Below are positions 1 through 64,000 of a stretch of DNA of 64,000 nucleotides, one piece after another. The position numbers and the translations under genes are program-made. Position 1 is the first letter of the stretch; every line of letters begins with the position of its first letter. The notes below the pieces were generated by a model that searched no databases, was not told the DNA's origin, and saw only the letters and a program-made list of their open reading frames with translations. The stretch is from Larkinella soli. Lineage in GTDB: Bacteria > Bacteroidota > Bacteroidia > Cytophagales > Spirosomataceae. The stretch is from NCBI RefSeq assembly GCF_003703975.1, contig NZ_ML112622.1, forward strand, positions 187,971-251,970, written 5' to 3'.

Positions 1-104
1 CCTGACGAAGCTGACTTAAAAATTTTTAACAAAACATCCAAACTTTTAAATGTATAGATGCGTTATCCCACCGAATCACCACTCAAAAAGTTAAAGATAC
101 GGTT

Positions 105-1196
105 ATGAGCAACCTGTTATTCTCTCCGGCCAGACTGGGCAACCTGACACTTACCAACCACATCGCCATGGCGCCGATGACGCGGAGCCGGGCCTTCAAC
201 AACATCCCGAACGAACTGATCGCCACTTATTACGCCCAGCGGGCTACGGCCGGTCTGCTGATTACCGAAGGCACTTCCCCCTCGCCGAACGGCCTGGGCT
301 ATTCCCGGATTCCGGGCCTCTTCAGCCCCGAGCAGATCGCCGGCTGGAAACTCGTCACGAAGGCCGTTCATGACAGGGGCGGGCATATTTTCGTGCAGCT
401 CATGCATACGGGCCGCGTCGCCCACCCGCTGAACCTTCCCGTTGGTGCGGAAGTCGTGGGTCCGTCGGCCGTGGCGGCCGAAGGCATGATGTGGACCGAC
501 CAGGAAGGCCCCAAACCGAACGCCACCCCCCGCGAGCTGACCACTGAAGAAGTGAAAGCCGTTATTCAGGAATTTGTGCAGGCATCGAAAAATGCCGTTG
601 AAGCCGGTTTCGACGGCGTCGAACTGCACGGTGCCAACGGCTACCTGATCGAGCAGTTCATTCACCCGGCCAGCAACCGCCGGACCGACGAATACGGCGG
701 CAGCATCGAAAACCGCGCCCGTTTCGCCCTCGAAGTGGCCGAACAGGTCGTCCGGGCCATCGGGAAAGAACGCGTCGGCATCCGGCTTTCGCCCTACGGC
801 GTGGCCAACGACCTGCCCCATTATCCCGAAATCGAAGAAACTTACACCTACCTGGCCGAAAAACTGAACGACCTCGGTATCGTTTACATCCACCTCGTCG
901 ATCACTCGGCCATGGGCGCCCCGGCCGTGGCCCCGTCGACGGTGAAAGCCGTCCGCGAACGGTTTAAAAATACGTTGATCCTCAGCGGCAACTACAACGC
1001 CGAACGCGGTGAAGCCGACCTGCAGAGCGGACTCGCCGACCTGATCGCCATCGGCCGGCCGTTCATCTCCAACCCGGACCTTGTTGAACGGCTGGCTACC
1101 GGCACCGAACTGGCTCAGCCCGACCCATCCACCTTCTACGTCGGGGGCGAAAAAGGCTACATCGATTACCCGGCCCTGGTCGAAGCGTCGGTCTAA
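105..1196 (+). CDS. Old Yellow Enzyme family alkene reductase (NADH:flavin oxidoreductase)
   Basis: A 363-residue flavoprotein of the Old Yellow Enzyme class, predicted to reduce activated C=C bonds (enones, nitroesters) with NAD(P)H and FMN in the cytoplasm. The sequence shows the N-terminal FMN loop PMTRSRA near residue 24, the substrate-binding H175-x-x-N178 pair followed by the proton-donor Tyr180, the family signature RTDEYGGSIENR at about 193-204, and the FMN-phosphate segment IAIGRPF near residue 310. Length matches NemA-type enzymes. The start at 105 is the first ATG that gives the canonical N terminus. It stands alone and converges on the esterase gene. The family is certain; the physiological substrate cannot be read from sequence. 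Confidence 0.95.
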   Translation: MSNLLFSPARLGNLTLTNHIAMAPMTRSRAFNNIPNELIATYYAQRATAGLLITEGTSPSPNGLGYSRIPGLFSPEQIAGWKLVTKAVHDRGGHIFVQLMHTGRVAHPLNLPVGAEVVGPSAVAAEGMMWTDQEGPKPNATPRELTTEEVKAVIQEFVQASKNAVEAGFDGVELHGANGYLIEQFIHPASNRRTDEYGGSIENRARFALEVAEQVVRAIGKERVGIRLSPYGVANDLPHYPEIEETYTYLAEKLNDLGIVYIHLVDHSAMGAPAVAPSTVKAVRERFKNTLILSGNYNAERGEADLQSGLADLIAIGRPFISNPDLVERLATGTELAQPDPSTFYVGGEKGYIDYPALVEASV

Positions 1197-1241
1197 GGCT
1201 CCATTTCATTCAGTATCAGTACTTATGAGGTTAATAAACGG

Positions 1242-1273
1242 AAAAGCCGGAGGCAGTTGCTTCCGGCTTTTTT
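1242..1273. terminator. Bidirectional intrinsic terminator
   Basis: AAAAGCCGGAGGCA and TGCTTCCGGCTTTT form a stem with one G-T pair and a very small loop, flanked by an A run on the left and six T on the right. It sits between the convergent reductase (ends 1196) and esterase (ends 1277) genes, so it can serve both strands. Confidence 0.8.
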
Positions 1274-1276
1274 GGC

Positions 1277-2569
1277 TTACCGGTTCGTGCGGAGATGCCG
1301 GTCGGCAAACTCGATGTACTGCTCCCAGTCGTAGCGGAGAATGTCGTGCTTCCCCTCCCGGATGTGATACCGGACGGTTTCGCCGGTAGGCTGATGGAGG
1401 CCGGGCATCTGGTCGGTGCCGATGCCTTTTTTCCCGTACAGGGCATAGACCGGGTCGGTTTTCCGGGCGCTGGTAAACTCGCCCTTCGGGTCGGCCCACT
1501 GGTCTTCACGGGCGCTCGCTACGTACAAAGGCCGGGGCGCCATCAGCGCCAGCAGTTCGTGCTGGTCGACGGGCAGTGCCTCCGGCCGGTTGTTATAGGA
1601 CCGGTAGCGGTCGCAGAACCAGTGCGGAAAGCTGGTGTTTAATTTTTCAATGGTCTCCCCAAAAATCCGCCGGGACAGAGCCGCCCCCCCTTCGCCCGAA
1701 TCGTTCGAGAGGACGATGTCGAAACGGGGGTCCTGCGCACCGGCCCACAGGGCGGCTTTTCCCTGCCGCGAGTGTCCGACGGCGATGGCCCGACCGACAT
1801 CGACCGAAGGGTCGGTTTCGAGATAATCCAGCATCCTGGACATGCCCCAGGCCCAGACGCCGATGGCTTTCCAGCGGTCGGGCGCTCCCTCGACGGGCGG
1901 GTCCAGGACGGAACGAATGCCGGTTTTCCAGCCCTCGGGATGGTCAGGCTCCAGGTCGCCGTAGTAGGCGGTGGCGACGGCATAGCCTTTGGACAGGATC
2001 AGGTCGAGAGGCCAGCGACGGGCCTGAAAGCCGCGTGAAGCTTCGGTGGCGCGGTGGTCGACCACGACCCCGTCCCCGGCGTTCATCATCCAGCGAGTCG
2101 ACAGCAGAATGCCGGGGTCGGTGCTGACGCACTGGTTTCCGAAGTAATTCAGCCCGACAAAAACCGGGGGCCGCGATCCGCCGGTATTTTTTGGGGTATA
2201 CAGCAGAATTTCGAGCGGGGGCAGTTGCGGGTAGTCGGTCCAGAACACCGCCACCTGTTTGCGGACGGCCGTGCCGTTCAGGGCATTGGCGTCGACCGAC
2301 CGGACTTCGTAGCGGACATTGAGCTTTCGGTCGGGGGTTTTGCCGTAGACGTGTTCGGCAAACTGGCGCAGCAGATGAGGTCGCTGTTCGCGTTCCCATC
2401 CGGTTACGGACCTGACCGGTTTTCCGGCAGGAGTCAGCAGCGGATCGGGCAGCGAATAGGCCGGGACGGCGGCCTCGTCATAGTTGATACCGGGCTGCTG
2501 GCTCATTCCCGGCCGGCAAACGAGCAGCAGGCACAGCAGCAGAAACGATCGGAACAGTCGGGTAACCAT
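1277..2569 (-). CDS. Secreted glucuronoyl esterase-like alpha/beta hydrolase (CE15 type)
   Basis: A 430-residue exported serine hydrolase resembling bacterial CE15 glucuronoyl esterases, which cut the ester between lignin alcohols and glucuronic acid side chains of xylan. A signal peptide covers about residues 1-23. The nucleophile elbow GHSRQGKA carries Ser267 (the CE15 pattern G-x-S-R-x-G-K), an acidic SGEGG loop follows at 291-295, and the candidate catalytic His409 lies in GKHDI. The alpha/beta hydrolase core spans about 100-425. Some close relatives are annotated as acetylxylan esterases. No carbohydrate-active neighbours are visible, so the plant-polymer role is inference from family only. 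Confidence 0.85.
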   Translation of the reverse strand: MVTRLFRSFLLLCLLLVCRPGMSQQPGINYDEAAVPAYSLPDPLLTPAGKPVRSVTGWEREQRPHLLRQFAEHVYGKTPDRKLNVRYEVRSVDANALNGTAVRKQVAVFWTDYPQLPPLEILLYTPKNTGGSRPPVFVGLNYFGNQCVSTDPGILLSTRWMMNAGDGVVVDHRATEASRGFQARRWPLDLILSKGYAVATAYYGDLEPDHPEGWKTGIRSVLDPPVEGAPDRWKAIGVWAWGMSRMLDYLETDPSVDVGRAIAVGHSRQGKAALWAGAQDPRFDIVLSNDSGEGGAALSRRIFGETIEKLNTSFPHWFCDRYRSYNNRPEALPVDQHELLALMAPRPLYVASAREDQWADPKGEFTSARKTDPVYALYGKKGIGTDQMPGLHQPTGETVRYHIREGKHDILRYDWEQYIEFADRHLRTNR

Positions 2570-2893
2570 AGGGCGGCTTTATTGTGGTTGATACCGGCAA
2601 AAGACCGCAATCGGGTTAATCTAACTTTCAATTATTCAGGAAGATATGAATGATGTTTCGTATTTAAATAGAATTTTCCTATAGAAATAGGTCATTTTTA
2701 ACAACTGCCCTATATTTATGGCCGACAGAAAACGTTTAACACGTACCGTTGTCCGTGTCCGAAATTTGTATTTCCGGATCGAAAAGCCTTCTGTTGGAGG
2801 CTGCACCCGCCGGGCCGGGCGGTTTACGCACCTCTCCGGCTGCCCGTCTTACCGATTTGATCATACCGGACTGTCTTAATTTTTGAAGGATCG
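2570..2893. other. 324-bp divergent intergenic region
   Basis: Separates the leftward esterase from the rightward histidine kinase, so both promoters should lie here. I find no exact TAnnTTTG element. A short inverted repeat CCTAT-AGAA-ATAGG occurs at 2678-2691, in an AT-rich stretch (2640-2720) that contrasts with the GC-rich flanks. No ORF with coding character is seen. Confidence 0.4.
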
Positions 2894-4411
2894 ATGGACC
2901 ATTTTGCCTCCCTTGCCGTGCAGAACATTCAGGATTTTGCCATCCTGGTGCTTGATCCGCATGGTATCATTCAATTCTCCAGCGAGGGAATCGTCCACGT
3001 GAACGGATTTACTTCGAAAGAGGTGACCGGCCAGCCCGTATCGGTTTTTTATCCTCGTCAGGATGCCGCGGAATACCGATCCGGACAAGTGCTGGAAACC
3101 GCCCGGCGGGAAGGAAAACACCGGGAGGAGGGCTGGCGGCTCTGTCGGGACGGCAGTCTGTTTCCGGCCGGCGTCGTCACCACTCCCATTCTGGAAGGCG
3201 AACACCTGATCGGCTATACGCAGGTGATGCAGAACCTGACGGAACAGCGACAAGCCGACGAGTCACTCCGCGCCAGTGAGGAGCGGTATCGCCTGCTGGT
3301 AGAGGAAGTGAAGGATTACGGAATTTTCATGATGGATACCGGCGGATACATCACCAGCTGGAACGAAGGCGCCCGACGCATCAACGGCTACGAAGCCCAT
3401 GAAATCATCGGCCGGCACTTCTCGACCTTTTATACCGAGGAGGACCTCAAAGACGGCAAACCTGCCCGGGAACTGAAAATCGCGCGGGAGACCGGCAAAT
3501 ACGAGGAAGAAGGCTGGCGGCTTCGGAAAGACGGCTCCCTGTTCTGGGCAAGCATCGTCATTACGGCCGTTAACAATGCGGAACGGGAACTGGTCGGCTT
3601 TTCAAAAGTAACCCGTAACCTGACCGACCGGAAAGAAGCTGAAGATATCCTGAAGGCCAGCGAGGAGCGTTACCGCATCATGACCGAGGAGTTGAAACTC
3701 GCCAATCAGGAATTGAGAAACTTTGCCTACGTGGCTTCCCACGACCTTCAGGAACCGCTGCGGAAAATCCAGGCGTTCGGCGACGTCCTGCAAACCCAGT
3801 TTGCGCCTTCGCTTGGTGACGCAGGTAACGACCTGGTTCGGCGGATGCAGTCGGCGGCCCGGCGGATGCAGTCGCTGGTGCAGGACCTGCTGGCCTACTC
3901 GCGACTGAACAATGAGGTGACCTATGTCGAAAAAGTTTCGCTTAACCAGCTGGTCGCCCAGATTCTGGGTGATCTGGAAGTCGTCATTCAGGAGAAGGAG
4001 GCCGAGATCCGGGTCGACTCCCTCCCCGACATTCCCGGCAGCGAACCGCAACTGAGGCAGATGTTTCAGAACCTGCTATCCAACGCCCTCAAATTCAGCC
4101 ACATGGACCGGCCGCCCCGGATACGGGTCAGCAGCCGCACGGTGCCGCTTACGCAGGTTCCGAAATCGATCCGGCTGCGAAGAATCCACTGGGTAGCCAT
4201 CGAGGTCGCCGACAACGGCATCGGCTTCGAAGAAAAATACCGCGACCGCATTTTCCAGATGTTCCAGCGCCTGCACGGCCGTAGCCAGTACACCGGCACC
4301 GGCATCGGGCTGGCCATCTGTAAAAAGGTCGCCGAAAACCACGGCGGCACCATCGTAGCCGAAAGCACCCCGGGGGAAGGCAGCACCTTTACGGTCTATA
4401 TGCCGGTCTGA
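2894..4411 (+). CDS. PAS-PAS sensor histidine kinase
   Basis: A 505-residue soluble sensor kinase. Two PAS domains cover about residues 5-120 and 135-250, each ending in the PAC-like pattern GYTQVMQNLTEQ or GFSKVTRNLTDR. A HisKA dimerisation domain follows with the phospho-acceptor His283 in SHDLQEPLRK, then a HATPase domain at about 385-505 with N box QNLLSNALKFS, G1 box DNGIGF and G2 box GTGIGLAICKK. No membrane segment is seen, so it probably senses a cytoplasmic or diffusible cue. A cofactor in the PAS domains cannot be assigned. No response regulator gene is adjacent (orphan kinase). The ATG at 2894 follows GAAGGATCG and gives a complete first PAS domain. Confidence 0.93.
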   Translation: MDHFASLAVQNIQDFAILVLDPHGIIQFSSEGIVHVNGFTSKEVTGQPVSVFYPRQDAAEYRSGQVLETARREGKHREEGWRLCRDGSLFPAGVVTTPILEGEHLIGYTQVMQNLTEQRQADESLRASEERYRLLVEEVKDYGIFMMDTGGYITSWNEGARRINGYEAHEIIGRHFSTFYTEEDLKDGKPARELKIARETGKYEEEGWRLRKDGSLFWASIVITAVNNAERELVGFSKVTRNLTDRKEAEDILKASEERYRIMTEELKLANQELRNFAYVASHDLQEPLRKIQAFGDVLQTQFAPSLGDAGNDLVRRMQSAARRMQSLVQDLLAYSRLNNEVTYVEKVSLNQLVAQILGDLEVVIQEKEAEIRVDSLPDIPGSEPQLRQMFQNLLSNALKFSHMDRPPRIRVSSRTVPLTQVPKSIRLRRIHWVAIEVADNGIGFEEKYRDRIFQMFQRLHGRSQYTGTGIGLAICKKVAENHGGTIVAESTPGEGSTFTVYMPV

Positions 4412-4414
4412 GGA

Positions 4415-4684
4415 TTAACGCCTTAAGGTATCGACCTTCGTTGCTCCTCCCCGCCGGAGGGAATCAGGCCGCAGCTGCGTGGGGTCGCCAGTCGGCCGAC
4501 GGTCTTCGATCTGTTCCTGCCGCATCCGCTCCCGCACACTGGTCTTTCTGAACTTCTGTTTGCTGCCCGTCGGACTCTGCGTTCCCGGACCGGCCTGAGT
4601 TCCGGCGGGATTCTGATCCTGGGCAGAAGCGGGCAGAACCAGCACAGCGGCCAGCAGCCACCCTGCTAACATGATCTTTTTCAT
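4415..4684 (-). CDS. Small secreted protein of unknown function
   Basis: An 89-residue protein with a clear signal peptide (MKKIMLAGWLLAAVLVLPASA, cleavage after ASA) and a mature part rich in Gln, Thr, Arg and Pro. It contains an Arg-rich centre (VRERMRQEQIEDRR). I recognise no domain. It ends 3 bp from the convergent kinase gene and follows a Ser/Thr/Gly-rich secreted protein on the same strand, separated by a terminator, so it may have its own promoter. It could be a small periplasmic or envelope protein; no function can be assigned. Confidence 0.7.
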   Translation of the reverse strand: MKKIMLAGWLLAAVLVLPASAQDQNPAGTQAGPGTQSPTGSKQKFRKTSVRERMRQEQIEDRRPTGDPTQLRPDSLRRGGATKVDTLRR

Positions 4685-4693
4685 GGCTTTATG

Positions 4694-4727
4694 ATAAAAG
4701 AAGCAGATACCGTCCGGTATCTGCTTC
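4694..4727 (-). terminator. Intrinsic terminator of the Ser/Thr/Gly-rich gene
   Basis: On the minus strand GAAGCAGATACC, a four-base loop and GGTATCTGCTTC form a perfect 12-bp stem, followed by CTTTTATC. It lies between the stop of the gene at 4750-5454 and the start of the 89-residue gene at 4684. Confidence 0.8.
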
Positions 4728-4749
4728 CCTCATTTTATACTCCAAAAAA

Positions 4750-5454
4750 TTAATTATTCGGCGGATTGTTGCCTTTACGGTTCTTCCGGGTTTTCCGGTC
4801 ACGGGAGGTATTGCCGGAATTGTCCGTCGTTCCCATCGTGCTGGAGCCCGTTCCCGTGCTGGAATCGTTCTGCATGGTAGAGCTGTCGGTCGAACGGCGG
4901 TTCCGGCCGGACTGGCCCTGTTGAGTGGTCCCGGAAGCGGGCGTATTGCCCATCGTACCTGAGTCCGTGGTCGAACCGGTGCTGCCCATCGTGCCGGAGC
5001 CACTGCCGGTTGAACCGCTGCCGGTGGAGCCGGTGTTACCCGCTGACCCGGTGGTGCCGGTTGAGCCGGCGCTGCCCATCGTGCCTGAGGTGCTGCCCGT
5101 TCCCGAATTGGAGCCGGTGCCGGAAGTAGAGCCCGTGCCGGTGGTCGGCTGCTGGCCCTGCGGATACGTCGTCGTACCGGTTGATCCCTGAACCGTAGTT
5201 CCGGTCGTTCCCTGCGTAGTACCCTGCGGGTTCGTAGTCGAACCGGTGCTCGACTGAGACCCCATCGTTGTGGAAGACTGCGGATACGTTGCCGAGTTGG
5301 TGTTGCCCGACGTACCCTGGGTGGTTCCCTGGGTTTGCGGAGAAGTGGTCGATCCGGTACCAGTTGTAGATCCTGAAGAGCCGGACGTCGACTGTGCGTT
5401 TACCTGGAGGGCCACCGCCACGACCATAGCCCCCATCATCACTACCTTTTTCAT
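4750..5454 (-). CDS. Secreted low-complexity Gly/Ser/Thr-rich protein
   Basis: A 234-residue protein with a signal peptide (MKKVVMMGAMVVAVALQVNAQ) and a mature chain made almost only of Gly, Ser, Thr, Gln and Asn. Irregular repeats such as GTTQGTSG, GSTGTTTYPQG and GTMGSTGST run through residues 22-200. The C-terminal 35 residues are basic (SRDRKTRKNRKGN). It has no recognisable fold and is likely disordered and exposed in the periplasm or at the surface. The repetitive DNA makes slippage and length variation between strains likely. The antisense proline-rich reading frame across it is an artefact of the same bias. Confidence 0.75.
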   Translation of the reverse strand: MKKVVMMGAMVVAVALQVNAQSTSGSSGSTTGTGSTTSPQTQGTTQGTSGNTNSATYPQSSTTMGSQSSTGSTTNPQGTTQGTTGTTVQGSTGTTTYPQGQQPTTGTGSTSGTGSNSGTGSTSGTMGSAGSTGTTGSAGNTGSTGSGSTGSGSGTMGSTGSTTDSGTMGNTPASGTTQQGQSGRNRRSTDSSTMQNDSSTGTGSSTMGTTDNSGNTSRDRKTRKNRKGNNPPNN

Positions 5455-5589
5455 CGTTGAGTTTTGTTTTTTGATGGTTGAATAATTTCGTACCTATCAA
5501 AAACCTAACTCCCGTAAAATGAAGTTGTTCAGGATTTTTTTGAATTTTTTACGAAGCGGGACGTCGCTTGAATCATATTTGAAGCTTAT

Positions 5590-6969
5590 TCAGGGCTTCC
5601 AGCGTAGTCCGACAATCATCCCGTAACTATACGGCCGAACGTTAAAACAGCGCGAATTATCGCTGATGGCGCTCAGGTTATAAACAATCCCCGGCTCGAC
5701 CTGTAACCGCAGATGGTCGGTCAGCCGGCGCTCGATCCCGTAGGAAGCCTGAACCGAGGGCTGCCAGGGCTGCCGGTGCCGGTCGGTCAGCAGATAGCCG
5801 ACGCTCAGACCGGCCGCCAGGGAGTGCTGAAGGCCCATCGGGGCAGTCCCTCCTCCGTTCAGTTTCAGACGTCCTTCCGCACTCAGGGCCACATACCGCC
5901 AGGTGGTCTTTACCTGCTTTTCCTGAGATTTATACAGGGGAACGACCCGGATGGTCTGCGCATCGATCCACTCCATGCGCGACGAATCCGGCCGGGCCGA
6001 CCGCGCCGTATACGCCATCTGCTGCTGCAACTGCTGGTAGACCCCCGCAATCCGCAGGCCGAACCGGCGGCTCAGCGGCCACTCGGCGCCCAGCTGAAGG
6101 CGCCAGCCTGCGCGGGAAGAAAGCGAGGTTGCCGGCTGGATTTTTTCCATCACCACCTCGTCCTGCCGGACGGGAGTAACCTTCCGGAACGTATACAGCG
6201 GCATTACCCCGGCAAAGAGGGAAGGTTTCCGGGAGGTTCTTTCCGGCTCGATGGCCGGGGCACGGTAAGCCGGCTCGGGCAGGGCGGTAGTGAGGGCTGG
6301 ATAGTGCAGCGGGCGAAAAGCGATTCGGTCGGCTGCCAATATAAATCGGTTTTCGGCGGGCGATGCGGAGCCGGCCGGTGCCGGGTCATCGGCGGTGGAG
6401 GAAAGGCGGTCTCTCTCAACCCGGTTTTCGCCGACCCAAGGTGTCACCGGGGTGCGGCCGGCAAATCCGACGGAAGCATGGTCGGCCGCGGGGGCCAGAC
6501 GGTCCTCGATGCGTTCAGTTTGCGGCTGGAGACGGTTTCCGCTCGGTTGGGAATAAGAAGGTTCACGAGCGTCGTTCGGCCCGGCGGCAGGAGCCCGGCC
6601 GGAAGCGTCGGTCAGGAAATTGGAAGCGGCAGCGGCCGGCCTGGCCGACGGAAGTCCGGTACCGAAATTTTCCGGCTGCGGAACAACCGGTTTCAGCCTA
6701 CGGACGGCCACGGATGACCCCGGTTCACCGGCTTTGTCGGTGGACAGGTAATTACCGACCCCCAGGATAAGGGAAGTCAGAACCGCCAGGGCAGCGGCCG
6801 ACCAGCCCAGCAGCCGGGACCGGCGGGATAGCGGAACACGCCGACCCGGGGACGGGGCGGGGTTGGCACGGGCCAGGATGTGACTCAGGGGATCGGACTC
6901 CGGTTCGGACTCGTACTCTTCCAGGCGCCGGCGCAGGAGTCTCTCCCATTCGTCGTCAGTAGCTGCCAT
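5590..6969 (-). CDS. Membrane-anchored ECF partner with C-terminal beta-barrel-like domain (anti-sigma candidate)
   Basis: A 459-residue protein. The cytoplasmic N terminus (DDEWERLLRRRLEEYESEP) resembles the short sigma-binding heads of Bacteroidota anti-sigma-like proteins, one membrane helix follows at about residues 53-75, a Pro/Ala-rich linker spans about 80-250, and the last 190 residues have alternating hydrophobic strands typical of an outer-membrane-type beta-barrel domain (for example WRLQLGAEWPLSRRFGLRIAG). I choose the ATG at 6969; an in-frame TTG lies at 6978. Its start overlaps the end of the sigma factor gene by 14 bp, so the two are translationally coupled. Anti-sigma function is inferred from this coupling. 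Confidence 0.7.
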   Translation of the reverse strand: MAATDDEWERLLRRRLEEYESEPESDPLSHILARANPAPSPGRRVPLSRRSRLLGWSAAALAVLTSLILGVGNYLSTDKAGEPGSSVAVRRLKPVVPQPENFGTGLPSARPAAAASNFLTDASGRAPAAGPNDAREPSYSQPSGNRLQPQTERIEDRLAPAADHASVGFAGRTPVTPWVGENRVERDRLSSTADDPAPAGSASPAENRFILAADRIAFRPLHYPALTTALPEPAYRAPAIEPERTSRKPSLFAGVMPLYTFRKVTPVRQDEVVMEKIQPATSLSSRAGWRLQLGAEWPLSRRFGLRIAGVYQQLQQQMAYTARSARPDSSRMEWIDAQTIRVVPLYKSQEKQVKTTWRYVALSAEGRLKLNGGGTAPMGLQHSLAAGLSVGYLLTDRHRQPWQPSVQASYGIERRLTDHLRLQVEPGIVYNLSAISDNSRCFNVRPYSYGMIVGLRWKP

Positions 6970-7507
6970 AGCTGACAATGCCGATTGATTTCAATTTCTC
7001 CTTCAATACATCTTTGGCCCGGGCGAGCTGCGATTTCGAAGTCCCTTCCGAAATGCCCAGCATCCGGGCAATTTCGGGGTGAGTGTAGCCGTCGATCACA
7101 AACAGGTTGAACACCATCCGGTAGCCGTGGGCCATCTGCTGGACCAGCTGAAGCAGTTCTTCCGTCGAGATGCGGGCCAGCAGTTCGACATGGTCGTTCG
7201 TGCTGGTTTCGAAGGCTTCCTCGTAGTCGGTTTCCGCCTGTTCGTGGTGGTGTTTATGGTACCAGTTGATGGCCGTGTTGACCATTACCCGTTTCATCCA
7301 GTGCAGCAGCCGGTCGGGCTGTTCGATGGTGTGGATCTGCTGGAAGATGCGAATGAAACCCTCCTGAAACATATCTTCCGCTTCGGCTTTTGAGCGGGCA
7401 TAGCGACGGCACAGGCCCATCAGGCGGCTTTTGTAGCGTTCGTACAAAGCCGTTTGTGCCTTAGGGTCATGGCGCTGACAGGCCCGCAAGAGTTCTGCGT
7501 CAGTCAA
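6956..7507 (-). CDS. ECF-type RNA polymerase sigma-70 factor
   Basis: A 183-residue ECF sigma factor. Region 2 (about 20-90) includes the DMFQEGFIRIF and LLHWMKRVMVNTAINWY segments; region 4 (about 125-175) carries a helix-turn-helix ending in HPEIARMLGISEGTSKSQLARAK. It directs RNA polymerase to a small regulon, probably controlled by the membrane protein encoded next. The start is the TTG at 7507: an in-frame stop lies about ten codons upstream and the first ATG (codon 30) would remove part of region 2. Upstream, nested inverted repeats (TTACGATTT at 7521-7529 with AAATCGTAA at 7574-7582) may be a control site or a terminator remnant of the gene before it. Confidence 0.9.
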   Translation of the reverse strand: MTDAELLRACQRHDPKAQTALYERYKSRLMGLCRRYARSKAEAEDMFQEGFIRIFQQIHTIEQPDRLLHWMKRVMVNTAINWYHKHHHEQAETDYEEAFETSTNDHVELLARISTEELLQLVQQMAHGYRMVFNLFVIDGYTHPEIARMLGISEGTSKSQLARAKDVLKEKLKSIGIVSYGSY

Positions 7508-7587
7508 GAGGTTGGTTTCGTTACGATTTACAAATTACCTGTTACGGGTAAATGTTTCCCGAATTAAGCAATAAAATCGTAATTCAT

Positions 7588-8850
7588 TCACTCTTTTATG
7601 ATTATCTGTACTCTTGCCGACGATTTGTTCTCCTTCACATCGGTCAGTTCGTAACCAAACTGAACCTCACCCGTAAACCCGCCCGGCGGCCGGTAAATGA
7701 CCGTGCCGTCGTACTGGACCTTCAGATCGGCACCTGAGGGGTTATCGTTGATCGCAATTCTTTTCAGGGGGCTGCAGATCCGGTCGTTGGCCAGCACGTA
7801 GATCTGAATAAAGCGTTTCTGGGGGTCGTCCGAAAGCCGGGCGGCCTGGATGGTACCGACGTCGTTGCGGGCCGTCGGCACACAGCCCGGGTCCGGTTCG
7901 GCCACCCGGATGCGGACGGAGGCTTCGAGGCATTTGCCGTCGTCGCAGCGCTGGTACGTAAATCCGTCGTCTCCGTTAAAATCGGCATCCGGTATGTAAA
8001 GAACGGTATTGCTCCGGCGGACGACGGCTTTACCGTGCTCCGGGGTTTTCGTCAGGGTGATCGGTACGTCATAGCGCGACCGGCAAAGCTGGTCGTTCAT
8101 CAGCACCGGAATGCGGAGCGTATCATTTACGAGCCGGCGTTTCCAAAGCACCTGATCGTCCCGCAGCGTGATGACGCAGTCCTTGTAGGGATCGCCGACG
8201 GCGACCTTGACCGGGGCCAGGAAATTTCCCTTTTTGCCGCCGTTGGAAACCGCCACCTTATAAAGAAACCAGTCGAACCCGTTGAAGCCGGCATTGGGCG
8301 TATACACGAGCTTGCCGCCCTCGGCTCTGACCGTTCCGTGCTTCGGCGCCTGTCCGACGGCCAGACTGGAGGGGTCGACCACCGCACTGCAGAAATGGTC
8401 GTTTTTCAGCACGTCGATCACGATCGAGGTATTTTCCTGCAACCGGAAGAAATCCGGAATAGGCCCGGCATTGCACGGAATCTGATTGCTGTCGGCCTCC
8501 ATGTTGATACGGAACGACCGGGAAAGGCGGCTGTTGTTTTCGGCCCCGACCGCAAACTGATCCTCGCCGGCGACGAAGGTTTCGTGGGGTGTATACACCA
8601 GGAGGCCGGTGCCGCTGAAACGGGCCTCTCCCCAGCGGGGGGTCTGGGTAATGTGGAGCGTCGTGGCCGAACTCAGGCCGGAGATCGATTTCAGGTCGAT
8701 AGCCACCTGCTGATCAGGCAGCGTGTAGTATTCGATTTCGTCACCCCCCCCTTCCGGCGGCTCGGGCGCTGCATCCTCCGCAATGCGGTCACAGGCTACC
8801 GTTGCCAACAGCAGGAATGCCAATAGGGTCGAGTGAGCTTTGTGTATCAT
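7588..8850 (-). CDS. Lipoprotein with tandem cadherin-like (Big_9-type) repeats
   Basis: A 420-residue predicted lipoprotein: from the ATG at 8850 the N terminus reads into a lipobox LATVAC with the lipidated Cys20 (a GTG lies two codons upstream). The mature chain has four copies of a beta-sandwich signature of the form YxPxxxFxGxDxFxY: LVYTPHETFVAGEDQF, LVYTPNAGFNGFDWF, VLYIPDADFNGDDGF and VIYRPPGGFTGEVQF. This matches the tandem Ig/cadherin-like repeats of surface proteins in Bacteroidota. Conserved single Cys residues between repeats could form disulfides. It is probably surface or periplasmic and binds proteins or polysaccharide; the ligand is unknown. Confidence 0.8.
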   Translation of the reverse strand: MIHKAHSTLLAFLLLATVACDRIAEDAAPEPPEGGGDEIEYYTLPDQQVAIDLKSISGLSSATTLHITQTPRWGEARFSGTGLLVYTPHETFVAGEDQFAVGAENNSRLSRSFRINMEADSNQIPCNAGPIPDFFRLQENTSIVIDVLKNDHFCSAVVDPSSLAVGQAPKHGTVRAEGGKLVYTPNAGFNGFDWFLYKVAVSNGGKKGNFLAPVKVAVGDPYKDCVITLRDDQVLWKRRLVNDTLRIPVLMNDQLCRSRYDVPITLTKTPEHGKAVVRRSNTVLYIPDADFNGDDGFTYQRCDDGKCLEASVRIRVAEPDPGCVPTARNDVGTIQAARLSDDPQKRFIQIYVLANDRICSPLKRIAINDNPSGADLKVQYDGTVIYRPPGGFTGEVQFGYELTDVKENKSSARVQIIIKE

Positions 8851-8977
8851 CTGCACTGCGTAGCGAAACGGTTCTTATTTGCCAGGACAGGCTTTGGGCA
8901 AAAAGGGTTGCATGCAGAAGGGCCGCTCACAGACACCGGCACCAGCCGGATGCTTCTCCGTGAACGGCCCCGGGCAT

Positions 8978-10696
8978 TTACAGGCTCTGGCGTTTCAGTT
9001 CCTGAACGGCATAGTTGGTGGCCCGTGCGGTCATCGCCATGTAGGTCAGCGAGGGGTTGACGCAGGACGCCGACACCATAAAGGCACCGTCCGTACAGAA
9101 GACGTTTTTGCAGGAATGGACCTGGTTGAACTTGTTCAGCACCGACTGTTTCGGATCGTTCCCCATGCGGGCCGTTCCCATCTCGTGGATGCCCAGACCC
9201 GGCCATGAGCCGACGTCGTTGATGGTTACGTTTTTCAGACCGGCGGTTTCGAGCATTTCGGCGGCATCGTTGCCCATGTCTTTCCGCATCCGCTTCTCGT
9301 TGTCCTTGAATTCGGCATCGAAACGCAGCACGGGCAGGCCCCACTTGTCTTTCTTCGACTTGTCGATAACCACCTTATTTTCGAAATACGGCAGACACTC
9401 GCCAAAGCCGCCGAGGTTCATCACCCACGGTCCCGGCTTGGTCAGTTCGTCCTTGAAAGACGCGCCGAAACCTTCCATGCTGTTGCCCCGGCCCCAGTTC
9501 ATCCGGCTCGCCCCGCCCTGATAGCCGAAACCGCGCAGGTAGTCGCGCTTCTGCTGACCGGGCAGGTTCCGGAACCGCGGCACGTAGATGCCGTTGGCCC
9601 GGCGGCCGTAATAATATTTATCGGCAAACCCTTCGTACATGCCGCTGGCACCGACCCGGAAGTGGTGGTCCATGACGTAATGCCCCAGGACCCCGCTGTC
9701 GTTGCCCAGCCCGTTCGGAAAACGGTTGGACGTCGAATTCATCAGGATGTAGGTCGAGGCCATCGAGGAGGCACACAGAAAGATCACTTTGGCGTTGAAG
9801 GTCAGTTCTTCCCTGGAAAGTTCATCCACAACCCGGACGCCGGTGGCCTTGTTTTTGGTTTCGTCGTAGATGACGGAGGTCACGATGGAGTGCGGACGGA
9901 GCGTCAGCCGCCCGGTTTTCATGGCCGCCGGCAGCGTGGCCGACTGGGTGCTGAAATACGCACCGTACGGACATCCGCGCACGCAGAGGTTCCGATACTG
10001 GCAGGAAGCCCGGCCCAGGGCGGTCTGCTGGGCGGTCGGTTTGGTGATGTGAGCCACCCGCCCGATGGTAATCACCCGCTCCTTGAACTTTTTCTCCACT
10101 TCCGCCTTGACGTGTTTTTCAAGGCAGTACATATCCATCGGCGGCTGGAACTGGCCGTCGGGCAGCTGCATCAGGCCGTCGCGCGAGCCGCTGACGCCGA
10201 TGAACCGCTCCACATAGTCGTACCAGGGCGAAATATCCTTGTAGCGGATGGGCCAGTCGGCCCCCACGCCTTCCTTGATGTTGGCTTCGAAGTCGAGGTC
10301 GCCCAGCCGGTAGCTCTGGCGGCCCCACATCAGCGAGCGTCCGCCGACGTGATAGCCACGCATCCAGTCGAAGCGCTTGTCTTCCAGATACGGGTTATCC
10401 TTATCGTTCACGAAGAGGTATTCGGATGCTTCGGAAACCGTATAGCCGGTCCGCGCCTGTACGGCCTTCTCTTCAGCGATTTCGGTCGGCACGCGGCCCC
10501 GGTGCGGGAATTGCCAGGGGTCGGTCATGGCGGTTTTATAGCCCGTGATGTGTTCGATGTTTTCACCCCGCTCCAGCATCAGCACTTTCAACCCCTTTTC
10601 GGTCAGTTCCTTGGCCGCCCAGCCGCCACTGATGCCCGATCCGACAACGATGGCATCATAGGTGGTCGCTTTTATACTGTCTATATTAAGATTCAT
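8978..10696 (-). CDS. GMC family FAD-dependent oxidoreductase (membrane dehydrogenase large subunit type)
   Basis: A 572-residue flavoprotein with the N-terminal FAD-binding motif VVGSGISGGWAAKEL and the C-terminal GMC signature with HEMGTARMG and the catalytic-pair region SCVNPSLTYMA. Residues around 225-250 contain a Cys-rich segment (CQYRNLCVRGCPYG) common in the gluconate/sorbitol dehydrogenase branch. It likely oxidises a sugar or sugar alcohol and passes electrons through the small subunit encoded 34 bp upstream. The start at 10696 (MNLNIDSIKATTYDA) is chosen over a longer ORF start because upstream residues lack family similarity and would overlap the partner gene. The substrate is not determinable. 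Confidence 0.93.
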   Translation of the reverse strand: MNLNIDSIKATTYDAIVVGSGISGGWAAKELTEKGLKVLMLERGENIEHITGYKTAMTDPWQFPHRGRVPTEIAEEKAVQARTGYTVSEASEYLFVNDKDNPYLEDKRFDWMRGYHVGGRSLMWGRQSYRLGDLDFEANIKEGVGADWPIRYKDISPWYDYVERFIGVSGSRDGLMQLPDGQFQPPMDMYCLEKHVKAEVEKKFKERVITIGRVAHITKPTAQQTALGRASCQYRNLCVRGCPYGAYFSTQSATLPAAMKTGRLTLRPHSIVTSVIYDETKNKATGVRVVDELSREELTFNAKVIFLCASSMASTYILMNSTSNRFPNGLGNDSGVLGHYVMDHHFRVGASGMYEGFADKYYYGRRANGIYVPRFRNLPGQQKRDYLRGFGYQGGASRMNWGRGNSMEGFGASFKDELTKPGPWVMNLGGFGECLPYFENKVVIDKSKKDKWGLPVLRFDAEFKDNEKRMRKDMGNDAAEMLETAGLKNVTINDVGSWPGLGIHEMGTARMGNDPKQSVLNKFNQVHSCKNVFCTDGAFMVSASCVNPSLTYMAMTARATNYAVQELKRQSL

Positions 10697-10730
10697 ACTT
10701 CCTGATAATGAATAATGGACAAGAATTCGG

Positions 10731-11321
10731 TTAGGTGGCCCACGCCTTCTGGCCGGGCTTGAGATCCATGCAGCCGTCGAATCGGCCGGGAACCGCAATG
10801 TAGTTCAGGGCCTGCGTGGCACCGACCTCGGACGTGAAATAGCCCATCAGCGTCAGTTCCTTCAGCATATTGAAGAAGGGCGTGTACCGCTGGTCGGCCG
10901 GTACGGTCTTCATGGCGTTGCGCTGCTGGGCCGCTTCGGCCTGGAGCTTGGTCATGATGTCGGTGCGCTGGGTATTGTCCAGGGCCACGAAGTTCTTGCT
11001 GTAAGCCGCCTGACTTATCTCGTTGGTGTGGGTCAGCCCATCCAGGAACCGTTGCTGATCCTTTTGCTTGAAGCAGTCTTTCAGAACGATGTCAATCACT
11101 TCATTGACTTTGGCCGCTTTGGCGCCGGGGGTGCTCGTCGTGGGAAGGATGACTTCGGCCATCTCGGCGACCATAGCATCCTGATCGGCACTAAACAACA
11201 GAGGCTTTCCGCTCACCGACCGCTTGACGGCCGAAGCTTCAAGCGTATCCGCGAGTGCAGGTAGCGCCAGGGTAGTCCCCATCATGGCCGCGACCCGCAT
11301 CAAGGCATCTCTTCTGTTCAT
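10731..11321 (-). CDS. Gluconate 2-dehydrogenase subunit 3 family protein
   Basis: A 196-residue exported small subunit. The N terminus MNRRDALMRVAAMMGTTLALPALA looks like a Tat signal (twin Arg then hydrophobic stretch), fitting export of a folded complex with the FAD subunit. The remainder matches the gluconate 2-dehydrogenase gamma-subunit family (region AEMAEVILPTTSTPGAKAAKV near residue 55). It is the first gene of a two-gene operon with the GMC oxidoreductase and is preceded by a good promoter element at 11374-11381. The dedicated cytochrome subunit seen in some systems is not encoded next to it. Confidence 0.9.
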   Translation of the reverse strand: MNRRDALMRVAAMMGTTLALPALADTLEASAVKRSVSGKPLLFSADQDAMVAEMAEVILPTTSTPGAKAAKVNEVIDIVLKDCFKQKDQQRFLDGLTHTNEISQAAYSKNFVALDNTQRTDIMTKLQAEAAQQRNAMKTVPADQRYTPFFNMLKELTLMGYFTSEVGATQALNYIAVPGRFDGCMDLKPGQKAWAT

Positions 11322-11373
11322 CGAATTAGTAGAAGGTTAGTGAGATTCAATAAAGTAACGGAATAATCCATGA

Positions 11374-11381
11374 CAAATATA
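11374..11381 (-). promoter_or_regulatory. -7 promoter element (TATATTTG) of the GMC operon
   Basis: On the minus strand TATATTTG matches the Bacteroidota -7 consensus TAnnTTTG, 53 bp before the start of the small-subunit gene. No TTG is seen at the usual spacing; one lies about 25 bp upstream. Confidence 0.55.
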
Positions 11382-11492
11382 TACACTTTCGGGCGCGGAT
11401 TGTTACCAATTACGAGCGAATGCAAAATAAAAAGGGGTCAAAAGTACACCTGGACAAGTATACAATTGACCCACAATCGATTGAAGCGAAAT

Positions 11493-12788
11493 TTACTTCA
11501 GTTTGACGAAGTACACGAAATTCTTGTCGGTCTGCCCGGTGGCCGGGAGTATTTTTTGGGCAAAAGCGCCGTTGACACTGGCCACGCCGAAGTCGTCGTC
11601 GTTGGCGATGGCGAGGGTCTGACCGACGAGCGTGATGCCTTCCGGCTTGTCGTGCGGGTAGGTCGGGATGCCGGCCACGATGTCGAAAGCCAGGTCCTTT
11701 TTGACCGGCACGATGCCGGCGGCCGTCAGGCCCGCCAGGTCTTTCAACTGCTCGACCGTCTGGCCGGATGGTCCGTACAGCTTTCCGTTCATCCCGTCGG
11801 CCGGGTCCGACACGTCGGTGGCGCCGTTCAGGTCGATGCGGTAAATCTTCTTGATGCGATTCTTACCTGATTCCGGGAAGGCGTCGTCGCGTTCCAGCAC
11901 CAGAAATGAGGTCGACGACTCGGCCAGAATCTCGCTCACGCCCTGCACACTTGTGCTTTCCATCAGGTACACAAACTGTCTGGTGACCCCGGTAGCGATG
12001 TTGAACGTCAGAATCCGCAGTACCAGCGACCCGCTGACCCGGCTGGGGTTTTCCATCGGCGACTGCATTATGCCGACCAGCGTCGTGCCGTCGGGCGTGA
12101 TGGTCAGGCCCTCCATGCCGCGGTTGGCCCGGCGGGTGGCAAACACTTTCGGAAGGCGACGCCCGCCCACGCCCGACCCGAAGGGATTGATCCGCTCCAG
12201 CGTTTTGCCGTCCTTATCGAAATGGACGATGTGGGGGCCATATTCGTCACTGACCCAGAACGACCCGTCCGGAGCGACGGCCAGCCCTTCCGAGTCAAGC
12301 CCGTTCGGATCGAGCGGCAGGGTGTTGTTCTGGAGGTCGAAGGCCAGCTCGCCGGTTCCGCCCTGCCCGGCGGGGTTCGGCAGGCCCGTCAGCTTCTTAC
12401 CGGTTTCGTCGCGCAGTTCGATGAGCTGCTCCAGCTGGAATTTGCCGTCTACCAGCCGAAACCGGCCGATCTGGGGCGAGAAATCCGCTTTGGCAAAAAT
12501 TTTGGAGTTGGTGACCGAACCGTCGACGTTGGGGCCGCGGTCGGTCAGCAGAAAAAAGACGTCGGCATGCTTCGGATCGACGGCGATGGCCGAGCCGAAA
12601 CCGCCGTTATTGACTTCGACGGCGCTTTGCAAGCTCGTAACGCCCCCGTTCAGTTTGCCCAGAACGGGCACCTCGGCGAAAGCCGGATAATTCAGCGGAT
12701 CAGGAATAGGACGGTGGTCGGCCATGCAGGCATAGAGCAGGGAGCCCATACCGCCGGCCAGCAGGACATGGAGGAAACGTAGCTTCAT
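11493..12788 (-). CDS. Esterase-like phytase family lipoprotein
   Basis: A 431-residue protein matching the esterase-like activity of phytase family, a beta-propeller group. The N terminus ends in a lipobox-like LLYAC (Cys21), so it is probably a lipoprotein. Propeller features include SAIAVDPKHADVFFLLTDRGPN, LDSEGLAVAPDGSFWVSDEYGPHIVHFD and a late PEGITLVGQTLAIANDDDFG blade. Family members are extracytoplasmic and act on phosphate esters or are simply propeller binding proteins; activity here is unproved. It is monocistronic, with 170 bp to the next gene downstream and a divergent sigma factor gene upstream. Confidence 0.85.
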   Translation of the reverse strand: MKLRFLHVLLAGGMGSLLYACMADHRPIPDPLNYPAFAEVPVLGKLNGGVTSLQSAVEVNNGGFGSAIAVDPKHADVFFLLTDRGPNVDGSVTNSKIFAKADFSPQIGRFRLVDGKFQLEQLIELRDETGKKLTGLPNPAGQGGTGELAFDLQNNTLPLDPNGLDSEGLAVAPDGSFWVSDEYGPHIVHFDKDGKTLERINPFGSGVGGRRLPKVFATRRANRGMEGLTITPDGTTLVGIMQSPMENPSRVSGSLVLRILTFNIATGVTRQFVYLMESTSVQGVSEILAESSTSFLVLERDDAFPESGKNRIKKIYRIDLNGATDVSDPADGMNGKLYGPSGQTVEQLKDLAGLTAAGIVPVKKDLAFDIVAGIPTYPHDKPEGITLVGQTLAIANDDDFGVASVNGAFAQKILPATGQTDKNFVYFVKLK

Positions 12789-12981
12789 AGGGGGAGGGGG
12801 TTTAAAAACTGCAAAGAACGAAGCCGGCTGTTAACTGCGTGTGAAGTATAACCTCCTCCATATTACCATATTATTAGCAAAATAAGCCATTTGCCTTCGG
12901 ATACGGGCCGCTCATCCCTTTCCGAAACCGAACGGCACCCTCCGTACAATATCCGGTGTTGTTATCCGACTTCCCTATTGT

Positions 12982-13608
12982 ATGAGAAACCTGGCGCTGC
13001 ACCCCATGACGGACCCGGCCGAAACGGATGGCCCCGAACCGAAGGTTCAGCCGAACGCCGTCCGAACGGTTCAGCGCGAACGTCCGCGGCTGCTGGATTT
13101 CATCCGCCGGCGGCTTCCGACCCGTGAGGATGCCGAAGACCTGCTGCAGGACGTCCTGACCGACTGGGCGGAGATCGACCGCCTGTCTTCCGAAAAAGTG
13201 GCGCAGCCGATCGAGCATCTGGCCGGCTGGCTGTTTGCGGTGGCCCGCCGGAAAATCACCGACTGGTACCGGAAGAAGCGCACCGTATCGCTGGAAGACC
13301 AGCTGACCGGCTCCGATGAGGACGGGGAGCCGATGCTCATCGCCGAACTGCTGCCCGACGGCGCCCTGACCGCCGACGACGGCCTGATGCGGGAAGCCGT
13401 CATGGAGGCCGTCATGGAAGCCCTCGGCGAGCTGCCGGCCGAACAGCGGGACGTTTTCGTCCGGCACGAACTGGAAGGCCAGAGTTTTCCGGACATGGCC
13501 GCCGAAACCGGGGTGTCGGTCAACACACTCCTGTCGCGGAAGCGGTATGCGGTACTGTACCTGCGCGAACGCCTGCGCGGCTTATACGACGAATGGATAC
13601 ACGATTAA
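12982..13608 (+). CDS. RNA polymerase sigma-70 family factor
   Basis: A 208-residue ECF-like sigma factor. Region 2 is at about 25-100 (RRLPTREDAEDLLQDVLTDW, then LAGWLFAVARRKITDWYRKK) and region 4 at about 140-195 (LPAEQRDVFVRHELEGQSF, then GVSVNTLLSRKRYAVLYLR). An acidic linker (SDEDGEPMLIAELLPDG) joins them. Start is ATG at 12982; a second ATG at 13006 is also plausible. The next two genes, 11 bp and further downstream on the same strand, code small related membrane proteins and probably form one operon, a layout seen for sigma factors that control their own envelope regulators. Confidence 0.9.
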   Translation: MRNLALHPMTDPAETDGPEPKVQPNAVRTVQRERPRLLDFIRRRLPTREDAEDLLQDVLTDWAEIDRLSSEKVAQPIEHLAGWLFAVARRKITDWYRKKRTVSLEDQLTGSDEDGEPMLIAELLPDGALTADDGLMREAVMEAVMEALGELPAEQRDVFVRHELEGQSFPDMAAETGVSVNTLLSRKRYAVLYLRERLRGLYDEWIHD

Positions 13609-13619
13609 ATCAATAACTT

Positions 13620-13928
13620 ATGGAACCCCTGTTAATTCTCAAAGGACTAGGCTTTTTTGCCCTCGGTGTTGCGCTCTTTCTGCTGGTGACCTTCGTGGTG
13701 ATGCGTCTCTGGAACTGGCTGATCCCCCCGGTATTCAACGGCCCCCGCCTGCGGTTCGTGCAGGCGCTGGGCCTCCTGTTCCTGACCCGCCTGCTGATCG
13801 GCGGATTCGGTTTCGGCGGGCCGCGCGGAGGTCACTGGCACGGCCACTACGGCAACGACCGGCACCGGGCCGCCGTAGAATGCCCCCGCGAAACCCGGGA
13901 AACCCCCAAAACCAGCGCCCTCCAATAA
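13620..13928 (+). CDS. Small membrane protein with Gly/His-rich tail
   Basis: A 102-residue protein with two hydrophobic segments (about 5-28 and 43-60) separated by the motif WNWLIPPVFNGPRLRFVQALGLL, followed by a Gly/His/Arg-rich soluble tail (GGFGFGGPRGG then HWHGHYGNDRHR). The middle motif recurs in the next gene (WNWLVPSLFAG, FWQALGLLALARILVG), so the two are paralogues. It starts 11 bp after the sigma gene. The His-rich tail could bind metal. No established function is known to me; membrane stress or metal sensing is only a guess. Confidence 0.8.
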   Translation: MEPLLILKGLGFFALGVALFLLVTFVVMRLWNWLIPPVFNGPRLRFVQALGLLFLTRLLIGGFGFGGPRGGHWHGHYGNDRHRAAVECPRETRETPKTSALQ

Positions 13929-13961
13929 TTCAATCACTCCATCATTCAATCATTCGACAAC
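13926..13961. repeat. Short ATTCAATC-type intergenic repeat
   Basis: The gap between the two paralogous membrane protein genes is built of repeated TTCAATCA/TTCGACAA units (about nine bases each). Similar units occur in the ubiE leader at 57380-57487 and, in a C-rich form, inside nagA at 27066-27140. Confidence 0.5.
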
Positions 13962-13965
13962 TCTG

Positions 13966-14415
13966 ATGAGACGACGATTCTGGATACGCAGGGGGCTGGC
14001 CATTGCCGCCTTTGCCCTCCTGTTTGTGACCCTGGCCGGCCTGGCCGTGTCGGGGTTATGGAACTGGCTGGTTCCCAGCCTCTTTGCTGGTCCGGCCATC
14101 ACGTTCTGGCAGGCACTGGGCCTGCTGGCGCTGGCCCGGATTCTGGTCGGGTTCGGCGGCCGACCCGGCGGCTGGGGACCACGCGGGGGCGGCTGGGGTG
14201 GTCGCTACGGCCATCCGCGCCACGCCTACTGGCGGCAGCGCATGGCCGAACGCTGGCAGAACATGACGCCCGAAGAACGGAACCAGTTCAAGGCGCAGAT
14301 GAAACAGCAGTGGCGGGAAGGCTGCGGCCGCCGGGACTGGCACCGGGGCCGGCCGGACGAATCCGACCCGTCGGAACCCGACCGGCCGGCCGAACCGACC
14401 GCCACCCGGATTTGA
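13966..14415 (+). CDS. Small membrane protein with CpxP/Spy-like C-terminal helix
   Basis: A 149-residue paralogue of the previous gene. Two membrane segments (about 10-32 and 45-62) flank WNWLVPSLFAG, then a Gly/Trp/Arg-rich stretch (GGRPGGWGPRGGGWGG), then a helical segment QNMTPEERNQFKAQMKQQW. The last part resembles the short (M)TPEER/LTxxQ helices of periplasmic stress chaperone-like proteins such as CpxP and Spy, but the similarity is short. It closes the sigma operon and is followed by a hairpin terminator. A role in envelope stress is an inference from these features and the linked sigma factor. Confidence 0.8.
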   Translation: MRRRFWIRRGLAIAAFALLFVTLAGLAVSGLWNWLVPSLFAGPAITFWQALGLLALARILVGFGGRPGGWGPRGGGWGGRYGHPRHAYWRQRMAERWQNMTPEERNQFKAQMKQQWREGCGRRDWHRGRPDESDPSEPDRPAEPTATRI

Positions 14416-14426
14416 CCCTACTCAAC

Positions 14427-14473
14427 AGAAAGCGGAACCCGGCGCCTTACTTCAGGGCAGGTTCCGCTTTTCT
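14427..14473. terminator. Hairpin terminator shared by convergent genes
   Basis: AGAAAGCGGAACC (14427-14439) pairs with GGTTCCGCTTTTCT (14460-14473) around a 20-base loop. The loop contains the stop codon (14447-14449) of the leftward glycosyltransferase gene, so the last codons of that gene form the right arm. Confidence 0.7.
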
Positions 14474-15706
14474 GGAATAGGACGGAACCTGGGGTACGTT
14501 CAGCAAACTAAACAGAAGGCTTACGGTCAAGGCGTTACGAACGTTCAGCAGGAGTACGGCCGGGAGCTTCAACGTCAGCAGGGCGTTGTAGGTAAAGGGA
14601 AAAAGCAGGGTGGTCAATGCAAAAATCAGAACCAGAACGACCATTCGGACCGGGGACAGGAATCCGGCAAACGGCAGCAGCCAGAGCAGATACTGCGGTG
14701 AAAACACCTTGTTGACCGTAATGAACAGCAACAGAACCGCCAGCAAAGCGGAACCCAGGTGCTCCTGCGAAATGCGGCCGGTACGCCGGTATTCGATCTG
14801 AAACCGGTATAAAAGCCAGGCCGTCAGGACGGTGAAACAGGCCACGGCCAGCACCGGCAGCCCCTCCGCCAGCCGATGGGACAGGATCGACTCCAGATGG
14901 AAGGCCCCGTAATTGAAGACAATCTTTTCCCGGAGCATCCCGACCTGCTGCCCCAGCAACAGCAGCCCGGACCAGACGCTCTCGATCTGCAGCCCCCGAA
15001 CCTGATGGTACTTCAGGAAGCCGACGATTTCAACCCCCGCCGGGACTGCCAGAGGCAAACAGCTAACCACCAGCCCGGCCCCTACCCCGCCCCCCAGACG
15101 GAGCAGCGACCGGTATTGCCGGCTGCCGAAATAATAAACACCGGCGACGGCCAGAAGAACCACCGGATATAGCTTGGCGGCTATTCCCAGCCCCAGCCAG
15201 AAGCCGGCTCCGACCGGTTTATCCCGAAAAACCGCCCGTACCGCCAGAAGGGTCAGCAGGGCCGGAAAAATATCGAACCGCAGGAGCAGATGCGGCAGGC
15301 TGATCAATACCAGCAGGAAGTATCCTCCCGCCGGCACCCGCCGGCGCCCGGACCTGCCCTTTCGGAACAGGGGAAGACCCAGCACCAGCCGGGTGGTCAG
15401 AGCCAGCAGAAGAATGTTCTGCAGAAAGAACAGGCGCAGATATATGTCGAAATCACCCGTCCGGACGAGGGCCGGGAGCAGCATGGGCAGCAGGGCCAGG
15501 GGCGGATACTCGACCCGAAAATCGCGAAACGGACACTGCCCTTCCAGCACGCGCAGGGCATACGTTTGGTACAGGTGCAGGTCGGCGTCGTGGACCACAA
15601 ATGTCCGGTCGAGTGCCGCACAAGCCAGGCTAAGCACCACCGCACACAGGACGGCCGTCACCGCCCAGGGATGGGCAACGGACAGGGCTTTCAGAAATCT
15701 GTTCAT
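14447..15706 (-). CDS. GT87-type (DUF2029) membrane glycosyltransferase
   Basis: A 419-residue polytopic membrane protein with about ten helices. The first loop carries VVHDADLHLYQTYALRVLEGQCPFRDFRVEYPPLA, whose acidic D-x-D region and YPP motif are typical of GT-C mannosyltransferases of the DUF2029/GT87 group that use polyprenyl-phosphate sugars. The C-terminal VNKVFSPQYLLWLLPF motif is also characteristic. Start at 15706 (MNRFLKALSVAHPW) gives a compact first helix; ATG at 15730 is possible. It is divergent from the gene at 15777. Donor and acceptor are unknown; a lipid or glycan acceptor on the outer face of the inner membrane is expected. Confidence 0.85.
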   Translation of the reverse strand: MNRFLKALSVAHPWAVTAVLCAVVLSLACAALDRTFVVHDADLHLYQTYALRVLEGQCPFRDFRVEYPPLALLPMLLPALVRTGDFDIYLRLFFLQNILLLALTTRLVLGLPLFRKGRSGRRRVPAGGYFLLVLISLPHLLLRFDIFPALLTLLAVRAVFRDKPVGAGFWLGLGIAAKLYPVVLLAVAGVYYFGSRQYRSLLRLGGGVGAGLVVSCLPLAVPAGVEIVGFLKYHQVRGLQIESVWSGLLLLGQQVGMLREKIVFNYGAFHLESILSHRLAEGLPVLAVACFTVLTAWLLYRFQIEYRRTGRISQEHLGSALLAVLLLFITVNKVFSPQYLLWLLPFAGFLSPVRMVVLVLIFALTTLLFPFTYNALLTLKLPAVLLLNVRNALTVSLLFSLLNVPQVPSYSRKAEPALK

Positions 15707-15776
15707 CGTTTCAGGCAGGCAAAAATCCATCCGGAGTCCGGTCGGTGTAAGTATGGCAACGAACAACGAAATACGT

Positions 15777-16469
15777 ATGAACTCCTCCGTCTCCTATCCG
15801 AATTCACCCTTAAATTCCGTCGCCTTGAAATTGTCCGTTAAACAAGCACTGATCACGGGTCTGCTCCTTCTGACCGCCTGGATCTCCTTCGACTTTTCGG
15901 TGGATCGCCGAAGGGATCACCGGCCATTCGACCCGTACGAAGTGGCCCGGCTCGATGCCGCCATGTGGCGCTCCTATTACGAACGGCAACCCGTTCGGAT
16001 GTTTCTGCAACTCGCCGAGGTGATGCGCTCGCAGTACGGCGCACCCTTCTGGCGGTCATTCGCTATCGCCTACCGGGCCGGCAGGGCGGCCTTCGTGTTC
16101 AAGGACGGCCGTAACCGGGCCGACTACCACAGGGCCCTGCCCGACCTGGAACGGTATTTCGGGCTCCTCAACGACCTCAGCCGGACCCCGTTCGACATCC
16201 GGAAGGTCGCCCGGCTCGAACTGGAATGGTGGATTGTCCGCCGGGAAAAAGACCGGTTCAGCCCGGCCGACTGGGAGCGGCTGCTGGCTGAAGAAGCCGG
16301 ACTGATGTACGGGCTTCCCGCCGACCGCTTCCGCGAATATGCCCACTACCGCACCGAAGCCATGCTCTACCGCGACGCCCGCAACACCCGGATGGCCGAA
16401 ACCGACTGGCAGCGGGTGCAGTCCCTCCTCGACCGGTCCTGGTCGGCCTATTCCCGCGCCGTCCGCTGA
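15777..16469 (+). CDS. Protein of unknown function with N-terminal membrane anchor
   Basis: A 230-residue protein. From ATG 15777 (another ATG at 15753) a short leader precedes one hydrophobic segment (ALITGLLLLTAWISFDF, about 20-38), then an Arg-rich, all-helical soluble domain with FDPYEVARLDAAMWRSYYERQPVRMFLQ and a later ADWERLLAEEAGLMYGLPADRFREYA. I recognise no named domain, but the pattern DxxxVAxLDxxMWRxYYERxxxxLF is one I associate with a conserved hypothetical family. The longer upstream reading frame is antisense to the glycosyltransferase and is not coding. It overlaps the end of the convergent permease gene by 22 bp. Confidence 0.75.
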   Translation: MNSSVSYPNSPLNSVALKLSVKQALITGLLLLTAWISFDFSVDRRRDHRPFDPYEVARLDAAMWRSYYERQPVRMFLQLAEVMRSQYGAPFWRSFAIAYRAGRAAFVFKDGRNRADYHRALPDLERYFGLLNDLSRTPFDIRKVARLELEWWIVRREKDRFSPADWERLLAEEAGLMYGLPADRFREYAHYRTEAMLYRDARNTRMAETDWQRVQSLLDRSWSAYSRAVR

Positions 16470-17512
16470 ACCGGGGCGGATGGATCTTCGGTTTCGTCCG
16501 TTCCGAGGAGGATGGCCAGCGGCTTCCAATCCTCGATTTTATCGGCCACGATCTTCAAAATCCCGATCATGGGAGGAATGACCACCAACCCGGCACCGCC
16601 CCAGAGCAGACCGCCCAGGATGATGGAGATCAGCATGACCAGCGTATTGATCTTCAGCCGGTGACCGACCGCTCTCGGAAAAATCAGGTTGGCCTCCAGA
16701 TACTGCACGAAGGCAAACATCAGCACCACCCCCAGCGCCTGGGCCGGACTGCCGGTCCAGGCGACGGCGACCGGAACGGCCCCGCCGATCAGGATGCCGA
16801 AGTAGGGAATGAAGGTCAGAATGGACGCCAGGAAGCCGAAAAACAGAAAGTTCTCGATCCCGAACAACGCCAGGCCGACGCTGTTCAGAATCCCGACGAC
16901 GAGGTAAACGATCGCCATGCCTTTCACAAACTGATAATAGGCCGCCACGCTCTCATGAAGGACTTCCCGTCCGGTCTGGCGGAACCGTTCGGGGAGCCAG
17001 GCCATCAGGGCCGCCACCAGGATCTCACGGTTGGCCAGAATGAGGGCGACAAACACCGGAATGATGATGAGCATGGCCAGCGAGGTGGCCGAAAAGGACA
17101 CCAGCGATCCCAGAATGGCACCCACCGACGACAGGGCCTCCTGCCCGGACCGGCGGAGGTAATTGCTCTGCTGCTCGGGGGTCAGGTTGAAGCGGTCGTT
17201 CAGGAACTGCATCAGCCGCCCGGCCACGTCGCCGAATTCCCTCGAAACCACATCCCACTCCCGGGCCACCTGAAGAATACCGGTTATCAGGATACCGCCG
17301 ATGCCGGCGAAAAACAGTAAAAGTCCCAGCAGGCAGGCGGCAATGGCCAACGACCGGGGCCAGCCTTTCTTCTCCAGATACCGGCAGACCGGGTAGCTGA
17401 CGAAACTGATCAGAACGGCAAAGCTCAGGGGAATGAACAGGGGCCTACCGATGTACAACAAAATGATCAGCAGAAGAATGACCTCAAGGTTTTGTAACGT
17501 ACGGCGTTTCAT
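16448..17512 (-). CDS. AI-2E family transporter
   Basis: A 354-residue membrane protein of the AI-2E (PerM/TqsA) superfamily, with the usual eight or so helices: an N-terminal pair (LEVILLLIILLYIGRPLFIPLSFAV, LAIAACLLGLLLFFAGIGGIL), a large soluble insertion (about 85-150), and the C-terminal block with GIENFLFFGFLASILTFIPYFG and the family signature LISIILGGLLWGGAGLVVIPPMIGILK. Members export signal molecules, ions or siderophore-like compounds; autoinducer transport is not proved for most. Monocistronic, 3-prime overlap of 22 bp with the convergent gene. Confidence 0.92.
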   Translation of the reverse strand: MKRRTLQNLEVILLLIILLYIGRPLFIPLSFAVLISFVSYPVCRYLEKKGWPRSLAIAACLLGLLLFFAGIGGILITGILQVAREWDVVSREFGDVAGRLMQFLNDRFNLTPEQQSNYLRRSGQEALSSVGAILGSLVSFSATSLAMLIIIPVFVALILANREILVAALMAWLPERFRQTGREVLHESVAAYYQFVKGMAIVYLVVGILNSVGLALFGIENFLFFGFLASILTFIPYFGILIGGAVPVAVAWTGSPAQALGVVLMFAFVQYLEANLIFPRAVGHRLKINTLVMLISIILGGLLWGGAGLVVIPPMIGILKIVADKIEDWKPLAILLGTDETEDPSAPVQRTARE

Positions 17513-17601
17513 AGCATATCCGGCCGGTGGGCGGTTTCCCGGCCGCCCCGTGAAGCTCGTTGAGAAAGGCGATGCGCCAAAAGGGAACCGCCCTTATTGA
17601 A

Positions 17602-18036
17602 TTACAACTGATTCTTTTTGACCAGCTTACTGATCGCTACTCCGTTCACCGAAATGATTTCCTTCGATTCCATCGCCGGTTCGAGGTCGATGGCGCGGAA
17701 GTAAACGCTGATGCCGCCTTTGGGTTTTACAAGCGCCACCAGCCGCCGGTCGTTCCCCGATCCTACTTCCCGGAATTCCCGGATGACGGCATGCTTGTAG
17801 GCATAGCCTTCCTCCAGGTGCGAGGCTTTGTCGCCGAATTTGGCGAACGAGAGAAAGATGTACCGGTAGGTGCCCCCGGCATGTATCCCTTCCCCGAAGC
17901 GAAGGTCGTCGCCTTCCTTCAGCACGATTCCCTTCCGGGTCGTTACCGGTCCCGTCAACCGCTCGCCCGAGCCCGGAAGCTGGGCGAAAGCGGCTGCGCT
18001 CATCACAAAAAAAACAAGGCTGGCGAATGTCTTCAT
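17602..18036 (-). CDS. Secreted protein of unknown function
   Basis: A 144-residue protein with signal peptide MKTFASLVFFVMSAAAFAQ. The mature part looks like a small beta-rich domain with GIVLKEGDDLRFGEG and TYRYIFLSFAK and ends in AISKLVKKNQL. I know similar small exported proteins in Cytophagales without assigned function. The ATG at 18036 is set by the signal peptide; a longer open frame upstream runs out of frame across the reductase gene and is not coding. It lies 26 bp after the stop of the SDR gene and could be cotranscribed with it. Confidence 0.8.
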   Translation of the reverse strand: MKTFASLVFFVMSAAAFAQLPGSGERLTGPVTTRKGIVLKEGDDLRFGEGIHAGGTYRYIFLSFAKFGDKASHLEEGYAYKHAVIREFREVGSGNDRRLVALVKPKGGISVYFRAIDLEPAMESKEIISVNGVAISKLVKKNQL

Positions 18037-18062
18037 GGTATTGGGGTTGAACGGCTTTCGGA

Positions 18063-18962
18063 TTACAGCTGACCGGCCAGGACAGCGATACCTTCCTCGA
18101 AGCTTTTCGGCTCGTAGCCCAGCACCCGGCGCGGCTTGTCGAGTATGAAGCCGGTGCGCGGGGGCCGGCGGGCCGGCTGCGTGAAGGTCGACGAGTCGGC
18201 CTGGTTGATCAGGGATTGGTCGAGCCGGAAATAATCGGCGGTTTTGATCGCCATCTCGTAGGGTGTCAGAAAATCCTTCCCGGAAATGTTGAAAACCCCT
18301 TCCGCTTCCTGATCGGCGATGAGCCAGCAGCCCAAGGCCAGATCCTCGGCCAGGGTGGGCGTGCGCCACTGGTCGGTCACCACCTTGATGTTTTTGCCCT
18401 CTTCGAGCGATTTCTTCACCCAGAGGATGATGTTGGTGCGGCTCATGTCGTGGGCGATGCCGTAGACCAGAATAGTTCGGGCGATGCCCCAGCGGATGCC
18501 CGAGTGGATCACGGCTTTCTCGGCCGCGTATTTGCTCCAGCCGTAGAAGCTGATCGGGTTGGCGGCGGCCTCCTCGTCGTACGGGCCGTCGGCGCCGTCG
18601 AAAATAAAATCCGTCGAGACATGGACCAGAAACACGTCGTTGGCTCGGCAGGCTTCGATCAGGTACTCGACCGCCCTGACGTTCTGCGCCCAGCAGGCTT
18701 CCTTCTCCGCTTCGCACTGGTCCACGTTGGTCATGGCTGCGGTATGGATGATAACCTGCGGTCGGGTCCGGCCGACCACGTCCAGCACCTGCTGCCGGTC
18801 GGTGATGTCCATCGGCTGGTATTCGTAGCCGTCGCCGAAGGGCAGCCGGTTGGCGCCCCGCGCGGTGGCGATGAGTTCAACCTGCGGCTGTTTCGTCAGA
18901 AGATCGACCAGCTTCTGTCCGAGAAGGCCGTTGGATCCGGTAATGAGTATACGCTTTTTCAT
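18063..18962 (-). CDS. SDR family oxidoreductase, dTDP-4-dehydrorhamnose reductase-like
   Basis: A 299-residue extended SDR enzyme of the RfbD/RmlD type. It shows the NAD(P)-binding GSNGLLGQ near residue 9, the VIIHTAAMTNVDQCE segment, the catalytic Thr in VHVSTDFIFDG, and YGWSKYAAE with the Tyr/Lys pair. RfbD proteins reduce dTDP-4-keto-rhamnose; relatives of this length also act as generic NDP-sugar reductases, and no other rml genes are nearby, so the substrate is uncertain. Start at 18962 (MKKRILITGSNG) is chosen because the upstream extension has no similarity and the beta-alpha-beta fold begins right here. Confidence 0.88.
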   Translation of the reverse strand: MKKRILITGSNGLLGQKLVDLLTKQPQVELIATARGANRLPFGDGYEYQPMDITDRQQVLDVVGRTRPQVIIHTAAMTNVDQCEAEKEACWAQNVRAVEYLIEACRANDVFLVHVSTDFIFDGADGPYDEEAAANPISFYGWSKYAAEKAVIHSGIRWGIARTILVYGIAHDMSRTNIILWVKKSLEEGKNIKVVTDQWRTPTLAEDLALGCWLIADQEAEGVFNISGKDFLTPYEMAIKTADYFRLDQSLINQADSSTFTQPARRPPRTGFILDKPRRVLGYEPKSFEEGIAVLAGQL

Positions 18963-19018
18963 AAGGTTTCCGGGCAGCGGGGAGGCCGCCCGCAGGCGAT
19001 TGATCGGCAAATTGCCGG

Positions 19019-19714
19019 TTAGTAGTTGAAACCAAACTGTTTGGTGATCTTTTTCTTTTTCACCCACTCGCCGGAAACCGTCATGCGGATGTCCTTTTCA
19101 GGCCGGTCGAGCGGGTTGCGGGGCCGGCCGGCGATGCTGTCGATCACCGCCAGCCCGTCGATCACCTCACCGAATACCGTATAGTTGCCGTCGAGGTGCG
19201 GGCTGCCGCCCAGCGTTTTATAGGTCTGAATCTGGCTTTCGGTAAAGGGCCGTCCGCTGCGGTCCATCTGTCGTTTCAGGCCCTCGTCGTCCCAGACCCG
19301 GCCCTGCACGATGTAGAACTGACAGCCGCTCGACGCCTTTTCGGGGTTGTTGTCGCGGGCGGCCGCCAGCGCTCCCTTTTTATGGTACAGTTCCGGCACG
19401 AACTCGGCCGGTATTTTGTACCCGACGTCGCCGTTACCCAGCGGCTGGTCGGCGACGGCCGCGCGGGAGTTGGGATCACCGCCCTGGATCATGAAGTTCT
19501 GGATAATGCGGTGAAACAGCAGGCCGTCGTAAAATTTCTGTTCGGTCAGCCTGATGAAATTCTCGCGGTGCTTCGGTGTCTGGTTATACAGGATCAGCCG
19601 CATGATGCCGAAGTCGGTGGTCAGGGTCACCAGATAGTCTTTTTTCTTCGGCGGTTTTCCGGCCCAGACCGAACCGGTAATCAGGAAAAGAAGCAGCAAA
19701 AGCGGTTTCCGCAT
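19019..19714 (-). CDS. Secreted cyclophilin-type peptidyl-prolyl isomerase
   Basis: A 231-residue cyclophilin with a signal peptide (MRKPLLLLLFLITGSVWA). It contains the family core FHRIIQNFMIQGGDP (the active-site Arg in FHR), GDVGYKIPAEF and the ASSGCQFYIVQG segment, then a C-terminal block HLDGNYTVFGEVIDGLAVID. It catalyses cis-trans isomerisation of Xaa-Pro bonds and likely acts on periplasmic or outer-membrane clients. The C terminus is Lys-rich (GEWVKKKKITKQ). A single gene, 56 bp from the SDR gene downstream. Confidence 0.95.
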   Translation of the reverse strand: MRKPLLLLLFLITGSVWAGKPPKKKDYLVTLTTDFGIMRLILYNQTPKHRENFIRLTEQKFYDGLLFHRIIQNFMIQGGDPNSRAAVADQPLGNGDVGYKIPAEFVPELYHKKGALAAARDNNPEKASSGCQFYIVQGRVWDDEGLKRQMDRSGRPFTESQIQTYKTLGGSPHLDGNYTVFGEVIDGLAVIDSIAGRPRNPLDRPEKDIRMTVSGEWVKKKKITKQFGFNY

Positions 19715-19798
19715 GAGTCTTTCAATCGATTGGCTGCAAATTACACAGATTCCTCAAATTACGACCGGTTTTCGACCGGCCGGACGCCCCGGGAGCGG

Positions 19799-20230
19799 CT
19801 ACAGCTTCAGGGCGAAATGGTGACTGACAATGTTGAACCGCTTGTTGAGATAGAGCCGGTGGGCGTCGTACCGCTGCGGGCCGTGGCCGGAATCCAGCGT
19901 CACGGCCTGGCAAGCGGCCTGCCGGGCTTCTTCGATGACGAAGTCGAGCAATTGGCCGGCGTAGCCTTTTCCGCGCTGCCCCGGCAGGGTCGACAGGTCG
20001 TCGATGTAGAGGGTCTTGCCAGTGAACAGCAGGTACATAATCCGGTATCCGATGACCGCAGGGGCCATCTCTTCGTCGGGATTGTCGATGAATGCCATGA
20101 AAAACCGGTCGTTTTCCTGCTGGAACTGAATCTGTTCCAAAGCCTGACTTTCGGTCAGGTGAGGGCGCAGGGCGAGAACGGCGGGAAGGCAGCGACGCAG
20201 GTCGGTTTCGTTACGGGCAATACTAATCAT
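19799..20230 (-). CDS. GNAT family N-acetyltransferase
   Basis: A 143-residue GNAT enzyme, transferring an acetyl group from acetyl-CoA to an amine. The acetyl-CoA pyrophosphate loop is LPGQRGKGYAGQLLDF (Q/R-x-x-G-x-G/A), preceded by strand LYIDDLS and followed by AVTLDSGHGPQRYDAHRLYLNKRF. The acceptor cannot be predicted. Start at 20230 gives a typical N terminus; a longer frame overlaps hemC and is not used. It follows hemC by 13 bp on the same strand, so it is likely the last gene of the rimK-hemC-GNAT transcript. Confidence 0.88.
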   Translation of the reverse strand: MISIARNETDLRRCLPAVLALRPHLTESQALEQIQFQQENDRFFMAFIDNPDEEMAPAVIGYRIMYLLFTGKTLYIDDLSTLPGQRGKGYAGQLLDFVIEEARQAACQAVTLDSGHGPQRYDAHRLYLNKRFNIVSHHFALKL

Positions 20231-20243
20231 ACAAACGGTTTGC

Positions 20244-21167
20244 TTATAAGTTCTGGCGGACGCTCCGCAACAGTTCATCGCCCCCCTGGGCCAGGATGCT
20301 CTCGGCCAGGTCATGGCCCAGTTGTTCGGCCTGCGGGACGGGGCCGGTAAAGGTTTCCCGCAGCATTTCTCCGCCGTCGAGGCTCACGATGCCGCCGGTC
20401 AGGCTCACCCCGCCTTCGACCAGCGTCGCCAGTCCGAAGACCGGGATGCTGCACCCGCCCTCCAGCCGGCGCAGAAAGGCCCGCTCGGCCAGCAGACAGG
20501 CTTCGGTAGGGGCATGGTTGGTCAGCTGCCGGATGGTGTTCACCTTATCGGGGGCCAGCCCGGCGGAAGCTTCCACCGCCACGCTCCCCTGCCCTACGGC
20601 CGGCGTAAAATCCTGAATCGGAAGGTATTCGGCAATGAGGTCGTCGTATTTCATGCGGTGAACGCCCGCGTACGCCAGCAGGAGAGCGTCGCACTGGCCT
20701 TCCTCCAGTTTGCGGAGCCGGGTTTGCAGGTTGCCGCGCATATCGACAGTAGTGATGTGCGGGCAGAAGTGCTTCAGCATCGCCACCCGGCGCGTAGACG
20801 AGGTCCCGACCACAAACTCCTTCCCGCCCTGCAGGGAAAGGCTTTTATCATGACTGACCAGCACGTCGTTCACCCGTTCCCGTTCGGTAAAGGCGATGAT
20901 AGCCAGGTCATTCGGAATCGACGACTGAAGGTCTTTGGCACTGTGGACGGCGATGTCGATGCCCCCGGCGCGGAGCTGGTCTTCCAGTTCCTGGGTAAAC
21001 ACGCCCTTGCTGCCGATCTTCGACAGGGACCGGTCCAGAATCTTATCGCCTTTGGTTTCGATGATGACCAGTTCGGACTCGACGCCCCCGGCTTTCAGCA
21101 GATCCTGGATATAATACGCCTGCCATAGAGCCAGTTGACTACCGCGCGTCCCGATTTTTATTTTCAT
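20244..21167 (-). CDS. hemC: Hydroxymethylbilane synthase (porphobilinogen deaminase)
   Basis: A 307-residue enzyme that polymerises four porphobilinogen molecules to hydroxymethylbilane in haem biosynthesis. It shows IGTRGSQLALWQA at the N terminus, the SLSKIGSKGVFTQELE loop, the VGTSSTRR motif, the RGNLQTRLRKLEEG segment and the dipyrromethane-binding Cys in LEGGCSIPV. Start at 21167 (MKIKIGTRGSQ) is the canonical N terminus; the longer frame upstream overlaps rimK. It is 16 bp downstream of rimK and no other hem genes are adjacent, so the operon is not a haem cluster. Confidence 0.97.
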   Translation of the reverse strand: MKIKIGTRGSQLALWQAYYIQDLLKAGGVESELVIIETKGDKILDRSLSKIGSKGVFTQELEDQLRAGGIDIAVHSAKDLQSSIPNDLAIIAFTERERVNDVLVSHDKSLSLQGGKEFVVGTSSTRRVAMLKHFCPHITTVDMRGNLQTRLRKLEEGQCDALLLAYAGVHRMKYDDLIAEYLPIQDFTPAVGQGSVAVEASAGLAPDKVNTIRQLTNHAPTEACLLAERAFLRRLEGGCSIPVFGLATLVEGGVSLTGGIVSLDGGEMLRETFTGPVPQAEQLGHDLAESILAQGGDELLRSVRQNL

Positions 21168-21183
21168 GTACTGAACAGGAGGG

Positions 21184-22086
21184 TTATACGCCGACGGTGT
21201 CGTTTTCGTCCGTCGGAATTTTTTCTTCAATAAACTCAACGATCTGGCTGGCCAGGTCGATGCCGGTGGTTTTCTCGATGCCTTCCAGCCCCGGCGACGA
21301 ATTAACTTCCAGCACCAGCGGCCCCCGGTTGGACTGGAGCAGGTCGACCCCGGCCACCCGTAGCCCGAGCGCCCGGGCCGCGCTGACGGCCGTCCATTCC
21401 TCGTCGGGCGTCAGGCTCACGGAAACCGCATTGCCGCCCCGGTGCAGGTTCGAGCGGAACTCGCCCTCCCGGCCCTGGCGCTTCATGGCGCCCACCACCC
21501 GGCTGCCGACCACGAAGGCCCGGATGTCGGCCCCTTTTGCCTCGGCAATATACTCCTGAATCAGCACATTCGCTTTCAGACCGTAAAAAGCCTCGATGGC
21601 CGACTTGGCGGTTTTGGCGGTTTCGGCCAGCACCACGCCCAGCCCCTGGGTGCCTTCGAGCAGCTTGATGACCACCGGCGGACCACCGACGAGCTTGAGC
21701 AGCTGATCGACGTCTTTGGGATGCTTGGCAAATACCGTCTTGGGCAAACCGACTCCGGCTCTGGACAGGACCTGAAGGCTCCGCAGTTTATTCCGCGAGC
21801 GGGTGATGGCCTGCGACTTGGCCGTCGTGAAGACTTTCATCATCTCGAACTGACGTACCACCGCACAGCCGTAGTCCGTAACGGAAGCCCCGATACGCGG
21901 CACGATGGCGTCGATATGCTCGATGGGCTGCCCTTTGTAGAGGACGGACGGTTTTCCGCCTTCGATCATGACCTGGCACCGCAGGTGGTCGATGACGGTC
22001 GGCTCGTGCCCCCTCTGTTCAACGGCTTCTACCAACCGCTGCGTTGAGTACAGGTCGGGGTTGGTAGACAATATGGCGATACGCAT
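21184..22086 (-). CDS. rimK: RimK-family ribosomal protein S6 glutamate ligase
   Basis: A 300-residue ATP-grasp ligase matching RimK, which adds glutamate to the C terminus of ribosomal protein S6. It contains [21 protein letters not shown] near the N-terminal end, the ATP-grasp core with [18 protein letters not shown] and [21 protein letters not shown], and the metal-binding [14 protein letters not shown] near the C terminus. Length and motifs match characterised RimK. The preceding gene (75 bp upstream in the transcription direction) is a RimB-like retropepsin-fold protease, so the pair may form a modification and removal module for ribosome tails; this is inference. Confidence 0.92.
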
Positions 22087-22161
22087 ATAAAAAAATAGGG
22101 TAGTCGAATGGAAGAAAAGGTGAAGATGGCACCTGATAATGACTCGATTGGTACCGTTTGC

Positions 22162-22641
22162 TCAATTGCCGGCGGCCTGTTGCTTCATCAGAAAGGAGAC
22201 GTTTTGCCGTGATACGTCAACAACAAATTTATTTCGCAATAGTTTGCGTCCGAGCAGCACCGGGAAGCGCATACTGCCCCGGTTGGCCAGTGAAAATTCG
22301 GCCCGGATGAGCCGCCCCATAATCAGGATACGGGTTTTGATGACAAAGCGTTTTTCGGATTGGCCGAATGAATTTTTTATGGTTTTATACTGAAAGGAAT
22401 CGACCAGATACTGGCGCTTTTTCCGCCCTTCTCCGCTTAGGATCGTAAACCGCAGCCGGTAACGCTCCCCCCCTCCCGGCACGAGCTTCACGTCGGTGCA
22501 GTGGAGGGCCGAGGTATAGGCCCCGGTATCGACCTTGGCTTCGATGTCGGTCAGGCTCAGGTCCGGGAAATCGACCCGGTCGGCATAGCCGATGGTCTGC
22601 ATGGGGCGTTTCACCCGGGGCGTTCGCTTCGGCGGGTTCAT
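22162..22641 (-). CDS. RimB/RloA2-like retropepsin-fold putative zinc protease
   Basis: A 159-residue protein of the family annotated as putative ATP-dependent zinc protease (retropepsin-like fold). The active-site Asp lies in KVDTGAYTSALHC. The C terminus GRLIRAEFSLANRGSMRFPVLLGRK contains the conserved RxxMxFPVLLGR motif. In some bacteria the homologue RimB is proposed to cleave glutamate tails made by RimK; gene order here (followed by rimK) fits that. The start at 22641 overlaps the end of holB by 4 bp (ATGA), so the two are translationally coupled. Confidence 0.85.
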   Translation of the reverse strand: MNPPKRTPRVKRPMQTIGYADRVDFPDLSLTDIEAKVDTGAYTSALHCTDVKLVPGGGERYRLRFTILSGEGRKKRQYLVDSFQYKTIKNSFGQSEKRFVIKTRILIMGRLIRAEFSLANRGSMRFPVLLGRKLLRNKFVVDVSRQNVSFLMKQQAAGN

Positions 22642-23753
22642 TTTCCGTTGCGGATCAGGCGGCTGAACGTCAGTGACAAATCCATCATCACCATTTTGGC
22701 GCGTGCGTTGCGTTCGATATGAAAGGAAGCCTCGTTCAGCTCCCCGACCATACTTTCGAGATGGGCCGGTTCGAGAACCTTCCCGAAATTCTCCACAAAC
22801 GTACGTTCTTCGGAGGGGAGCCGCAAGAGTTCATCGACACCGTGTTTATAGAGAAACAGATCCCGGCAGAAACTCAGGCTGTAGTCGAGCAGCACCCGCT
22901 GTTTTTCCTTACCGAGCGTATCGAACTGGTCGGCCTGTCTGACGAGGGCAATGAGGTCCTGTTTGTAGCAAAGCCGCATCCAGTCGGCAAACCAGGCATG
23001 GCGGTTGAAGTCCCCGTCGGGCTCCTCGCCCGCAATCCGGATGGCTTCGGAGAGGTTGCCGTCGGCCAGGTAAGCCACCTGACGCGCCCGTTTCTCGTCG
23101 AGGTTCAGGTGCTGCCGCAGATGCATCTGAACCTCCTCGTCCGTGAAGGCCCGCACCGCCACCCGCTGTGTCCGCGACAGGATCGTGATCAGCAGCTTTT
23201 CCGACCGGTTGGTGACCAGCAGAAACAGCGTCCGGGCGGGCGGCTCCTCCAGCACCTTGAGCAGCGCGTTGGCGGTGGCCGTGTGCAGGTTTTCGACGCA
23301 CCAGATCAGCACGAGCTTGTACTCGCCCTCATACGCCTTGAGCGACAGCCGGCCCAGCAGCTCGCGGGCTTCCTCGACGGGGATGTTGCCCTGCTTCAGA
23401 GCGGCTTCGGCCAGCCAGTCGTCGAGGGTCCGGTACGGATGGTCGAGAACGAATCGACGCCAGGCGGGCATGAAATGTTCGCTGGTCATCTTGCTGCCGG
23501 CCACCGGAAACACGATGGTGAGGTCCGGGTGGGCCAGCTTGTTCATTTTGACGCACGACGCGCAGCGGCCGCAGGAATCCGTCTCCTGCCGGTCTTCGCA
23601 GTTCAGATAGGTGGCAAACGCCAGCGCCAGGGCCAGATTGGCGCTGCCCGGCGGCCCGTCGAAAAGCTGGGCGTGGGCCACGTGATTGGTCTGCACCGCC
23701 CGGAGCAGGGCCTGCTTCGTATCGTCGTGACCGATGATTTCGCGGAACTGCAT
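22638..23753 (-). CDS. holB: DNA polymerase III subunit delta-prime
   Basis: A 371-residue AAA+ clamp-loader subunit. It starts with IIGHDDTKQALLRAVQ, has a degenerate Walker A (DGPPGSANLALAL, without the usual GKT), as expected for the non-catalytic delta-prime subunit, and a zinc-binding Cys cluster CEDRQETDSCGRCASC near residue 52. The sensor-1-like region is LLKVLEEPPARTLFLLVT and the arginine-finger-like LSRTQRV follows. Together with DnaX and delta it opens the sliding clamp. It is the first gene of a minus-strand run with the RimB-like gene. Confidence 0.95.
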   Translation of the reverse strand: MQFREIIGHDDTKQALLRAVQTNHVAHAQLFDGPPGSANLALALAFATYLNCEDRQETDSCGRCASCVKMNKLAHPDLTIVFPVAGSKMTSEHFMPAWRRFVLDHPYRTLDDWLAEAALKQGNIPVEEARELLGRLSLKAYEGEYKLVLIWCVENLHTATANALLKVLEEPPARTLFLLVTNRSEKLLITILSRTQRVAVRAFTDEEVQMHLRQHLNLDEKRARQVAYLADGNLSEAIRIAGEEPDGDFNRHAWFADWMRLCYKQDLIALVRQADQFDTLGKEKQRVLLDYSLSFCRDLFLYKHGVDELLRLPSEERTFVENFGKVLEPAHLESMVGELNEASFHIERNARAKMVMMDLSLTFSRLIRNGK

Positions 23754-23759
23754 GATGGT

Positions 23760-24962
23760 TTACCTTTTTCCCTCGGGAGCCTGCTGCGTCCGACGGTATA
23801 CTTCTCTCAGAATGCTTTCCTCCGTTTCGTCGAAGGCGACACCCCGGCGGCCGGCGGCTTCCCGCGCCACCTGGATGGCTTTTTCCAGCCGGTAATCCGT
23901 AAATCCTTCGCCCGCTCCGCCCCAGGAAAAGGACGGAATGTATTTCGGCTGAAAACCGGGTCCGTAAACATTGACGTTAACGCCGACGACGGTGCCGGTA
24001 TTGAACATGGTGCTGATGCCGGCTTTGGTATAATCGCCCATCATCAGCCCGCAGAACGTCTCTCCGGTATCTTCCAGCCCGCCGGTGGCGTAGCTGTGGA
24101 GTTTGACGCTGGTGTAATCGTTTTTCAGATTTGAGTTGTTGGTATTGGCGCCCAGGTTGCACCATTCGCCGATCACCGAATTCCCGAGAAACCCTTCGTG
24201 GCCCTTGTTGCTGTAGCCGAAAAATACCGAACTGCCGACTTCTCCGCCCACTTTGCAGAAGGGCCCGACGGTGGTGTTGCTCCGCATTTTTGCGCCCCAG
24301 TTGACGGTGGCGTTGTCGCAGAGGGCGAACGGGCCGAGCATGATCGTTCCATCCTGAATGACGGCATTCCGGCCGATATAGATCGGTCCGTTTTCGGCAT
24401 TGAGGATGGCGGCACGGATGACGGCCCCTTCCTCCACAAAAATATGTTCTTCCCCGTAACAGCGTGTATGCGGGTCCGTAATCGGCTGCGATGGCCGCCC
24501 GGCCGTCAGCCGCCGGAAATCCGCCCGAATCTGGCTGCCGTTGTTCAGAAACAAATCCGGCAGGGTTCGGATCACCGTCAGGGTTTCCGCAAAAATCCGG
24601 GTGGCCCGGGCCTGGCCGGCCGTCGGAGGTTCGGCGGGGGTGCGGGCGGTACGGAGGGCGATCAGCCGGCCGTCGGGGGCCGCCAGGGCGGTTTCGTCCG
24701 GCAAACCGCGGATGGCCTCCACCAGCGCTTCGGACGGGCAAATGCCGCCGTTTACGAAAAAGTTTGTTTCATGTGTCCTGTATTCATATTTCCTTTGCAG
24801 ATAGGGCTCCGTCAGGAACGAGGGCGTGGTGTTGAATTCGGTAGCCCATTTTTCGGTAATTGTCTGAATACCAACTCGAACTTCGCTCACCGGCCGCGTA
24901 AAGGTAAAAGGAAGCAGGGCGGTACGGATGGCGGGTTCATCAAACAGAATCAGATTATACAT
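23760..24962 (-). CDS. GlmU-like sugar nucleotidyltransferase with left-handed beta-helix
   Basis: A 400-residue protein of the GlmU family seen in Bacteroidota (often called putative glucose-1-phosphate thymidylyltransferase). The N-terminal half is a divergent nucleotidyltransferase-like domain (MYNLILFDEPAIRTALLPFTF) that lacks a clear LAAGxGxRM pyrophosphorylase motif, so uridylyltransferase activity is doubtful. From about residue 175 to 350 hexapeptide repeats form a left-handed beta-helix (for example AVIRAAILNAENGPIYIG and VIGEWCNLGANTNNSNLK). Start at 24962; an upstream ORF extension is not supported. The acetyltransferase part could act on an amino sugar phosphate, but this is uncertain. 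Confidence 0.85.
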   Translation of the reverse strand: MYNLILFDEPAIRTALLPFTFTRPVSEVRVGIQTITEKWATEFNTTPSFLTEPYLQRKYEYRTHETNFFVNGGICPSEALVEAIRGLPDETALAAPDGRLIALRTARTPAEPPTAGQARATRIFAETLTVIRTLPDLFLNNGSQIRADFRRLTAGRPSQPITDPHTRCYGEEHIFVEEGAVIRAAILNAENGPIYIGRNAVIQDGTIMLGPFALCDNATVNWGAKMRSNTTVGPFCKVGGEVGSSVFFGYSNKGHEGFLGNSVIGEWCNLGANTNNSNLKNDYTSVKLHSYATGGLEDTGETFCGLMMGDYTKAGISTMFNTGTVVGVNVNVYGPGFQPKYIPSFSWGGAGEGFTDYRLEKAIQVAREAAGRRGVAFDETEESILREVYRRTQQAPEGKR

Positions 24963-25122
24963 AGGTTGGTGAACATTCCGGGTGCAAATATCCACGTTTA
25001 ATCGGGAATGTGACAGCCGGAATTTTTTAACAAATGGTTTATTTTTTAATCGTGTCTTTTAAACCATTTTGACGTCATAATGATCATTAGGGTGATCAGA
25101 TTGCTCTACCCACTCCATTTCT

Positions 25123-25671
25123 ATGAGAAATTTCCTGCTGCTGGGCCTCATCGGGCTTCTGCTGAATTGTGACAATAAGAAAATAAGTGAACCGAAGCCG
25201 GCAGCCTGCGGCAACTTTCTGGGGCTGAAAAACCGGCAGGAATGGATTGCCGCACCGACTGCTTCCTTCATCAACCGCGACACGATCAACCTCATGGTGG
25301 AGGAATGCACCGTTCCGCAGGTCAACGGCAGCGTAGAATGGCTGAGTCTGAATCAGTTGCCCGTCGAGCCGGGAACCTACGCGCTGCGGCCCAACCGCTG
25401 GGACGACTTCCACGGCACCCCCCTTTCGGCCTGGCTGTACAAAGGCATGGGTCAATCAGAGAACGGCGACCGGTACAACCTGCTGGCAACCAGATCCGAA
25501 AAGAACGAAGTGACGATCGATTCGTATAACCCTGCATCCCGCGAGATTCGGGGCCGCCTGAACGCTACCTTCGTGACCGACCCCGAAAACAACCGCTCGG
25601 GCCAATCCCGCCATGACACCATCCGGATCCGGGACGCGGTTTTCACGTTGGTGGTCGCCGAGGCAAAATAA
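25123..25671 (+). CDS. Lipoprotein of unknown function
   Basis: A 182-residue predicted lipoprotein: signal MRNFLLLGLIGLLLNC with lipid-modified Cys16. The mature part has beta-strand character (VEWLSLNQLPVEPGTYAL, then TIRIRDAVFTLVVAEAK at the C terminus) but no recognised domain. The upstream region holds an inverted repeat of 10 bp (AAATGGTTTA at 25032-25041 with TAAACCATTT at 25060-25069) and a doubled TGATCA (25081 and 25093), both possibly regulatory. It precedes aroE by 69 bp, but a separate promoter seems to serve aroE. Confidence 0.75.
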   Translation: MRNFLLLGLIGLLLNCDNKKISEPKPAACGNFLGLKNRQEWIAAPTASFINRDTINLMVEECTVPQVNGSVEWLSLNQLPVEPGTYALRPNRWDDFHGTPLSAWLYKGMGQSENGDRYNLLATRSEKNEVTIDSYNPASREIRGRLNATFVTDPENNRSGQSRHDTIRIRDAVFTLVVAEAK

Positions 25672-25708
25672 TTGGTTTTCGATCCGGCGCTGGAATCGGT
25701 TTTGGCCT

Positions 25709-25716
25709 TAGTTTTG
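25709..25716 (+). promoter_or_regulatory. -7 element (TAGTTTTG) upstream of aroE
   Basis: Matches the Bacteroidota consensus TAnnTTTG about 25 bp before the aroE start, leaving a short leader. No good -33 TTG is seen. Confidence 0.4.
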
Positions 25717-25740
25717 GGCCACTGACTTTATCGTCCCTCT

Positions 25741-26508
25741 ATGAACCGTTACGGATTGATCGGTTATCCGCTGACCCACTCGTTTTCCCAGAAATATTTC
25801 ACCGAAAAGTTTAACCGGGAAAACATTCCCGACAGCCGCTACGACCTCTTCGAACTGCCCGACATTCAGAAATTCAACGCGCTGGTGCAGTCCGTCCCGG
25901 AGCTTCGCGGCCTGAACGTCACCATCCCGCACAAACAGGCCGTGATCCCGTTTCTGGATGAACTCGACCCGGCTTCGGCCGCCCGCATCGGCGCGGTCAA
26001 TACCATCCGCGTCCTGCCCGACGGCCGGAAAATCGGGTACAACAGCGACTACTACGGCTTTCGGTCGACGCTGGAGGAATGGCTCCAGACGCTCGGTCTC
26101 CATGCCCCGGCCCTGCAGGCGCTGGTGCTGGGCAACGGCGGGGCCGCCAAAGCCGTCGCTACCGCCCTGACCGACCTCGGCATCCGCTACCGGCCTGTTT
26201 CCCGTACGCCTTCGGCCGAGGCTCTCTCCTACGAAGCCCTCAGCCCCGAAATCATGGACGAATACCGCCTGATCGTCAACACGTCGCCGGTGGGAACGTA
26301 TCCGAACGTGGAGGCCAGTCCGGCCATTCCCTACCGCCTGCTGAGCAAAAATCACCTGCTCTACGATCTGGTCTACAACCCGACCGAAACCCGATTTCTT
26401 CAACTGGGCCGGGAACAGGGTGCTTCAACCTATAACGGCCTGCCGATGCTGCACCGTCAGGCGGAAAAGTCCTGGGAAATCTGGAACCAACCGATTGCAA
26501 CGCTCTGA
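25741..26508 (+). CDS. aroE: Shikimate dehydrogenase
   Basis: A 255-residue NADP-dependent enzyme that reduces 3-dehydroshikimate to shikimate in aromatic amino acid synthesis. Motifs: GYPLTHSFSQKYF near residue 8 (substrate-binding Ser pair), NVTIPHKQAVIPFLDEL (catalytic Lys), IGAVNTI, the dinucleotide-binding LGNGGAAKAVATAL at about 125, and NTSPVGTYPN. Length is typical of Bacteroidota AroE. nagA begins 4 bp after its stop, so the two are cotranscribed although they serve unrelated pathways. Confidence 0.97.
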   Translation: MNRYGLIGYPLTHSFSQKYFTEKFNRENIPDSRYDLFELPDIQKFNALVQSVPELRGLNVTIPHKQAVIPFLDELDPASAARIGAVNTIRVLPDGRKIGYNSDYYGFRSTLEEWLQTLGLHAPALQALVLGNGGAAKAVATALTDLGIRYRPVSRTPSAEALSYEALSPEIMDEYRLIVNTSPVGTYPNVEASPAIPYRLLSKNHLLYDLVYNPTETRFLQLGREQGASTYNGLPMLHRQAEKSWEIWNQPIATL

Positions 26509-26512
26509 ATCC

Positions 26513-27718
26513 ATGCAGGAAATCCTATTGAACAACGCGACGGTCTTTACCGGAGAAGAGGTGCTGACGGGTGTATCGGTCCGGGTCTCCGGCGGATTCG
26601 TGCAGGAGGTAACCGAAAAACCGGCTTCCGGCCCGGAAACGATCGATCTGGAAGGGAACTGGCTGGTTCCAGGCTTCGTCGACCTTCAGTTGTACGGCGG
26701 CTCCGACTTGTTTCTGAATGAACTCCCGACGGCCGAAACCGTCGATCATATCTACCGGACGCACCTGAAGAACGGGACGACCTCGGTCCTGCCGACCCTG
26801 TATTCGACCTCCCATGCCGTCAATCTGGCGGCCGTGGAGGCCGTCCGGCAGGTTCAACAGACAAATCCGAACGGGGTCCTGGGCCTGCACGTGGAGGGGC
26901 CGTATATCAACATGGTGAAACGGGGCGCCCACAGCGCCAATTATGTGCGAAAACCGGAAGAAAGCGAACTGACCGAGCTGTTTGAAAAAGGCCGCGACGT
27001 CATCCGCATCCTGACCATCGCCCCCGAGATCTTCACCCCCGCCCAACTCCGCCACCTCCTGACCCTCATCAACCCACCCTCGGCCTCTCAACGCCCCAAC
27101 CCCCAGACTCCCCAACCCCTCAACGCCCCTACTCTGCTCTCCCTCGGCCACAGCAATGCCACCTACCGGGAGGCCACCGACGCCTTCGACGGGGGCATCG
27201 CGCTGGCGACCCACCTCTACAACGCCATGCGGCCGTTCGAGAGCCGGGAGCCGGGGGTGGTCGGGGCGGTGTTCGATCATCCGGGCGTCCGGGCCAGCAT
27301 CATCGCCGACGGCTTTCACTGCGACTGGGCCACGATCCGCATCGCCCGGCGGCTGCTCGGCGACCGGCTTTTCCTGATCTCCGACGCAACGCTCGCCAAC
27401 CCGCCCCGGCCGGAGTTTGCCTACGAAGATTTTATCATACGTTACGAGGAAGGGCGATACCTGAACCAGGAAGGAAAGCTGGCGGGCTCGTCGATCACGC
27501 TGCTGGAGGCCGTTCGGAACTGCATCCGGCACGTAGGCATCGAGCCTTTCGATGCGCTCCGGATGGCTTCCACCATTCCGGCCGAAATCATCGGGCGGGG
27601 TGACACGCTGGGCAGAATCAAATCGGGGTACGTCGCCAACCTGACGGTGCTGAACCCTGCACTGGAAGTGACCCACGTGCTGGCGGACGGCATTCTTCAG
27701 ACTCCGCTTCCGGCCTGA
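26513..27718 (+). CDS. nagA: N-acetylglucosamine-6-phosphate deacetylase with C-rich insertion
   Basis: A 401-residue amidohydrolase that deacetylates GlcNAc-6-phosphate, feeding amino sugar recycling or catabolism. It has the metal-site regions LVPGFVDLQLYGG, GLHVEGPYINMVKRGAHS, SLGHSNATYREATDAF and IISDATLANP-like segment LISDAT, plus the C-terminal substrate-binding RIKSGYVANLTVL. The ATG at 26513 (MQEILLNNATVF) is the natural start. Odd: about 20 residues (PPSASQRPNPQTPQPLNAPT) sit between HLLTLI and LLSLGHSNA, where relatives have only a short turn; the DNA there is nearly G-free and repetitive, suggesting a small repeat insertion that kept the frame. The loop may be tolerated on the surface. 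Confidence 0.93.
   Translation: MQEILLNNATVFTGEEVLTGVSVRVSGGFVQEVTEKPASGPETIDLEGNWLVPGFVDLQLYGGSDLFLNELPTAETVDHIYRTHLKNGTTSVLPTLYSTSHAVNLAAVEAVRQVQQTNPNGVLGLHVEGPYINMVKRGAHSANYVRKPEESELTELFEKGRDVIRILTIAPEIFTPAQLRHLLTLINPPSASQRPNPQTPQPLNAPTLLSLGHSNATYREATDAFDGGIALATHLYNAMRPFESREPGVVGAVFDHPGVRASIIADGFHCDWATIRIARRLLGDRLFLISDATLANPPRPEFAYEDFIIRYEEGRYLNQEGKLAGSSITLLEAVRNCIRHVGIEPFDALRMASTIPAEIIGRGDTLGRIKSGYVANLTVLNPALEVTHVLADGILQTPLPA
27066..27140. repeat. C-rich repetitive insertion inside nagA
   Basis: On the plus strand the region is built of C/A/T-rich units such as CTCAACGCCCCAACCC and CCCAACCCCTCAACGCCCC, with few G. It adds about 20 Pro/Gln/Asn-rich residues to NagA. The units resemble, in CAAC spacing, the AT-richer repeats at 13926-13961 and 57393-57487. 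Confidence 0.6.
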
Positions 27719-28770
27719 CGGCGGTAATGCATCAGCCAGTCGGACCCGATCCGCTCCTGATCCACCAGCGCGGCCCGGAACAACGGCGCCGGCAACCCCT
27801 CTCCAAGCAGTTTGGGGCTTTTAAACAGGCGTATCTCGTCCCACAGGCCCTCGTTCAGGAAGCGTTCGAGCAGGTAAGTACCGCCCTCGACGATGACCGA
27901 CTGGATTTTTCGCCGGTACAGGTCGGCGACGAGTTGCTCCAGGAAAGGCCGTTCCGGTTCCAGCCGCACGTAGGTGATCGCTTCATGAGCCGGTTCGGGC
28001 GGTGTCAGGATGGTGTAAACCAGAGTGGGCTGGGTGCCGTCGAAAAGCCGCAGGCCGGGCGGCAGTTTCAGATACCGGTCGATGACGACCCGTGTCGGGT
28101 TACGGCCCTGCCACAGCCGTACATTCAGAGCCGGATCGTCGTGGAGGGCGGTATTGGTACCGACCAGAATCGCATCTTCCTCCGTGCGCCACTGATGCAC
28201 CAGCTGCCTCGACCGGGAGTTGCTGATCGGAATGGGGCGAAAATCGGCCGGGGCGATGAAACCGTCGGCGGTTTCGGCCCATTTCAGGATTAAATACGGC
28301 CTTTTCTTCTCGAAGAAAGTGAAAAACCGCCGGTTCAGCTCCCGGCCCCGCTCCGCCAGCAACCCGGTTTCGACCTCGATGCCAGCCGCCCGCAACTTTG
28401 CCAGCCCTTTCCCGGCCACCAGCGGATTGGGGTCGTCGTTGCAGACCACGACCCGCTTCACCCGCTTTTCGATGAGCAGGTCGGCGCAGGGAGGGGTTTT
28501 CCCGAAATGGGAACAGGGTTCCAGGGTCACATAGACCGTCGATTCGGGCAGGAGCGCATCGTCGGGCACCGAGCGAACGGCGTTTACTTCGGCGTGCCAG
28601 TCGCCGTAGCGCCGGTGCCGGCCTTCGCCGATGATCCGGTCCTGATGGACGATCACGCAGCCCACCATCGGGTTCGGGCTGACGCTGCCGCGGCCCAAAG
28701 CGGCTAATTCGAGCGCACGGGCCATGTAAATCGGGTCAGTCGGCACAAACGTTCGGGTAGCGGGTGTCAA
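27697..28770 (-). CDS. ribD: Bifunctional riboflavin biosynthesis deaminase/reductase
   Basis: A 357-residue fusion of diaminohydroxyphosphoribosylaminopyrimidine deaminase (residues about 15-150) and 5-amino-6-ribosylamino-uracil reductase (about 155-355), two steps of riboflavin synthesis. The deaminase shows the zinc-ligand motifs HAEVNAV and PCSHFGKTPPC; the reductase shows LILKWAETADGFIAP and the C-terminal SVIVEGGTYLLERFL. The start is uncertain: an in-frame TTG at 28770, a GTG at 28746 and an ATG at 28725 exist; homology (xxxYMxRALELAxLGxG) favours one of the two upstream codons. It overlaps the convergent nagA end by 22 bp and is divergent from prmC. Confidence 0.95.
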   Translation of the reverse strand: MTPATRTFVPTDPIYMARALELAALGRGSVSPNPMVGCVIVHQDRIIGEGRHRRYGDWHAEVNAVRSVPDDALLPESTVYVTLEPCSHFGKTPPCADLLIEKRVKRVVVCNDDPNPLVAGKGLAKLRAAGIEVETGLLAERGRELNRRFFTFFEKKRPYLILKWAETADGFIAPADFRPIPISNSRSRQLVHQWRTEEDAILVGTNTALHDDPALNVRLWQGRNPTRVVIDRYLKLPPGLRLFDGTQPTLVYTILTPPEPAHEAITYVRLEPERPFLEQLVADLYRRKIQSVIVEGGTYLLERFLNEGLWDEIRLFKSPKLLGEGLPAPLFRAALVDQERIGSDWLMHYRRQAGSGV

Positions 28771-28813
28771 AAGTCAGTAACATTTTGCAGATTTACACAA
28801 ATTTTCCGTACGC

Positions 28814-29659
28814 ATGACCACGGCCAAGTCGTTGTTTGATTCGCTGGTGGGGCAATTGGAGGGTTACCGGCCTGAAGAAGCCCGCGCCATCGTGTTTTTA
28901 TTACTGGAGCATTTTCTGTTGTTACGCCGGACGGACGTCGTTGCCGGGAAGCCCCTGCCGACAAATCCTCCCCCTCCCGACTGGCAGGAACTGATCAGCC
29001 GCCTGAACCGCCACGAACCGGTCCAGCACCTGATCGGGACAACCGAATTCTGCGGCCTTGAGTTTCAGGTGTCTCCGGCCGTGCTGATTCCCCGCCCCGA
29101 AACCGAAGAACTGATCCGGCTCATCGTACGGGATTATGCCGAAACCACGCCGAGCCTGAACCTGCTCGACATCGGCACCGGCAGCGGCTGCATCGCGGTG
29201 ACGCTGGCCCGGTTTCTTCCGCAGGCTTCGGTCGTGGCCTGGGACGTGGCGGAAGATGCGCTGGAGGTGGCTCGGCAGAACGCAACGACGCTGCTGGCCG
29301 AGGTGGTTTTCGAAAAGCGGGATATTCTGAACGTGGGGGAAGAAACCCGCCGGTTCGACTGCATCGTGAGCAACCCGCCCTACGTCACCTGGTCGGAAGC
29401 CGAGCAGATGGAGCCGAACGTACTGCGGTATGAGCCGCATCTGGCCCTGTTCGTCGAAGACCGCGACCCGCTTCTGTTTTACAAGGCGGTGGCCGACTTC
29501 GGCCGGACTTACCTGAACCCGGGCGGAGCCTGCTTCGTCGAGATCAACGAACGGTTCGGGCCGCAGACCCGGCAGGTGTTCGAGGAGCGCGGTTACGGCA
29601 ACGTCCATATTTTCAAGGACATTCATGGAAAAGAGCGATTTGTGAAAGCGAATAAATGA
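28814..29659 (+). CDS. prmC: Peptide chain release factor N5-glutamine methyltransferase
   Basis: A 281-residue SAM-dependent methyltransferase that methylates the Gln of the GGQ motif in release factors RF1 and RF2. It has an N-terminal helical release-factor-binding domain (about 1-85), the SAM motif LDIGTGSGCIAVTLA, and the catalytic NPPY in CIVSNPPYVTW. The C-terminal GKERFVKANK is typical. It overlaps the start of the following moxR gene by 4 bp (ATGA), an operon pairing. Confidence 0.96.
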   Translation: MTTAKSLFDSLVGQLEGYRPEEARAIVFLLLEHFLLLRRTDVVAGKPLPTNPPPPDWQELISRLNRHEPVQHLIGTTEFCGLEFQVSPAVLIPRPETEELIRLIVRDYAETTPSLNLLDIGTGSGCIAVTLARFLPQASVVAWDVAEDALEVARQNATTLLAEVVFEKRDILNVGEETRRFDCIVSNPPYVTWSEAEQMEPNVLRYEPHLALFVEDRDPLLFYKAVADFGRTYLNPGGACFVEINERFGPQTRQVFEERGYGNVHIFKDIHGKERFVKANK

Positions 29660-30630
29660 CCTCAGCCGACTTATCCTATCATACCAAAATCCGCCAGGTC
29701 TTCGACGAGATGGGCAAGGTGGTCGTTGGGCAGCAGGCGCTGCTCAGCCGGCTGCTCATCGGCCTGTTTACCGGCGGCCATATTCTGCTGGAGGGCGTTC
29801 CCGGTCTGGCCAAGACGCTGACCATCAATACGCTGGCGAAAGCCCTGCAGCTGGATTTTCAGCGGATTCAGTTTACCCCCGACCTGCTGCCCGCCGACCT
29901 GATCGGGACGATGATCTTCAACCAGAAGTCCGGCGATTTCGAGGTGAAACAGGGGCCGATCTTCGCCAACCTGATTCTGGCCGACGAGGTCAACCGCTCG
30001 CCCGCCAAGGTGCAGTCGGCCCTGCTGGAGGCCATGCAGGAGAAGCAGGTGACCATCGGGGAGGAGACGTTCGTGCTGGATAAACCGTTTCTGGTGCTGG
30101 CGACACAGAACCCCGTCGAGCAGGAAGGCACCTATCCCCTGCCCGAAGCCCAGGTCGACCGGTTCATGATGAAAGTGTTCGTGGGGTATCTCTCGAAGGA
30201 CGAGGAACTGGAGGTGATGCGCCGGATGGCGAACCTCAACTTCGACTACGAGGTGCAGCCGGTACTGGACAAGGAAGACATTTTCGGCATCCGGGACGAA
30301 ATCAACAAGATCACGATTTCCGAAACGCTCGAACGCTACATCATCGAGCTGGTGTTCGCCACCCGCCGACCGCTCGACTATAGCCTTCGCGACGAAGCCC
30401 AGTACATTCAGTACGGCGTGTCGCCCCGGGCGAGCATCCACCTGAACCGGGCCGCCAAAGCCCTCGCCTATTTCGACCAGCGGGATTACGTGCTGCCCGA
30501 GGACATCAAGGAAGTGGCCCCGGACGTGTTCAACCACCGCATCATTCTCAACTACGAAGCCGAAGCGGACGGGGTCACCAGCCCCCAGGTCATCGACTCC
30601 ATCCTGCGGAAAGTGGCGATCGGGCGGTAA
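29656..30630 (+). CDS. MoxR family AAA+ ATPase
   Basis: A 324-residue AAA+ ATPase of the MoxR family. Walker A is GVPGLAKT (near residue 42), Walker B is LILADEVNRSP, and the sensor-1 region LVLATQNPVEQEGTYPLPEAQVDRFMM is highly conserved. MoxR proteins act as chaperones that mature or assemble enzyme complexes, usually with VWA-domain and DUF58 proteins encoded downstream. Here neither partner follows; the next genes are a toxin-antitoxin pair, so the operon is cut short or the partners are elsewhere. Confidence 0.95.
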   Translation: MTSADLSYHTKIRQVFDEMGKVVVGQQALLSRLLIGLFTGGHILLEGVPGLAKTLTINTLAKALQLDFQRIQFTPDLLPADLIGTMIFNQKSGDFEVKQGPIFANLILADEVNRSPAKVQSALLEAMQEKQVTIGEETFVLDKPFLVLATQNPVEQEGTYPLPEAQVDRFMMKVFVGYLSKDEELEVMRRMANLNFDYEVQPVLDKEDIFGIRDEINKITISETLERYIIELVFATRRPLDYSLRDEAQYIQYGVSPRASIHLNRAAKALAYFDQRDYVLPEDIKEVAPDVFNHRIILNYEAEADGVTSPQVIDSILRKVAIGR

Positions 30631-30695
30631 GTTTAACCGCCGGCCGTTCACAATTTCCAGGAGAATAGTGCTAACTTACGGAAAACGAACTTATT

Positions 30696-30905
30696 ATGAC
30701 AGCGATTCGACTCCGGGAATGGGTAAAAGACGGCGGTATTTTCATACCCCTCTCGCCTGAATTAAATAACCAGGAGGTAGAAGTGGAAATCATCGTACGT
30801 CCACTCCACCAGCCTTCCGGAAAAACGGATGCCCAGATAGCGGAAGAGTTTTTCGGAAAGGTTACCGTCCGTTCGACCGAAGATTTTGATGCTTATGACC
30901 AGTAG
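30696..30905 (+). CDS. Putative antitoxin of a PIN toxin pair
   Basis: A 69-residue protein (MTAIRLREWVKDGGIFIPLS) with a beta-strand start, a VEVEIIVRP segment like small AbrB/DUF2281-type antitoxins, and an acidic C-terminal tail (RSTEDFDAYDQ) that may wrap the toxin. Its 3-prime end overlaps the start of the PIN gene by 11 bp, typical for toxin-antitoxin operons. Assignment is from context and general shape, not from a strong family match. Confidence 0.7.
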   Translation: MTAIRLREWVKDGGIFIPLSPELNNQEVEVEIIVRPLHQPSGKTDAQIAEEFFGKVTVRSTEDFDAYDQ

Positions 30906-31374
30906 GATATTTATTGACAGTTCACTCTTGGTTGAGAAAGCAAAGAAGTCCCGAACCGACCTTTTTGATGCCCTGATTAGGAATCCCAACCTTGAAAAGT
31001 GTATCTCTGCAACGGTTTTAAGTGAATTCACCTTCCATCTGCTCGCCATCGAGGGCGGGAAAGCCCCACGGACCCTGAAAGAAGCTCAGGCAATCCCTGC
31101 TCTCCTATCAGCTAACCCTCCTCAGGATTTCCTCCGACTTTTCACGTTTGTTCCGGACAGCTCCCAGACGGTTTTGGTTTATCTCGATCTAATGTCGAAA
31201 TACAATCTACTCCCGAACGATGCATTGATCCTGTCGGCCTGTGTCCTGTATGAAATTCCGTACCTAGCAAGTTATGACAAGGCTGATTTTGAGACGCCGT
31301 GTTTCAAAGAAGGAATCGGGCTAATCCATAGCCTAACCGATTTGGATTGGATTCTTAAAACTGAAAATAGATAA
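30895..31374 (+). CDS. PIN domain protein, probable ribonuclease toxin
   Basis: A 159-residue PIN domain protein. Candidate acidic metal ligands are the Asp in RIFIDSSLL near the N terminus, Glu in VLSEFTFHL, and the Asp in LPNDALILSACVLYEI and ASYDKADFE. PIN toxins cleave RNA, often tRNA or rRNA. I choose the ATG at 30895 (MTSRIFIDS); TTG 30886 and ATG 30889 are alternatives in the same frame. Base composition (AT-rich for the region) is lower in GC than the surrounding genes, which fits a mobile module. It overlaps the end of the convergent MBOAT gene by 20 bp. Confidence 0.85.
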   Translation: MTSRIFIDSSLLVEKAKKSRTDLFDALIRNPNLEKCISATVLSEFTFHLLAIEGGKAPRTLKEAQAIPALLSANPPQDFLRLFTFVPDSSQTVLVYLDLMSKYNLLPNDALILSACVLYEIPYLASYDKADFETPCFKEGIGLIHSLTDLDWILKTENR

Positions 31375-32854
31375 ACTGGTTCGAGGTGAAGACGCCGAAC
31401 AGGTAGCTCAGGAAGCAGATCAGCGGAAAAATCAGGAAGAAGACCAGCGTATTGCGGGTCGGGATGGTCAGATAGAACTTCTCCTTCCAGAACAGGACCG
31501 CCACGAGCAGCACGCAGAACCATAGTTCATTGGTATTCAGGGGGGTCTGAAGCGGGCCGGAGAACGGCGCACGGATCATTTTGCCGATAATCAGAAAGGC
31601 GTTTTCGACCGGGGCCTTGTGATTTCGGAAAAACACCCAGGTGAACATAACCAGGATGAACGTCAGAATGACCTGAATCAGTTGCCAGACTTTGCTCTCC
31701 TCCGGAAACCGGATGCCCGCCCGGTCGAGCGCCCGGTCGCGCCAGCCCGCCATGAGCTGGTAGGCGCCGTGCAGACCGCCCCAGATGACGTAGTTCCAGC
31801 TGGCTCCGTGCCACAGGCCGCTGACCAGAAACACGATGAAGACATTCAGGTACCGGCGGCCCGGGCTGACCCGGTTTCCGCCCAGCGGGATGTACAGATA
31901 ATCCCGGAACCAGGTGGAAAGGGAAATGTGCCAGCGTCGCCAGAATTCCGTGATGGAGCGCGAAAAGTAGGGCGTCCGGAAGTTGTCCATCAGCGTGAAG
32001 CCCATCGTGCGGGCGGCCCCGATGGCAATGTCCGAGTAACCCGAGAAGTCGCAGTAAATCTGGATCGTAAAGGCCAGCGTCGCCACGAGCAGCGTCAGGC
32101 CCGACTGTTCGGCCGGGTTCTCGTAAGCCGCCCCCACGATCATACCCATCCGGTCGGCGATCACCACTTTCTTGAAAAAGCCGAACGCCATCTGCATCAG
32201 CCCGGCCTTGAGGTTCTCGAAGTCGTAGTGGAAGTAGGTGTGGTACTGGTGCAGAACGTTCTGCGGGCGCTCGATCGGCCCGGCCACCAGCTGGGGGTAA
32301 AACATCACGTACAGCGCGTAAATCCCGAAGTGCTTCTCGGCCTTCTGGTGCCCCCGGTAGACCTCGATCGTGTAGCTCATGGCCTGAAACGTGTGAAATG
32401 ACAGACCGATGGGCAGAATGGTATCGACGATGCTGAAGGAGGTGGCGCTCTGCTGTCCGAAAAACGAAAGCACCTTGTTCAGCAGCCGGATCGCCAGATT
32501 ATTGAACGTCTGGGCGGGCCCGTCGAGGCCGATCTGATCGAGCAGCCAGACGGCCGTATCCGTAAAGAATCCGAAATATTTGAAAAACGCCAGAATGCCG
32601 ATGTTGGAAACCAGACTGATGATGAGCAGCCACTTCCGCCGGGGGCCGACGGGGGTCTTCTCCAGCCAGATTCCCGCATAGTAGTCGATGACGATCGTCA
32701 GGAAGAGAATCAGGATGTAGGCTGGCTTGAAGACCATGTAGAAGTAACAACTGGCCAGCAGCAGCAACACCCAGCGTCCCCGCCACGGCAGGCTGTAGTA
32801 GGCCAGCGTCACGACGACGAAAAAAAGCAAAAACTGTAACGAGTTAAACAGCAT
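31355..32854 (-). CDS. MBOAT family membrane O-acyltransferase (AlgI-like)
   Basis: A 499-residue polytopic protein of the MBOAT family, close to AlgI/DltB-like O-acyltransferases that transfer acetyl groups across the membrane to a polysaccharide. The catalytic-His motif is SGLWHGASWNYVIWGGLHG near residue 345. Other family features are YYSLPWRGRWVLLLLASCYFYM at the N terminus and the conserved GPIERPQ and FFRNHKAPVENAFLI segments. AlgI-type enzymes usually work with a periplasmic SGNH/AlgJ partner, which is not adjacent. It heads the 3-prime end of a minus-strand glycan cluster. Confidence 0.93.
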   Translation of the reverse strand: MLFNSLQFLLFFVVVTLAYYSLPWRGRWVLLLLASCYFYMVFKPAYILILFLTIVIDYYAGIWLEKTPVGPRRKWLLIISLVSNIGILAFFKYFGFFTDTAVWLLDQIGLDGPAQTFNNLAIRLLNKVLSFFGQQSATSFSIVDTILPIGLSFHTFQAMSYTIEVYRGHQKAEKHFGIYALYVMFYPQLVAGPIERPQNVLHQYHTYFHYDFENLKAGLMQMAFGFFKKVVIADRMGMIVGAAYENPAEQSGLTLLVATLAFTIQIYCDFSGYSDIAIGAARTMGFTLMDNFRTPYFSRSITEFWRRWHISLSTWFRDYLYIPLGGNRVSPGRRYLNVFIVFLVSGLWHGASWNYVIWGGLHGAYQLMAGWRDRALDRAGIRFPEESKVWQLIQVILTFILVMFTWVFFRNHKAPVENAFLIIGKMIRAPFSGPLQTPLNTNELWFCVLLVAVLFWKEKFYLTIPTRNTLVFFLIFPLICFLSYLFGVFTSNQFIYFQF

Positions 32855-32871
32855 TCAGGTCGCGTCTTCGC

Positions 32872-33825
32872 TTAGGATTGACGTTCTTTTTTTCGGATGA
32901 TTTCCCGGACCACATACAAGGGCCTCCCTTTGGTCTGGAAGAAAATCCGCAGAACGTACTCGCCGATGAGACCCAGCCCGATCAGCTGAATACCGCTGAA
33001 GAGGATGATGGCGAAAAGCAGCGCGGTGAAGCCCTGAGGAACTCCGCCAAAGAAGTATTTCTTGATGAGGGTCTGGATGAAGTACAGCACGGCGATCCCG
33101 ATGGAGAACATGCCGAGGTTGGTCACGAACTTGATCGGGTATTCGCTGAAGTTAAAAATACCGTTATAAGCCAGCCGGCGCAGCATTTTGAAGGAGTATT
33201 TCGACTCCCCGGCCTGTCGGGCGTCGCGTTCGTATTCCAGGCCGATCTGTTTGAACCCGACCCAGCTCCGCATCCCGCGGATAAACCGGCTTTCTTCCGG
33301 CATCTGGTTCAGGACGTTGGCGACCCGGCGGCTGATCAGCGAAAAATCTCCGCTGTCGAGCGGAATATCGACGTAGGAAATCGACTTCATGAACCGGTAA
33401 AACAGAAAGTAGGCGGCTTTCTTGATGAAGCCCTCCTTCCGTTTCTTCCGAACCGCATACACCACGTCGAACCCCTCCTGCAGTTTGGCGTAGAAGTCGG
33501 GAAGCAGCTCGGGCGGGTCCTGCAGGTCGCCGTCGATCACGAACAGGGCTTCGGTTCCGCGGGCTGCGGCCATACCGGCCGTCAGGGCAATCTGGTGGCC
33601 GTAATTACGGGCCAGAAAGACGCAGTGGTACCGGTCGTCGGCCAGCGCCAGCCGCTGCATCAGTTCGGCGGTATTGTCGCGGCTGCCGTCGTCGATCAGA
33701 ACCACCTCGATGCTCAGCGGAGAACGGTCCATCAGCGCATTCAGCCGGGCTACCAGGTGCGGAAACGATTCTCTTTCGTTATAGAGAGGAGCGACAATCG
33801 AAATCTGTGGTTCGGACAAAGTCAC
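32872..33825 (-). CDS. GT2 family glycosyltransferase (polyprenyl-phosphate type)
   Basis: A 317-residue GT2 enzyme with the GT-A core (VVLIDDGSRDNT near residue 40, and the metal-binding DGDLQDPPE) followed by two C-terminal membrane helices (about 233-255 and 266-290). This layout is typical of GtrB/DPM-like transferases that load a sugar onto undecaprenyl phosphate for later use by GT-C enzymes in the periplasm. Starts with GTG at 33825. It lies 17 bp upstream of the MBOAT start and is likely cotranscribed. Confidence 0.92.
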   Translation of the reverse strand: MTLSEPQISIVAPLYNERESFPHLVARLNALMDRSPLSIEVVLIDDGSRDNTAELMQRLALADDRYHCVFLARNYGHQIALTAGMAAARGTEALFVIDGDLQDPPELLPDFYAKLQEGFDVVYAVRKKRKEGFIKKAAYFLFYRFMKSISYVDIPLDSGDFSLISRRVANVLNQMPEESRFIRGMRSWVGFKQIGLEYERDARQAGESKYSFKMLRRLAYNGIFNFSEYPIKFVTNLGMFSIGIAVLYFIQTLIKKYFFGGVPQGFTALLFAIILFSGIQLIGLGLIGEYVLRIFFQTKGRPLYVVREIIRKKERQS

Positions 33826-33866
33826 GATAGGTTAATTCTTATGGGTGGCAAAATTACATTAAATCT

Positions 33867-35588
33867 TCAGTGAACCGTCAGGGTCTGCTGCGAAAACCGG
33901 ATGGCCGGCCCGGCCCCGGGCACCGCCAGCATGCCCAGCCGGTAGGTTCCCTTCGGCAGCAGTTCCTTCAGCACCCAGGTCTGAACGCCGACGATCCGCC
34001 CGCCCAGCCCGTAAAACCGGCGGGGAACGAAAGGCGCCTGCGACGAAAACAGGTAGGTCTGCCGGTCCGACTGGGCGATCAGGCAGACGTTGCGGACGCC
34101 GTCGGGCAGATACCAGTCCGGGCTCTCGATCCGGTAGCTGCCGGCCGACTCGGTAACGGACAGTTTCAGCTTCGGATCGGCAGGCCGGGACTTTCTCAGC
34201 AGGTCGGCTTCGAAGGGCGAATAGAAACTGTCGGGATAGCGGTAAATGCCCGTGGCGACACTCTGGTCCATCATCGCCCGGGCGGTATCGGCAAAGGCGG
34301 TTCCGGGCGTTGCACCCAGGCCTACGCCATTGTGTTTCTGGTTGAAGGCCTGCACCAGCATGATCTGCTTCCGCTCGGCCAGCCGGGGCCAGTGAAAACC
34401 ATACGCCCAGGCCCATACGAACCCGCCCACCAGCAGTCCGACCACCAGCCAGCGCCAGCGGATCGGCTGCGTCCGGCTCTGGCTGATCAGGGTCAGATAC
34501 AGCAGGGCCGTCAGCAGGGCCGGATAGATCAGATAATTGCTGACCAGCATGACGTCATAGCCGAACCGGGGTCGCAGAAAAGCCACCGCCGAGGCATTGA
34601 CAAACAGCAGGGCGTAACATCCGATCAGAAAATACTGCGTCCGGAGCTGCCGGGCCGGAGGCCGGTACCGAAACCGGATCAGGTCGAACACCATCGGCAG
34701 GACGTAAACGACCACCCCGAACGCAATGACGAAGCCGAACAGGGTCGGCAGGATGCTTCGGCGGAACACCTCGATGTCGGGAAACAGGTTGAAGAAGCCG
34801 CCGATGAAGGTAAAAAAGCCCAGAAACACCAGGTGCGGGTGTTGCAGAAAAAACGAAAAGCTGCTTTCATTGCCCTGTGGGCCGGCATAGTCATAAAAAT
34901 AAAACCAGACGGCAACCGCCCCGACGCCCAGCCAGATCGCCAGCCGCCGGTAATTTTTCTGGAGAACCAGCACGGCCGCCCCCGCCACCCAGCCGAACAG
35001 CCCGCTGCTCATCGAAAACGACGCCAGCAACTGACAGGCCACCCCCCCCCCGAACCGGCCGGCGGTGTCGCCCGAAAGCAGGTACAGCGCCGACAGCATC
35101 AGAAAAACGGCGGCCCCGTGCTGAAGGCCGGTAATGGCCCAGAGGCTGGTTCCGGAATATTCGGGCTGCAGGAAGATCAGCAACACCGGCACGAAATAGA
35201 GGGGGGGCAGACGAAACCAGTGGAACACCCGGTACAGAATGGCGACGGTGCCCATCAGGCACAGAAAAGCCACGCCGATGAGCCAGCGAAAATTCAGGTC
35301 GCCGGTCAGATGGTAAAAGCCGACCGTGGTCAGTTTGGCAAACAGGATGCGGTGTTCGTTATTGGGTTTCAGCAGGAGTGCGACCTTTTCGCCGAACGAA
35401 TCGGATTTCAGATACAGCAGCAGAAACCCGACGAAGGACTCCAGGTCGTCGAACCAGGGCACATCGACCGCGTAGGTAAAGACCAGGGCCGCAAAACACA
35501 GCAGCGGAACGGCGATCAGGACCGGGGTCAGCCGTTCCAGCCGCCCCCCCCAGGCCGTGGTCGGGTAGTTTGTCGGGGAGGTCACCAT
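33867..35588 (-). CDS. Polytopic membrane protein, GT-C glycosyltransferase-like
   Basis: A 573-residue protein with about ten N-terminal membrane helices and a periplasmic C-terminal domain (from about 390). The first loop contains VPWFDDLESF followed later by KPNNEHRILF; paired acidic residues in the first external loop and an NEHR motif are typical of GT-C enzymes that use polyprenyl-phosphate sugars, although no specific family is recognised. C-terminal residues 440-570 are beta-rich and soluble. It sits between two GT2 genes. Function as a glycosyltransferase is inference. Confidence 0.7.
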   Translation of the reverse strand: MVTSPTNYPTTAWGGRLERLTPVLIAVPLLCFAALVFTYAVDVPWFDDLESFVGFLLLYLKSDSFGEKVALLLKPNNEHRILFAKLTTVGFYHLTGDLNFRWLIGVAFLCLMGTVAILYRVFHWFRLPPLYFVPVLLIFLQPEYSGTSLWAITGLQHGAAVFLMLSALYLLSGDTAGRFGGGVACQLLASFSMSSGLFGWVAGAAVLVLQKNYRRLAIWLGVGAVAVWFYFYDYAGPQGNESSFSFFLQHPHLVFLGFFTFIGGFFNLFPDIEVFRRSILPTLFGFVIAFGVVVYVLPMVFDLIRFRYRPPARQLRTQYFLIGCYALLFVNASAVAFLRPRFGYDVMLVSNYLIYPALLTALLYLTLISQSRTQPIRWRWLVVGLLVGGFVWAWAYGFHWPRLAERKQIMLVQAFNQKHNGVGLGATPGTAFADTARAMMDQSVATGIYRYPDSFYSPFEADLLRKSRPADPKLKLSVTESAGSYRIESPDWYLPDGVRNVCLIAQSDRQTYLFSSQAPFVPRRFYGLGGRIVGVQTWVLKELLPKGTYRLGMLAVPGAGPAIRFSQQTLTVH

Positions 35589-35639
35589 CCTTTTCTTCTC
35601 CTAATCGTTTCGGTTCTCACTGCGGTTCAGATCGTTGGT

Positions 35640-36377
35640 TCAGGCGGAGCGGTAGGTCCGGTAAATTTTATAAAGTTCGACGGGCATCCGGAACATGTAG
35701 GAAAGCCGGATGCGCGAGTCGCTCTGCTCGATCCACTCCTTCAGGGGCATCTCCACCACCTTCTCGGAAAAGCCGGGCCGCCCGAACTGCCGGATCAGCC
35801 GCGCCAGAATTTCGACGTCGAACAGCCAGGGGCTGATGAACGGTTCGGAAAAAACCGTCGGCACGATCCCCCGGCGAAACAGCTTCGCTCCGCACTGGGT
35901 GTCGTAAACCGGAAGCTGGAGAATCAGGCTGATGAACGTGGCGATCACGCGGCCGATGTAGTGCCGGCCCGCATTTCGCCGGATCTGCGTACCCAGAAAC
36001 TGAATCCGCGAACCCATCACCATCTGCCGGTTCGGAAAGCCGTCGAGCTGGGCCAGTAACTGGCCGATGGCTTCCAGCGGTGTGGCCAGGTCGGCGTCGA
36101 AATAACCGATGTAGTCGGCGGAAGTCTGCTGCATCTGGAGCATTCCGGCCCGCACCGCCCCCGCTTTCCCCTGGTTCTGTTTCAGATCGACCACCGTCAC
36201 CTGCGCCGGGTTCTGACCGGCCAGTTGGTGAAGCACCTCCAGCGTTCGATCCTGACTGCCGTCGTTGACGAAACAGAACCGGACCTCCGGGTGAAGCTGC
36301 TGGTAGGTGCGGAACACCTCGGCGGGCAGGCGGCCGGCTTCGTTATAACAGGGAATGACAATACAAACGGTGGACAT
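35640..36377 (-). CDS. GT2 family glycosyltransferase (dolichyl-phosphate glucosyltransferase-like)
   Basis: A 245-residue soluble GT2 enzyme. It has the N-terminal VIPCYNEAGRLPAEVF, FVNDGSQDRT and YFDADLATPLEA, the last holding the metal-coordinating D-x-D. Similar enzymes transfer glucose or another hexose from UDP-sugar to polyprenyl phosphate (ALG5-like). It lacks C-terminal helices, unlike the GT2 at 32872. Gene order suggests it supplies a lipid-linked sugar for the neighbouring GT-C-like proteins. Confidence 0.9.
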   Translation of the reverse strand: MSTVCIVIPCYNEAGRLPAEVFRTYQQLHPEVRFCFVNDGSQDRTLEVLHQLAGQNPAQVTVVDLKQNQGKAGAVRAGMLQMQQTSADYIGYFDADLATPLEAIGQLLAQLDGFPNRQMVMGSRIQFLGTQIRRNAGRHYIGRVIATFISLILQLPVYDTQCGAKLFRRGIVPTVFSEPFISPWLFDVEILARLIRQFGRPGFSEKVVEMPLKEWIEQSDSRIRLSYMFRMPVELYKIYRTYRSA

Positions 36378-36382
36378 GCAGG

Positions 36383-37819
36383 TTACGGCCGATTCGCCGT
36401 CGGCGACTCCAAAATAATTACTTTTTTTCCATAATATCCGGCCTCACACCGATTCCAGAGGCTTTGGCGGTCCGAGCTGAGATCGTCGTTGAACATGGTG
36501 ACGGGTTTGGCCGACAGCGGCACCAGCCGGACGGTATCGACGGCGGGATCTCTCAGCACCTGCTGGCGGGCCGTCATTTCCCGGTCGTAGGTAGCGGCCC
36601 GGCCCGAGATCCAGTCGCTGTACAGCCGTTTCAGGGGGACGCTCCGGTACAGGCTGAAGGCGACCCACAGCACCGCCAGGCCGGCGGTCCCGAAAAAATA
36701 GGTCATATTCATGCGGTTGCCGAGCCAGCCGCGCCGTTCGACGCCGACGACCCAGACCGTCAGGACGTAAAAAAAGCCGATCAGGAAATACGTAAAGACC
36801 AGATTCATAACCCGGGGGGGCGGTTCGATGCCGATGCCGTAATACGACGGAAAGATCAGCGCGGCCAGCAGGCCGACGTAGGCAATGACGGCCAGCCAGA
36901 GCGGCACGGCGAAGTACATACGCGCGCGATTATCGGTCCGGGCCAACCGCCGGGCGATCGGAACCCAGAGCGCTCCGAACACCAGTACGGGCGTCTGAAC
37001 CAGCCATTGGCCGACGGCCCCGGCCAGGTAGACGAAGGCCGAACCGACCGAGAAAAAGAAGTTGCCGCCGTGTTCGTTGCCGCTCATCCGGATCTTGTTC
37101 CCCGGCGCCCGGAACAGCAGCCAGGTGGAGAACAGGGCCACGATCAGCATCCCGATGAAGAACCAGTCGAGTTTGCGCTGAAAGAGAAGCTGGTAACCGA
37201 TCACCCCGCCCAGAAACAGCAGCATCCAGACCAGGTTCGTCTCACTCGACCCGACAATGGCGAAAATCAGGAATGCCGCCCAGACGGCGGTGAGCGTTTT
37301 GATGGGTCCGTCGAGCCGGTACCACCGGATGATGACCACGATCAGATAGAAGGTCAGGATCGTGGGAATGGTGTAGGAAGCCGCGGCCGCCAGCCAGAAA
37401 AAGCCTTCCATCGTGCTGGGAATCGCCAGCATGTAGAGAAAAAAGAGGATGCCCGTCGCCACCAGCCGCAGGCCGACCGACAGCGTCGGCATCAGTTCGC
37501 TGATGAGCAGATACAGCGTCCAGGTCCAGCCCAGCACCAGCAGCGCCGGAATCAGCCGGAAGGCATCGTACCAGCCCCACACCAGCGGGCTGGTATGCAC
37601 GATCAGGTTGGAGAAATACCGCCCGGCCCAGCCGTCGTAATAAAACTTCTGGGCCTGCCAGACGCCGTGTTTCAGGGCCGTATCGGCAAAACAGAAATCG
37701 TCGACCGCCGAAGGATGATTATGGAAGGAAAGGACCAGCAGCGGCAGCAGGGCCAATCCGAAAAGGAGCAGGGCGGCTCCGTTGAGCAATGTAGATAAGC
37801 TGATATTCGATTGCATCAT
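36383..37819 (-). CDS. DUF6056-like polytopic membrane protein (GT-C-like)
   Basis: A 478-residue protein with about ten membrane helices. The first external loop has AVDDFCFADTALKHG and then YYDGWAGRYFSNL, a layout like the GT-C superfamily and the family annotated DUF6056. The C-terminal 75 residues are soluble (RSVPLKRLYSDW, then RQQVLRDPAVDTVRLVPLSAKPV). The start is the ATG at 37819, whose ATGATGA overlaps the stop of the EamA gene; the longer frame upstream runs across EamA out of frame and is not coding. Glycosyl transfer is inferred only from fold features. Confidence 0.72.
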   Translation of the reverse strand: MMQSNISLSTLLNGAALLLFGLALLPLLVLSFHNHPSAVDDFCFADTALKHGVWQAQKFYYDGWAGRYFSNLIVHTSPLVWGWYDAFRLIPALLVLGWTWTLYLLISELMPTLSVGLRLVATGILFFLYMLAIPSTMEGFFWLAAAASYTIPTILTFYLIVVIIRWYRLDGPIKTLTAVWAAFLIFAIVGSSETNLVWMLLFLGGVIGYQLLFQRKLDWFFIGMLIVALFSTWLLFRAPGNKIRMSGNEHGGNFFFSVGSAFVYLAGAVGQWLVQTPVLVFGALWVPIARRLARTDNRARMYFAVPLWLAVIAYVGLLAALIFPSYYGIGIEPPPRVMNLVFTYFLIGFFYVLTVWVVGVERRGWLGNRMNMTYFFGTAGLAVLWVAFSLYRSVPLKRLYSDWISGRAATYDREMTARQQVLRDPAVDTVRLVPLSAKPVTMFNDDLSSDRQSLWNRCEAGYYGKKVIILESPTANRP

Positions 37820-38769
37820 CCGGTATACAGGTTCTCTGAGGAGTCGGTCTCGGTGGTCCCGCTCGTCACCTCGGTGGGTATGGTCGGCGTTTTCGGACGG
37901 CTCAGGACCGGATAAATCAGCACGGCCGCCAGAATGACCAGCGTCCCGCCGTAGAATCCCGTCGTCATCCGCTCCCGGTCGCCGAAGATGATCCAGGCCA
38001 GCGCAATTCCGTATACCGGCTCCAGATTCACCGTCAGGTTGACGGCAAAGGCCGAAAACTTGCGCATCAGCCAGACGGAAGCCGAATAGGCATACACCGT
38101 ACAGACAAACGCCAGAATACCGATCCAGAGCCAGTCGGTCGGCTCCGGTACGAGCGCGGCCGGTTCTTCCCAACCAAGCGCCAAATATAATCCCAGAAAA
38201 ACCAGCGAACCGCCAAACGCCCCCGACATTTCGTAAAAGGTTATAATCAGGGGTGGATACCGTTTGGTAAACTGGCTGTTGATGATGGTAAAAACGGCCG
38301 CCAGCATGGCCGAAGCCACCGCCATCAGCAGGCCCGTCGCCCGGTCGATCTCGAACCGGAAGATCAGATACAGGCCCGCCATCACCACCGCACCGAGGAC
38401 GACCTCCACGGCCTGCACCCGGCGCCGGAAAAACAGCGGTTCGAGCAGGCTGGTCCAGAGGGAGCCGGTGGCCATGCCGGCCAGACAGACCGACGCGTTG
38501 GCCACCCGGGCCGCCCCGAAAAACAGCATCCAGTGGACCGAAATCACCAGGCCGGTGGCCAGCAGCTTCCGGCGGTCGGCCGCACCCACCGGCACGAATC
38601 GGCGCTGGAAGAGCAGCACGGCCCCCAGCCCGAGGGCCGCCAGCAGGGTCCGGTATACCACCAGCGGCAGCGCGGGAACCGAAATCAGGAGGCCCAGAAT
38701 GGCGGTAAACCCCCAGATCAGAACCAGGAAGTGCAGATGAAGGTAGTCGGTGGGCTTCGGGTGCGTCAT
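37816..38769 (-). CDS. EamA/DMT family transporter
   Basis: A 317-residue inner-membrane carrier with ten predicted helices formed by two EamA repeats (HLHFLVLIWGFTAILGLLISV at the start and NLEPVYGIALAWIIFGD in the second repeat). DMT members export amino acids, nucleobases or sugars. The substrate is unknown. Both ends overlap neighbours by 4 bp (38766-38769 with the LptF/G-like gene, 37816-37819 with the GT-C-like gene), so this trio is tightly coupled in translation. Confidence 0.92.
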   Translation of the reverse strand: MTHPKPTDYLHLHFLVLIWGFTAILGLLISVPALPLVVYRTLLAALGLGAVLLFQRRFVPVGAADRRKLLATGLVISVHWMLFFGAARVANASVCLAGMATGSLWTSLLEPLFFRRRVQAVEVVLGAVVMAGLYLIFRFEIDRATGLLMAVASAMLAAVFTIINSQFTKRYPPLIITFYEMSGAFGGSLVFLGLYLALGWEEPAALVPEPTDWLWIGILAFVCTVYAYSASVWLMRKFSAFAVNLTVNLEPVYGIALAWIIFGDRERMTTGFYGGTLVILAAVLIYPVLSRPKTPTIPTEVTSGTTETDSSENLYTG

Positions 38770-39842
38770 CGCGGAATGGTATGGTAAAGCAGCAACCCGA
38801 TGCCGGCAAAGATGAGATTCGGCAGCCAGACGGCCAGAATCGGGCTCATGTTCCCGGATTCGGCAATGCCTTTGGCCATCATGAAAAAGAGCAGGTAGAC
38901 GAAAGCCAGCATAAAACCCAGCGCCACCTGCCAGCCCACCCCCCGCCGGCTTTTCCGGGCCGACATAATGACGCCGATGGCCGTCAGGATAATAATGGCG
39001 AAGGGTCGGGTCTGCCGCGAATATTTTTCCAGCAGGTAGGTTTCAATCCCGTCGGCACCCCGGCTCCGGAGCAGGTCGATGTAATTGTCGAGTTCGGGGA
39101 AGGTGAACGTCTCGAACAGGCTGTAATCGCTGTCGAAATCGGACGGATACAGGTTCAGCAGCGTATCGACCTTCGTGCCGTTGCTGAGCGACTCCTGCAG
39201 GCCGTTGATGGTCCGGATGTTGTAGTCGTAAACCGTCCATTTCTTTTTCTGGGGGCTCCACTCGATCCGGTCGCTCGACAGTTTACGCCGGAGCTGGTTG
39301 CCCTGCACCTGTTCGAGGGTGAACTTGTAACCGGTATTGGTCTGGTTGTTATAGCTTTCCAGATAGGCATACACGTTGGGGCCTACCTTGAGGTGAATGT
39401 TGCGCCCGGAATAGGTATAGGGGTCTTTGGTGTATTTCAGCTCGAAGGCGATGCGGGTCCGGTTGGCTTTCGGCACGACCCAGCCGACCAGAAAGTAGGT
39501 GGCGACGCCCAGAATGACGGCGCCCATGAAGTAGGGCACCATGAGCCGGATGAAGCTGATGCCGCTGCTCAGGATGGCGATGATCTCCGACTTGGCCGCC
39601 AGCCGCGAGGTCATGAACACCGTCGCGATGAACACCATGAGGGGGCTGATGTAATTGGCCCAGTACGGGATGAAATTCAGGTAGTAATCGAATATGATCT
39701 TGCTTGTCGGCGCATTATGCTTGTAGAAGTCGTCTACCTTCTCGGTGTAGTCGATGACGCAGACCACCAGTACAATGACCAGTACGACAAAGAGATACGT
39801 CAGCAGGAAACGCTTTAATATATACTGATCAAGAAGTTTCAT
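38766..39842 (-). CDS. LptF/LptG family permease
   Basis: A 358-residue YjgP/YjgQ permease, the inner-membrane component of the lipopolysaccharide transporter that extracts LPS for LptA. It starts with LLDQYILKRFLLTYLFVVLVIVL (family hallmark), has a large beta-jellyroll periplasmic domain at about 140-265, and ends in four helices with GVGWQVALGFMLAFVYLLFFMM. It is not possible to separate LptF from LptG with certainty; the short C-terminal part fits the single-copy arrangement of Bacteroidota. It is the first gene of the minus-strand envelope run. Confidence 0.93.
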   Translation of the reverse strand: MKLLDQYILKRFLLTYLFVVLVIVLVVCVIDYTEKVDDFYKHNAPTSKIIFDYYLNFIPYWANYISPLMVFIATVFMTSRLAAKSEIIAILSSGISFIRLMVPYFMGAVILGVATYFLVGWVVPKANRTRIAFELKYTKDPYTYSGRNIHLKVGPNVYAYLESYNNQTNTGYKFTLEQVQGNQLRRKLSSDRIEWSPQKKKWTVYDYNIRTINGLQESLSNGTKVDTLLNLYPSDFDSDYSLFETFTFPELDNYIDLLRSRGADGIETYLLEKYSRQTRPFAIIILTAIGVIMSARKSRRGVGWQVALGFMLAFVYLLFFMMAKGIAESGNMSPILAVWLPNLIFAGIGLLLYHTIPR

Positions 39843-39856
39843 AGGAACGTGGAAAA

Positions 39857-40519
39857 TCAGTGGTCACTGTCGACCAATAGATTCCGGGCGACCTCGTTGC
39901 TCACGAACAGGGTTTTATCCCGGTTGATCTGAACAACGACGGATTTATCGAAATTATTGACCTCCTGGACCCGGACGCGGCAACCGAGGTTCAGCCCGGT
40001 TTTGTCGAGGTGCTGGAGGAATTCGGGCGAGTGTTCGAGCACGCCCATGACCCGTCCCTCCGTTCCGACGGGAACCTCGGAGAGCTTCGAGTATTCGACG
40101 GAAGGCATGAAACCGGCCGGGGTCGGAATCGGGTCGCCGTGCGGATCGAACTGCGGATAGCCCAGGAAGGCATCCAGCTTCCGGACGAGTTCTTCCGAGC
40201 GGATGTGCTCCAGTTCTTCGGCCATCTCGTGTACTTCGTCCCAGCCGAACCCCAGCTTCTCGGCCAGAAACACCTCCCAGAGCCGGTGCCGCCGGATGAC
40301 CTTGAGCGCCAGCCGCTCCCCTTCTTCCGTCAGACGCACCCCCTGGTACTTCCGGTAATGGATCAGTTGCTTCTCGGCCAGCTTCCGCAGCATATCCGAC
40401 ACCGAAGCCGCCTTGGTGGCCGTCATCTCGGCCAGCGAGTTGGTCGTGACCTCCCCTTCCTGCCGGGCCGCCAGGTAATAAATGGTTTTTAAATAATTTT
40501 CTTCCGTGAACGAATACAT
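39857..40519 (-). CDS. mntR: Metal-dependent DtxR/MntR-type transcriptional regulator
   Basis: A 220-residue DtxR-family regulator with an N-terminal winged helix (MYSFTEENYLKTIYYLA, then TTNSLAEMTATKAASVSDMLRKL), the dimerisation/metal-binding domain (RRHRLWEVFLAE and EEVHEMAEELEHIRSEELVRKL-type segment with conserved His and Glu) and a C-terminal FeoA/SH3-like domain (about 145-220). It most likely represses the divergent mntH in response to Mn or Fe. I choose ATG 40519; the ATG at 40549 would add ten residues that do not match the family. The gene is preceded by a TAGATTTG promoter element at 40566-40573 and shares the operator at 40599-40626. Confidence 0.9.
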   Translation of the reverse strand: MYSFTEENYLKTIYYLAARQEGEVTTNSLAEMTATKAASVSDMLRKLAEKQLIHYRKYQGVRLTEEGERLALKVIRRHRLWEVFLAEKLGFGWDEVHEMAEELEHIRSEELVRKLDAFLGYPQFDPHGDPIPTPAGFMPSVEYSKLSEVPVGTEGRVMGVLEHSPEFLQHLDKTGLNLGCRVRVQEVNNFDKSVVVQINRDKTLFVSNEVARNLLVDSDH

Positions 40520-40565
40520 ATCCGTAGAACGGAGCCTCAGGCCGTTCATGCTTTCAAGTTACCTA

Positions 40566-40573
40566 CAAATCTA
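40566..40573 (-). promoter_or_regulatory. -7 element (TAGATTTG) of mntR
   Basis: On the minus strand TAGATTTG fits TAnnTTTG, 47 bp before the chosen mntR start. A TCTAAA half-site overlaps it at 40570-40575. Confidence 0.55.
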
Positions 40574-40598
40574 AATTTTTCTGACCGGTTAAAAAATT

Positions 40599-40626
40599 TT
40601 TAGACTCGTCTAAATTTTTATTTAGA
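40599..40626. promoter_or_regulatory. Tandem palindromic operator between mntR and mntH
   Basis: TTTAGAC-TC-GTCTAAA (40599-40614) is a perfect inverted repeat. It overlaps a second, TCTAAA-TTTTTA-TTTAGA (40609-40626), an 18-bp palindrome. Both are built of TCTAAA/TTTAGA half-sites, as expected for a dimeric DtxR-type repressor. The array lies in the -33 zone of the mntH promoter and upstream of the mntR promoter, so one repressor could control both genes. Confidence 0.75.
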
Positions 40627-40635
40627 AACAATTAA

Positions 40636-40643
40636 TATATTTG
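40636..40643 (+). promoter_or_regulatory. -7 element (TATATTTG) of mntH
   Basis: Exact TAnnTTTG, 42 bp before the mntH start and directly downstream of the palindromic operator. Confidence 0.7.
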
Positions 40644-40684
40644 TTGCGTTAAGAGAAAGACAATTCTAAAAGTGCCCTAAGTTT

Positions 40685-42025
40685 ATGGTTACTAAAGATT
40701 GGAAACCGACCGTGGCGACCGGGTGGAAATCCGAAAATAAGAATCTTTCGCTGCCGGAAGTTCACGCCAGCATCCCGGTCCCGGAGACCGGCTCATTTTT
40801 TAAACGTCTGATGGCTTTCGCCGGGCCGGGCCTGATGGTGGCGGTCGGCTACATGGACCCCGGCAACTGGGCCACCGACATCGCCGGCGGGTCCCGATTC
40901 GGCTACACGCTCCTGTCCGTCATTCTGATTTCGAACCTGTTCGCGATGCTCCTTCAGCACCTTTCCCTCAAGCTGGGCATTGCGACCGGACGCGATCTGG
41001 CCCAGGCCTGCCGCGATCACTACAGCCGCCCCGTCTCCCTGGCGTTATGGCTGCTCTGCGAAGTGGCCATTGCGGCCTGCGATCTGGCGGAGGTAATCGG
41101 ATCGGCGCTGGCCCTGAACCTTCTCTTCGGCATTCCGCTGGCGGTCGGGGTCTGCATCACCGCGCTCGATGTTCTGCTGCTGCTGTACCTCCAGCATAAA
41201 GGCTTCCGCTGGCTGGAACGCATCGTCGGCGGGCTGATCTTCGTGATCTTCCTCTGCTTCGCCTATGAACTGCTGCTGGCCAAACCCGCCATTGCCGCGG
41301 TGCTGGACGGCCTCATCCCGCGGAAAGAGATCGTCACCGACCCGAATATGCTGTACGTTGCCATCGGGATTCTGGGCGCCACCGTCATGCCGCACAACCT
41401 GTATCTGCATTCGAGCATCGTGCAGACCCGGAATTTCGGAAGGACGGAAGCCGGCCGCCGGAACGCCATCAAATTCGCCACCATCGACTCCACGGTTTCG
41501 CTTTTCCTGGCTTTCTTCATCAACGGGGCCATCCTGATTCTTTCAGCGGCCGCTTTCCATTTTTCCGGCAATCGCGAGGTCGCCGACATTATGGATGCGC
41601 ACCGCCTGCTGGACCCCCTGCTGGGAGCCACGCTGGCCGGTGTCGTCTTCGCGGTAGCGCTGCTGGCTTCGGGCCAGAACTCCACCCTTACCGGAACCCT
41701 GGCCGGCCAGATCGTGATGGAGGGCTTTCTGAACCTGCGGCTCAAACCCTGGGTCCGCCGGCTGATCACGCGTCTGATCGCCATCGTTCCGGCCCTGATC
41801 GTAACGATTCTGTACGGTGAACACGGCACTTCCGAGCTGCTGGTCTTCAGCCAGGTGGTTCTGTCGGTGCAGCTGAGTTTCGCCGTCGTGCCGCTGGTGC
41901 AGTTCACCAGCGACCGGCTGAAAATGGGTCCCTTCGTGAACCCCCGCTGGCTGACCGCCCTGAGCTGGACGGTGGCCGCCCTGATCATCGGCCTGAACGT
42001 GATCCTGCTGGCGAATGCATTCTGA
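40685..42025 (+). CDS. mntH: NRAMP family Mn2+/Fe2+ transporter
   Basis: A 446-residue NRAMP proton-coupled divalent metal importer with about eleven helices. The two metal-binding motifs are intact: DPGNW in [16 protein letters not shown] (near residue 58) and [10 protein letters not shown] (near residue 237). A short hydrophilic N terminus precedes the first helix. It is divergent from the MntR-like regulator and has a promoter with a tandem palindromic operator immediately upstream, so metal-responsive repression is the obvious model. Confidence 0.96.
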
Positions 42026-42117
42026 CCTCAATTACCGAAAAGTTTGGACAATCCCGATAAAATTTTGCCCTTCAGGCGGTATGTAGCAACTCTTCTCCGA
42101 AAAATGGGTTAACCTGT

Positions 42118-42125
42118 TATCTTTG
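42118..42125 (+). promoter_or_regulatory. -7 element (TATCTTTG) upstream of kup
   Basis: Fits TAnnTTTG, 50 bp before the kup start in a 149-bp gap after mntH. No clear -33 TTG. Confidence 0.45.
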
Positions 42126-42174
42126 CCGGGATTTCACCGCCCGTGCTGAGCTTTAAGCGCGGAAACCAATCGGT

Positions 42175-44118
42175 ATGGAACATAACAGGAACCTGGATAA
42201 AGTATCGGCAGCGGGTCTGCTGGTCGCACTGGGTATCATTTACGGGGACATCGGTACCTCTCCTCTTTACGTACTTCGGGCTGTAGTAGGCACCGATCAA
42301 CCCATTCAGAGAGACATCGTCAGAGGGGCACTCTCCTGTATTTTCTGGACCATTACCCTTCAGACTTCCATTAAGTATGTCGTTCTGGTTCTGCGGGCCG
42401 ATAACCGGGGAGAAGGCGGCACCTTTGCCCTCTACGCCCTCGTCCGGCGGCATGCCCGCTGGCTGACCGTCCCGGCCATCATCGGGGGAAGTTCGCTCCT
42501 GGCCGACAGCATCATCACCCCGCCGATTTCGGTCTCCTCCGCCATCGAGGGGCTTCGGATTATCTACCCCGACATTCCGACGGTTCCTATCGTTCTGGGA
42601 ATTCTGGCCCTGCTTTTTCTGATTCAGACCTTCGGAACCAGCGTGGTCGGGACGGCCTTCGGCCCCATCATGCTTCTATGGTTCACGATGCTCGGAACGC
42701 TGGGCGTGTTGCAGATAATCGACGATGTGTCCATTCTTCAGGCCGTCAATCCCTATTACGGTATTCATTTTCTGAGTTATTACCCCGGTGCCTTCTGGCT
42801 GCTGGGAGCGGTCTTTCTGTCGACGACCGGTGCCGAAGCGCTGTATGCCGACATGGGGCATACCGGCCGGGGCAACATCCGGGCCAGCTGGGCCTTCGTG
42901 AAGGTCTGCCTGCTGCTCAATTATTTCGGCCAGGGGGCTTTTGTGGAAAGCATGGAGGGCCAGCGGCTGAACGACCTCAACCCGTTCTATGGCCTGATGC
43001 CCGACTGGTTCCTGATTGCCGGCATTGCGATTGCCACGGCCGCGACCGTCATCGCCAGCCAGGCCATGATTACGGGCGCCTTCACCCTCATCAGTGAAGC
43101 CATCCGGCTCAATTTCTGGCCGAAGGTCCGGCTGCGCTACCCGACCAACCAGAAAGGGCAGTTGTATGTGCCGAGCATCAACTGGCTGCTGTTTGCGGGC
43201 TGTGTAGGTGTGGTGCTGTATTTTCAGGAATCCTCCCGGATGGAAGCCGCCTACGGTCTGGCCATCACGCTGACCATGCTGATGACGACCATCCTGTTCA
43301 GCTACTACATGTATTCGCACAAATTCAACGCATGGTTTGTGCTGTTTTTCCTGATCTTCTATCTCTTTGTCGAAAGCTCCTTCCTGATCGCCAACCTGGC
43401 GAAGTTCACCCACGGCGGGTGGGTGTCGGTGCTGATTGCGGGCATCATGGCCGGCGTCATGATCATCTGGCTGAATGCCAGCAAAATCAAGCTGCGGTTG
43501 ACGGAATACGTCAAGATCAGCCAGTACATCCAGCCGTTCAAGGAACTGAGCCGGGACATCAGCATCCCGAAATACGCCACGCACCTGGTCTTTATGAGCA
43601 ATGCCGCCCGGGCGTCTGAAATCGAATCCAAGATCATCTACTCCATCTTCCAGAAGCGGCCCAAGCGCGCCGACATCTACTGGTTCATCCACGTCGATAC
43701 CACCGACGATCCGTATACGATGGAGTACAAGGTGAATACCATCGCTCCCGACGACGTTTATAAGATTACGTTCCGGCTCGGATTCCGGGTCGAGCAGCGG
43801 ATCAACCTGTTCTTCCGGAAGGTGATCGAAGACATGGTGAAGAATAAGGAGGTAGACATTACCAGCCGCTACGAATCGCTCAGCCGTCAGAACGTGATCG
43901 GCGACTTCCGTTTTGTGGTGCTCGAAAAGTTCCTCTCCTACGAGAACGATCTGCCCTTCCGCGAACGGATCGTGATGGACGTTTACTTCTACGTAAAAGG
44001 ATTCACCACGCCCGAAGACCGCTGGTTCGGGCTGGACAGCAGCGCCGTGAAGATTGAAAAGGTGCCGCTGGTGATCCGCCCCGTCGAGAACGTCAAACTG
44101 AAACGCATCTATACTTAG
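42175..44118 (+). CDS. kup: KUP family potassium uptake transporter
   Basis: A 647-residue KUP/HAK/KT potassium importer. The signature GIIYGDIGTSPLYVL opens the membrane domain (about twelve helices to residue 430); the C-terminal 210 residues form the cytoplasmic domain seen in KUP. Motifs such as TGAEALYADMGHTGRGNIR and NWLLFAGCVGVVLYFQ are conserved. Expected to bring in K+ by proton symport. The next gene, an epimerase, starts 19 bp after it but is functionally unrelated. Confidence 0.96.
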   Translation: MEHNRNLDKVSAAGLLVALGIIYGDIGTSPLYVLRAVVGTDQPIQRDIVRGALSCIFWTITLQTSIKYVVLVLRADNRGEGGTFALYALVRRHARWLTVPAIIGGSSLLADSIITPPISVSSAIEGLRIIYPDIPTVPIVLGILALLFLIQTFGTSVVGTAFGPIMLLWFTMLGTLGVLQIIDDVSILQAVNPYYGIHFLSYYPGAFWLLGAVFLSTTGAEALYADMGHTGRGNIRASWAFVKVCLLLNYFGQGAFVESMEGQRLNDLNPFYGLMPDWFLIAGIAIATAATVIASQAMITGAFTLISEAIRLNFWPKVRLRYPTNQKGQLYVPSINWLLFAGCVGVVLYFQESSRMEAAYGLAITLTMLMTTILFSYYMYSHKFNAWFVLFFLIFYLFVESSFLIANLAKFTHGGWVSVLIAGIMAGVMIIWLNASKIKLRLTEYVKISQYIQPFKELSRDISIPKYATHLVFMSNAARASEIESKIIYSIFQKRPKRADIYWFIHVDTTDDPYTMEYKVNTIAPDDVYKITFRLGFRVEQRINLFFRKVIEDMVKNKEVDITSRYESLSRQNVIGDFRFVVLEKFLSYENDLPFRERIVMDVYFYVKGFTTPEDRWFGLDSSAVKIEKVPLVIRPVENVKLKRIYT

Positions 44119-44137
44119 TCACTCGTAAACCACATCT

Positions 44138-45199
44138 ATGAAACTTCTCATCACCGGCGGAGCCGGATTTGTCGGTTCCTCGCTGGCGCTTTCGCTCAAA
44201 AACAATTACCCTCACTACGAAATTTACGTTCTCGACAACCTGAAGCGCAAGGGCTCCGAACTGAACGTGGCCCGACTGAGCAAAGCCGGTATCCACTTTG
44301 TTCACGGCGACATCCGAAACAAAGAGGATTTCGACGCCATTCCGCCGGTCGATGCCCTGATCGAAGCTTCGGCCGAGCCGTCCGTGCTGGCCGGGCTGAA
44401 CGGAACGCCCGATTACCTGATCAACACCAACCTTTTCGGAACGGTCAACTGCCTGAATTTCGCCCTGAAGTCGAAGGCAAACGTCCTTTTTCTCTCGACG
44501 AGCCGGGTGTATCCCATCAAGGCCATCGAAACCCTGAATTTCGAGGAATCCGACACCCGTTTCGTCCTGACCGACCAGCAGCCGATTCCCGGCGTGTCGT
44601 CGAAAGGCATCGCCGAGAACTTCCCGCTCGACGGCGCCCGGTCTCTGTACGGAACCACCAAACTGGCTTCGGAGCTGATCATTCAGGAATACAACGAATT
44701 TTACGGCCTGAAGACCGTCATCAATCGCTGCGGGGTCATCACCGGTCCTTGGCAGATGGGCAAGGCGGACCAGGGCGTGATGGTGCTCTGGGTCGCCAAG
44801 CATTACTTCGAGCAGCAGCTGGCCTACATCGGTTACGGTGGAACGGGCAAGCAGACCCGCGACATGCTGCACATTGCCGACCTGTACCGGCTGATCGACT
44901 GGGAGCTGCACCACATCGACGAGGTGAACGGTGAAATTCTGAATGCCGGCGGGGGGGTGGAAAGCAGTGCTTCGCTTCAGGAACTGACCCGGATCTGTCA
45001 GGAAGTGACCGGTCGTACGATTCCGATCAACCCGGTAACCGAAAACCGGGCGGCCGATATCCGGCTTTATATCACCGACAATACGAAAGTGACGAACCGA
45101 ACCGGCTGGAAACCTGAACTGGGCATCCGGGAGATCGTAACCGACATCACGGCCTGGCTCGACGAAAACCGGGCGGCTCTCGAACCGATTCTGAAATAA
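44138..45199 (+). CDS. NAD-dependent sugar epimerase/dehydratase (CDP-paratose 2-epimerase-like)
   Basis: A 353-residue extended SDR enzyme. It has the Rossmann motif ITGGAGFVGSSLALSL, the LFLSTSRVYPI catalytic Ser/Thr region and YGTTKLASE with the Tyr/Lys pair. The strong similarity of layout (residues VINRCGVITGPWQMGKADQGV, then IGYGGTGKQTRDMLHIADLY) is to CDP-paratose/CDP-tyvelose 2-epimerases. The natural substrate is probably an NDP-sugar for a surface glycan. A strong bidirectional terminator follows. Confidence 0.88.
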   Translation: MKLLITGGAGFVGSSLALSLKNNYPHYEIYVLDNLKRKGSELNVARLSKAGIHFVHGDIRNKEDFDAIPPVDALIEASAEPSVLAGLNGTPDYLINTNLFGTVNCLNFALKSKANVLFLSTSRVYPIKAIETLNFEESDTRFVLTDQQPIPGVSSKGIAENFPLDGARSLYGTTKLASELIIQEYNEFYGLKTVINRCGVITGPWQMGKADQGVMVLWVAKHYFEQQLAYIGYGGTGKQTRDMLHIADLYRLIDWELHHIDEVNGEILNAGGGVESSASLQELTRICQEVTGRTIPINPVTENRAADIRLYITDNTKVTNRTGWKPELGIREIVTDITAWLDENRAALEPILK

Positions 45200-45217
45200 A
45201 CGCCGGTCTAATAAAAA

Positions 45218-45246
45218 CGAAAGCCGCCCCGATGGGGCGGCTTTCG
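45218..45246. terminator. Bidirectional intrinsic terminator
   Basis: CGAAAGCCGCCCC and GGGGCGGCTTTCG form a perfect 13-bp stem with a 3-base loop. It separates the convergent epimerase (ends 45199) and RNase G (ends 45267). The arms start and end with A/T-rich runs, but no long T tract is present on either strand. Confidence 0.75.
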
Positions 45247-45266
45247 GCATTCCGGAGGCTGCGGGA

Positions 45267-46829
45267 TCAGCTCGCCGTCACTTCGATTTCTTCTCCCTGC
45301 TTATTGTAGAACTTGAACTCGTTGATCCCGAAAGAACTGTCCTTGATGAGCGTTACCCACGTCTTGTATTTCATGAACCACTGCATCTGTTTCGACCAGA
45401 TGCCCTTGGTGTAGAAGGCGTACAGGTACGGGTGCATCATGATCTGCACCCCCCGCTCGTTCTGACGGGTCAGTATATAGTCCAGATTCTGTTCGACGAG
45501 GTCAGTGATCAGAATGCTGGCCTGAATCGTTCCGGTGCCGCCACAGGTCGGGCAGACTTCCTTGGTAACGATGTTGATTTCCGGCCGTACGCGCTGGCGC
45601 GTGATCTGCATCAGGCCGAATTTGGTCAGGGGGAGAATCGTGAATTTCGAGCGATCGGTTTTCATTTCCTCCCGCATCACGTCGAAAATCATCTTCTTAT
45701 TGTCGGGCTTCTTCATGTCGATGAAATCGATCACGATGATTCCGCCCATGTCGCGCAGCCGGAGCTGGCGGGCAATTTCTTTCGCGGCTTCCCGGTTGAC
45801 GCTGACGGCCGTAGCCTCCTGGTCTTCTTCGGAATTCGACTTGTTGCCGCTGTTGACGTCGATCACGTGCAGCGCTTCCGTGTGTTCGATGATCAGGTAA
45901 CCCCCTCCCGGCAGGCTGACCGACCGGCCGAACAACGATTTGATCTGCTTTTCCAGCCCGAACTGTTCGAATACTTTGGTCTTGTTGTTATTATACAACT
46001 TGACGATCTTCTCTTTTTCGGGGGCAATCGTGTGGATGTAGGTCTTGATTTCATCATACATCTCGCGCGTATCGACGGTGATGCTGTCGAACGATTCGTT
46101 CAGCATGTCGCGAAGAATGGATGAAGCCCGGTTCATTTCGCCAATAATGCGGTCACGCGGTTTGGCGTCGCGCAGCGCGGCAATCCCCTTTTCCCATTTT
46201 TCAAGGGAGTTGGTCAGGTCGCGGTCAAGTTCCTCGACGTCTTTGCCCTGAGCCACCGTCCGGACGATAACCCCGAAATGCTGGGGTTTGATGGACGACA
46301 TCAACCGCAGCAGGCGGGTCCGTTCGGCCTTGTCCGTGATTTTTTTGGAGATGTTTACCGAACTGGCGAACGGCACCAGCACCAGATACCGTCCCGCAAT
46401 GGAAAGATCGCACGAAAGGCGCGGTCCTTTGGTCGAAATGGGTTCTTTGACAACCTGCACCAGAATTGGTGCATTCTTGTTCAATACCTTGTCGATTTTC
46501 CCGAGTTTGTCAATTTCGGGTTCCAGCTTGAAATTATTCAGCCGGCCGGTATTGGCCCGTTTGGCGATTACGTCTTTCGTGAATTTGTTGAGGGAATTAA
46601 TGTTGGGGCCAAGGTCGAGGTAATGCAGAAATGCATCCTTTTCGTATCCAATGTCGACGAAGGCGGCATTGAGACCCGTCACCAATTTCTTAACTGTTCC
46701 TAAGTAAATATCGCCGACGGTAAAGCTGCTGTCCGACTCTTCAACGTGATATTCCAGCAGTCTTTTGTCCTGCAAAAGTGCTATCCGATCACCTCTCTGA
46801 GTCGAACTAATGACTAATTCGTTACTCAC
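45267..46829 (-). CDS. rng: Ribonuclease E/G family protein (RNase G)
   Basis: A 520-residue endoribonuclease of the RNase G type. An S1-like RNA-binding domain covers residues 36-120, then the RNase H-like and DNase-like catalytic parts contain VIDVNSGNKS and IVIDFIDMKK (metal-binding Asp residues). The zinc-link motif CPTCGGTGTI lies near residue 425. It matures 16S rRNA and takes part in mRNA decay. The start is GTG at 46829 (MSNELVISS); no ATG precedes. It is the downstream gene of a minus-strand run with the 29-residue gene, TPR protein and HU. Confidence 0.95.
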   Translation of the reverse strand: MSNELVISSTQRGDRIALLQDKRLLEYHVEESDSSFTVGDIYLGTVKKLVTGLNAAFVDIGYEKDAFLHYLDLGPNINSLNKFTKDVIAKRANTGRLNNFKLEPEIDKLGKIDKVLNKNAPILVQVVKEPISTKGPRLSCDLSIAGRYLVLVPFASSVNISKKITDKAERTRLLRLMSSIKPQHFGVIVRTVAQGKDVEELDRDLTNSLEKWEKGIAALRDAKPRDRIIGEMNRASSILRDMLNESFDSITVDTREMYDEIKTYIHTIAPEKEKIVKLYNNNKTKVFEQFGLEKQIKSLFGRSVSLPGGGYLIIEHTEALHVIDVNSGNKSNSEEDQEATAVSVNREAAKEIARQLRLRDMGGIIVIDFIDMKKPDNKKMIFDVMREEMKTDRSKFTILPLTKFGLMQITRQRVRPEINIVTKEVCPTCGGTGTIQASILITDLVEQNLDYILTRQNERGVQIMMHPYLYAFYTKGIWSKQMQWFMKYKTWVTLIKDSSFGINEFKFYNKQGEEIEVTAS

Positions 46830-46977
46830 AAGATGAATAAGCGGTTAAGATGCCTGAAAATAAAGAAAAAGCCGGGCAATCGGTTCGAAGCGGTCAGGCT
46901 CTTCACCTGTCCACAAGCGAATGGTTCATCCGATTGGCCGGCCTATAGGGAAAGGCTCCGCAATGCTGCGGGCTCCC

Positions 46978-47067
46978 TTATTTTTTCTTATGGCGATTCT
47001 TTCTCAGACGCTTTTTCCGCTTGTGTGTGGCAATCTTGTGGCGTTTCCTTTTCTTTCCGCAAGGCAT
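46978..47067 (-). CDS. AURKAIP1/COX24 domain (mS38-like) small basic protein
   Basis: A 29-residue gene: it begins MPCGKKRKRHKIATHKRKK and ends RLRKNRHKKK, extremely basic with 17 Lys/Arg. The sequence matches the bacterial AURKAIP1/COX24-domain family of Bacteroidota, related to mitochondrial ribosomal protein mS38. Such proteins are thought to be ribosome components bound to rRNA. It was too short for ordinary gene finders. It lies between the TPR gene (53 bp upstream) and rng (148 bp downstream), a conserved neighbourhood in my memory of related genomes. A short GTACCGG inverted repeat (47097-47118) precedes it. Confidence 0.9.
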   Translation of the reverse strand: MPCGKKRKRHKIATHKRKKRLRKNRHKKK

Positions 47068-47120
47068 GATTTAAATGTGTTTAATCGTGAATACTTGTAC
47101 CGGGCCGGGGTCCGGTACGT

Positions 47121-47963
47121 TTACAAATTTTGTTCAAGTTCTTTGACGGCGGCCTGAATGGTCGGGTCTTTTTCCCGTTCCTTCACATCGGCCAGCAATT
47201 TCCGGGCTTCTTCTTTCCGGCCCGTTTCGCTCAGGCTGATCGCCAGGTAAAACTGGGCTTTGGTATTGCCCGGGTGAGCGGAAAGAATCGCGCGAAACCG
47301 CTCTTCCGCCCGTTTGTACTGTCCGGATCGCATCGACAGCAGCCCCATGTTGAACAACGCCAGTTCGTTCGTCGGGTCCTGCTGGAGCACTTCGCGCAGC
47401 AGCATGATTCCCTGCATGGGCGTCTGGGTCGAAACATAGGTCATCGCCATGTTTGCCTTGGCCGCCAGCAGGTTCGGATTGCCGTCGAGTGCCTTCTGGT
47501 AATATTCACGCGTCTTGGCGCCTAACGCGGCCGACCGGTTGTTGTCGGCCGCAAAGCCATACGCTTCGTAATACAGATCGCCCGTCCGGAGAACGCCGGC
47601 ATCCGACGGCGCAAGCTTCACCAGCTGCTCGGACACGTAGGCGGCACTGTCAAACCGGCTCACCTTCCGGTAGGCCTGGATGAGTGCTTCCCCGGCCGCC
47701 GGTTTCTGGTCGGAACCGGCGGAAGCGAACCGGCTTTTCAGCCCGGCGAGTTCCCGTTGCTGCTCCGGCGAAAGGCTTGGCGTATGGAGGTCCGAACGAT
47801 CGTTGCGCAGCACCGCCGAATCACGGACGGCCGTCTGCGGATCGGTAGTGCGGGCATTGGTCAACTTCCGGTCTTCGTTCCGAACCACCACCTTCGGCAG
47901 GCTGTACAGCCCCGCCGTCAGCAGAATGCCCGCGCCGACAACCAGAAGAATGGATTTATTCAT
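47121..47963 (-). CDS. TPR repeat protein with N-terminal membrane anchor
   Basis: A 280-residue protein. A single N-terminal hydrophobic segment (ILLVVGAGILLTAGLYSLP) acts as signal anchor; the soluble part has helical repeats with tetratricopeptide character, most clearly in the segments KANMAMTYVSTQTPMQGIMLL, ELALFNMGLLSMRSGQYKRAEERF and KAQFYLAISLSETGRKEEARKLL. It probably scaffolds protein interactions at the membrane. No partner is identifiable. It lies between HU and the AURKAIP1-like gene; a 12-bp hairpin separates it from HU. Confidence 0.88.
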   Translation of the reverse strand: MNKSILLVVGAGILLTAGLYSLPKVVVRNEDRKLTNARTTDPQTAVRDSAVLRNDRSDLHTPSLSPEQQRELAGLKSRFASAGSDQKPAAGEALIQAYRKVSRFDSAAYVSEQLVKLAPSDAGVLRTGDLYYEAYGFAADNNRSAALGAKTREYYQKALDGNPNLLAAKANMAMTYVSTQTPMQGIMLLREVLQQDPTNELALFNMGLLSMRSGQYKRAEERFRAILSAHPGNTKAQFYLAISLSETGRKEEARKLLADVKEREKDPTIQAAVKELEQNL

Positions 47964-47999
47964 ACTGTCTCTGAAAGTACCGCCGGTGCGGTTTGGCTT

Positions 48000-48048
48000 C
48001 TGACGTCCGACCCTGCCGCTTCGTTCAGCCGGAAGAGTCGGACGTCAG
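48000..48048 (-). other. Hairpin between HU and the TPR gene
   Basis: CTGACGTCCGAC (48000-48011) and GTCGGACGTCAG (48037-48048) pair over 12 bp around a 25-base loop. There is no T tract after it on either strand, so it is a poor intrinsic terminator; it may stabilise or process the HU transcript or be a protein-binding site. Confidence 0.5.
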
Positions 48049-48067
48049 CCGCCGAAAAATGATACGA

Positions 48068-48373
48068 TTAAGCAGAAACGTTTTCGTTCCGTTTAACCTG
48101 CGCTTTTACCTGCTCAACAAACACTTTGGCCGGCTTGAAGCTGGGGATGAAATGTTCGTCGATGACCATCGCCGTATTCTTGGAGATGTTCCGGGCCACT
48201 TTGCGGGCTCTCTTCTTGTTGATAAAACTACCGAACCCTCTCACGTAGATGTTCTCATCCTTCGCCAGGTTGTTCTTGATGACGGTGAAGAATGTCTCGA
48301 TGGTGTGTTGAACATCTGCCTTGTCGATTCCTGTCTTCTCGGCAATTTCTGCGATTACGTCTGCTTTCGTCAC
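48068..48373 (-). CDS. HU family DNA-binding protein
   Basis: A 101-residue HU/IHF-type nucleoid protein. It shows MTKADVIAEIAEKTGIDKADVQ at the N terminus, VRGFGSFINKKR (the beta-arm start), and the C-terminal NPQT-like segment replaced by NISKNTAMVIDEHFIPSFKPAKVF, typical of Bacteroidota HU. It bends and compacts DNA. The start is GTG at 48373. A TACCTTTG promoter element lies 64-71 bp upstream. It is divergent from mutY. Confidence 0.95.
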   Translation of the reverse strand: MTKADVIAEIAEKTGIDKADVQHTIETFFTVIKNNLAKDENIYVRGFGSFINKKRARKVARNISKNTAMVIDEHFIPSFKPAKVFVEQVKAQVKRNENVSA

Positions 48374-48436
48374 GTTCGTACTAAACTTTAAGGTTCAATC
48401 AGTTGTTGAAAAAAAAGCCTCTTCAATTTGGGAGTA

Positions 48437-48444
48437 CAAAGGTA
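48437..48444 (-). promoter_or_regulatory. -7 element (TACCTTTG) of the HU gene
   Basis: Exact TAnnTTTG on the minus strand, 64 bp upstream of the GTG start. No obvious -33 TTG. Confidence 0.6.
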
Positions 48445-48515
48445 GATTTTTCCTGTTACAGAAAAAACACTATTCTTTGTTTTTTCTTCTCAACGACACC
48501 ACTTTACGAAATATT

Positions 48516-49604
48516 TTGGATTGGTTTTCAGACTCCTGCGACGCACCGGCCGGTTTTGCCGGGACCCTGGCGAAGTGGTACCGGCACCATCATCGCGATT
48601 TACCCTGGCGGCAGACGCAGGATCCGTATCTGATCTGGTTATCAGAGGTTATCCTTCAGCAGACGCGCGTCGTGCAGGGACGGCCCTATTACGAACGGTT
48701 CGCCCAAACGTATCCGACGGTTCAGGAGATGGCAGACGCCGACGAACGCGACCTGCTGAGGCTCTGGCAGGGGCTCGGCTACTATTCCCGGGCCCGAAAC
48801 ATGCACCAGACCGCCCGGTATGTGGCCGGTGAACTGGGCGGCCGGTTCCCCGACAATTTCCGCGGCCTGCTGAAACTCCGCGGCATCGGCGAGTACACCG
48901 CTGCGGCCATCGCTTCGTTTGCGTTCGGCGAAAGGGTGGCCGTGGTCGACGGCAACGTCTACCGGGTGCTGGCGCGGATCTTCGGCATCGAGGAGGATAT
49001 CACCACCACCTCGGCCAGAAAGACCTTCCAGGCCCTGGCCGGCCGGCTGATTCAGGAGGCCGGCGACCCGGCCATCCATAACCAGGCCATGATGGAGTTC
49101 GGTGCCATCCAGTGTACGCCCGTCTCGCCCGACTGTCTGCTGTGCCCGTTCCAGCAGCAGTGCAGCGCCTTCCTGACCGGACGCCAGCACCGGCTGCCGG
49201 TGAAAAGCAGGAAGGGCGCCGTCCGTGAACGGTATTTCAATTATCTTGTGATCCGCCAGGGGGAGGCCGTTGCCATGAAAGAACGCCGGGAAAAGGACGT
49301 CTGGCAAAACCTTTACGACTTTTGCCTTGTTGAAACGGATCAGCCGGCGGAAGCGTTCCGCGAACTGCCCGAGGGAGAGCTTCTCAACTGGGTGCTTCGC
49401 GAGGGTATTCTGAGCGGATTGTCCGACGAACGAACCCAGGTTTTATCCCATCAGAAGATCCGGGCGCGGTTCTGGCTGGTGGAAATTCCGGAAGGCCGGA
49501 AAGTGGACTTACCAGAAGGAGTAACTTTTTGTAAACCGTCTGAAACTGAGCGGTTACCAAAGCCAATTTTAATCGCGGACTATTTGAAAAGTCTCGGTTT
49601 TTAG
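48516..49604 (+). CDS. mutY: A/G-specific adenine glycosylase
   Basis: A DNA repair glycosylase of about 362 residues that removes adenine opposite 8-oxoguanine. It has SEVILQQTRV, the helix-hairpin-helix LRGIGEYTAAAIASFAFG, the catalytic Asp in VAVVDGNVYRVLAR, the 4Fe-4S ligands CTPVSPDCLLCPFQQQC (C-x6-C-x2-C-x5-C) and a C-terminal MutT-like domain. No ATG fits. I take the TTG at 48516 (then DWFSDSCDAP) as start; the open frame extends back to 48321 across the HU 5-prime region but has no family similarity there. Confidence 0.93.
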   Translation: MDWFSDSCDAPAGFAGTLAKWYRHHHRDLPWRQTQDPYLIWLSEVILQQTRVVQGRPYYERFAQTYPTVQEMADADERDLLRLWQGLGYYSRARNMHQTARYVAGELGGRFPDNFRGLLKLRGIGEYTAAAIASFAFGERVAVVDGNVYRVLARIFGIEEDITTTSARKTFQALAGRLIQEAGDPAIHNQAMMEFGAIQCTPVSPDCLLCPFQQQCSAFLTGRQHRLPVKSRKGAVRERYFNYLVIRQGEAVAMKERREKDVWQNLYDFCLVETDQPAEAFRELPEGELLNWVLREGILSGLSDERTQVLSHQKIRARFWLVEIPEGRKVDLPEGVTFCKPSETERLPKPILIADYLKSLGF

Positions 49605-49655
49605 TTAACTTTACTTGTTAAGTTCACATCAATCCATCACAATAATTACCCTTTT

Positions 49656-50192
49656 ATGGCAAGCATGAACAAAGTTATTCTGATTGGCAATGTCGGCAAC
49701 GACCCCGAGGTTCGGTATCTGGACGGAGGATCGGTCGTGGCCCGTTTCAGCGTTGCCACGAATGAACGCTACACCACCCGGAGCGGTGAGCAGGTCGACC
49801 AGACCGAATGGTTCCGTGTGGAAGTTTGGAATGACCAGGCCAAGATTATCGAGAAATACGTGAAGAAAGGCAACCAGATCTACGTGGAAGGTCGCCTTCG
49901 GACCGAAACTTATAACGACCGTGAGGGCAAGGAACGTTTTTCCCTGACCGTTCGCGCCACGACCTTCCAGTTCCTCGGCACCCGCCAGGATGGTCCGGAA
50001 GTAGGCGAATCCTATAATGAACCGGCACCCCGGCCGCAGGCGGCTCCCGCACCGGCGCGTCAGGCCCCGGCTCAGCCGCAGGCCCCGGCCGCCCGTCAGG
50101 AAGCTCCGGCCCGGCAGGCCGCCCCGGCCCGCCGTCCGGAACCCGTTCCCGACGATCTGAATAATGCAGGCGACGACGATCTGCCGTTTTAA
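49656..50192 (+). CDS. ssb: Single-stranded DNA-binding protein
   Basis: A 178-residue SSB. The OB fold occupies residues 1-110 (MASMNKVILIGNVGNDPEVRYL at the start), followed by a disordered Pro/Ala/Gln/Arg-rich linker (110-165) and the conserved acidic tail DDDLPF that recruits repair and replication proteins. It binds ssDNA as a tetramer. The mutY-ssb-gldE order is conserved in Bacteroidota. Confidence 0.97.
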   Translation: MASMNKVILIGNVGNDPEVRYLDGGSVVARFSVATNERYTTRSGEQVDQTEWFRVEVWNDQAKIIEKYVKKGNQIYVEGRLRTETYNDREGKERFSLTVRATTFQFLGTRQDGPEVGESYNEPAPRPQAAPAPARQAPAQPQAPAARQEAPARQAAPARRPEPVPDDLNNAGDDDLPF

Positions 50193-50224
50193 CCCTGCGC
50201 GAGTGTTCACCAATTCGAAATTAC

Positions 50225-51571
50225 ATGGATAGCGATCCGCTTTCGGGTAAGGTGCTCCTGGCTGACGCCTGGGGCACCTATCTTCGTTTTTATGGCCCCT
50301 ACGCAGGAATCCTGCTGGTTCTGCTGGCCCTGGCCGCCATCGTCTCCGCTTCCGAAGCGGCCTTTTTCTCCCTCTCTACCGATGACCGGGCCACCTGCCG
50401 CACCAGCGACGAGGCCTCGGAGCGCCGGATCATGCAGCTGCTCGACCGCCCCCGAAGGCTGCTGGCCTCCCTGCTCATCTTCAATAACCTCCTCAATCTG
50501 GCCATTGTCGTCATCGTGACCTACCTCGTCTGGGAACTGAGCCAGATCGACCCGACCTCGGGCTGGGTGCTGGCCGGGGTTACGGCCGTCGTCACGCTGA
50601 CCATCGTCCTGTTCGGCGAGATCATTCCAAAGGTATACGCCAGCCAGAACAGCCTCTCGGTGGCCCGGAAAACGGCTCGCCTGGTGGCCGTGGCGTCCGC
50701 CCTGTTCAGACCGCTCTCGGTCCTGCTCGTCAGCCTGACCAACGTGATCGACAAACGCATTCAGCGACGCGGTTACAAGGTATCCATGGAAGAACTGAAC
50801 CAGGCCGTCGAACTGACCAGCAGCGAGTCCACCCAGGAAGAACGCGAACTGATCCGGGGCATCGTTCACTTCAGCAACCTCACCGCCCGGCAGGTCATGC
50901 GGTCGCGGGTTGACATTACGGCCTTCTGCGAAGACCTGACGTTCAGCGAACTGATGGAGCAGATCAACCAGTCCGGCTATTCCCGTGTGCCGGTCTACCG
51001 GGAATCCGTCGACCATATCGACGGCCTGCTGTACATCAAGGACCTGCTGCCCCACCTCGACAAGGATGACTCTTTTGCCTGGCAGAGCCTGCTCCGGCCC
51101 GTTTTCTTCATCCCGGAAACCAAGAAGATCGACGACCTGCTTCAGGACTTTCAGACACGGCGGGTCCATATGGCCATCGTCGTGGACGAATACGGCGGTA
51201 CCCGGGGGCTGGTTACACTCGAAGACATCATCGAGGAAATCTTTGGCGACATCAACGACGAATTTGACGAAGAAGAACCCATCCCTTACCAACAGGTCGA
51301 TGAACGAACCATCGTTGTGGAAGGAAAAACGCTGCTGGTCGACGTGTGCCGGGTTCTGAAGATCGACACCTCCTATTTCAATGAAATCAAGGGGGAAAGC
51401 GAGTCGTTGGGCGGCCTGCTGCTGGAACTGTTCACCCGCCTGCCGGAAACCGGTGAAGAAGTCGGCTACGGGCCCTTCACGTTCAAGGTGCTGTCGGCCG
51501 ACGACAAACGGATTCAGAACGTGCAGATCACCCGGCAGGACGTCACCGAAACCGTCGGCGTCGGGCGGTAA
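50225..51571 (+). CDS. gldE: GldE-type hemolysin C/CNNM family protein
   Basis: A 448-residue membrane protein with an N-terminal DUF21 domain (three to four helices, including ILLVLLALAAIVSASEAAFFSLS), two CBS domains at about 215-340 (RSRVDITAFCEDLTF and VDEYGGTRGLVTLEDIIEEIFG) and a C-terminal transporter-associated domain. In gliding Bacteroidota it is named GldE and supports gliding and T9SS protein secretion, usually with GldD encoded next to it. The order after mutY-ssb supports the name. Here gldD is not the next gene. It may also have a metal-efflux-type role like other CNNM proteins. Confidence 0.88.
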   Translation: MDSDPLSGKVLLADAWGTYLRFYGPYAGILLVLLALAAIVSASEAAFFSLSTDDRATCRTSDEASERRIMQLLDRPRRLLASLLIFNNLLNLAIVVIVTYLVWELSQIDPTSGWVLAGVTAVVTLTIVLFGEIIPKVYASQNSLSVARKTARLVAVASALFRPLSVLLVSLTNVIDKRIQRRGYKVSMEELNQAVELTSSESTQEERELIRGIVHFSNLTARQVMRSRVDITAFCEDLTFSELMEQINQSGYSRVPVYRESVDHIDGLLYIKDLLPHLDKDDSFAWQSLLRPVFFIPETKKIDDLLQDFQTRRVHMAIVVDEYGGTRGLVTLEDIIEEIFGDINDEFDEEEPIPYQQVDERTIVVEGKTLLVDVCRVLKIDTSYFNEIKGESESLGGLLLELFTRLPETGEEVGYGPFTFKVLSADDKRIQNVQITRQDVTETVGVGR

Positions 51572-51648
51572 TCCTCGCCGGAAGCATTTGGATAATCCGC
51601 TGGTTTTTCGGAGCTTATCTCCTCTGATAACCAACGACTGATCCGACC

Positions 51649-53007
51649 ATGAATGCCTCTTCTCCGTCCTCCGATTCCAGTACGTTTCAGTGCTATGCCG
51701 GTCCCGATGCCGGAAAACGGCTGCTGCTGTCTCCCCACGTCCGGCTGATTCTCGGGAGTGGCTCCCAGAGCAGCTACATCCTGTCGGACCCCTTCGTAAC
51801 CGATCAGCACCTTGTCATCTCGTACAACGGCGAGGGTCTGGATTTTCAGACCCTCGACAATCAGATGGTCCGGCTGAACGGCACCCCGGCCACGGCCGGC
51901 GAGCTGATCGTCGGCGAAGGCGATCTCCAGATCGGAACCTCCCTCTGGCGGCTCTCCCGGCCGGTGGTCGACGACCCCCCGGCCCCGAACCCGGTTTTCA
52001 GTGAACCCTTCCATCGCATTACCCATTTTGCCGGCGTCGATCAGCTGGACAGGGATTTCAGTCTGAAGTCCATTTTTTCCCGCATCGGCGAACACCGCAC
52101 CGACGAGGACATCGAAAACGCCTTTACCGTCGGGACCCGGACCACCACCCCACCCCTCGACGCCATTGCGGCCAGCTGGCCGCAGCCCTGGCTGTTCGGC
52201 CGAATCGCCCTGGCCTCGCTGGTCATTTTCTGGGGGCTTTACATCGGCGTAGCCCAGTTCGGCAACGTCATCGTCATCCCCGGGCTGCTCTTTGTGGGTG
52301 CCTTCGCCATGCCGTTCGCCTGCCTGATCTTTTTCTGGGAGATGAACGCCCCGCAAAACGTCTCGCTGTACCAGACCGTCAAGCTGCTTTTTACGGGCGG
52401 TATTCTCTCTATCCTGATCTCGCTGGTATTTTTCAGTAATGCCGGGTTTCTGTCGAGCTGGCTGGGGGCTTCGAGTGCCGGTATTGTGGAGGAGTCCGGA
52501 AAGCTGCTGACGGTGCTGGCGCTGATGCGCAACAAACGCAAATACCCCTGGATACTGAACGGAATGCTGTTCGGAGCCGCCGTCGGAACCGGCTTTGCGG
52601 CTTTCGATTCGGCCGGGTATGCGTTCGTGGCCCTGCTGGGCCACGGCTCCATCGATGACGCCCTGAGCAGCATCGTTCTCCGGGGCATCCTATCGCCCTT
52701 CGCCCACGTGATCTGGACGGCCATCACGGCCGCGGCCGTCTGGCGGCTCAGGAAGTTTGGGGCTTTCAGATGGGAACTACTGCAGGAAAAAGCCTTCGTC
52801 CGACTGTTTCTGGTCGTCGTGCTGATGCACATGCTCTGGAACGCCGGCTTCACTTTGCCCCTTTTACCCGCGATCTTCGGCATTCAGTTCAAACACCTGC
52901 TGCTGGGGCTGATCGGCTGGATCATCGTGCTGAGTCTGATCCAGGAGGGCCTGAAACAGATTCGGAACGCCCAGAAGGAGGGCCGGACCGTGCCGGCTGA
53001 AAATTGA
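51649..53007 (+). CDS. PrsW family intramembrane metalloprotease with N-terminal FHA-like domain
   Basis: A 452-residue protein. The first ~110 residues have FHA-like character (RLILGSGSQSSYILSDPFVTDQHLVISYN, then DNQMVRLNGTP), predicted to bind phosphothreonine. A linker leads to about eight membrane helices from about 180. The PrsW protease motif EExxK is intact in GIVEESGKLL (Glu281, Glu282, Lys285), and the zinc-ligand His residues lie in HVIWTAIT and LMHMLWNAG. PrsW proteases cut anti-sigma factors within the membrane. The fusion with FHA suggests phospho-controlled activity. It lies downstream of gldE. Confidence 0.85.
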   Translation: MNASSPSSDSSTFQCYAGPDAGKRLLLSPHVRLILGSGSQSSYILSDPFVTDQHLVISYNGEGLDFQTLDNQMVRLNGTPATAGELIVGEGDLQIGTSLWRLSRPVVDDPPAPNPVFSEPFHRITHFAGVDQLDRDFSLKSIFSRIGEHRTDEDIENAFTVGTRTTTPPLDAIAASWPQPWLFGRIALASLVIFWGLYIGVAQFGNVIVIPGLLFVGAFAMPFACLIFFWEMNAPQNVSLYQTVKLLFTGGILSILISLVFFSNAGFLSSWLGASSAGIVEESGKLLTVLALMRNKRKYPWILNGMLFGAAVGTGFAAFDSAGYAFVALLGHGSIDDALSSIVLRGILSPFAHVIWTAITAAAVWRLRKFGAFRWELLQEKAFVRLFLVVVLMHMLWNAGFTLPLLPAIFGIQFKHLLLGLIGWIIVLSLIQEGLKQIRNAQKEGRTVPAEN

Positions 53008-53114
53008 AGGGCTGCGGGAAGCGGAAGATTATGGGGTTATTTTGGTCCGGAAGCAACCAAAACCGGAGTTGGTTCGTACGTGTAGTGACATTCAACTACC
53101 CCAGCGTACGCACA

Positions 53115-53387
53115 ATGAATTCCCTTTTATGGATGCTTCCGGCCGTGCCGGCCGGGCTGTATGCAGCCGCTCTTCTCCGGATTTTGCTGAAAGTCCGGAA
53201 AAAGTGTGAATGCCCGGAATGCCGGAATGCGATTCATCTCGAACGCACCTACCGACCCGGGTGGATGAAGCGGTATTTCGGCTACCTGCCCCTGAAATAC
53301 TTTCATTGCCGCTCCTGCCACTATACGTTTTACCTGCATAGGGACACACCGGATACCGAACCGGTCCGGGCAGAGAAGTATTCCTGA
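53115..53387 (+). CDS. Small membrane protein with zinc-ribbon-like Cys pairs
   Basis: A 90-residue protein: one N-terminal membrane helix (LLWMLPAVPAGLYAAALLRILL) and a soluble part with two Cys pairs, CECPEC and HCRSC, resembling a treble-clef or zinc ribbon. From the start at 53115 the Met is followed by the helix; a longer frame back to 53004 overlaps the PrsW gene stop by 4 bp and encodes unlikely residues, but cannot be ruled out. No known family. Confidence 0.75.
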   Translation: MNSLLWMLPAVPAGLYAAALLRILLKVRKKCECPECRNAIHLERTYRPGWMKRYFGYLPLKYFHCRSCHYTFYLHRDTPDTEPVRAEKYS

Positions 53388-53396
53388 AACGGCAGA

Positions 53397-53723
53397 TTAC
53401 AGTCCGACCATGATGCCTTTCACGAGCAGGATCAGGAAAGCGAAAGCCGTAATGACCAGCCCCCACTCGCGAAGACGGGTCATGACCTGCTTCATTTCGA
53501 TCTGGCTCTGATAAGCGCCAATGAAATGTTCGGCAATGTCGGCGGAGGCAAACAGGCTGGCTGCCTGGAGCAGATTCCATGCATAATCATAACCGTCGAC
53601 ACATTTTTGCCAGATGAGAGGCTGAAGAAAGAAGTAAACCACCACGACCCACTCCTTCATTCCAAACCGGGTTACCCTTCCCTGTACCCGGTTCGCGAGG
53701 CTGATAAACAGTTGTTTCAACAT
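53397..53723 (-). CDS. Small membrane protein of unknown function
   Basis: A 108-residue protein with two membrane segments (about 24-40, VVVVYFFLQPLIW, and 85-105, GLVITAFAFLILLVKGIMV) and an amphipathic stretch between. I pick the ATG at 53723: a TATCTTTG promoter element lies at 53745-53752, between it and the farther in-frame ATG at 53768, so the latter is unlikely. It ends 9 bp from the convergent 90-residue gene. Confidence 0.7.
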   Translation of the reverse strand: MLKQLFISLANRVQGRVTRFGMKEWVVVVYFFLQPLIWQKCVDGYDYAWNLLQAASLFASADIAEHFIGAYQSQIEMKQVMTRLREWGLVITAFAFLILLVKGIMVGL

Positions 53724-53744
53724 GCTGCGTACGATGAGCAATCT

Positions 53745-53752
53745 CAAAGATA
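53745..53752 (-). promoter_or_regulatory. -7 element (TATCTTTG)
   Basis: Minus-strand match to TAnnTTTG. With it the 53723 start has a leader of about 15 bases. Confidence 0.5.
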
Positions 53753-53807
53753 GCAAACATCCTGCCATGTTGACACTAACTCTATATAAAAAAAATACTA
53801 AAAAGTA

Positions 53808-54797
53808 TTATTTACCCGGCCGGTGCATCATCAGCGTCTCGATTTCCGAGGTTACCTGCGCAACAGGCATGGCCTCGACCAGATAGGCATGGGGGCCGTT
53901 CGGATCGTCCTGCCAGGTGTTGCTGCCGCCGTTCAGCACGATGCGCCCGCGCTTCAGGGTATAATACGGCTCGACGCCCCGGATCGCCACCAGCACCGCC
54001 GTCTGGTCCCAGCTCATGCGGCCGTTGTTGTCTTCTTTTGTTTTCGGCATACAGAGGGCGAAGACGTCCTTCACCGGACTTTTCAGCGTCTGGTCGGCCA
54101 CCAGCCGCGGGCCGGTTTTGATCTGTTTCCCGATCTCGAATCCGCTGAAGACGATCGGTGTGGGCCAGCCGGCAAAGGCCCGCTGCGAAGCCAGTGAGTC
54201 CTTGTGAACGTTGAATTCGTGGCCTTTCGGGAAGCCGCCCGCCATCGCCACAAGTTGCTTTACCTTTTTCTGCACCAGTTCTTTTCCCGACAGCTTCGAG
54301 TACCGGTCCGGGCCGGATTCGAGCAGGTTGGCCAGGTTAGTCAGAAACCCGACGGTCACGACGGTCACGCTGCCGTCGGGCTGGGCGGCCAGCACCTGCC
54401 GGTAGGTCGTCACGGCATCCGGCGCTTCGGAACTGGAGCGGATGCGGTGCGGGTATTTCTCCACCAGCATTTCGGGCCACTTCTGCCAGGCACCATCCGA
54501 AACTGCCGGGCCTTTCGGAACGCCCGTCGGCAGGTTCGGGCGACCGAAGAAGGTATTCAGGACGTCGATGGTCGGGACGATCAGTTCGTGCTTGTTGGAG
54601 GCAATGACGGCCAGGGGTCGGGCCTCTCCCCGGTCGGCCAGGGCGTGCAGCACTGCCATCGCGCCCACGTCGTCATAATCCGGGCCGATGTCGGTATCGA
54701 GAATGACAGGAACGGGCGTTTTGGCACGGCTGCCGGAGTTCTGGGCCAGGGAAAGGAGGCTGAACGCCGTCAGGCAAAGGGTCAGGAAGACTTTCAT
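53808..54797 (-). CDS. Secreted nucleoside hydrolase family protein
   Basis: A 329-residue protein with a signal peptide (MKVFLTLCLTAFSLLSLA) and the inosine-uridine nucleoside hydrolase fold. The calcium-binding Asp cluster is VILDTDIGPDYDDVGAMAV (D-x-D-x4-D-D, residues about 33-42). The later segment GEFPKGHEFNV-type (GGFPKGHEFNVHKD) holds a conserved Asn. It hydrolyses the N-glycosidic bond of nucleosides, here extracytoplasmically, for scavenging. Catalytic His of classical IunH is not obvious, so substrate range may be unusual. Confidence 0.9.
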   Translation of the reverse strand: MKVFLTLCLTAFSLLSLAQNSGSRAKTPVPVILDTDIGPDYDDVGAMAVLHALADRGEARPLAVIASNKHELIVPTIDVLNTFFGRPNLPTGVPKGPAVSDGAWQKWPEMLVEKYPHRIRSSSEAPDAVTTYRQVLAAQPDGSVTVVTVGFLTNLANLLESGPDRYSKLSGKELVQKKVKQLVAMAGGFPKGHEFNVHKDSLASQRAFAGWPTPIVFSGFEIGKQIKTGPRLVADQTLKSPVKDVFALCMPKTKEDNNGRMSWDQTAVLVAIRGVEPYYTLKRGRIVLNGGSNTWQDDPNGPHAYLVEAMPVAQVTSEIETLMMHRPGK

Positions 54798-54829
54798 GGT
54801 TTAGGGGATTATTCGGCTAAGTTCCGAAA

Positions 54830-55921
54830 TTACACCCATAAGCCGTCTCCTTTCAAAAAATTTCTAAGTACCGCCTTCACCTCGCCCGGCGGTGTACTGA
54901 GCCCGACGGCACTGTCCAGCCGCCGAAGCCGCTGCCCTTCCAGCGACGACAGTTCGCCGTCGATCAGGATACTGAAAATGAACAGCCGTTCGAGGCCCTG
55001 ACGGATGTGTTCCGGGCAGGCAGCAAGTTGCTCGGGCAGGTAGGCGGTCGGCATTTCGTAGCGCAGGTTGAACCTGGCGGTCAGTGATTCGATCAGGAGC
55101 AGATGCGGGTAGTTATCGGGTTTCAGGGAAACGGCCGCATACTGAAGAACGCCCGGAATCTGGCCCCTGAAGGTCTGGTCCCGCCCGAATTCCTCACATA
55201 ATTCATTCACGAACTGGCGGATGGTCAGGGGAGCCATGATCCGGACCTGGGCCTGCTTCAGAATGGACACGGTGGCCAGACCGGACCAGAGGGCGAACAC
55301 TACCGTGCTCGACATCACCATGAAATACGGTTCGAGCGGCCCTCCCTTGCCGATCCGGGCGGCCAGCTGGAGCAGGCCGTCGCTGAGCAGGGCCAGGATG
55401 AAAATGGTCAGGAGGTAGCCCGGCATGGTCCAGGGCAGCAGAGGCCGGGGGGTCAGACGCGGTCGGAACATGCCGCGCTGTGTGCTGTTCCCGGCCAGCT
55501 TTTTCAGGTGCGTGCCGAACTGGGCGTCGTGCTGCCGCGGAAACTGACAGGCGATTTCCACCAGACGAACGGCCCATGAATGAACCATGATCTGGGCGTG
55601 CAGCATCAGATACAGCACTAAGGCGGCAAACAGGATGCTGACCAGGGGCCAGTCGCCCAGGGCGGTATGCGTCCGGGTAAACCACTCGCGCCAGAAAATA
55701 TGGGGCAGATATACCACCCAGACGGCCGCAGCGCCCAGGAAGGCCGATACCAGCGTGGCCCCGGCTTTGAGCCGACGGATCACCCGTCGTTCCATCCCGT
55801 TAAGCACAAAGGGCTCATCGGAAGGGTGATCGGCATTGACGACCCGAACCAGATAGCGAAGGGCGGTTCGGTTCAGGGGAACCCGGGAGGAGTCGTCAGC
55901 AGAATCAGGTACTTCAATCAT
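54830..55921 (-). CDS. Membrane protein with TerB-like C-terminal domain
   Basis: A 363-residue protein with several membrane helices in the first two thirds (for example AGATLVSAFLGAAAVWVVYLP and PLVSILFAALVLYLMLHAQIM) and a C-terminal all-helical segment (LAACPEHIRQGLERLFIFSILIDGELSSLEGQRLRRLDSAVGL) that resembles TerB/DUF533 domains. Start at 55921 is chosen; a longer frame reaches 56002 and would overlap the upstream oxidoreductase gene, and its first 27 codons lie within a 15-bp stem-loop. Function unknown. Confidence 0.72.
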   Translation of the reverse strand: MIEVPDSADDSSRVPLNRTALRYLVRVVNADHPSDEPFVLNGMERRVIRRLKAGATLVSAFLGAAAVWVVYLPHIFWREWFTRTHTALGDWPLVSILFAALVLYLMLHAQIMVHSWAVRLVEIACQFPRQHDAQFGTHLKKLAGNSTQRGMFRPRLTPRPLLPWTMPGYLLTIFILALLSDGLLQLAARIGKGGPLEPYFMVMSSTVVFALWSGLATVSILKQAQVRIMAPLTIRQFVNELCEEFGRDQTFRGQIPGVLQYAAVSLKPDNYPHLLLIESLTARFNLRYEMPTAYLPEQLAACPEHIRQGLERLFIFSILIDGELSSLEGQRLRRLDSAVGLSTPPGEVKAVLRNFLKGDGLWV

Positions 55922-55924
55922 TTT

Positions 55925-55972
55925 GGAAACGGCTTGCCCAGATACAACTACGTATACGGGCAAGCTGTTTCC
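55925..55972 (-). promoter_or_regulatory. 15-bp stem-loop directly before the TerB-like gene
   Basis: GGAAACGGCTTGCCC (55925-55939) and GGGCAAGCTGTTTCC (55958-55972) pair with one G-T mismatch around an 18-base loop. On the minus strand it ends 3 bp before the ATG and there is no T run, so it could control translation or protect an RNA end rather than terminate. Confidence 0.6.
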
Positions 55973-55983
55973 GAAATACCGGA

Positions 55984-57282
55984 CTAAACCGGATACTTCC
56001 ATTCCCCGCGGTATTCGCGGAATAGCATTTTATTGGCTTCAGGATCGTTCCTGATCTTTTCCTTTTCACCGTCCCATTCCACACTACGCCCAAGTTTATA
56101 CGACAGCATCCCGAGCAGGGCCATATTGGTCGAGCGGTGGGCGATTTCGATGTCGCAGGTCGGACGGGTGTTGGTCCGGACGGCTTTCAGAAAATCCGTC
56201 CAGAGTTCGGCAATATTCTGATCGTCGGGTTTATGCAGCTGGGCGTCCTGGTGAATGATCGGCTTGTTGGGGTTGGACGGGTAGAAGGTCCAGCCGTCGA
56301 GCCAGCCCATGTGGAACGTGCCCTCGGTGCCGTAGAAGTAAACGCCCACGGCCTGCTGCGGGTGGGTTTTTTCGGCCGTGTTGCCCGCAAACTGGCGATG
56401 TTCCCAGACGGCCGTGAAGCCGTCGAAGTCGAAGCTGGCTACCTGATGATCGGGCGCGTCGGTCTGGTCCTGTTTGATGGCCCGGCCGCCGGTGGAGAAA
56501 ACCGTCTTCGGGTATTTTTCCTCCGTCCACCACAGAATCTGGTCCATCCAGTGAATGCCCCAGTCGCCCAGTGTGCCGTTGGCGTAGTTAAGGTACGACC
56601 GCCAGCCGCGCGGGTGCATGGTCCGGTTATAGGCCCGCAGCGGAGCCGGGCCGCACCAGAAGTTCCAGTCCATTTCCTTCGGCGGTTCCTCGTCGGGGGT
56701 AACCTGGCCCGGTCCTCCGCCGTAATGCACGAACGCCCGGGCCATGCCGATCTTGCCGGCTTTGCCGGACTTCAGAAACTCCATGCCCGACACGTTGTGG
56801 GGAGAAACCCGCCGGTGCGTACCGACCTGGCAGACCTTGCCTGTCTGACGGGCTGCATTGACCATCGCCCGCCCTTCCATGATGGTATGTCCGATCGGCT
56901 TTTCGACGTACACGTGCGCGCCCTGCTTCATGGCCTCGATGGCGATCAGCGGGTGCCAGTGGTCGGGCGTGGCTACAATCACGATTTCGGGTTTCTCCTT
57001 GCTGAGCAGTTCCCGGTAATCCCGGTACAGTTTGGGTTTGTCGCTGGTCAGTTTGCCGACCTCCTCGGCGGTTTTGGTCAGTTGGCGCTGGTCCACGTCG
57101 CAGAGCGCCACCACTTTAGACTGCCCGGCCTGCATGGCGCAGCGCAGAATGTTGTTGCCCCACCATCCGGAGCCGATCAGGGCGGTGCGGTAGGTCGACT
57201 GCTGGGCGTAGGTAATAAACGGCCGGGCCGCCAGGGCCGCCCCCGCCAGGGCGGAAGACTTCAGAAAATCGGAACGGTTCAT
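55984..57282 (-). CDS. Gfo/Idh/MocA family oxidoreductase
   Basis: A 432-residue NAD(P)-dependent oxidoreductase. A Tat/Sec-like N-terminal leader (MNRSDFLKSSALAGAALAARPFITYA) precedes the Rossmann motif IGSGWWGNNILRCAMQAGQS. The conserved EKPIGHTIMEGR (Lys in EKP) and a Trp/Gly-rich C-terminal domain (DWGIHWMDQI) are family hallmarks. These exported enzymes act on sugars or sugar acids; glycosidase-like members of the family exist. Substrate cannot be assigned. It precedes the TerB-like gene, with a hairpin in between. Confidence 0.93.
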   Translation of the reverse strand: MNRSDFLKSSALAGAALAARPFITYAQQSTYRTALIGSGWWGNNILRCAMQAGQSKVVALCDVDQRQLTKTAEEVGKLTSDKPKLYRDYRELLSKEKPEIVIVATPDHWHPLIAIEAMKQGAHVYVEKPIGHTIMEGRAMVNAARQTGKVCQVGTHRRVSPHNVSGMEFLKSGKAGKIGMARAFVHYGGGPGQVTPDEEPPKEMDWNFWCGPAPLRAYNRTMHPRGWRSYLNYANGTLGDWGIHWMDQILWWTEEKYPKTVFSTGGRAIKQDQTDAPDHQVASFDFDGFTAVWEHRQFAGNTAEKTHPQQAVGVYFYGTEGTFHMGWLDGWTFYPSNPNKPIIHQDAQLHKPDDQNIAELWTDFLKAVRTNTRPTCDIEIAHRSTNMALLGMLSYKLGRSVEWDGEKEKIRNDPEANKMLFREYRGEWKYPV

Positions 57283-57366
57283 AATCGCTAAGGGAAAGGA
57301 AAAATCGTTGAAAACTAAGCATTCCCCCCAGGAATCACAAACTTTCGGCGGAAACGGAGGGTTTGT

Positions 57367-57374
57367 TACATTTG
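57367..57374 (+). promoter_or_regulatory. -7 element (TACATTTG) of ubiE
   Basis: Fits TAnnTTTG, 114 bp upstream of the ubiE start, leaving a leader of about 107 bases that contains an inverted repeat. Confidence 0.55.
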
Positions 57375-57392
57375 TAGAATGATTGAATAATT

Positions 57393-57457
57393 GAATTGTT
57401 GAATGACTGAATGAAGCTTCGAAATGCTTATCTCAGCAGAGCCTCATTCAACAATTC
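57393..57457. repeat. Inverted repeat of ATTCAAC units in the ubiE leader
   Basis: GAATTGTTGAATGA (57393-57406) and TCATTCAACAATTC (57444-57457) are perfect reverse complements with a 37-base loop. More copies of TTCAACAA/CTCAACAA run to 57487. The block lies between the promoter and the start of ubiE. Confidence 0.65.
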
Positions 57458-57487
57458 TATCATTCAACAACTCAACAATTCACTATT

Positions 57488-58216
57488 ATGTCCGTCGTAC
57501 CGTACAAAGAAAAGAATACCAGCAAGCGAGAACAGATCGAGGAGATGTTCGATAATGTCTCTCCGAAATACGACCTGCTGAACCACCTGCTGAGCGCCGG
57601 CATCGATTTTTACTGGCGGAAGCGGGCCATTGCGCTCCTGCAGCCCGAAAAGCCCCGGACCATTCTCGACATTGCGACCGGCACGGGCGATTTCGCCATC
57701 GAAGCCCTGAAGCTGAACCCGGAAAAGGTGGTCGGCGTCGACATTTCGGAAGGGATGCTGGCGGTCGGACACGAGAAGATGCGGAAGCTGGGCTACGAAA
57801 ACCGCATCGAACTCCGCAGGGGCGATTCGGAAAGATTGCCGTTTTCGGACAATGTTTTCGACGCGGCCATCGTTTCGTTTGGTGTACGGAATTTCGAGAA
57901 TCTGCTGAAGGGTCTGACGGATATGCACCGGGTGGTGCGGCCGGGCGGCACCTGCCTGGTTCTGGAGTTTTCAAAACCGCGCCGGTTTCCGTTCAAACAG
58001 TTTTTTGGATTTTATACGAATCGCATCCTGCCGCTGATCGGCCGAATGGTGTCGAAGGATCCCTCCGCCTACACCTATCTGCCCGAATCGATGCAGGCCT
58101 TTCCGGACGGCCCCGATTTCATACGGGTTTTTGAGCAGGCCGGGTTTACACAGACACGATGGATACCACTTACGTTCGGCATTTGCTCCATATACATCGG
58201 AAAAAAATCCTCCTGA
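57488..58216 (+). CDS. ubiE: Demethylmenaquinone methyltransferase
   Basis: A 242-residue SAM-dependent methyltransferase that converts demethylmenaquinone to menaquinone (or carries out the C-methylation of ubiquinone in other organisms). It has VSPKYDLLNHLLSAGIDFYWRKRAI, the SAM motif LDIATGTGDFAIEAL, and the class-typical RVVRPGGTCLVLEFSKP. In a Bacteroidota the menaquinone pathway applies. It overlaps the start of porT by 58 bp, and the pairing is conserved in the phylum. Confidence 0.95.
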   Translation: MSVVPYKEKNTSKREQIEEMFDNVSPKYDLLNHLLSAGIDFYWRKRAIALLQPEKPRTILDIATGTGDFAIEALKLNPEKVVGVDISEGMLAVGHEKMRKLGYENRIELRRGDSERLPFSDNVFDAAIVSFGVRNFENLLKGLTDMHRVVRPGGTCLVLEFSKPRRFPFKQFFGFYTNRILPLIGRMVSKDPSAYTYLPESMQAFPDGPDFIRVFEQAGFTQTRWIPLTFGICSIYIGKKSS

Positions 58217-58899
58217 TCGGCTTACTGGCGTCGCTGTTCAGCCCGGAACTGCGGGCTCAGTCGACGATGCGCTACCGGCGGGTGCACCTGGAAGATTACG
58301 AAGACCGGGCCATCCGCTACGGTTTTCTGTTTGCGGCCCCGATGACCCGGTTCAACGTCAAATACAGCCCCGGTTACGTGACGGCGGACTCCGCCTATCA
58401 ACTTTATTCGCCCAACAAAGTCGGTTTTCGGGTCGGTTTTGTCATGAATGCCGTCCTCAGTGAACATTTCGACGTCCGGATCACGCCCGCCGTTTCGCTC
58501 TACGGCCGTTCGGTCGAATACCGGTATCCGGGCGGCATCCAGAAGACCGAACTCCGCGAGTCCACCTGGCTGGAGTTTCCGTTGCTGCTGAAATACAAGT
58601 CAAAACGCCGGATGAACTCCCGGATGTACGTTGTCGGGGGAACGTCACTGGGCATCGAAACCAACGTCCGCCGGCGGGAGGTGGCCGGGGCGAGCCGCCT
58701 GCTGACCAAGAACACCGACCTGACGGTGGAGTACGGCATTGGTTTCGAGCAGTTCTTCGAGTTTTTCAAATTTGCCCCGGAGCTGCGGTTCTCCCACGGC
58801 CTGGTGAATCTGTTCGAACCGTTGCAGGGCAGCCCCACCAGCGTGGGTATTCAGAAGCTCCGGACCCATACCGTCACGCTGTATCTGACGTTTGAATAA
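58159..58899 (+). CDS. porT: PorT-like outer-membrane beta-barrel protein (type IX secretion)
   Basis: A 246-residue protein with a signal peptide (KKILLIGLLASLFSPELRAQ) and an outer-membrane beta-barrel-type body, for example VGFRVGFVMNAVLSEHFDVRITPAVSL and the C-terminal HTVTLYLTFE ending in an aromatic-type residue pattern. Sequence pattern and location directly after ubiE match PorT, a component of the T9SS that exports proteins to the Bacteroidota cell surface. The start at 58159 lies inside ubiE; a shorter start would remove the signal peptide. Confidence 0.85.
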   Translation: MDTTYVRHLLHIHRKKILLIGLLASLFSPELRAQSTMRYRRVHLEDYEDRAIRYGFLFAAPMTRFNVKYSPGYVTADSAYQLYSPNKVGFRVGFVMNAVLSEHFDVRITPAVSLYGRSVEYRYPGGIQKTELRESTWLEFPLLLKYKSKRRMNSRMYVVGGTSLGIETNVRRREVAGASRLLTKNTDLTVEYGIGFEQFFEFFKFAPELRFSHGLVNLFEPLQGSPTSVGIQKLRTHTVTLYLTFE

Positions 58900-58925
58900 A
58901 CGGGGCAGATAAGCATTTGAACTTG

Positions 58926-58954
58926 AATCGGTTAAAAAATAATCCGATTTTTTT
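58926..58954 (+). terminator. Intrinsic terminator after porT
   Basis: AATCGG (58926-58931) and CCGATT (58944-58949) pair, extended by TTA/TAA with a bulge, and are followed by TTTTT. Confidence 0.6.
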
Positions 58955-58965
58955 CGGGTAATTCC

Positions 58966-58997
58966 TTGCATAAAGGCCGGCGGGGCCTCTATATTTG
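58966..58997 (+). promoter_or_regulatory. Promoter of the tRNA-Val gene
   Basis: TTG (58966-58968) and TATATTTG (58990-58997), 21 bp apart, fit the Bacteroidota -33/-7 consensus and lie 47 bp before the tRNA. Confidence 0.75.
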
Positions 58998-59044
58998 CAG
59001 TCCCAAACGACACCGACCTGGTGAAGGGCGGGAAAGAAAAACAA

Positions 59045-59119
59045 GGGTTCTTAGCTCAGCTGGTTCAGAGCATCTGCCTTACAAGCAGAGGGTCGGGGGT
59101 TCGAATCCCTCAGGACCCA
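59045..59119 (+). tRNA. tRNA-Val (anticodon TAC)
   Basis: A complete cloverleaf: acceptor stem GGGTTCT/AGGACCC with one T-G pair, D-arm with AGCTCAGCTGG, anticodon stem TCTGC/GCAGA with loop CTTACAA (anticodon TAC), and the T-arm GTTCGAATCC. The discriminator is A119; CCA is not encoded. A good promoter precedes it. As a tRNA gene it is a common integration target, and the atypical region begins just downstream. Confidence 0.97.
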
Positions 59120-59132
59120 CCCTCATAATCAG

Positions 59133-59162
59133 GCACTTATCGGCAACGGTAAGTGCTTTTTT
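59133..59162 (+). terminator. Intrinsic terminator after tRNA-Val
   Basis: GCACTTATC (59133-59141) pairs with GGTAAGTGC (59148-59156) with one T-G pair and a 6-base loop, followed by TTTTTT. Confidence 0.8.
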
Positions 59163-59168
59163 GTTTTC

Positions 59169-59189
59169 GGTTTAAACGCTGGTTTAAAC
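59169..59189. repeat. Direct repeat GGTTTAAAC x2
   Basis: Two identical 9-bp units GGTTTAAAC separated by GCT. Each contains the palindrome GTTTAAAC. They sit directly after the tRNA terminator at the point where composition changes. Confidence 0.5.
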
Positions 59190-59222
59190 AAGATAACCTG
59201 TCAAGTATTCCCAATCAAAAGG

Positions 59223-59835
59223 CTAAGACTCTTTTGTCAAAAATTTGATGGCCCGTTCGAGCGCTTCGTCTCTCCCGGCCTGGATACCTTGGATGGTGGG
59301 TTGTATTTTTATGTCAGGTTGAATTCCAGCCCGCTCAATGGGCATGCCCCTTAGCCCCAACCGAAGATGGCCGGGTATATGGTAGTTGACAAAGTAAGAA
59401 TTGGCTCCGGCGGTTGGACTTCCAATCAACGTAGCATTACAGATCGTTTTTAAGGCCAGCGTCATATTATCGCCGACACTCTGGGCCGCCCGCTGGTCAG
59501 CACCACCACTTTAACCGGCAGGGCCAGCTTTTTGTCATACCGCATCGATTCGGTATACGACCCCTCGCTTGCGATCAATACCCCCCACCGGGCCACAGCC
59601 ATCGCCTTTGGCGAGGTAGCCGGCAGGTTTCCCGAAGCTGGTTATAGATCCCAGGCTGTGTTTTACGAGTCATTGTTTCTACGATTCTGCTCTACTAGGC
59701 ATCGCTGCCCTGCGGATAGCACCGTAAGGTAAAGATAACCCCTTGGCCTGATCGAGCATCTTTAGTATAATGTCGTGAGGCACTCGACTCAACCCACTGG
59801 TCAGATCAAGATACCCCACCTTTGCAGTAAGCCAC
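59223..59835 (-). pseudogene. Decayed S41 family peptidase gene
   Basis: The minus strand preserves the C-terminal part of an S41 (C-terminal-processing-like) peptidase: 59223-59465 reads ICNATLIGSPTAGANSYFVNY and later IERAGIQPDIKIQPTI, ending AIKFLTKES. Upstream, pieces in other frames still resemble the family (VVLTSGR at about 59500; VGYLDLTSGLSRVPHDIILKMLDQAKG at about 59735-59815). Frameshifts and an in-frame stop separate the pieces, and the N-terminal domain is missing. It was probably cut off by an insertion or deletion at the tRNA-side boundary. Confidence 0.75.
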
Positions 59836-59996
59836 TTGACCACCGGTTATCAAAGGCAAGAGAAAATTCCCGCCAACATAATTGAACAGATCCAACAAAT
59901 TTGATATAGAAGTAGGGCAAAAAGATTCAAAGCATTTGATTGAAGATAATATAATGCCTTGAAAAGTATACAAATAAACCATCAAAGCACGATCTC

Positions 59997-60024
59997 TAGT
60001 CTATATTTTGGATAATATAGACTA
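59997..60024. promoter_or_regulatory. 28-bp palindrome upstream of the operon
   Basis: TAGTCTATATT and AATATAGACTA are perfect reverse complements around TTGGAT. It lies 29 bp before the -33 element of the operon promoter, so it could be an operator for an unidentified regulator, a recombination site, or part of a leader hairpin on the other strand. Confidence 0.55.
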
Positions 60025-60052
60025 CATTCAAAAATTTTTTTGACGTTTTTAC

Positions 60053-60084
60053 TTGCATTATTTGAATTTTTCCTAATACCTTTG
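60053..60084 (+). promoter_or_regulatory. Promoter of the four-gene operon
   Basis: TTG (60053-60055) and TACCTTTG (60077-60084) with 21-bp spacing match the Bacteroidota consensus seen also before the tRNA gene. Confidence 0.65.
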
Positions 60085-60191
60085 CGATAAGTAAGAATCA
60101 ATGTAGTCAACTGAGCAGGACTTTACTGGGTCAATAGTGACATCAACCACGTAAGATCAGAGACATAAAACATTAGAAAATTAGAAATCAT

Positions 60192-60428
60192 ATGGAAAAC
60201 ACTAACACAGAAGCAAGAAAACAGAGATTTAAAGTGGTTGCATCTAGGAGAGTACAAAAGGTATTGGATGACATGGAAAACCTCTCTAAATGTGCGAACA
60301 AAAGAAACTATGAATACACAGATGAGGAAATAAAGAAAATGTTCAAAGTATTAAACGAAAAATACATGCAACTAAAAGCAGCTTTTGCTGCCACTTCAGG
60401 ACAAGAAAAAGAGACCTTTAAGTTCTAA
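60192..60428 (+). CDS. Small helical protein heading the GHKL operon
   Basis: A 78-residue Lys-rich protein, predicted all helical: RFKVVASRRVQKVLDDMENLSKCANKRNYEYT followed by an acidic-basic helix DEEIKKMFKVLNEKYMQLKAAF. I associate the pattern RVQKxLDxxxxLxxCxNKxNYEYTxEE with a small unnamed family found in many bacteria, often beside defence or mobile genes. It has no nuclease or HTH motif. It ends 4 bp before the ATPase start, so it is the first gene of the operon. It might act as a regulator or a complex subunit. Codon use is AT-rich, unlike most of the window. Confidence 0.8.
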   Translation: MENTNTEARKQRFKVVASRRVQKVLDDMENLSKCANKRNYEYTDEEIKKMFKVLNEKYMQLKAAFAATSGQEKETFKF

Positions 60429-60432
60429 AGAA

Positions 60433-62370
60433 ATGGAAACTAATATCGGCTGGAAAGGAATACCTAAGATTAAAGGCTGGGATGGGCTAAATAATGCTGC
60501 CATTCAAACCTTTAATAGCGACATAGTTCGATCATTCATAAGAGAGATGTTCCAAAACTCAAATGATGCAAGGGAATTTGGTGAAGGCGAAAAAAAGAAG
60601 AAGTTGAAAATATCCCTGAATTATAGGACAATAACAAGCGAGGAAATCCCAGATTTCAATGAGCTCATTGAAATTATCAAATCTACCTCCAACGCACCAG
60701 CTAACAAAGGGCACGAGCAATTTTTCAAACAAGCATTAGAAAGTATCCAAGACCAAAACAGTATTTGTGTTTTAGAGTACAAAGATTATAATACAGTAGG
60801 GCTATCAGGAAGTGATGAAGACAACGATTCTACATTTTATGCATGTGTTCTTGCAGAAGGTTTATCAATAAAAAAGAATACCACTGCAGGAGGGAGCTAC
60901 GGAATCGGGAAAAACTCAACATATGGCTTTTCTAAAATCCGAACAGTTTTGTATTCATCCTTAAATAAGGAGGAAGAGTTCATATTTCAAGGCGTAGCTA
61001 AGCTAGCATCTTACAAAAAGGGTGATACTACAAATGAATATCGCGTTTTCTTAGGAGAAGGAACCGAGGCCAGATCTGTAAGAGATAAAAATAAACTAAC
61101 CCAAAAGCAGAAAGATTTCTTGGTCCGAGATAAGCCAGGGCTCACACAAATAGTGCTATGCCCAATGAAAACCGAAATGTGGATTGAAGAATTCGCAAAA
61201 ACAATTTTAAAAAACTATTGGCAACTGCTTTCAATTGACGAGCTTGAAGTTGAATTAATGGAGGAAGGAAAAGTTCAGCTTTTTATTTCAAAAGATACGC
61301 TAGAAGGTCTCTTGGAACAATACTTTAATAATACAGAATTTGATCCTGCAGAAGATACTGCTCCAAAAGGAAATCCCCTTGACTACTATAATTGCTATAA
61401 AAAAAACGAGCCAATAGATGCGGAAATTTATGCAATAGGAAAAGTTAAATTTTTCTATGAAGAGCTTGACCATAAAAAAACAAACCATATCGCATTCATA
61501 AGGAATGGAATGGTAATATATAGTGAGAACATACACGGTTTCAGTTCTATTAAATATTGTGGTGTGTTCCTAGCCGACGAAGAAGGGGGCAATGAAATAC
61601 TCAGGATGATGGAGCCACCTACTCATGACCACTTTGACCCTCCTAGGCTGGAAGAAAAATCTAAAGAATACACAAAAAAAGATGGCGAAAAGATACTAAA
61701 AGAAATAAAGTCATTGATCAGGAAGTGTTTAAATCAGATTTTAGAAAGGTACCGGACAGGGGTTGAAGAAATCCCATGGCTAAATGAATTATTCAACACC
61801 CCGAATGGACTTTCCAAATCAACTAAAGGCCATAATACAGGAATAAATGGAATTAATGAAACTGTATCAAGGATTTCATCAAATAACGTAAAAGTTTTAA
61901 GCTTTTCTTCTTTGAGTAAGAATAGCAGTGTTACAGTTCAGGGGGAAGAAGAAAGTGTAACCAAAAGTTTTATTTCGGGAAATAAAAAAGGCTCCTCCTC
62001 AAATAATAAAACAAGCAAAAACACTAGCAGGGAATCGGCTAAAGCAGGGAGCTCCATAATAAAAGTTCGCATTTTTAAAAAAACAACAGTTACCAACAAC
62101 TCTCATTCATATATAATTAAGTTTAAAAGCCAAGAGAAGATTAGAAATAAAAACTTTCTCATTAAACAAATTGGCGATACAGGTGAAGTTAGCTCATTCG
62201 TAATAACTGACCTGATAGACAAAAATGGCAATAAAGTTAAATTTGAAGAGTTAAAAGGCAGCCGTGGAGAGCGAAACGGCTATAAGCTTTTAAATATTCA
62301 AATACCAAACGAGTTAGCTCTAATTGTACAAGAGCCGTATCATAGTGCATTTTCAATCTCTGAAAAATAA
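60433..62370 (+). CDS. GHKL-fold ATPase (Hsp90/MORC-like), probable defence-system component
   Basis: A 645-residue protein starting METNIGWKGIPKIKGWD. The N-terminal third has the GHKL signatures: N-box REMFQNSNDA with Glu38, Asn42 and Asp45 (the E-xxx-N-xx-DA pattern of Hsp90/MORC), a D118-YNTVG123-LSG region as the D-x-G box, and the lid motif GGSYGIGKNSTYG (residues 153-165). It thus likely binds ATP and dimerises or clamps on a target. The middle carries EEFAKTILKNYWQLLSIDELEVEL; the end has an unfamiliar Ser/Asn-rich linker then a beta-like domain. No nuclease motif is visible. The start at 60433 is 4 bp after the small gene. Precise family uncertain; paraMORC-like proteins of R-M and defence loci are the closest general match. 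Confidence 0.85.
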   Translation: METNIGWKGIPKIKGWDGLNNAAIQTFNSDIVRSFIREMFQNSNDAREFGEGEKKKKLKISLNYRTITSEEIPDFNELIEIIKSTSNAPANKGHEQFFKQALESIQDQNSICVLEYKDYNTVGLSGSDEDNDSTFYACVLAEGLSIKKNTTAGGSYGIGKNSTYGFSKIRTVLYSSLNKEEEFIFQGVAKLASYKKGDTTNEYRVFLGEGTEARSVRDKNKLTQKQKDFLVRDKPGLTQIVLCPMKTEMWIEEFAKTILKNYWQLLSIDELEVELMEEGKVQLFISKDTLEGLLEQYFNNTEFDPAEDTAPKGNPLDYYNCYKKNEPIDAEIYAIGKVKFFYEELDHKKTNHIAFIRNGMVIYSENIHGFSSIKYCGVFLADEEGGNEILRMMEPPTHDHFDPPRLEEKSKEYTKKDGEKILKEIKSLIRKCLNQILERYRTGVEEIPWLNELFNTPNGLSKSTKGHNTGINGINETVSRISSNNVKVLSFSSLSKNSSVTVQGEEESVTKSFISGNKKGSSSNNKTSKNTSRESAKAGSSIIKVRIFKKTTVTNNSHSYIIKFKSQEKIRNKNFLIKQIGDTGEVSSFVITDLIDKNGNKVKFEELKGSRGERNGYKLLNIQIPNELALIVQEPYHSAFSISEK

Positions 62371-62374
62371 AAAA

Positions 62375-63199
62375 ATGCAAGCGCAAACATACTCCTTTCC
62401 GCATCCGGTCCTTGGGTTAGGCGATGATATCAGTGGAATGTTAAATTTAGAATTGGAAACAACCAGGAATTCTCAGAATAGGACACTAGAATTCAATATA
62501 AAGAAGTTTAAAGTAGAGAACGGATACTTTGAAGATCTTCTTGTTTCAAATAAGGCAGGCATACTTTATAAAGTTTATTGTAGCTCTACATTAAAAACTT
62601 GGACGTTTTTAAATCCTAAGGACAAATTTGAAATCCCAGAAGACGATCTCGATAACAAGGCCGATATTAGCCCTTATTTAATTGCTCTCGAAGAACTAAA
62701 AGATTATTCTGACTCTTCTTTTAACGAAGATTTTGAAAACCAAAAATTCACTATTGGTAAATATGATATTATTGGTCTATTAGGAACTCTTCAAGTTCCA
62801 ATAACTAAGGAATATGAGAACTTAACCTTAAGTAATATTTTCCGATTCTCTGCATCTAATGATGAAGAGGGCCCAATCACTTTCAACTTTAATTCCGATA
62901 AAATCTTTATTTATTATCCTATTGCCCAAGATGGAGCTCATATTCATAATGCTTTATTTAACAAATATAGGTGGACCGCATATAATTTATTTATCCTTCC
63001 GGCGCTTACAGAAGCATTTCGTTTAATGAAAGCGCCAAATGACATTAAAGAAGAGTACCAAGATAAAGAATGGTGCAACGTGTTAAGTAGACTATTTCCG
63101 GACCATGAAAACACCCCAGATCCTTATTCTTGTGCACAACTCCTTTTGAACAGAGAACTTCCTCTACTTCTTTCTTATAATGAATTAATTAAAACCTGA
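62375..63199 (+). CDS. Protein of unknown function in the GHKL operon
   Basis: A 274-residue protein starting MQAQTYSFPHPVLGLGDDIS, 4 bp after the ATPase stop. It appears alpha/beta: NRTLEFNIKKFKVENGYFEDLL, KAGILYKVYCSSTLKTWTFLNP, KYDIIGLLGTLQVP and the aromatic FNFNSDKIFIYYPIAQDGAHIHNALF. The C terminus is helical with YSCAQLLLNRELPLLL. The pattern PHPVLGxxDDI is one I have seen at the start of conserved hypothetical proteins beside GHKL ATPases, but I cannot name a family. A subunit of a complex with the ATPase is likely from tight spacing. Confidence 0.75.
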   Translation: MQAQTYSFPHPVLGLGDDISGMLNLELETTRNSQNRTLEFNIKKFKVENGYFEDLLVSNKAGILYKVYCSSTLKTWTFLNPKDKFEIPEDDLDNKADISPYLIALEELKDYSDSSFNEDFENQKFTIGKYDIIGLLGTLQVPITKEYENLTLSNIFRFSASNDEEGPITFNFNSDKIFIYYPIAQDGAHIHNALFNKYRWTAYNLFILPALTEAFRLMKAPNDIKEEYQDKEWCNVLSRLFPDHENTPDPYSCAQLLLNRELPLLLSYNELIKT

Positions 63200-63208
63200 A
63201 TTGTAGCT

Positions 63209-63925
63209 ATGAAAATTTTGACTAATGCATGCTGTGACAGCCTGCTATTGATAGCAAGCGACATGAGAGAAAATAATCTTTATAGTGGCACTAGCTTTGA
63301 AGGGGAATTTAATTTTCTAAATGAGGAGTTACCTATCAATGAACCATCTGATGTTCAACTGATATTAAACAATAGCGCTTCAGCTGATTTTGAAAATTCA
63401 AAAAAGATATTTGAACATTTCAAGAGGTTGAATCGTGCTCAAGCTAGTGACCGCCGCATTTGGGTGACGCTTACACACAAATACTTTTTTGAATATACGA
63501 AAAACAGGTGGGAAATTAACCAAAATACTACGCCCAGGACTCTTGTTGAGCGTTTTCATTTTGAAGGGTTTGGTCTTGCTACTAGGATGAGAAATAGTAT
63601 TTCAAGGTTATGGTGGGCAGCTAAAATTACTTATGATGAAAACAGGGATGATAATTATGAACTTACAAAACTTCTTTGGACTAAACAAGATCTTTATCAA
63701 GGCCTTGTAGAGAGAAGCTTTGGAACTTATGATTGTGTTGTAAAAGGATTTTTAGAGTTTTATTCACGGAACCCTTCACTTAATGAAGGCCAGATAAGAC
63801 GTTTATTCACAGGCCTAAATGCAGTTGGTGGAGTTAAACCTTTAGCATTCCATACCAAGGATGAAATAATTGATATATTAGAATCAATTAGTGTGTTTTA
63901 TAAAGAGGAAGTAGTTTTAACTTAA
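63209..63925 (+). CDS. DUF6339-like protein in the GHKL operon
   Basis: A 238-residue protein starting MKILTNACCDSLLLIASDMREN, 9 bp after the previous gene. It shows the pattern DRRIWVTLTHKYFFEYTKNRW and later RMRNSISRLWWAAKITYDENRDD, which I recall as the core of DUF6339; helical throughout. DUF6339 genes are commonly seen next to restriction-modification and paraMORC-type GHKL genes in databases, from my memory. Biochemical role unknown. After the stop there are only 75 bases of window, so further genes of the operon may follow. Confidence 0.75.
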   Translation: MKILTNACCDSLLLIASDMRENNLYSGTSFEGEFNFLNEELPINEPSDVQLILNNSASADFENSKKIFEHFKRLNRAQASDRRIWVTLTHKYFFEYTKNRWEINQNTTPRTLVERFHFEGFGLATRMRNSISRLWWAAKITYDENRDDNYELTKLLWTKQDLYQGLVERSFGTYDCVVKGFLEFYSRNPSLNEGQIRRLFTGLNAVGGVKPLAFHTKDEIIDILESISVFYKEEVVLT

Positions 63926-64000
63926 TATAATTTTTCTTTTCAACTAAAAGAATAGAATAATCAATAACAAAACTTCCTAGTACTTAACATATGGTAATTT
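63926..64000. other. AT-rich trailing region at the window edge
   Basis: Holds an imperfect TTCTTTT/AAAAGAA inverted repeat (63934-63952), too AT-rich to be a strong terminator. No ORF can be recognised before the edge; whether the operon continues cannot be seen. Confidence 0.4.

Follow-up and report, generated by a model that had tools for sequence, protein, structure and literature searches.

A conserved four-gene cassette with a paraMORC2-type GHKL ATPase in Larkinella soli and its links to restriction-modification loci

Results

A low-GC cassette of four genes lies downstream of a tRNA gene

The 64,000-nucleotide stretch of Larkinella soli DNA that was analysed (hereafter the window) carries close to its end a cassette of four intact genes, all on the forward strand: g1 (60192-60428, 78 amino acids), g2 (60433-62370, 645 amino acids), g3 (62375-63199, 274 amino acids from an ATG start) and g4 (63209-63925, 238 amino acids). 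The gaps of 4, 4 and 9 bp that had been described between these genes came out the same from re-derived gene coordinates, the start of g2 being the ATG at 60433, which was picked by comparison with relatives (the mechanical ORF list has an upstream TTG at 60385). The first bases of a fifth gene, g5, encoding a PLD-type (HKD) nuclease, follow on the same strand (63991-64000) and continue beyond the window.

The GC content is about 35% in the cassette versus about 58% in the preceding 8 kb; profiled in 500-base steps, it is 0.31-0.37 from 60 kb onward versus 0.48-0.65 over 50-58.75 kb, in agreement with the lower GC reported earlier. Upstream lies a tRNA-Val(tac) gene (59045-59121, forward strand), which is an insertion hotspot: the 8 sibling genomes that were compared stay similar as far as this gene or at most about 75 bp past it, and no second copy of its 3' end was found in the genome. 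The original prediction had placed the cassette "directly after" this tRNA; the cassette does follow it, but the wording is loose because 1,070 bp (1.07 kb) with a remnant weakly resembling peptidase S41 lie between the tRNA gene and g1.

g2 encodes a paraMORC2-type ATPase and g1 belongs to a family of its own

All the GHKL motifs that had been read from g2 (N-box, D-x-G-like motif and GGSYGIGK lid) are present and are conserved in an alignment of 52 sequences, which counts the window's own sequence and a few duplicates. In the N-box (R37-E38-xx-Q41-N42-xx-D45-A46), E38, Q41 and D45 are kept in 51 of the 52 sequences (one gap) and N42 in 50 (one D, one gap), while position 46 is A in 36 and V in 13. 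Motif II reads D118-xx-T121-x-G123, that is D-xx-T-x-G-L instead of DxGxG, and the lid motif occupies residues 153-160; D118, T121, G123, G154, G157 and G159 are invariant (52/52). The mark of paraMORC2 proteins is a strongly conserved ExxxH in the C-terminal part of the S5 domain, according to the available part of the text of Iyer et al. 2008 (PMC2292703), and the mark of MORC proper is a GhXhhpXXRhl motif in S5. In g2, the ExxxH corresponds to E394xxxH398, found in 52/52 aligned sequences at a position that, judged along the sequence, fits the C-terminal part of S5. The protein matches the PADLOC model PDC-M33A (3e-75); it has no Pfam match at E-values up to 1 and no relevant match among PDB sequences. 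A housekeeping MutL or Hsp90 was ruled out by the absence of matches in 14 control genomes and by the patchy spread described below.

The next two genes match the remaining models of the same PADLOC entry: g3 matches PDC-M33B (1.1e-32) and g4 matches PDC-M33C (1.7e-43). The fourth protein had been called DUF6339-like, and a Pfam match to DUF6339 at 5.2e-47 settles this assignment. By structure prediction, g3 would be an Ig/FN3-like beta-sandwich with a helical C-terminus, and g4 a nearly all-helical protein, whose confident model has no PDB match. Invariant polar residues are few in both proteins, no nuclease match was found in either by sequence, and searches of g1-g4, Pfam and PADLOC among them, gave no match to a toxin or nuclease family. 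By its profile matches, the cassette corresponds to what is already PADLOC's unpublished candidate defence system PDC-M33, a name for which we found no paper.

The small protein g1 has no match among the PDC-M33 models. It nevertheless belongs to a true family, with 7 invariant columns, N36, N39 and Y40 among them, across 15 aligned rows. Homologues of g1 also precede two GHKL ATPases of other families, again in restriction-modification (R-M) loci. This separate g1 family, and its presence ahead of GHKL ATPases other than g2, is what the analysis adds as new.

The cassette genes form a genuine unit with a patchy distribution

In 35 loci from other genomes, retrieved by one scan with patterns built on three sequences and therefore favouring Bacteroidota-like relatives, the g2-g3-g4 order and strand are kept in 31; the order is also kept in 4/4 viral-contig loci. 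The co-occurrence of the four genes, on which the original prediction depended, thus holds for g2-g3-g4, whereas g1 was recognised at 9 of the 35 loci. Since the order is so widely kept and g1 is a true family, the grouping is more than chance, and the four-gene cassette is a real unit. Its occurrence is patchy: 1/9 genomes of the genus, 9/395 of the phylum and 0/14 control genomes. Matches were also obtained in 25 plasmid records, 8 of which were examined, and in one phage record.

Most related cassettes adjoin restriction-modification genes

A C5-cytosine methylase homologue is present in the available flanks of 21/35 loci, against a phylum baseline of 52/118 genomes with any C5-methylase. 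R-M genes of another class (type I, type IIG or adenine) were recognised in a further 5 loci (L039, L041, L043, L046 and L052), so that R-M genes were identified in 26/35 loci and none in 9/35, by a crude motif scan of the flanks together with scans of chosen ORFs where no C5-methylase was present (14 loci). Judged by these neighbours, the cassette mostly sits in R-M loci. Eight other genomes have a PDC-M33A match, and a C5-methylase lies within a few kb in 5 of the 7 examined; two of these five are the source of L026 and L055, the other three (G073, G099 and G102) being weak, variant matches.

The restriction parts that adjoin plasmid cassettes are varied (MutH/Sau3AI, AlwI, Shedu, MmeI and type I). 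In L019, from a Planococcus plasmid, the cassette is accompanied by a methylase, Vsr and an AlwI-type enzyme. MutH/Sau3AI-family and Vsr genes adjoin some cassettes or g1-linked ATPases; Vsr homologues were found in 8 of the clustered loci, in L085 (the same genome as L026), L089 and L120, and as annotated genes in L018 and L021, where they were missed by our calling of neighbours as simple ORFs. An HNH endonuclease of the homing type precedes g2 in L034, a locus with no C5-methylase, and near some cassettes lie c6/c7 gene pairs that we, by our own reading only, regard as McrBC-like. HpaII and Mrr (among the matches listed, the best 25 of 85 Pfam families) were found in flanking ORFs, and Schlafen-type proteins, SoFic and a reverse transcriptase stand beside cassettes, again among the matches listed. 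These Pfam and PADLOC tallies (for PADLOC, the best 25 of 293) cover 96 of 110 size-selected flanking ORFs of L025-L059, 6 c8/c19 ORFs and 8 others having been dropped; L054 is not represented, the flanks of L017-L024 were left out, and C5-methylase ORFs were omitted because they had already been counted.

In this strain, the cassette stands beside a truncated nuclease gene and an IS element

Beyond the window, g5 (PF13091, a PLD domain with HKD motif, 1e-16; also NucT and Nuc matches) runs to window-frame position 64715 (L002:5715), where IS3-type sequence starts. The reading frame yields 241 residues of g5 before it passes into the IS, whose sequence takes the place of the protein's end. On the other side of the element, an FtsX gene starts only within its MacB domain (profile position 81); both bordering genes are therefore truncated, and no target duplication was evident by eye. 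Whether g5 belongs to the cassette is uncertain. As a fixed fifth member it was rejected: none of the 760 genes called at the other loci is related to it, and no cassette gene lies near L088, its full-length relative.

A methylase past 64 kb, where the original prediction had suggested looking for one, was not found: the contig has no C5-methylase (PF00145), the genome's matches lying solely on contigs C3 and C12, and the 10 ORFs past the IS3-type element gave no R-M match. Contig C12 encodes a C5-methylase, an MvaI-BcnI restriction enzyme and Vsr, unlinked to the cassette. This methylase is 58-60% identical to two cassette-linked methylases, while the restriction enzyme is unlike those of the two related systems. 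In this genome, a linked methylase may have been lost or never present; the partner may be the PLD nuclease or the C12 system, or the cassette may be a remnant.

Discussion

The gene unit and its ATPase motifs are conserved, and most relatives are linked to R-M genes. The reading of the whole that we are inclined to accept, by a slight balance, is that of an ATP-driven, MutL-like accessory machine for DNA restriction, one that would link the sensing of unmodified DNA to nuclease action. By analogy with MutL, g2 would probably form a dimer that closes on ATP, acting as a clamp or DNA-looping motor with g1 as its small partner, while g3 (Ig/FN3-like) and g4 (all-helical, DUF6339) might be adaptors between clamp and nuclease. 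Such a module would then raise or license the cutting of unmodified foreign DNA by a neighbouring nuclease, candidates being MutH/Sau3AI, AlwI, type I, type IIG and other enzymes. The C5-methylase count set against the phylum baseline supports this reading, as do the variety of the restriction parts, the occurrence of g1 before GHKL ATPases of other families, and the few invariant polar residues and missing nuclease matches of g3 and g4; MutH and Vsr are described as nucleases working with MutL in the available part of PMC2292703. The module that had been proposed from the operon is partly supported; the part played by the ATPase and its companions, from the clamp action and the roles of g1, g3 and g4 to the partner in this strain, is one that we infer. 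A bolder version is possible, though we lean against it: a constant g1-g4 complex would power cutting by any linked restriction enzyme or PLD nuclease, g1 would be a docking subunit for several GHKL families, DUF6339 would be a new fold, and the whole would be a general restriction booster outside the R-M type scheme.

Other explanations were weighed against the same evidence. The truncation of the genes on both sides of the IS element, with no evident target duplication, is what one would expect if an IS-linked deletion had carried off the partner genes together with the last part of g5, so that g1-g4 stayed intact but idle; such a decaying remnant is somewhat unlikely, given that g1-g4 are intact with conserved motifs and that the C12 methylase, with its restriction enzyme and Vsr, could serve in trans, dissimilar as that enzyme is. 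Alternatively, the cassette could be an autonomous defence or abortive-infection module guarding R-M, which responds to phage anti-restriction or to DNA ends by killing the cell or arresting it, and which lies near R-M only through clustering of defence genes. PADLOC lists its candidate without R-M parts, no R-M gene was identified with the cassette in this strain or in 9/35 loci, and the Schlafen-type, SoFic and reverse transcriptase neighbours would fit; we nonetheless regard it as unlikely, for g1-g4 lack any toxin or nuclease family match and the C5-methylase linkage, judged from C5-methylase counts alone, is tighter than loose island clustering suggests.

The PLD nuclease behind this cassette raises another thought, namely that some cassettes pair with such a nuclease and that the clamp itself separates foreign from self DNA, with no methylase involved. 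Two of the 9 loci in which no R-M gene was identified point the same way: in L036 the second gene behind the cassette encodes a PLD-domain protein (PF13091, 1.8e-10), and in L028 the gene directly before g2 has a sub-threshold PLD-like match (7.4e-5). These three cases involve different proteins, and the missing relatives of g5 around other cassettes, like the isolated one at L088, also count against a methylase-free variant, which we think quite improbable. The Vsr homologues recall that MutL works with Vsr (PMC2292703, available text), and the cassette could be a device dedicated to C5-methylase systems, for their repair or self-protection, working with Vsr in MutL fashion where deamination of 5-methylcytosine has left a T:G mismatch, or keeping self-cutting in check; most loci lack Vsr, and the cassette also stands beside adenine-methylase, type I and type IIG systems, making this very improbable.

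In the part of the literature available to us, it is from gene neighbourhoods that GHKL ATPases have been assigned a role in restriction since 2008. An ordered, compact unit whose restriction partners can be exchanged lends itself to a clean experiment, and the g1 proteins and the confidently modelled DUF6339 protein give concrete handles. If the cassette does boost or license cleavage, this would account for the same ATPase occurring with unrelated restriction enzymes and would tie the evolution of MutL and MORC to immunity.

Among the closest known systems is PDC-M33, its A, B and C models being matched by the adjacent g2, g3 and g4; g1 falls outside these models, and PADLOC output gives neither a function nor an R-M link. 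The paraMORC2 ATPases of R-M systems share the N-box, the ExxxH and, in relatives of the cassette, methylase and Vsr neighbours, but the available text of PMC2292703 describes no g1-, g3- or DUF6339-like partners, and no methylase is linked to the cassette in the window. In mismatch repair, MutL likewise is a GHKL ATPase that works alongside RE-fold nucleases, MutH or Vsr, whereas the cassette has other companions and a mobile R-M context. The HEF_HK / Response_reg_2 elements (PMC8011034, available text) also place a GHKL protein next to C5-methylase and Vsr genes, but as a two-component-like pair, and g1-g4 have no Pfam match to these domains. Shedu with a GHKL N-terminus (paraMORC3, VcSduA; PMC12137116, available text) again uses a GHKL ATPase in phage defence, but carries its DUF4263 nuclease in the same chain, unlike g2, which has no Pfam match. 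The cassette is thus of a known kind, modestly extended.

A conserved four-gene cassette with a paraMORC2-type ATPase

Four genes on the same strand close the window: g1 (60192-60428, 78 aa), g2 (60433-62370, 645 aa), g3 (62375-63199, 274 aa) and g4 (63209-63925, 238 aa), with the spacings of 4, 4 and 9 bp and the low GC that the original prediction had described. About 110 bp before g1, the arrangement TTG, 21 bp, TACCTTTG (60053-60084) fits what we take to be the Bacteroidota promoter pattern.

Profile searches assigned g2, g3 and g4 to the PADLOC candidate system PDC-M33, as its components A (3e-75), B (1.1e-32) and C (1.7e-43), and g4 also proved to be the DUF6339 protein that had been proposed (Pfam, 5.2e-47). 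Pfam gave no match for g2 and none above the curated cut-off for g1 and g3, and NCBIfam gave none above cut-off for g1-g4. PDCs are presented, in passages of two papers (PMC12988326; PMC11811056), as unpublished, mostly unvalidated candidates from "guilt by embedding", and our literature search found no paper naming PDC-M33 or DUF6339. According to Iyer et al. 2008 (PMC2292703), paraMORC1-5 are GHKL ATPases of restriction-modification (R-M) systems, and paraMORC2 is recognised by an ExxxH motif conserved within its S5 domain. Since E394 and H398 of g2 are present in 52/52 aligned sequences (the window's own sequence and a few duplicates included), g2 is provisionally filed as paraMORC2-type.

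That these genes belong together was borne out by one scan over 84,980 species genomes, in which genes were recognised with iterated profiles: g2, g3 and g4 follow each other in this order in 31 of the 35 loci obtained. In one further locus (L054) an unrecognised gene separates g2 from g4, three (L057-L059) have g2 without a recognised g3 or g4, and g1 was recognised in 9/35. L057-L059 and L089 carry a variant cassette, in which g2 is followed by proteins of two other clusters, c8 (~255-265 aa) and c19 (240-252 aa). The complete quartet is present in five of the eight plasmid records opened (Priestia, Arthrobacter, Planococcus, Paenarthrobacter and Deinococcus), g4 being split across two overlapping frames in Paenarthrobacter; a Ligilactobacillus plasmid carries g2-g4, the Lactococcus record breaks off early in g3, behind g2, and a plasmid from a haloarchaeon has g2 and DUF6339 with a different gene between them. 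All four loci on viral contigs have g2-g3-g4, three of them with g1 and the fourth cut at g2; a C5-methylase accompanies two and a Vsr one. The distribution of PDC-M33A is patchy, with matches, some of them weak, in 1/9 genus genomes and 9/395 phylum genomes. One cassette contains two DUF6339 genes in tandem (L042:12875-14422), and another copy is broken (L087:6372-9160, genome G402), with g2 in three ORFs and g3 in two.

Changing restriction-modification neighbours

A C5-cytosine-methylase homologue was found in the examined flanks (about 0.45 Mb in sum) of 21 of the 35 loci, a count slightly weakened by the near-duplicates L035/L036 and L044/L051. Among 118 phylum genomes, only 52 have any C5-methylase, most often one or a few of them in 2-6 Mb; by this rough yardstick chance would give well below one of 35 loci. 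Five of the 14 loci without C5-methylase have other R-M genes: a type I enzyme (L039, L052), an adenine methylase of the same cluster as one annotated in L023 (L041), a type IIG enzyme (L043) or an Eco57I-type enzyme (L046). No R-M gene was identified in the other nine (L028, L031, L034, L035, L036, L045, L050, L057, L059), of which L035, L045 and L050 have short flanks. Within these nine, L034 has a homing-type HNH endonuclease upstream of g2, L028 and L036 have PLD-type or PLD-like genes, and L031, L057 and L059 have no R-M, HNH or PLD-type gene among the ORFs scanned. The HNH gene of L034 shares the stretch before g2 (L034:3801-5794) with a methyltransferase-like/HIT fusion that also matches ThsC weakly.

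Seven of the eight other PDC-M33A phylum genomes were inspected (G235 was left out), and in five of them a C5-methylase lies a few kb away at most: G046 and G159, which overlap with the 35 loci as the genomes of L055 and L026, and G073, G099 and G102, whose PDC-M33A matches are weak; G206 and G402 have none within that distance. Behind g2, G073 has the c8/c19 pair.

The restriction side varies among cassette loci: MutH/Sau3AI in L017, a type II enzyme with Shedu in L018, AlwI in L019, type II in L020, adenine methylases with AlwI in L022, and MmeI with type I parts in L023. HpaII, Mrr, N6-methylase and Vsr families also turn up among the 96 ORFs tallied from the flanks. Just upstream of the G206 cassette lie a 289-aa reverse transcriptase (L086:5923-6792; RVT_1 1.3e-17) and a small helix-turn-helix-like gene, possibly a retron or DRT neighbour.

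g1 precedes other GHKL-type proteins

Profile A6 recognised g1 in 7/395 genomes, with g2 behind it in four (G000, G073, G159, G206). In G111 (L083), the gene behind g1 encodes 800 aa with the N-box EKITNSIDA and matches HATPase_c_3 weakly, below the cut-off (1.7e-4); genes of MutH type and for a C5-methylase lie beside it. The one in G166 (L084) encodes 751 aa, carries ERITNAIDA, finds no Pfam match and has an N6/N4 methylase as its neighbour, and in G053 (L082) predicted ORFs of 205 and 393 aa come after g1. Because GHKL-type proteins other than g2 stand behind g1 in G111 and G166, g1 appears to pair with several GHKL families where R-M genes are present, a link that we did not find described in the literature matches consulted. 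Two genes from the g1-linked ATPase, L083 has a second GHKL-type ATPase (615-2939, minus strand; 774 aa; ENIQNAYDA, GTFGIG).

The Larkinella soli cassette and its surroundings

DNA similarity to sibling genomes, followed from the gene before tRNA-Val (59045-59121), ends at the tRNA or at most ~75 bp past it in all eight genus siblings fetched, so that the sequence beyond differs in Larkinella soli. A second copy of the tRNA-Val end, as an integrase-type trace, was searched for and not found. Between the tRNA and the low-GC block lies a weakly peptidase S41-like remnant of normal GC (59223-59465, minus strand; 0.041, below its cut-off), so the low-GC insert seems to start near 59750 and not at tRNA-Val.

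Past the window, on the same contig (C6; locus L002, whose positions plus 59000 give window positions), a PLD-nuclease gene, g5, starts 65 bp beyond g4 (PF13091 1e-16), with NucT and Nuc as its nearest solved relatives by sequence. Past residue 241 its frame passes into an IS3-type element, which it enters at the element's end (transposase ORFs; terminal repeats starting TGACCTTGACCC), so that the 269-aa ORF as listed combines g5 and IS sequence. On the far side of the IS, an FtsX/MacB permease is 5'-truncated, since it starts at position 81 of the MacB domain profile. No short target repeat flanking the element is evident. The IS end is doubled in tandem (L002:5716-5815, window frame 64716-64815; 50 bp, 100% identical), which could be a rearrangement scar or an assembly fault. 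The whole looks like an IS-linked deletion; the 50-bp copy may contain an assembly fault. Ten further ORFs, up to L002:19634, contain no R-M families. A relative of g5 in G383 (L088:7718-8521; 30% identity) aligns over nearly its full length, the unnamed N-terminal part included, with no cassette genes recognised nearby; the two may represent a family of PLD nucleases that has a distinct N-terminal domain.

C5-methylases of this genome are on contigs C3 and C12 only, with none on C6. The C12 methylase adjoins an MvaI/BcnI-type enzyme and a Vsr, and is 58-60% identical to the methylases that accompany the cassette on the Arthrobacter and Paenarthrobacter plasmids, which makes the C12 system a possible in-trans partner for the cassette; its restriction enzyme shows no likeness to the cassette-linked ones of these plasmids. 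In Larkinella soli the cassette thus has no linked C5-methylase and borders on an IS scar.

A possible accessory machine for restriction

The main argument for an accessory machine is the constancy of the cassette next to changing restriction partners, MutH and Vsr included. Judging from its conserved motifs, g2 would bind and probably hydrolyse ATP; by analogy with MutL and following Iyer et al., it might then close as a clamp, or loop DNA from recognition to cleavage site. We infer that g1 would dock on the ATPase, that g3 and g4 would form the connection to the nuclease, and that cleavage of unmodified DNA would be boosted or licensed. The main rival is a guard-type abortive system, and a variant that has PLD nucleases and no methylase is a further candidate.

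The cassette is a real, conserved candidate defence unit that has already been catalogued. It belongs to a known kind of system, paraMORC2 with R-M genes, which it extends by the g1 family, the fixed order of the four genes and its exchangeable partners.
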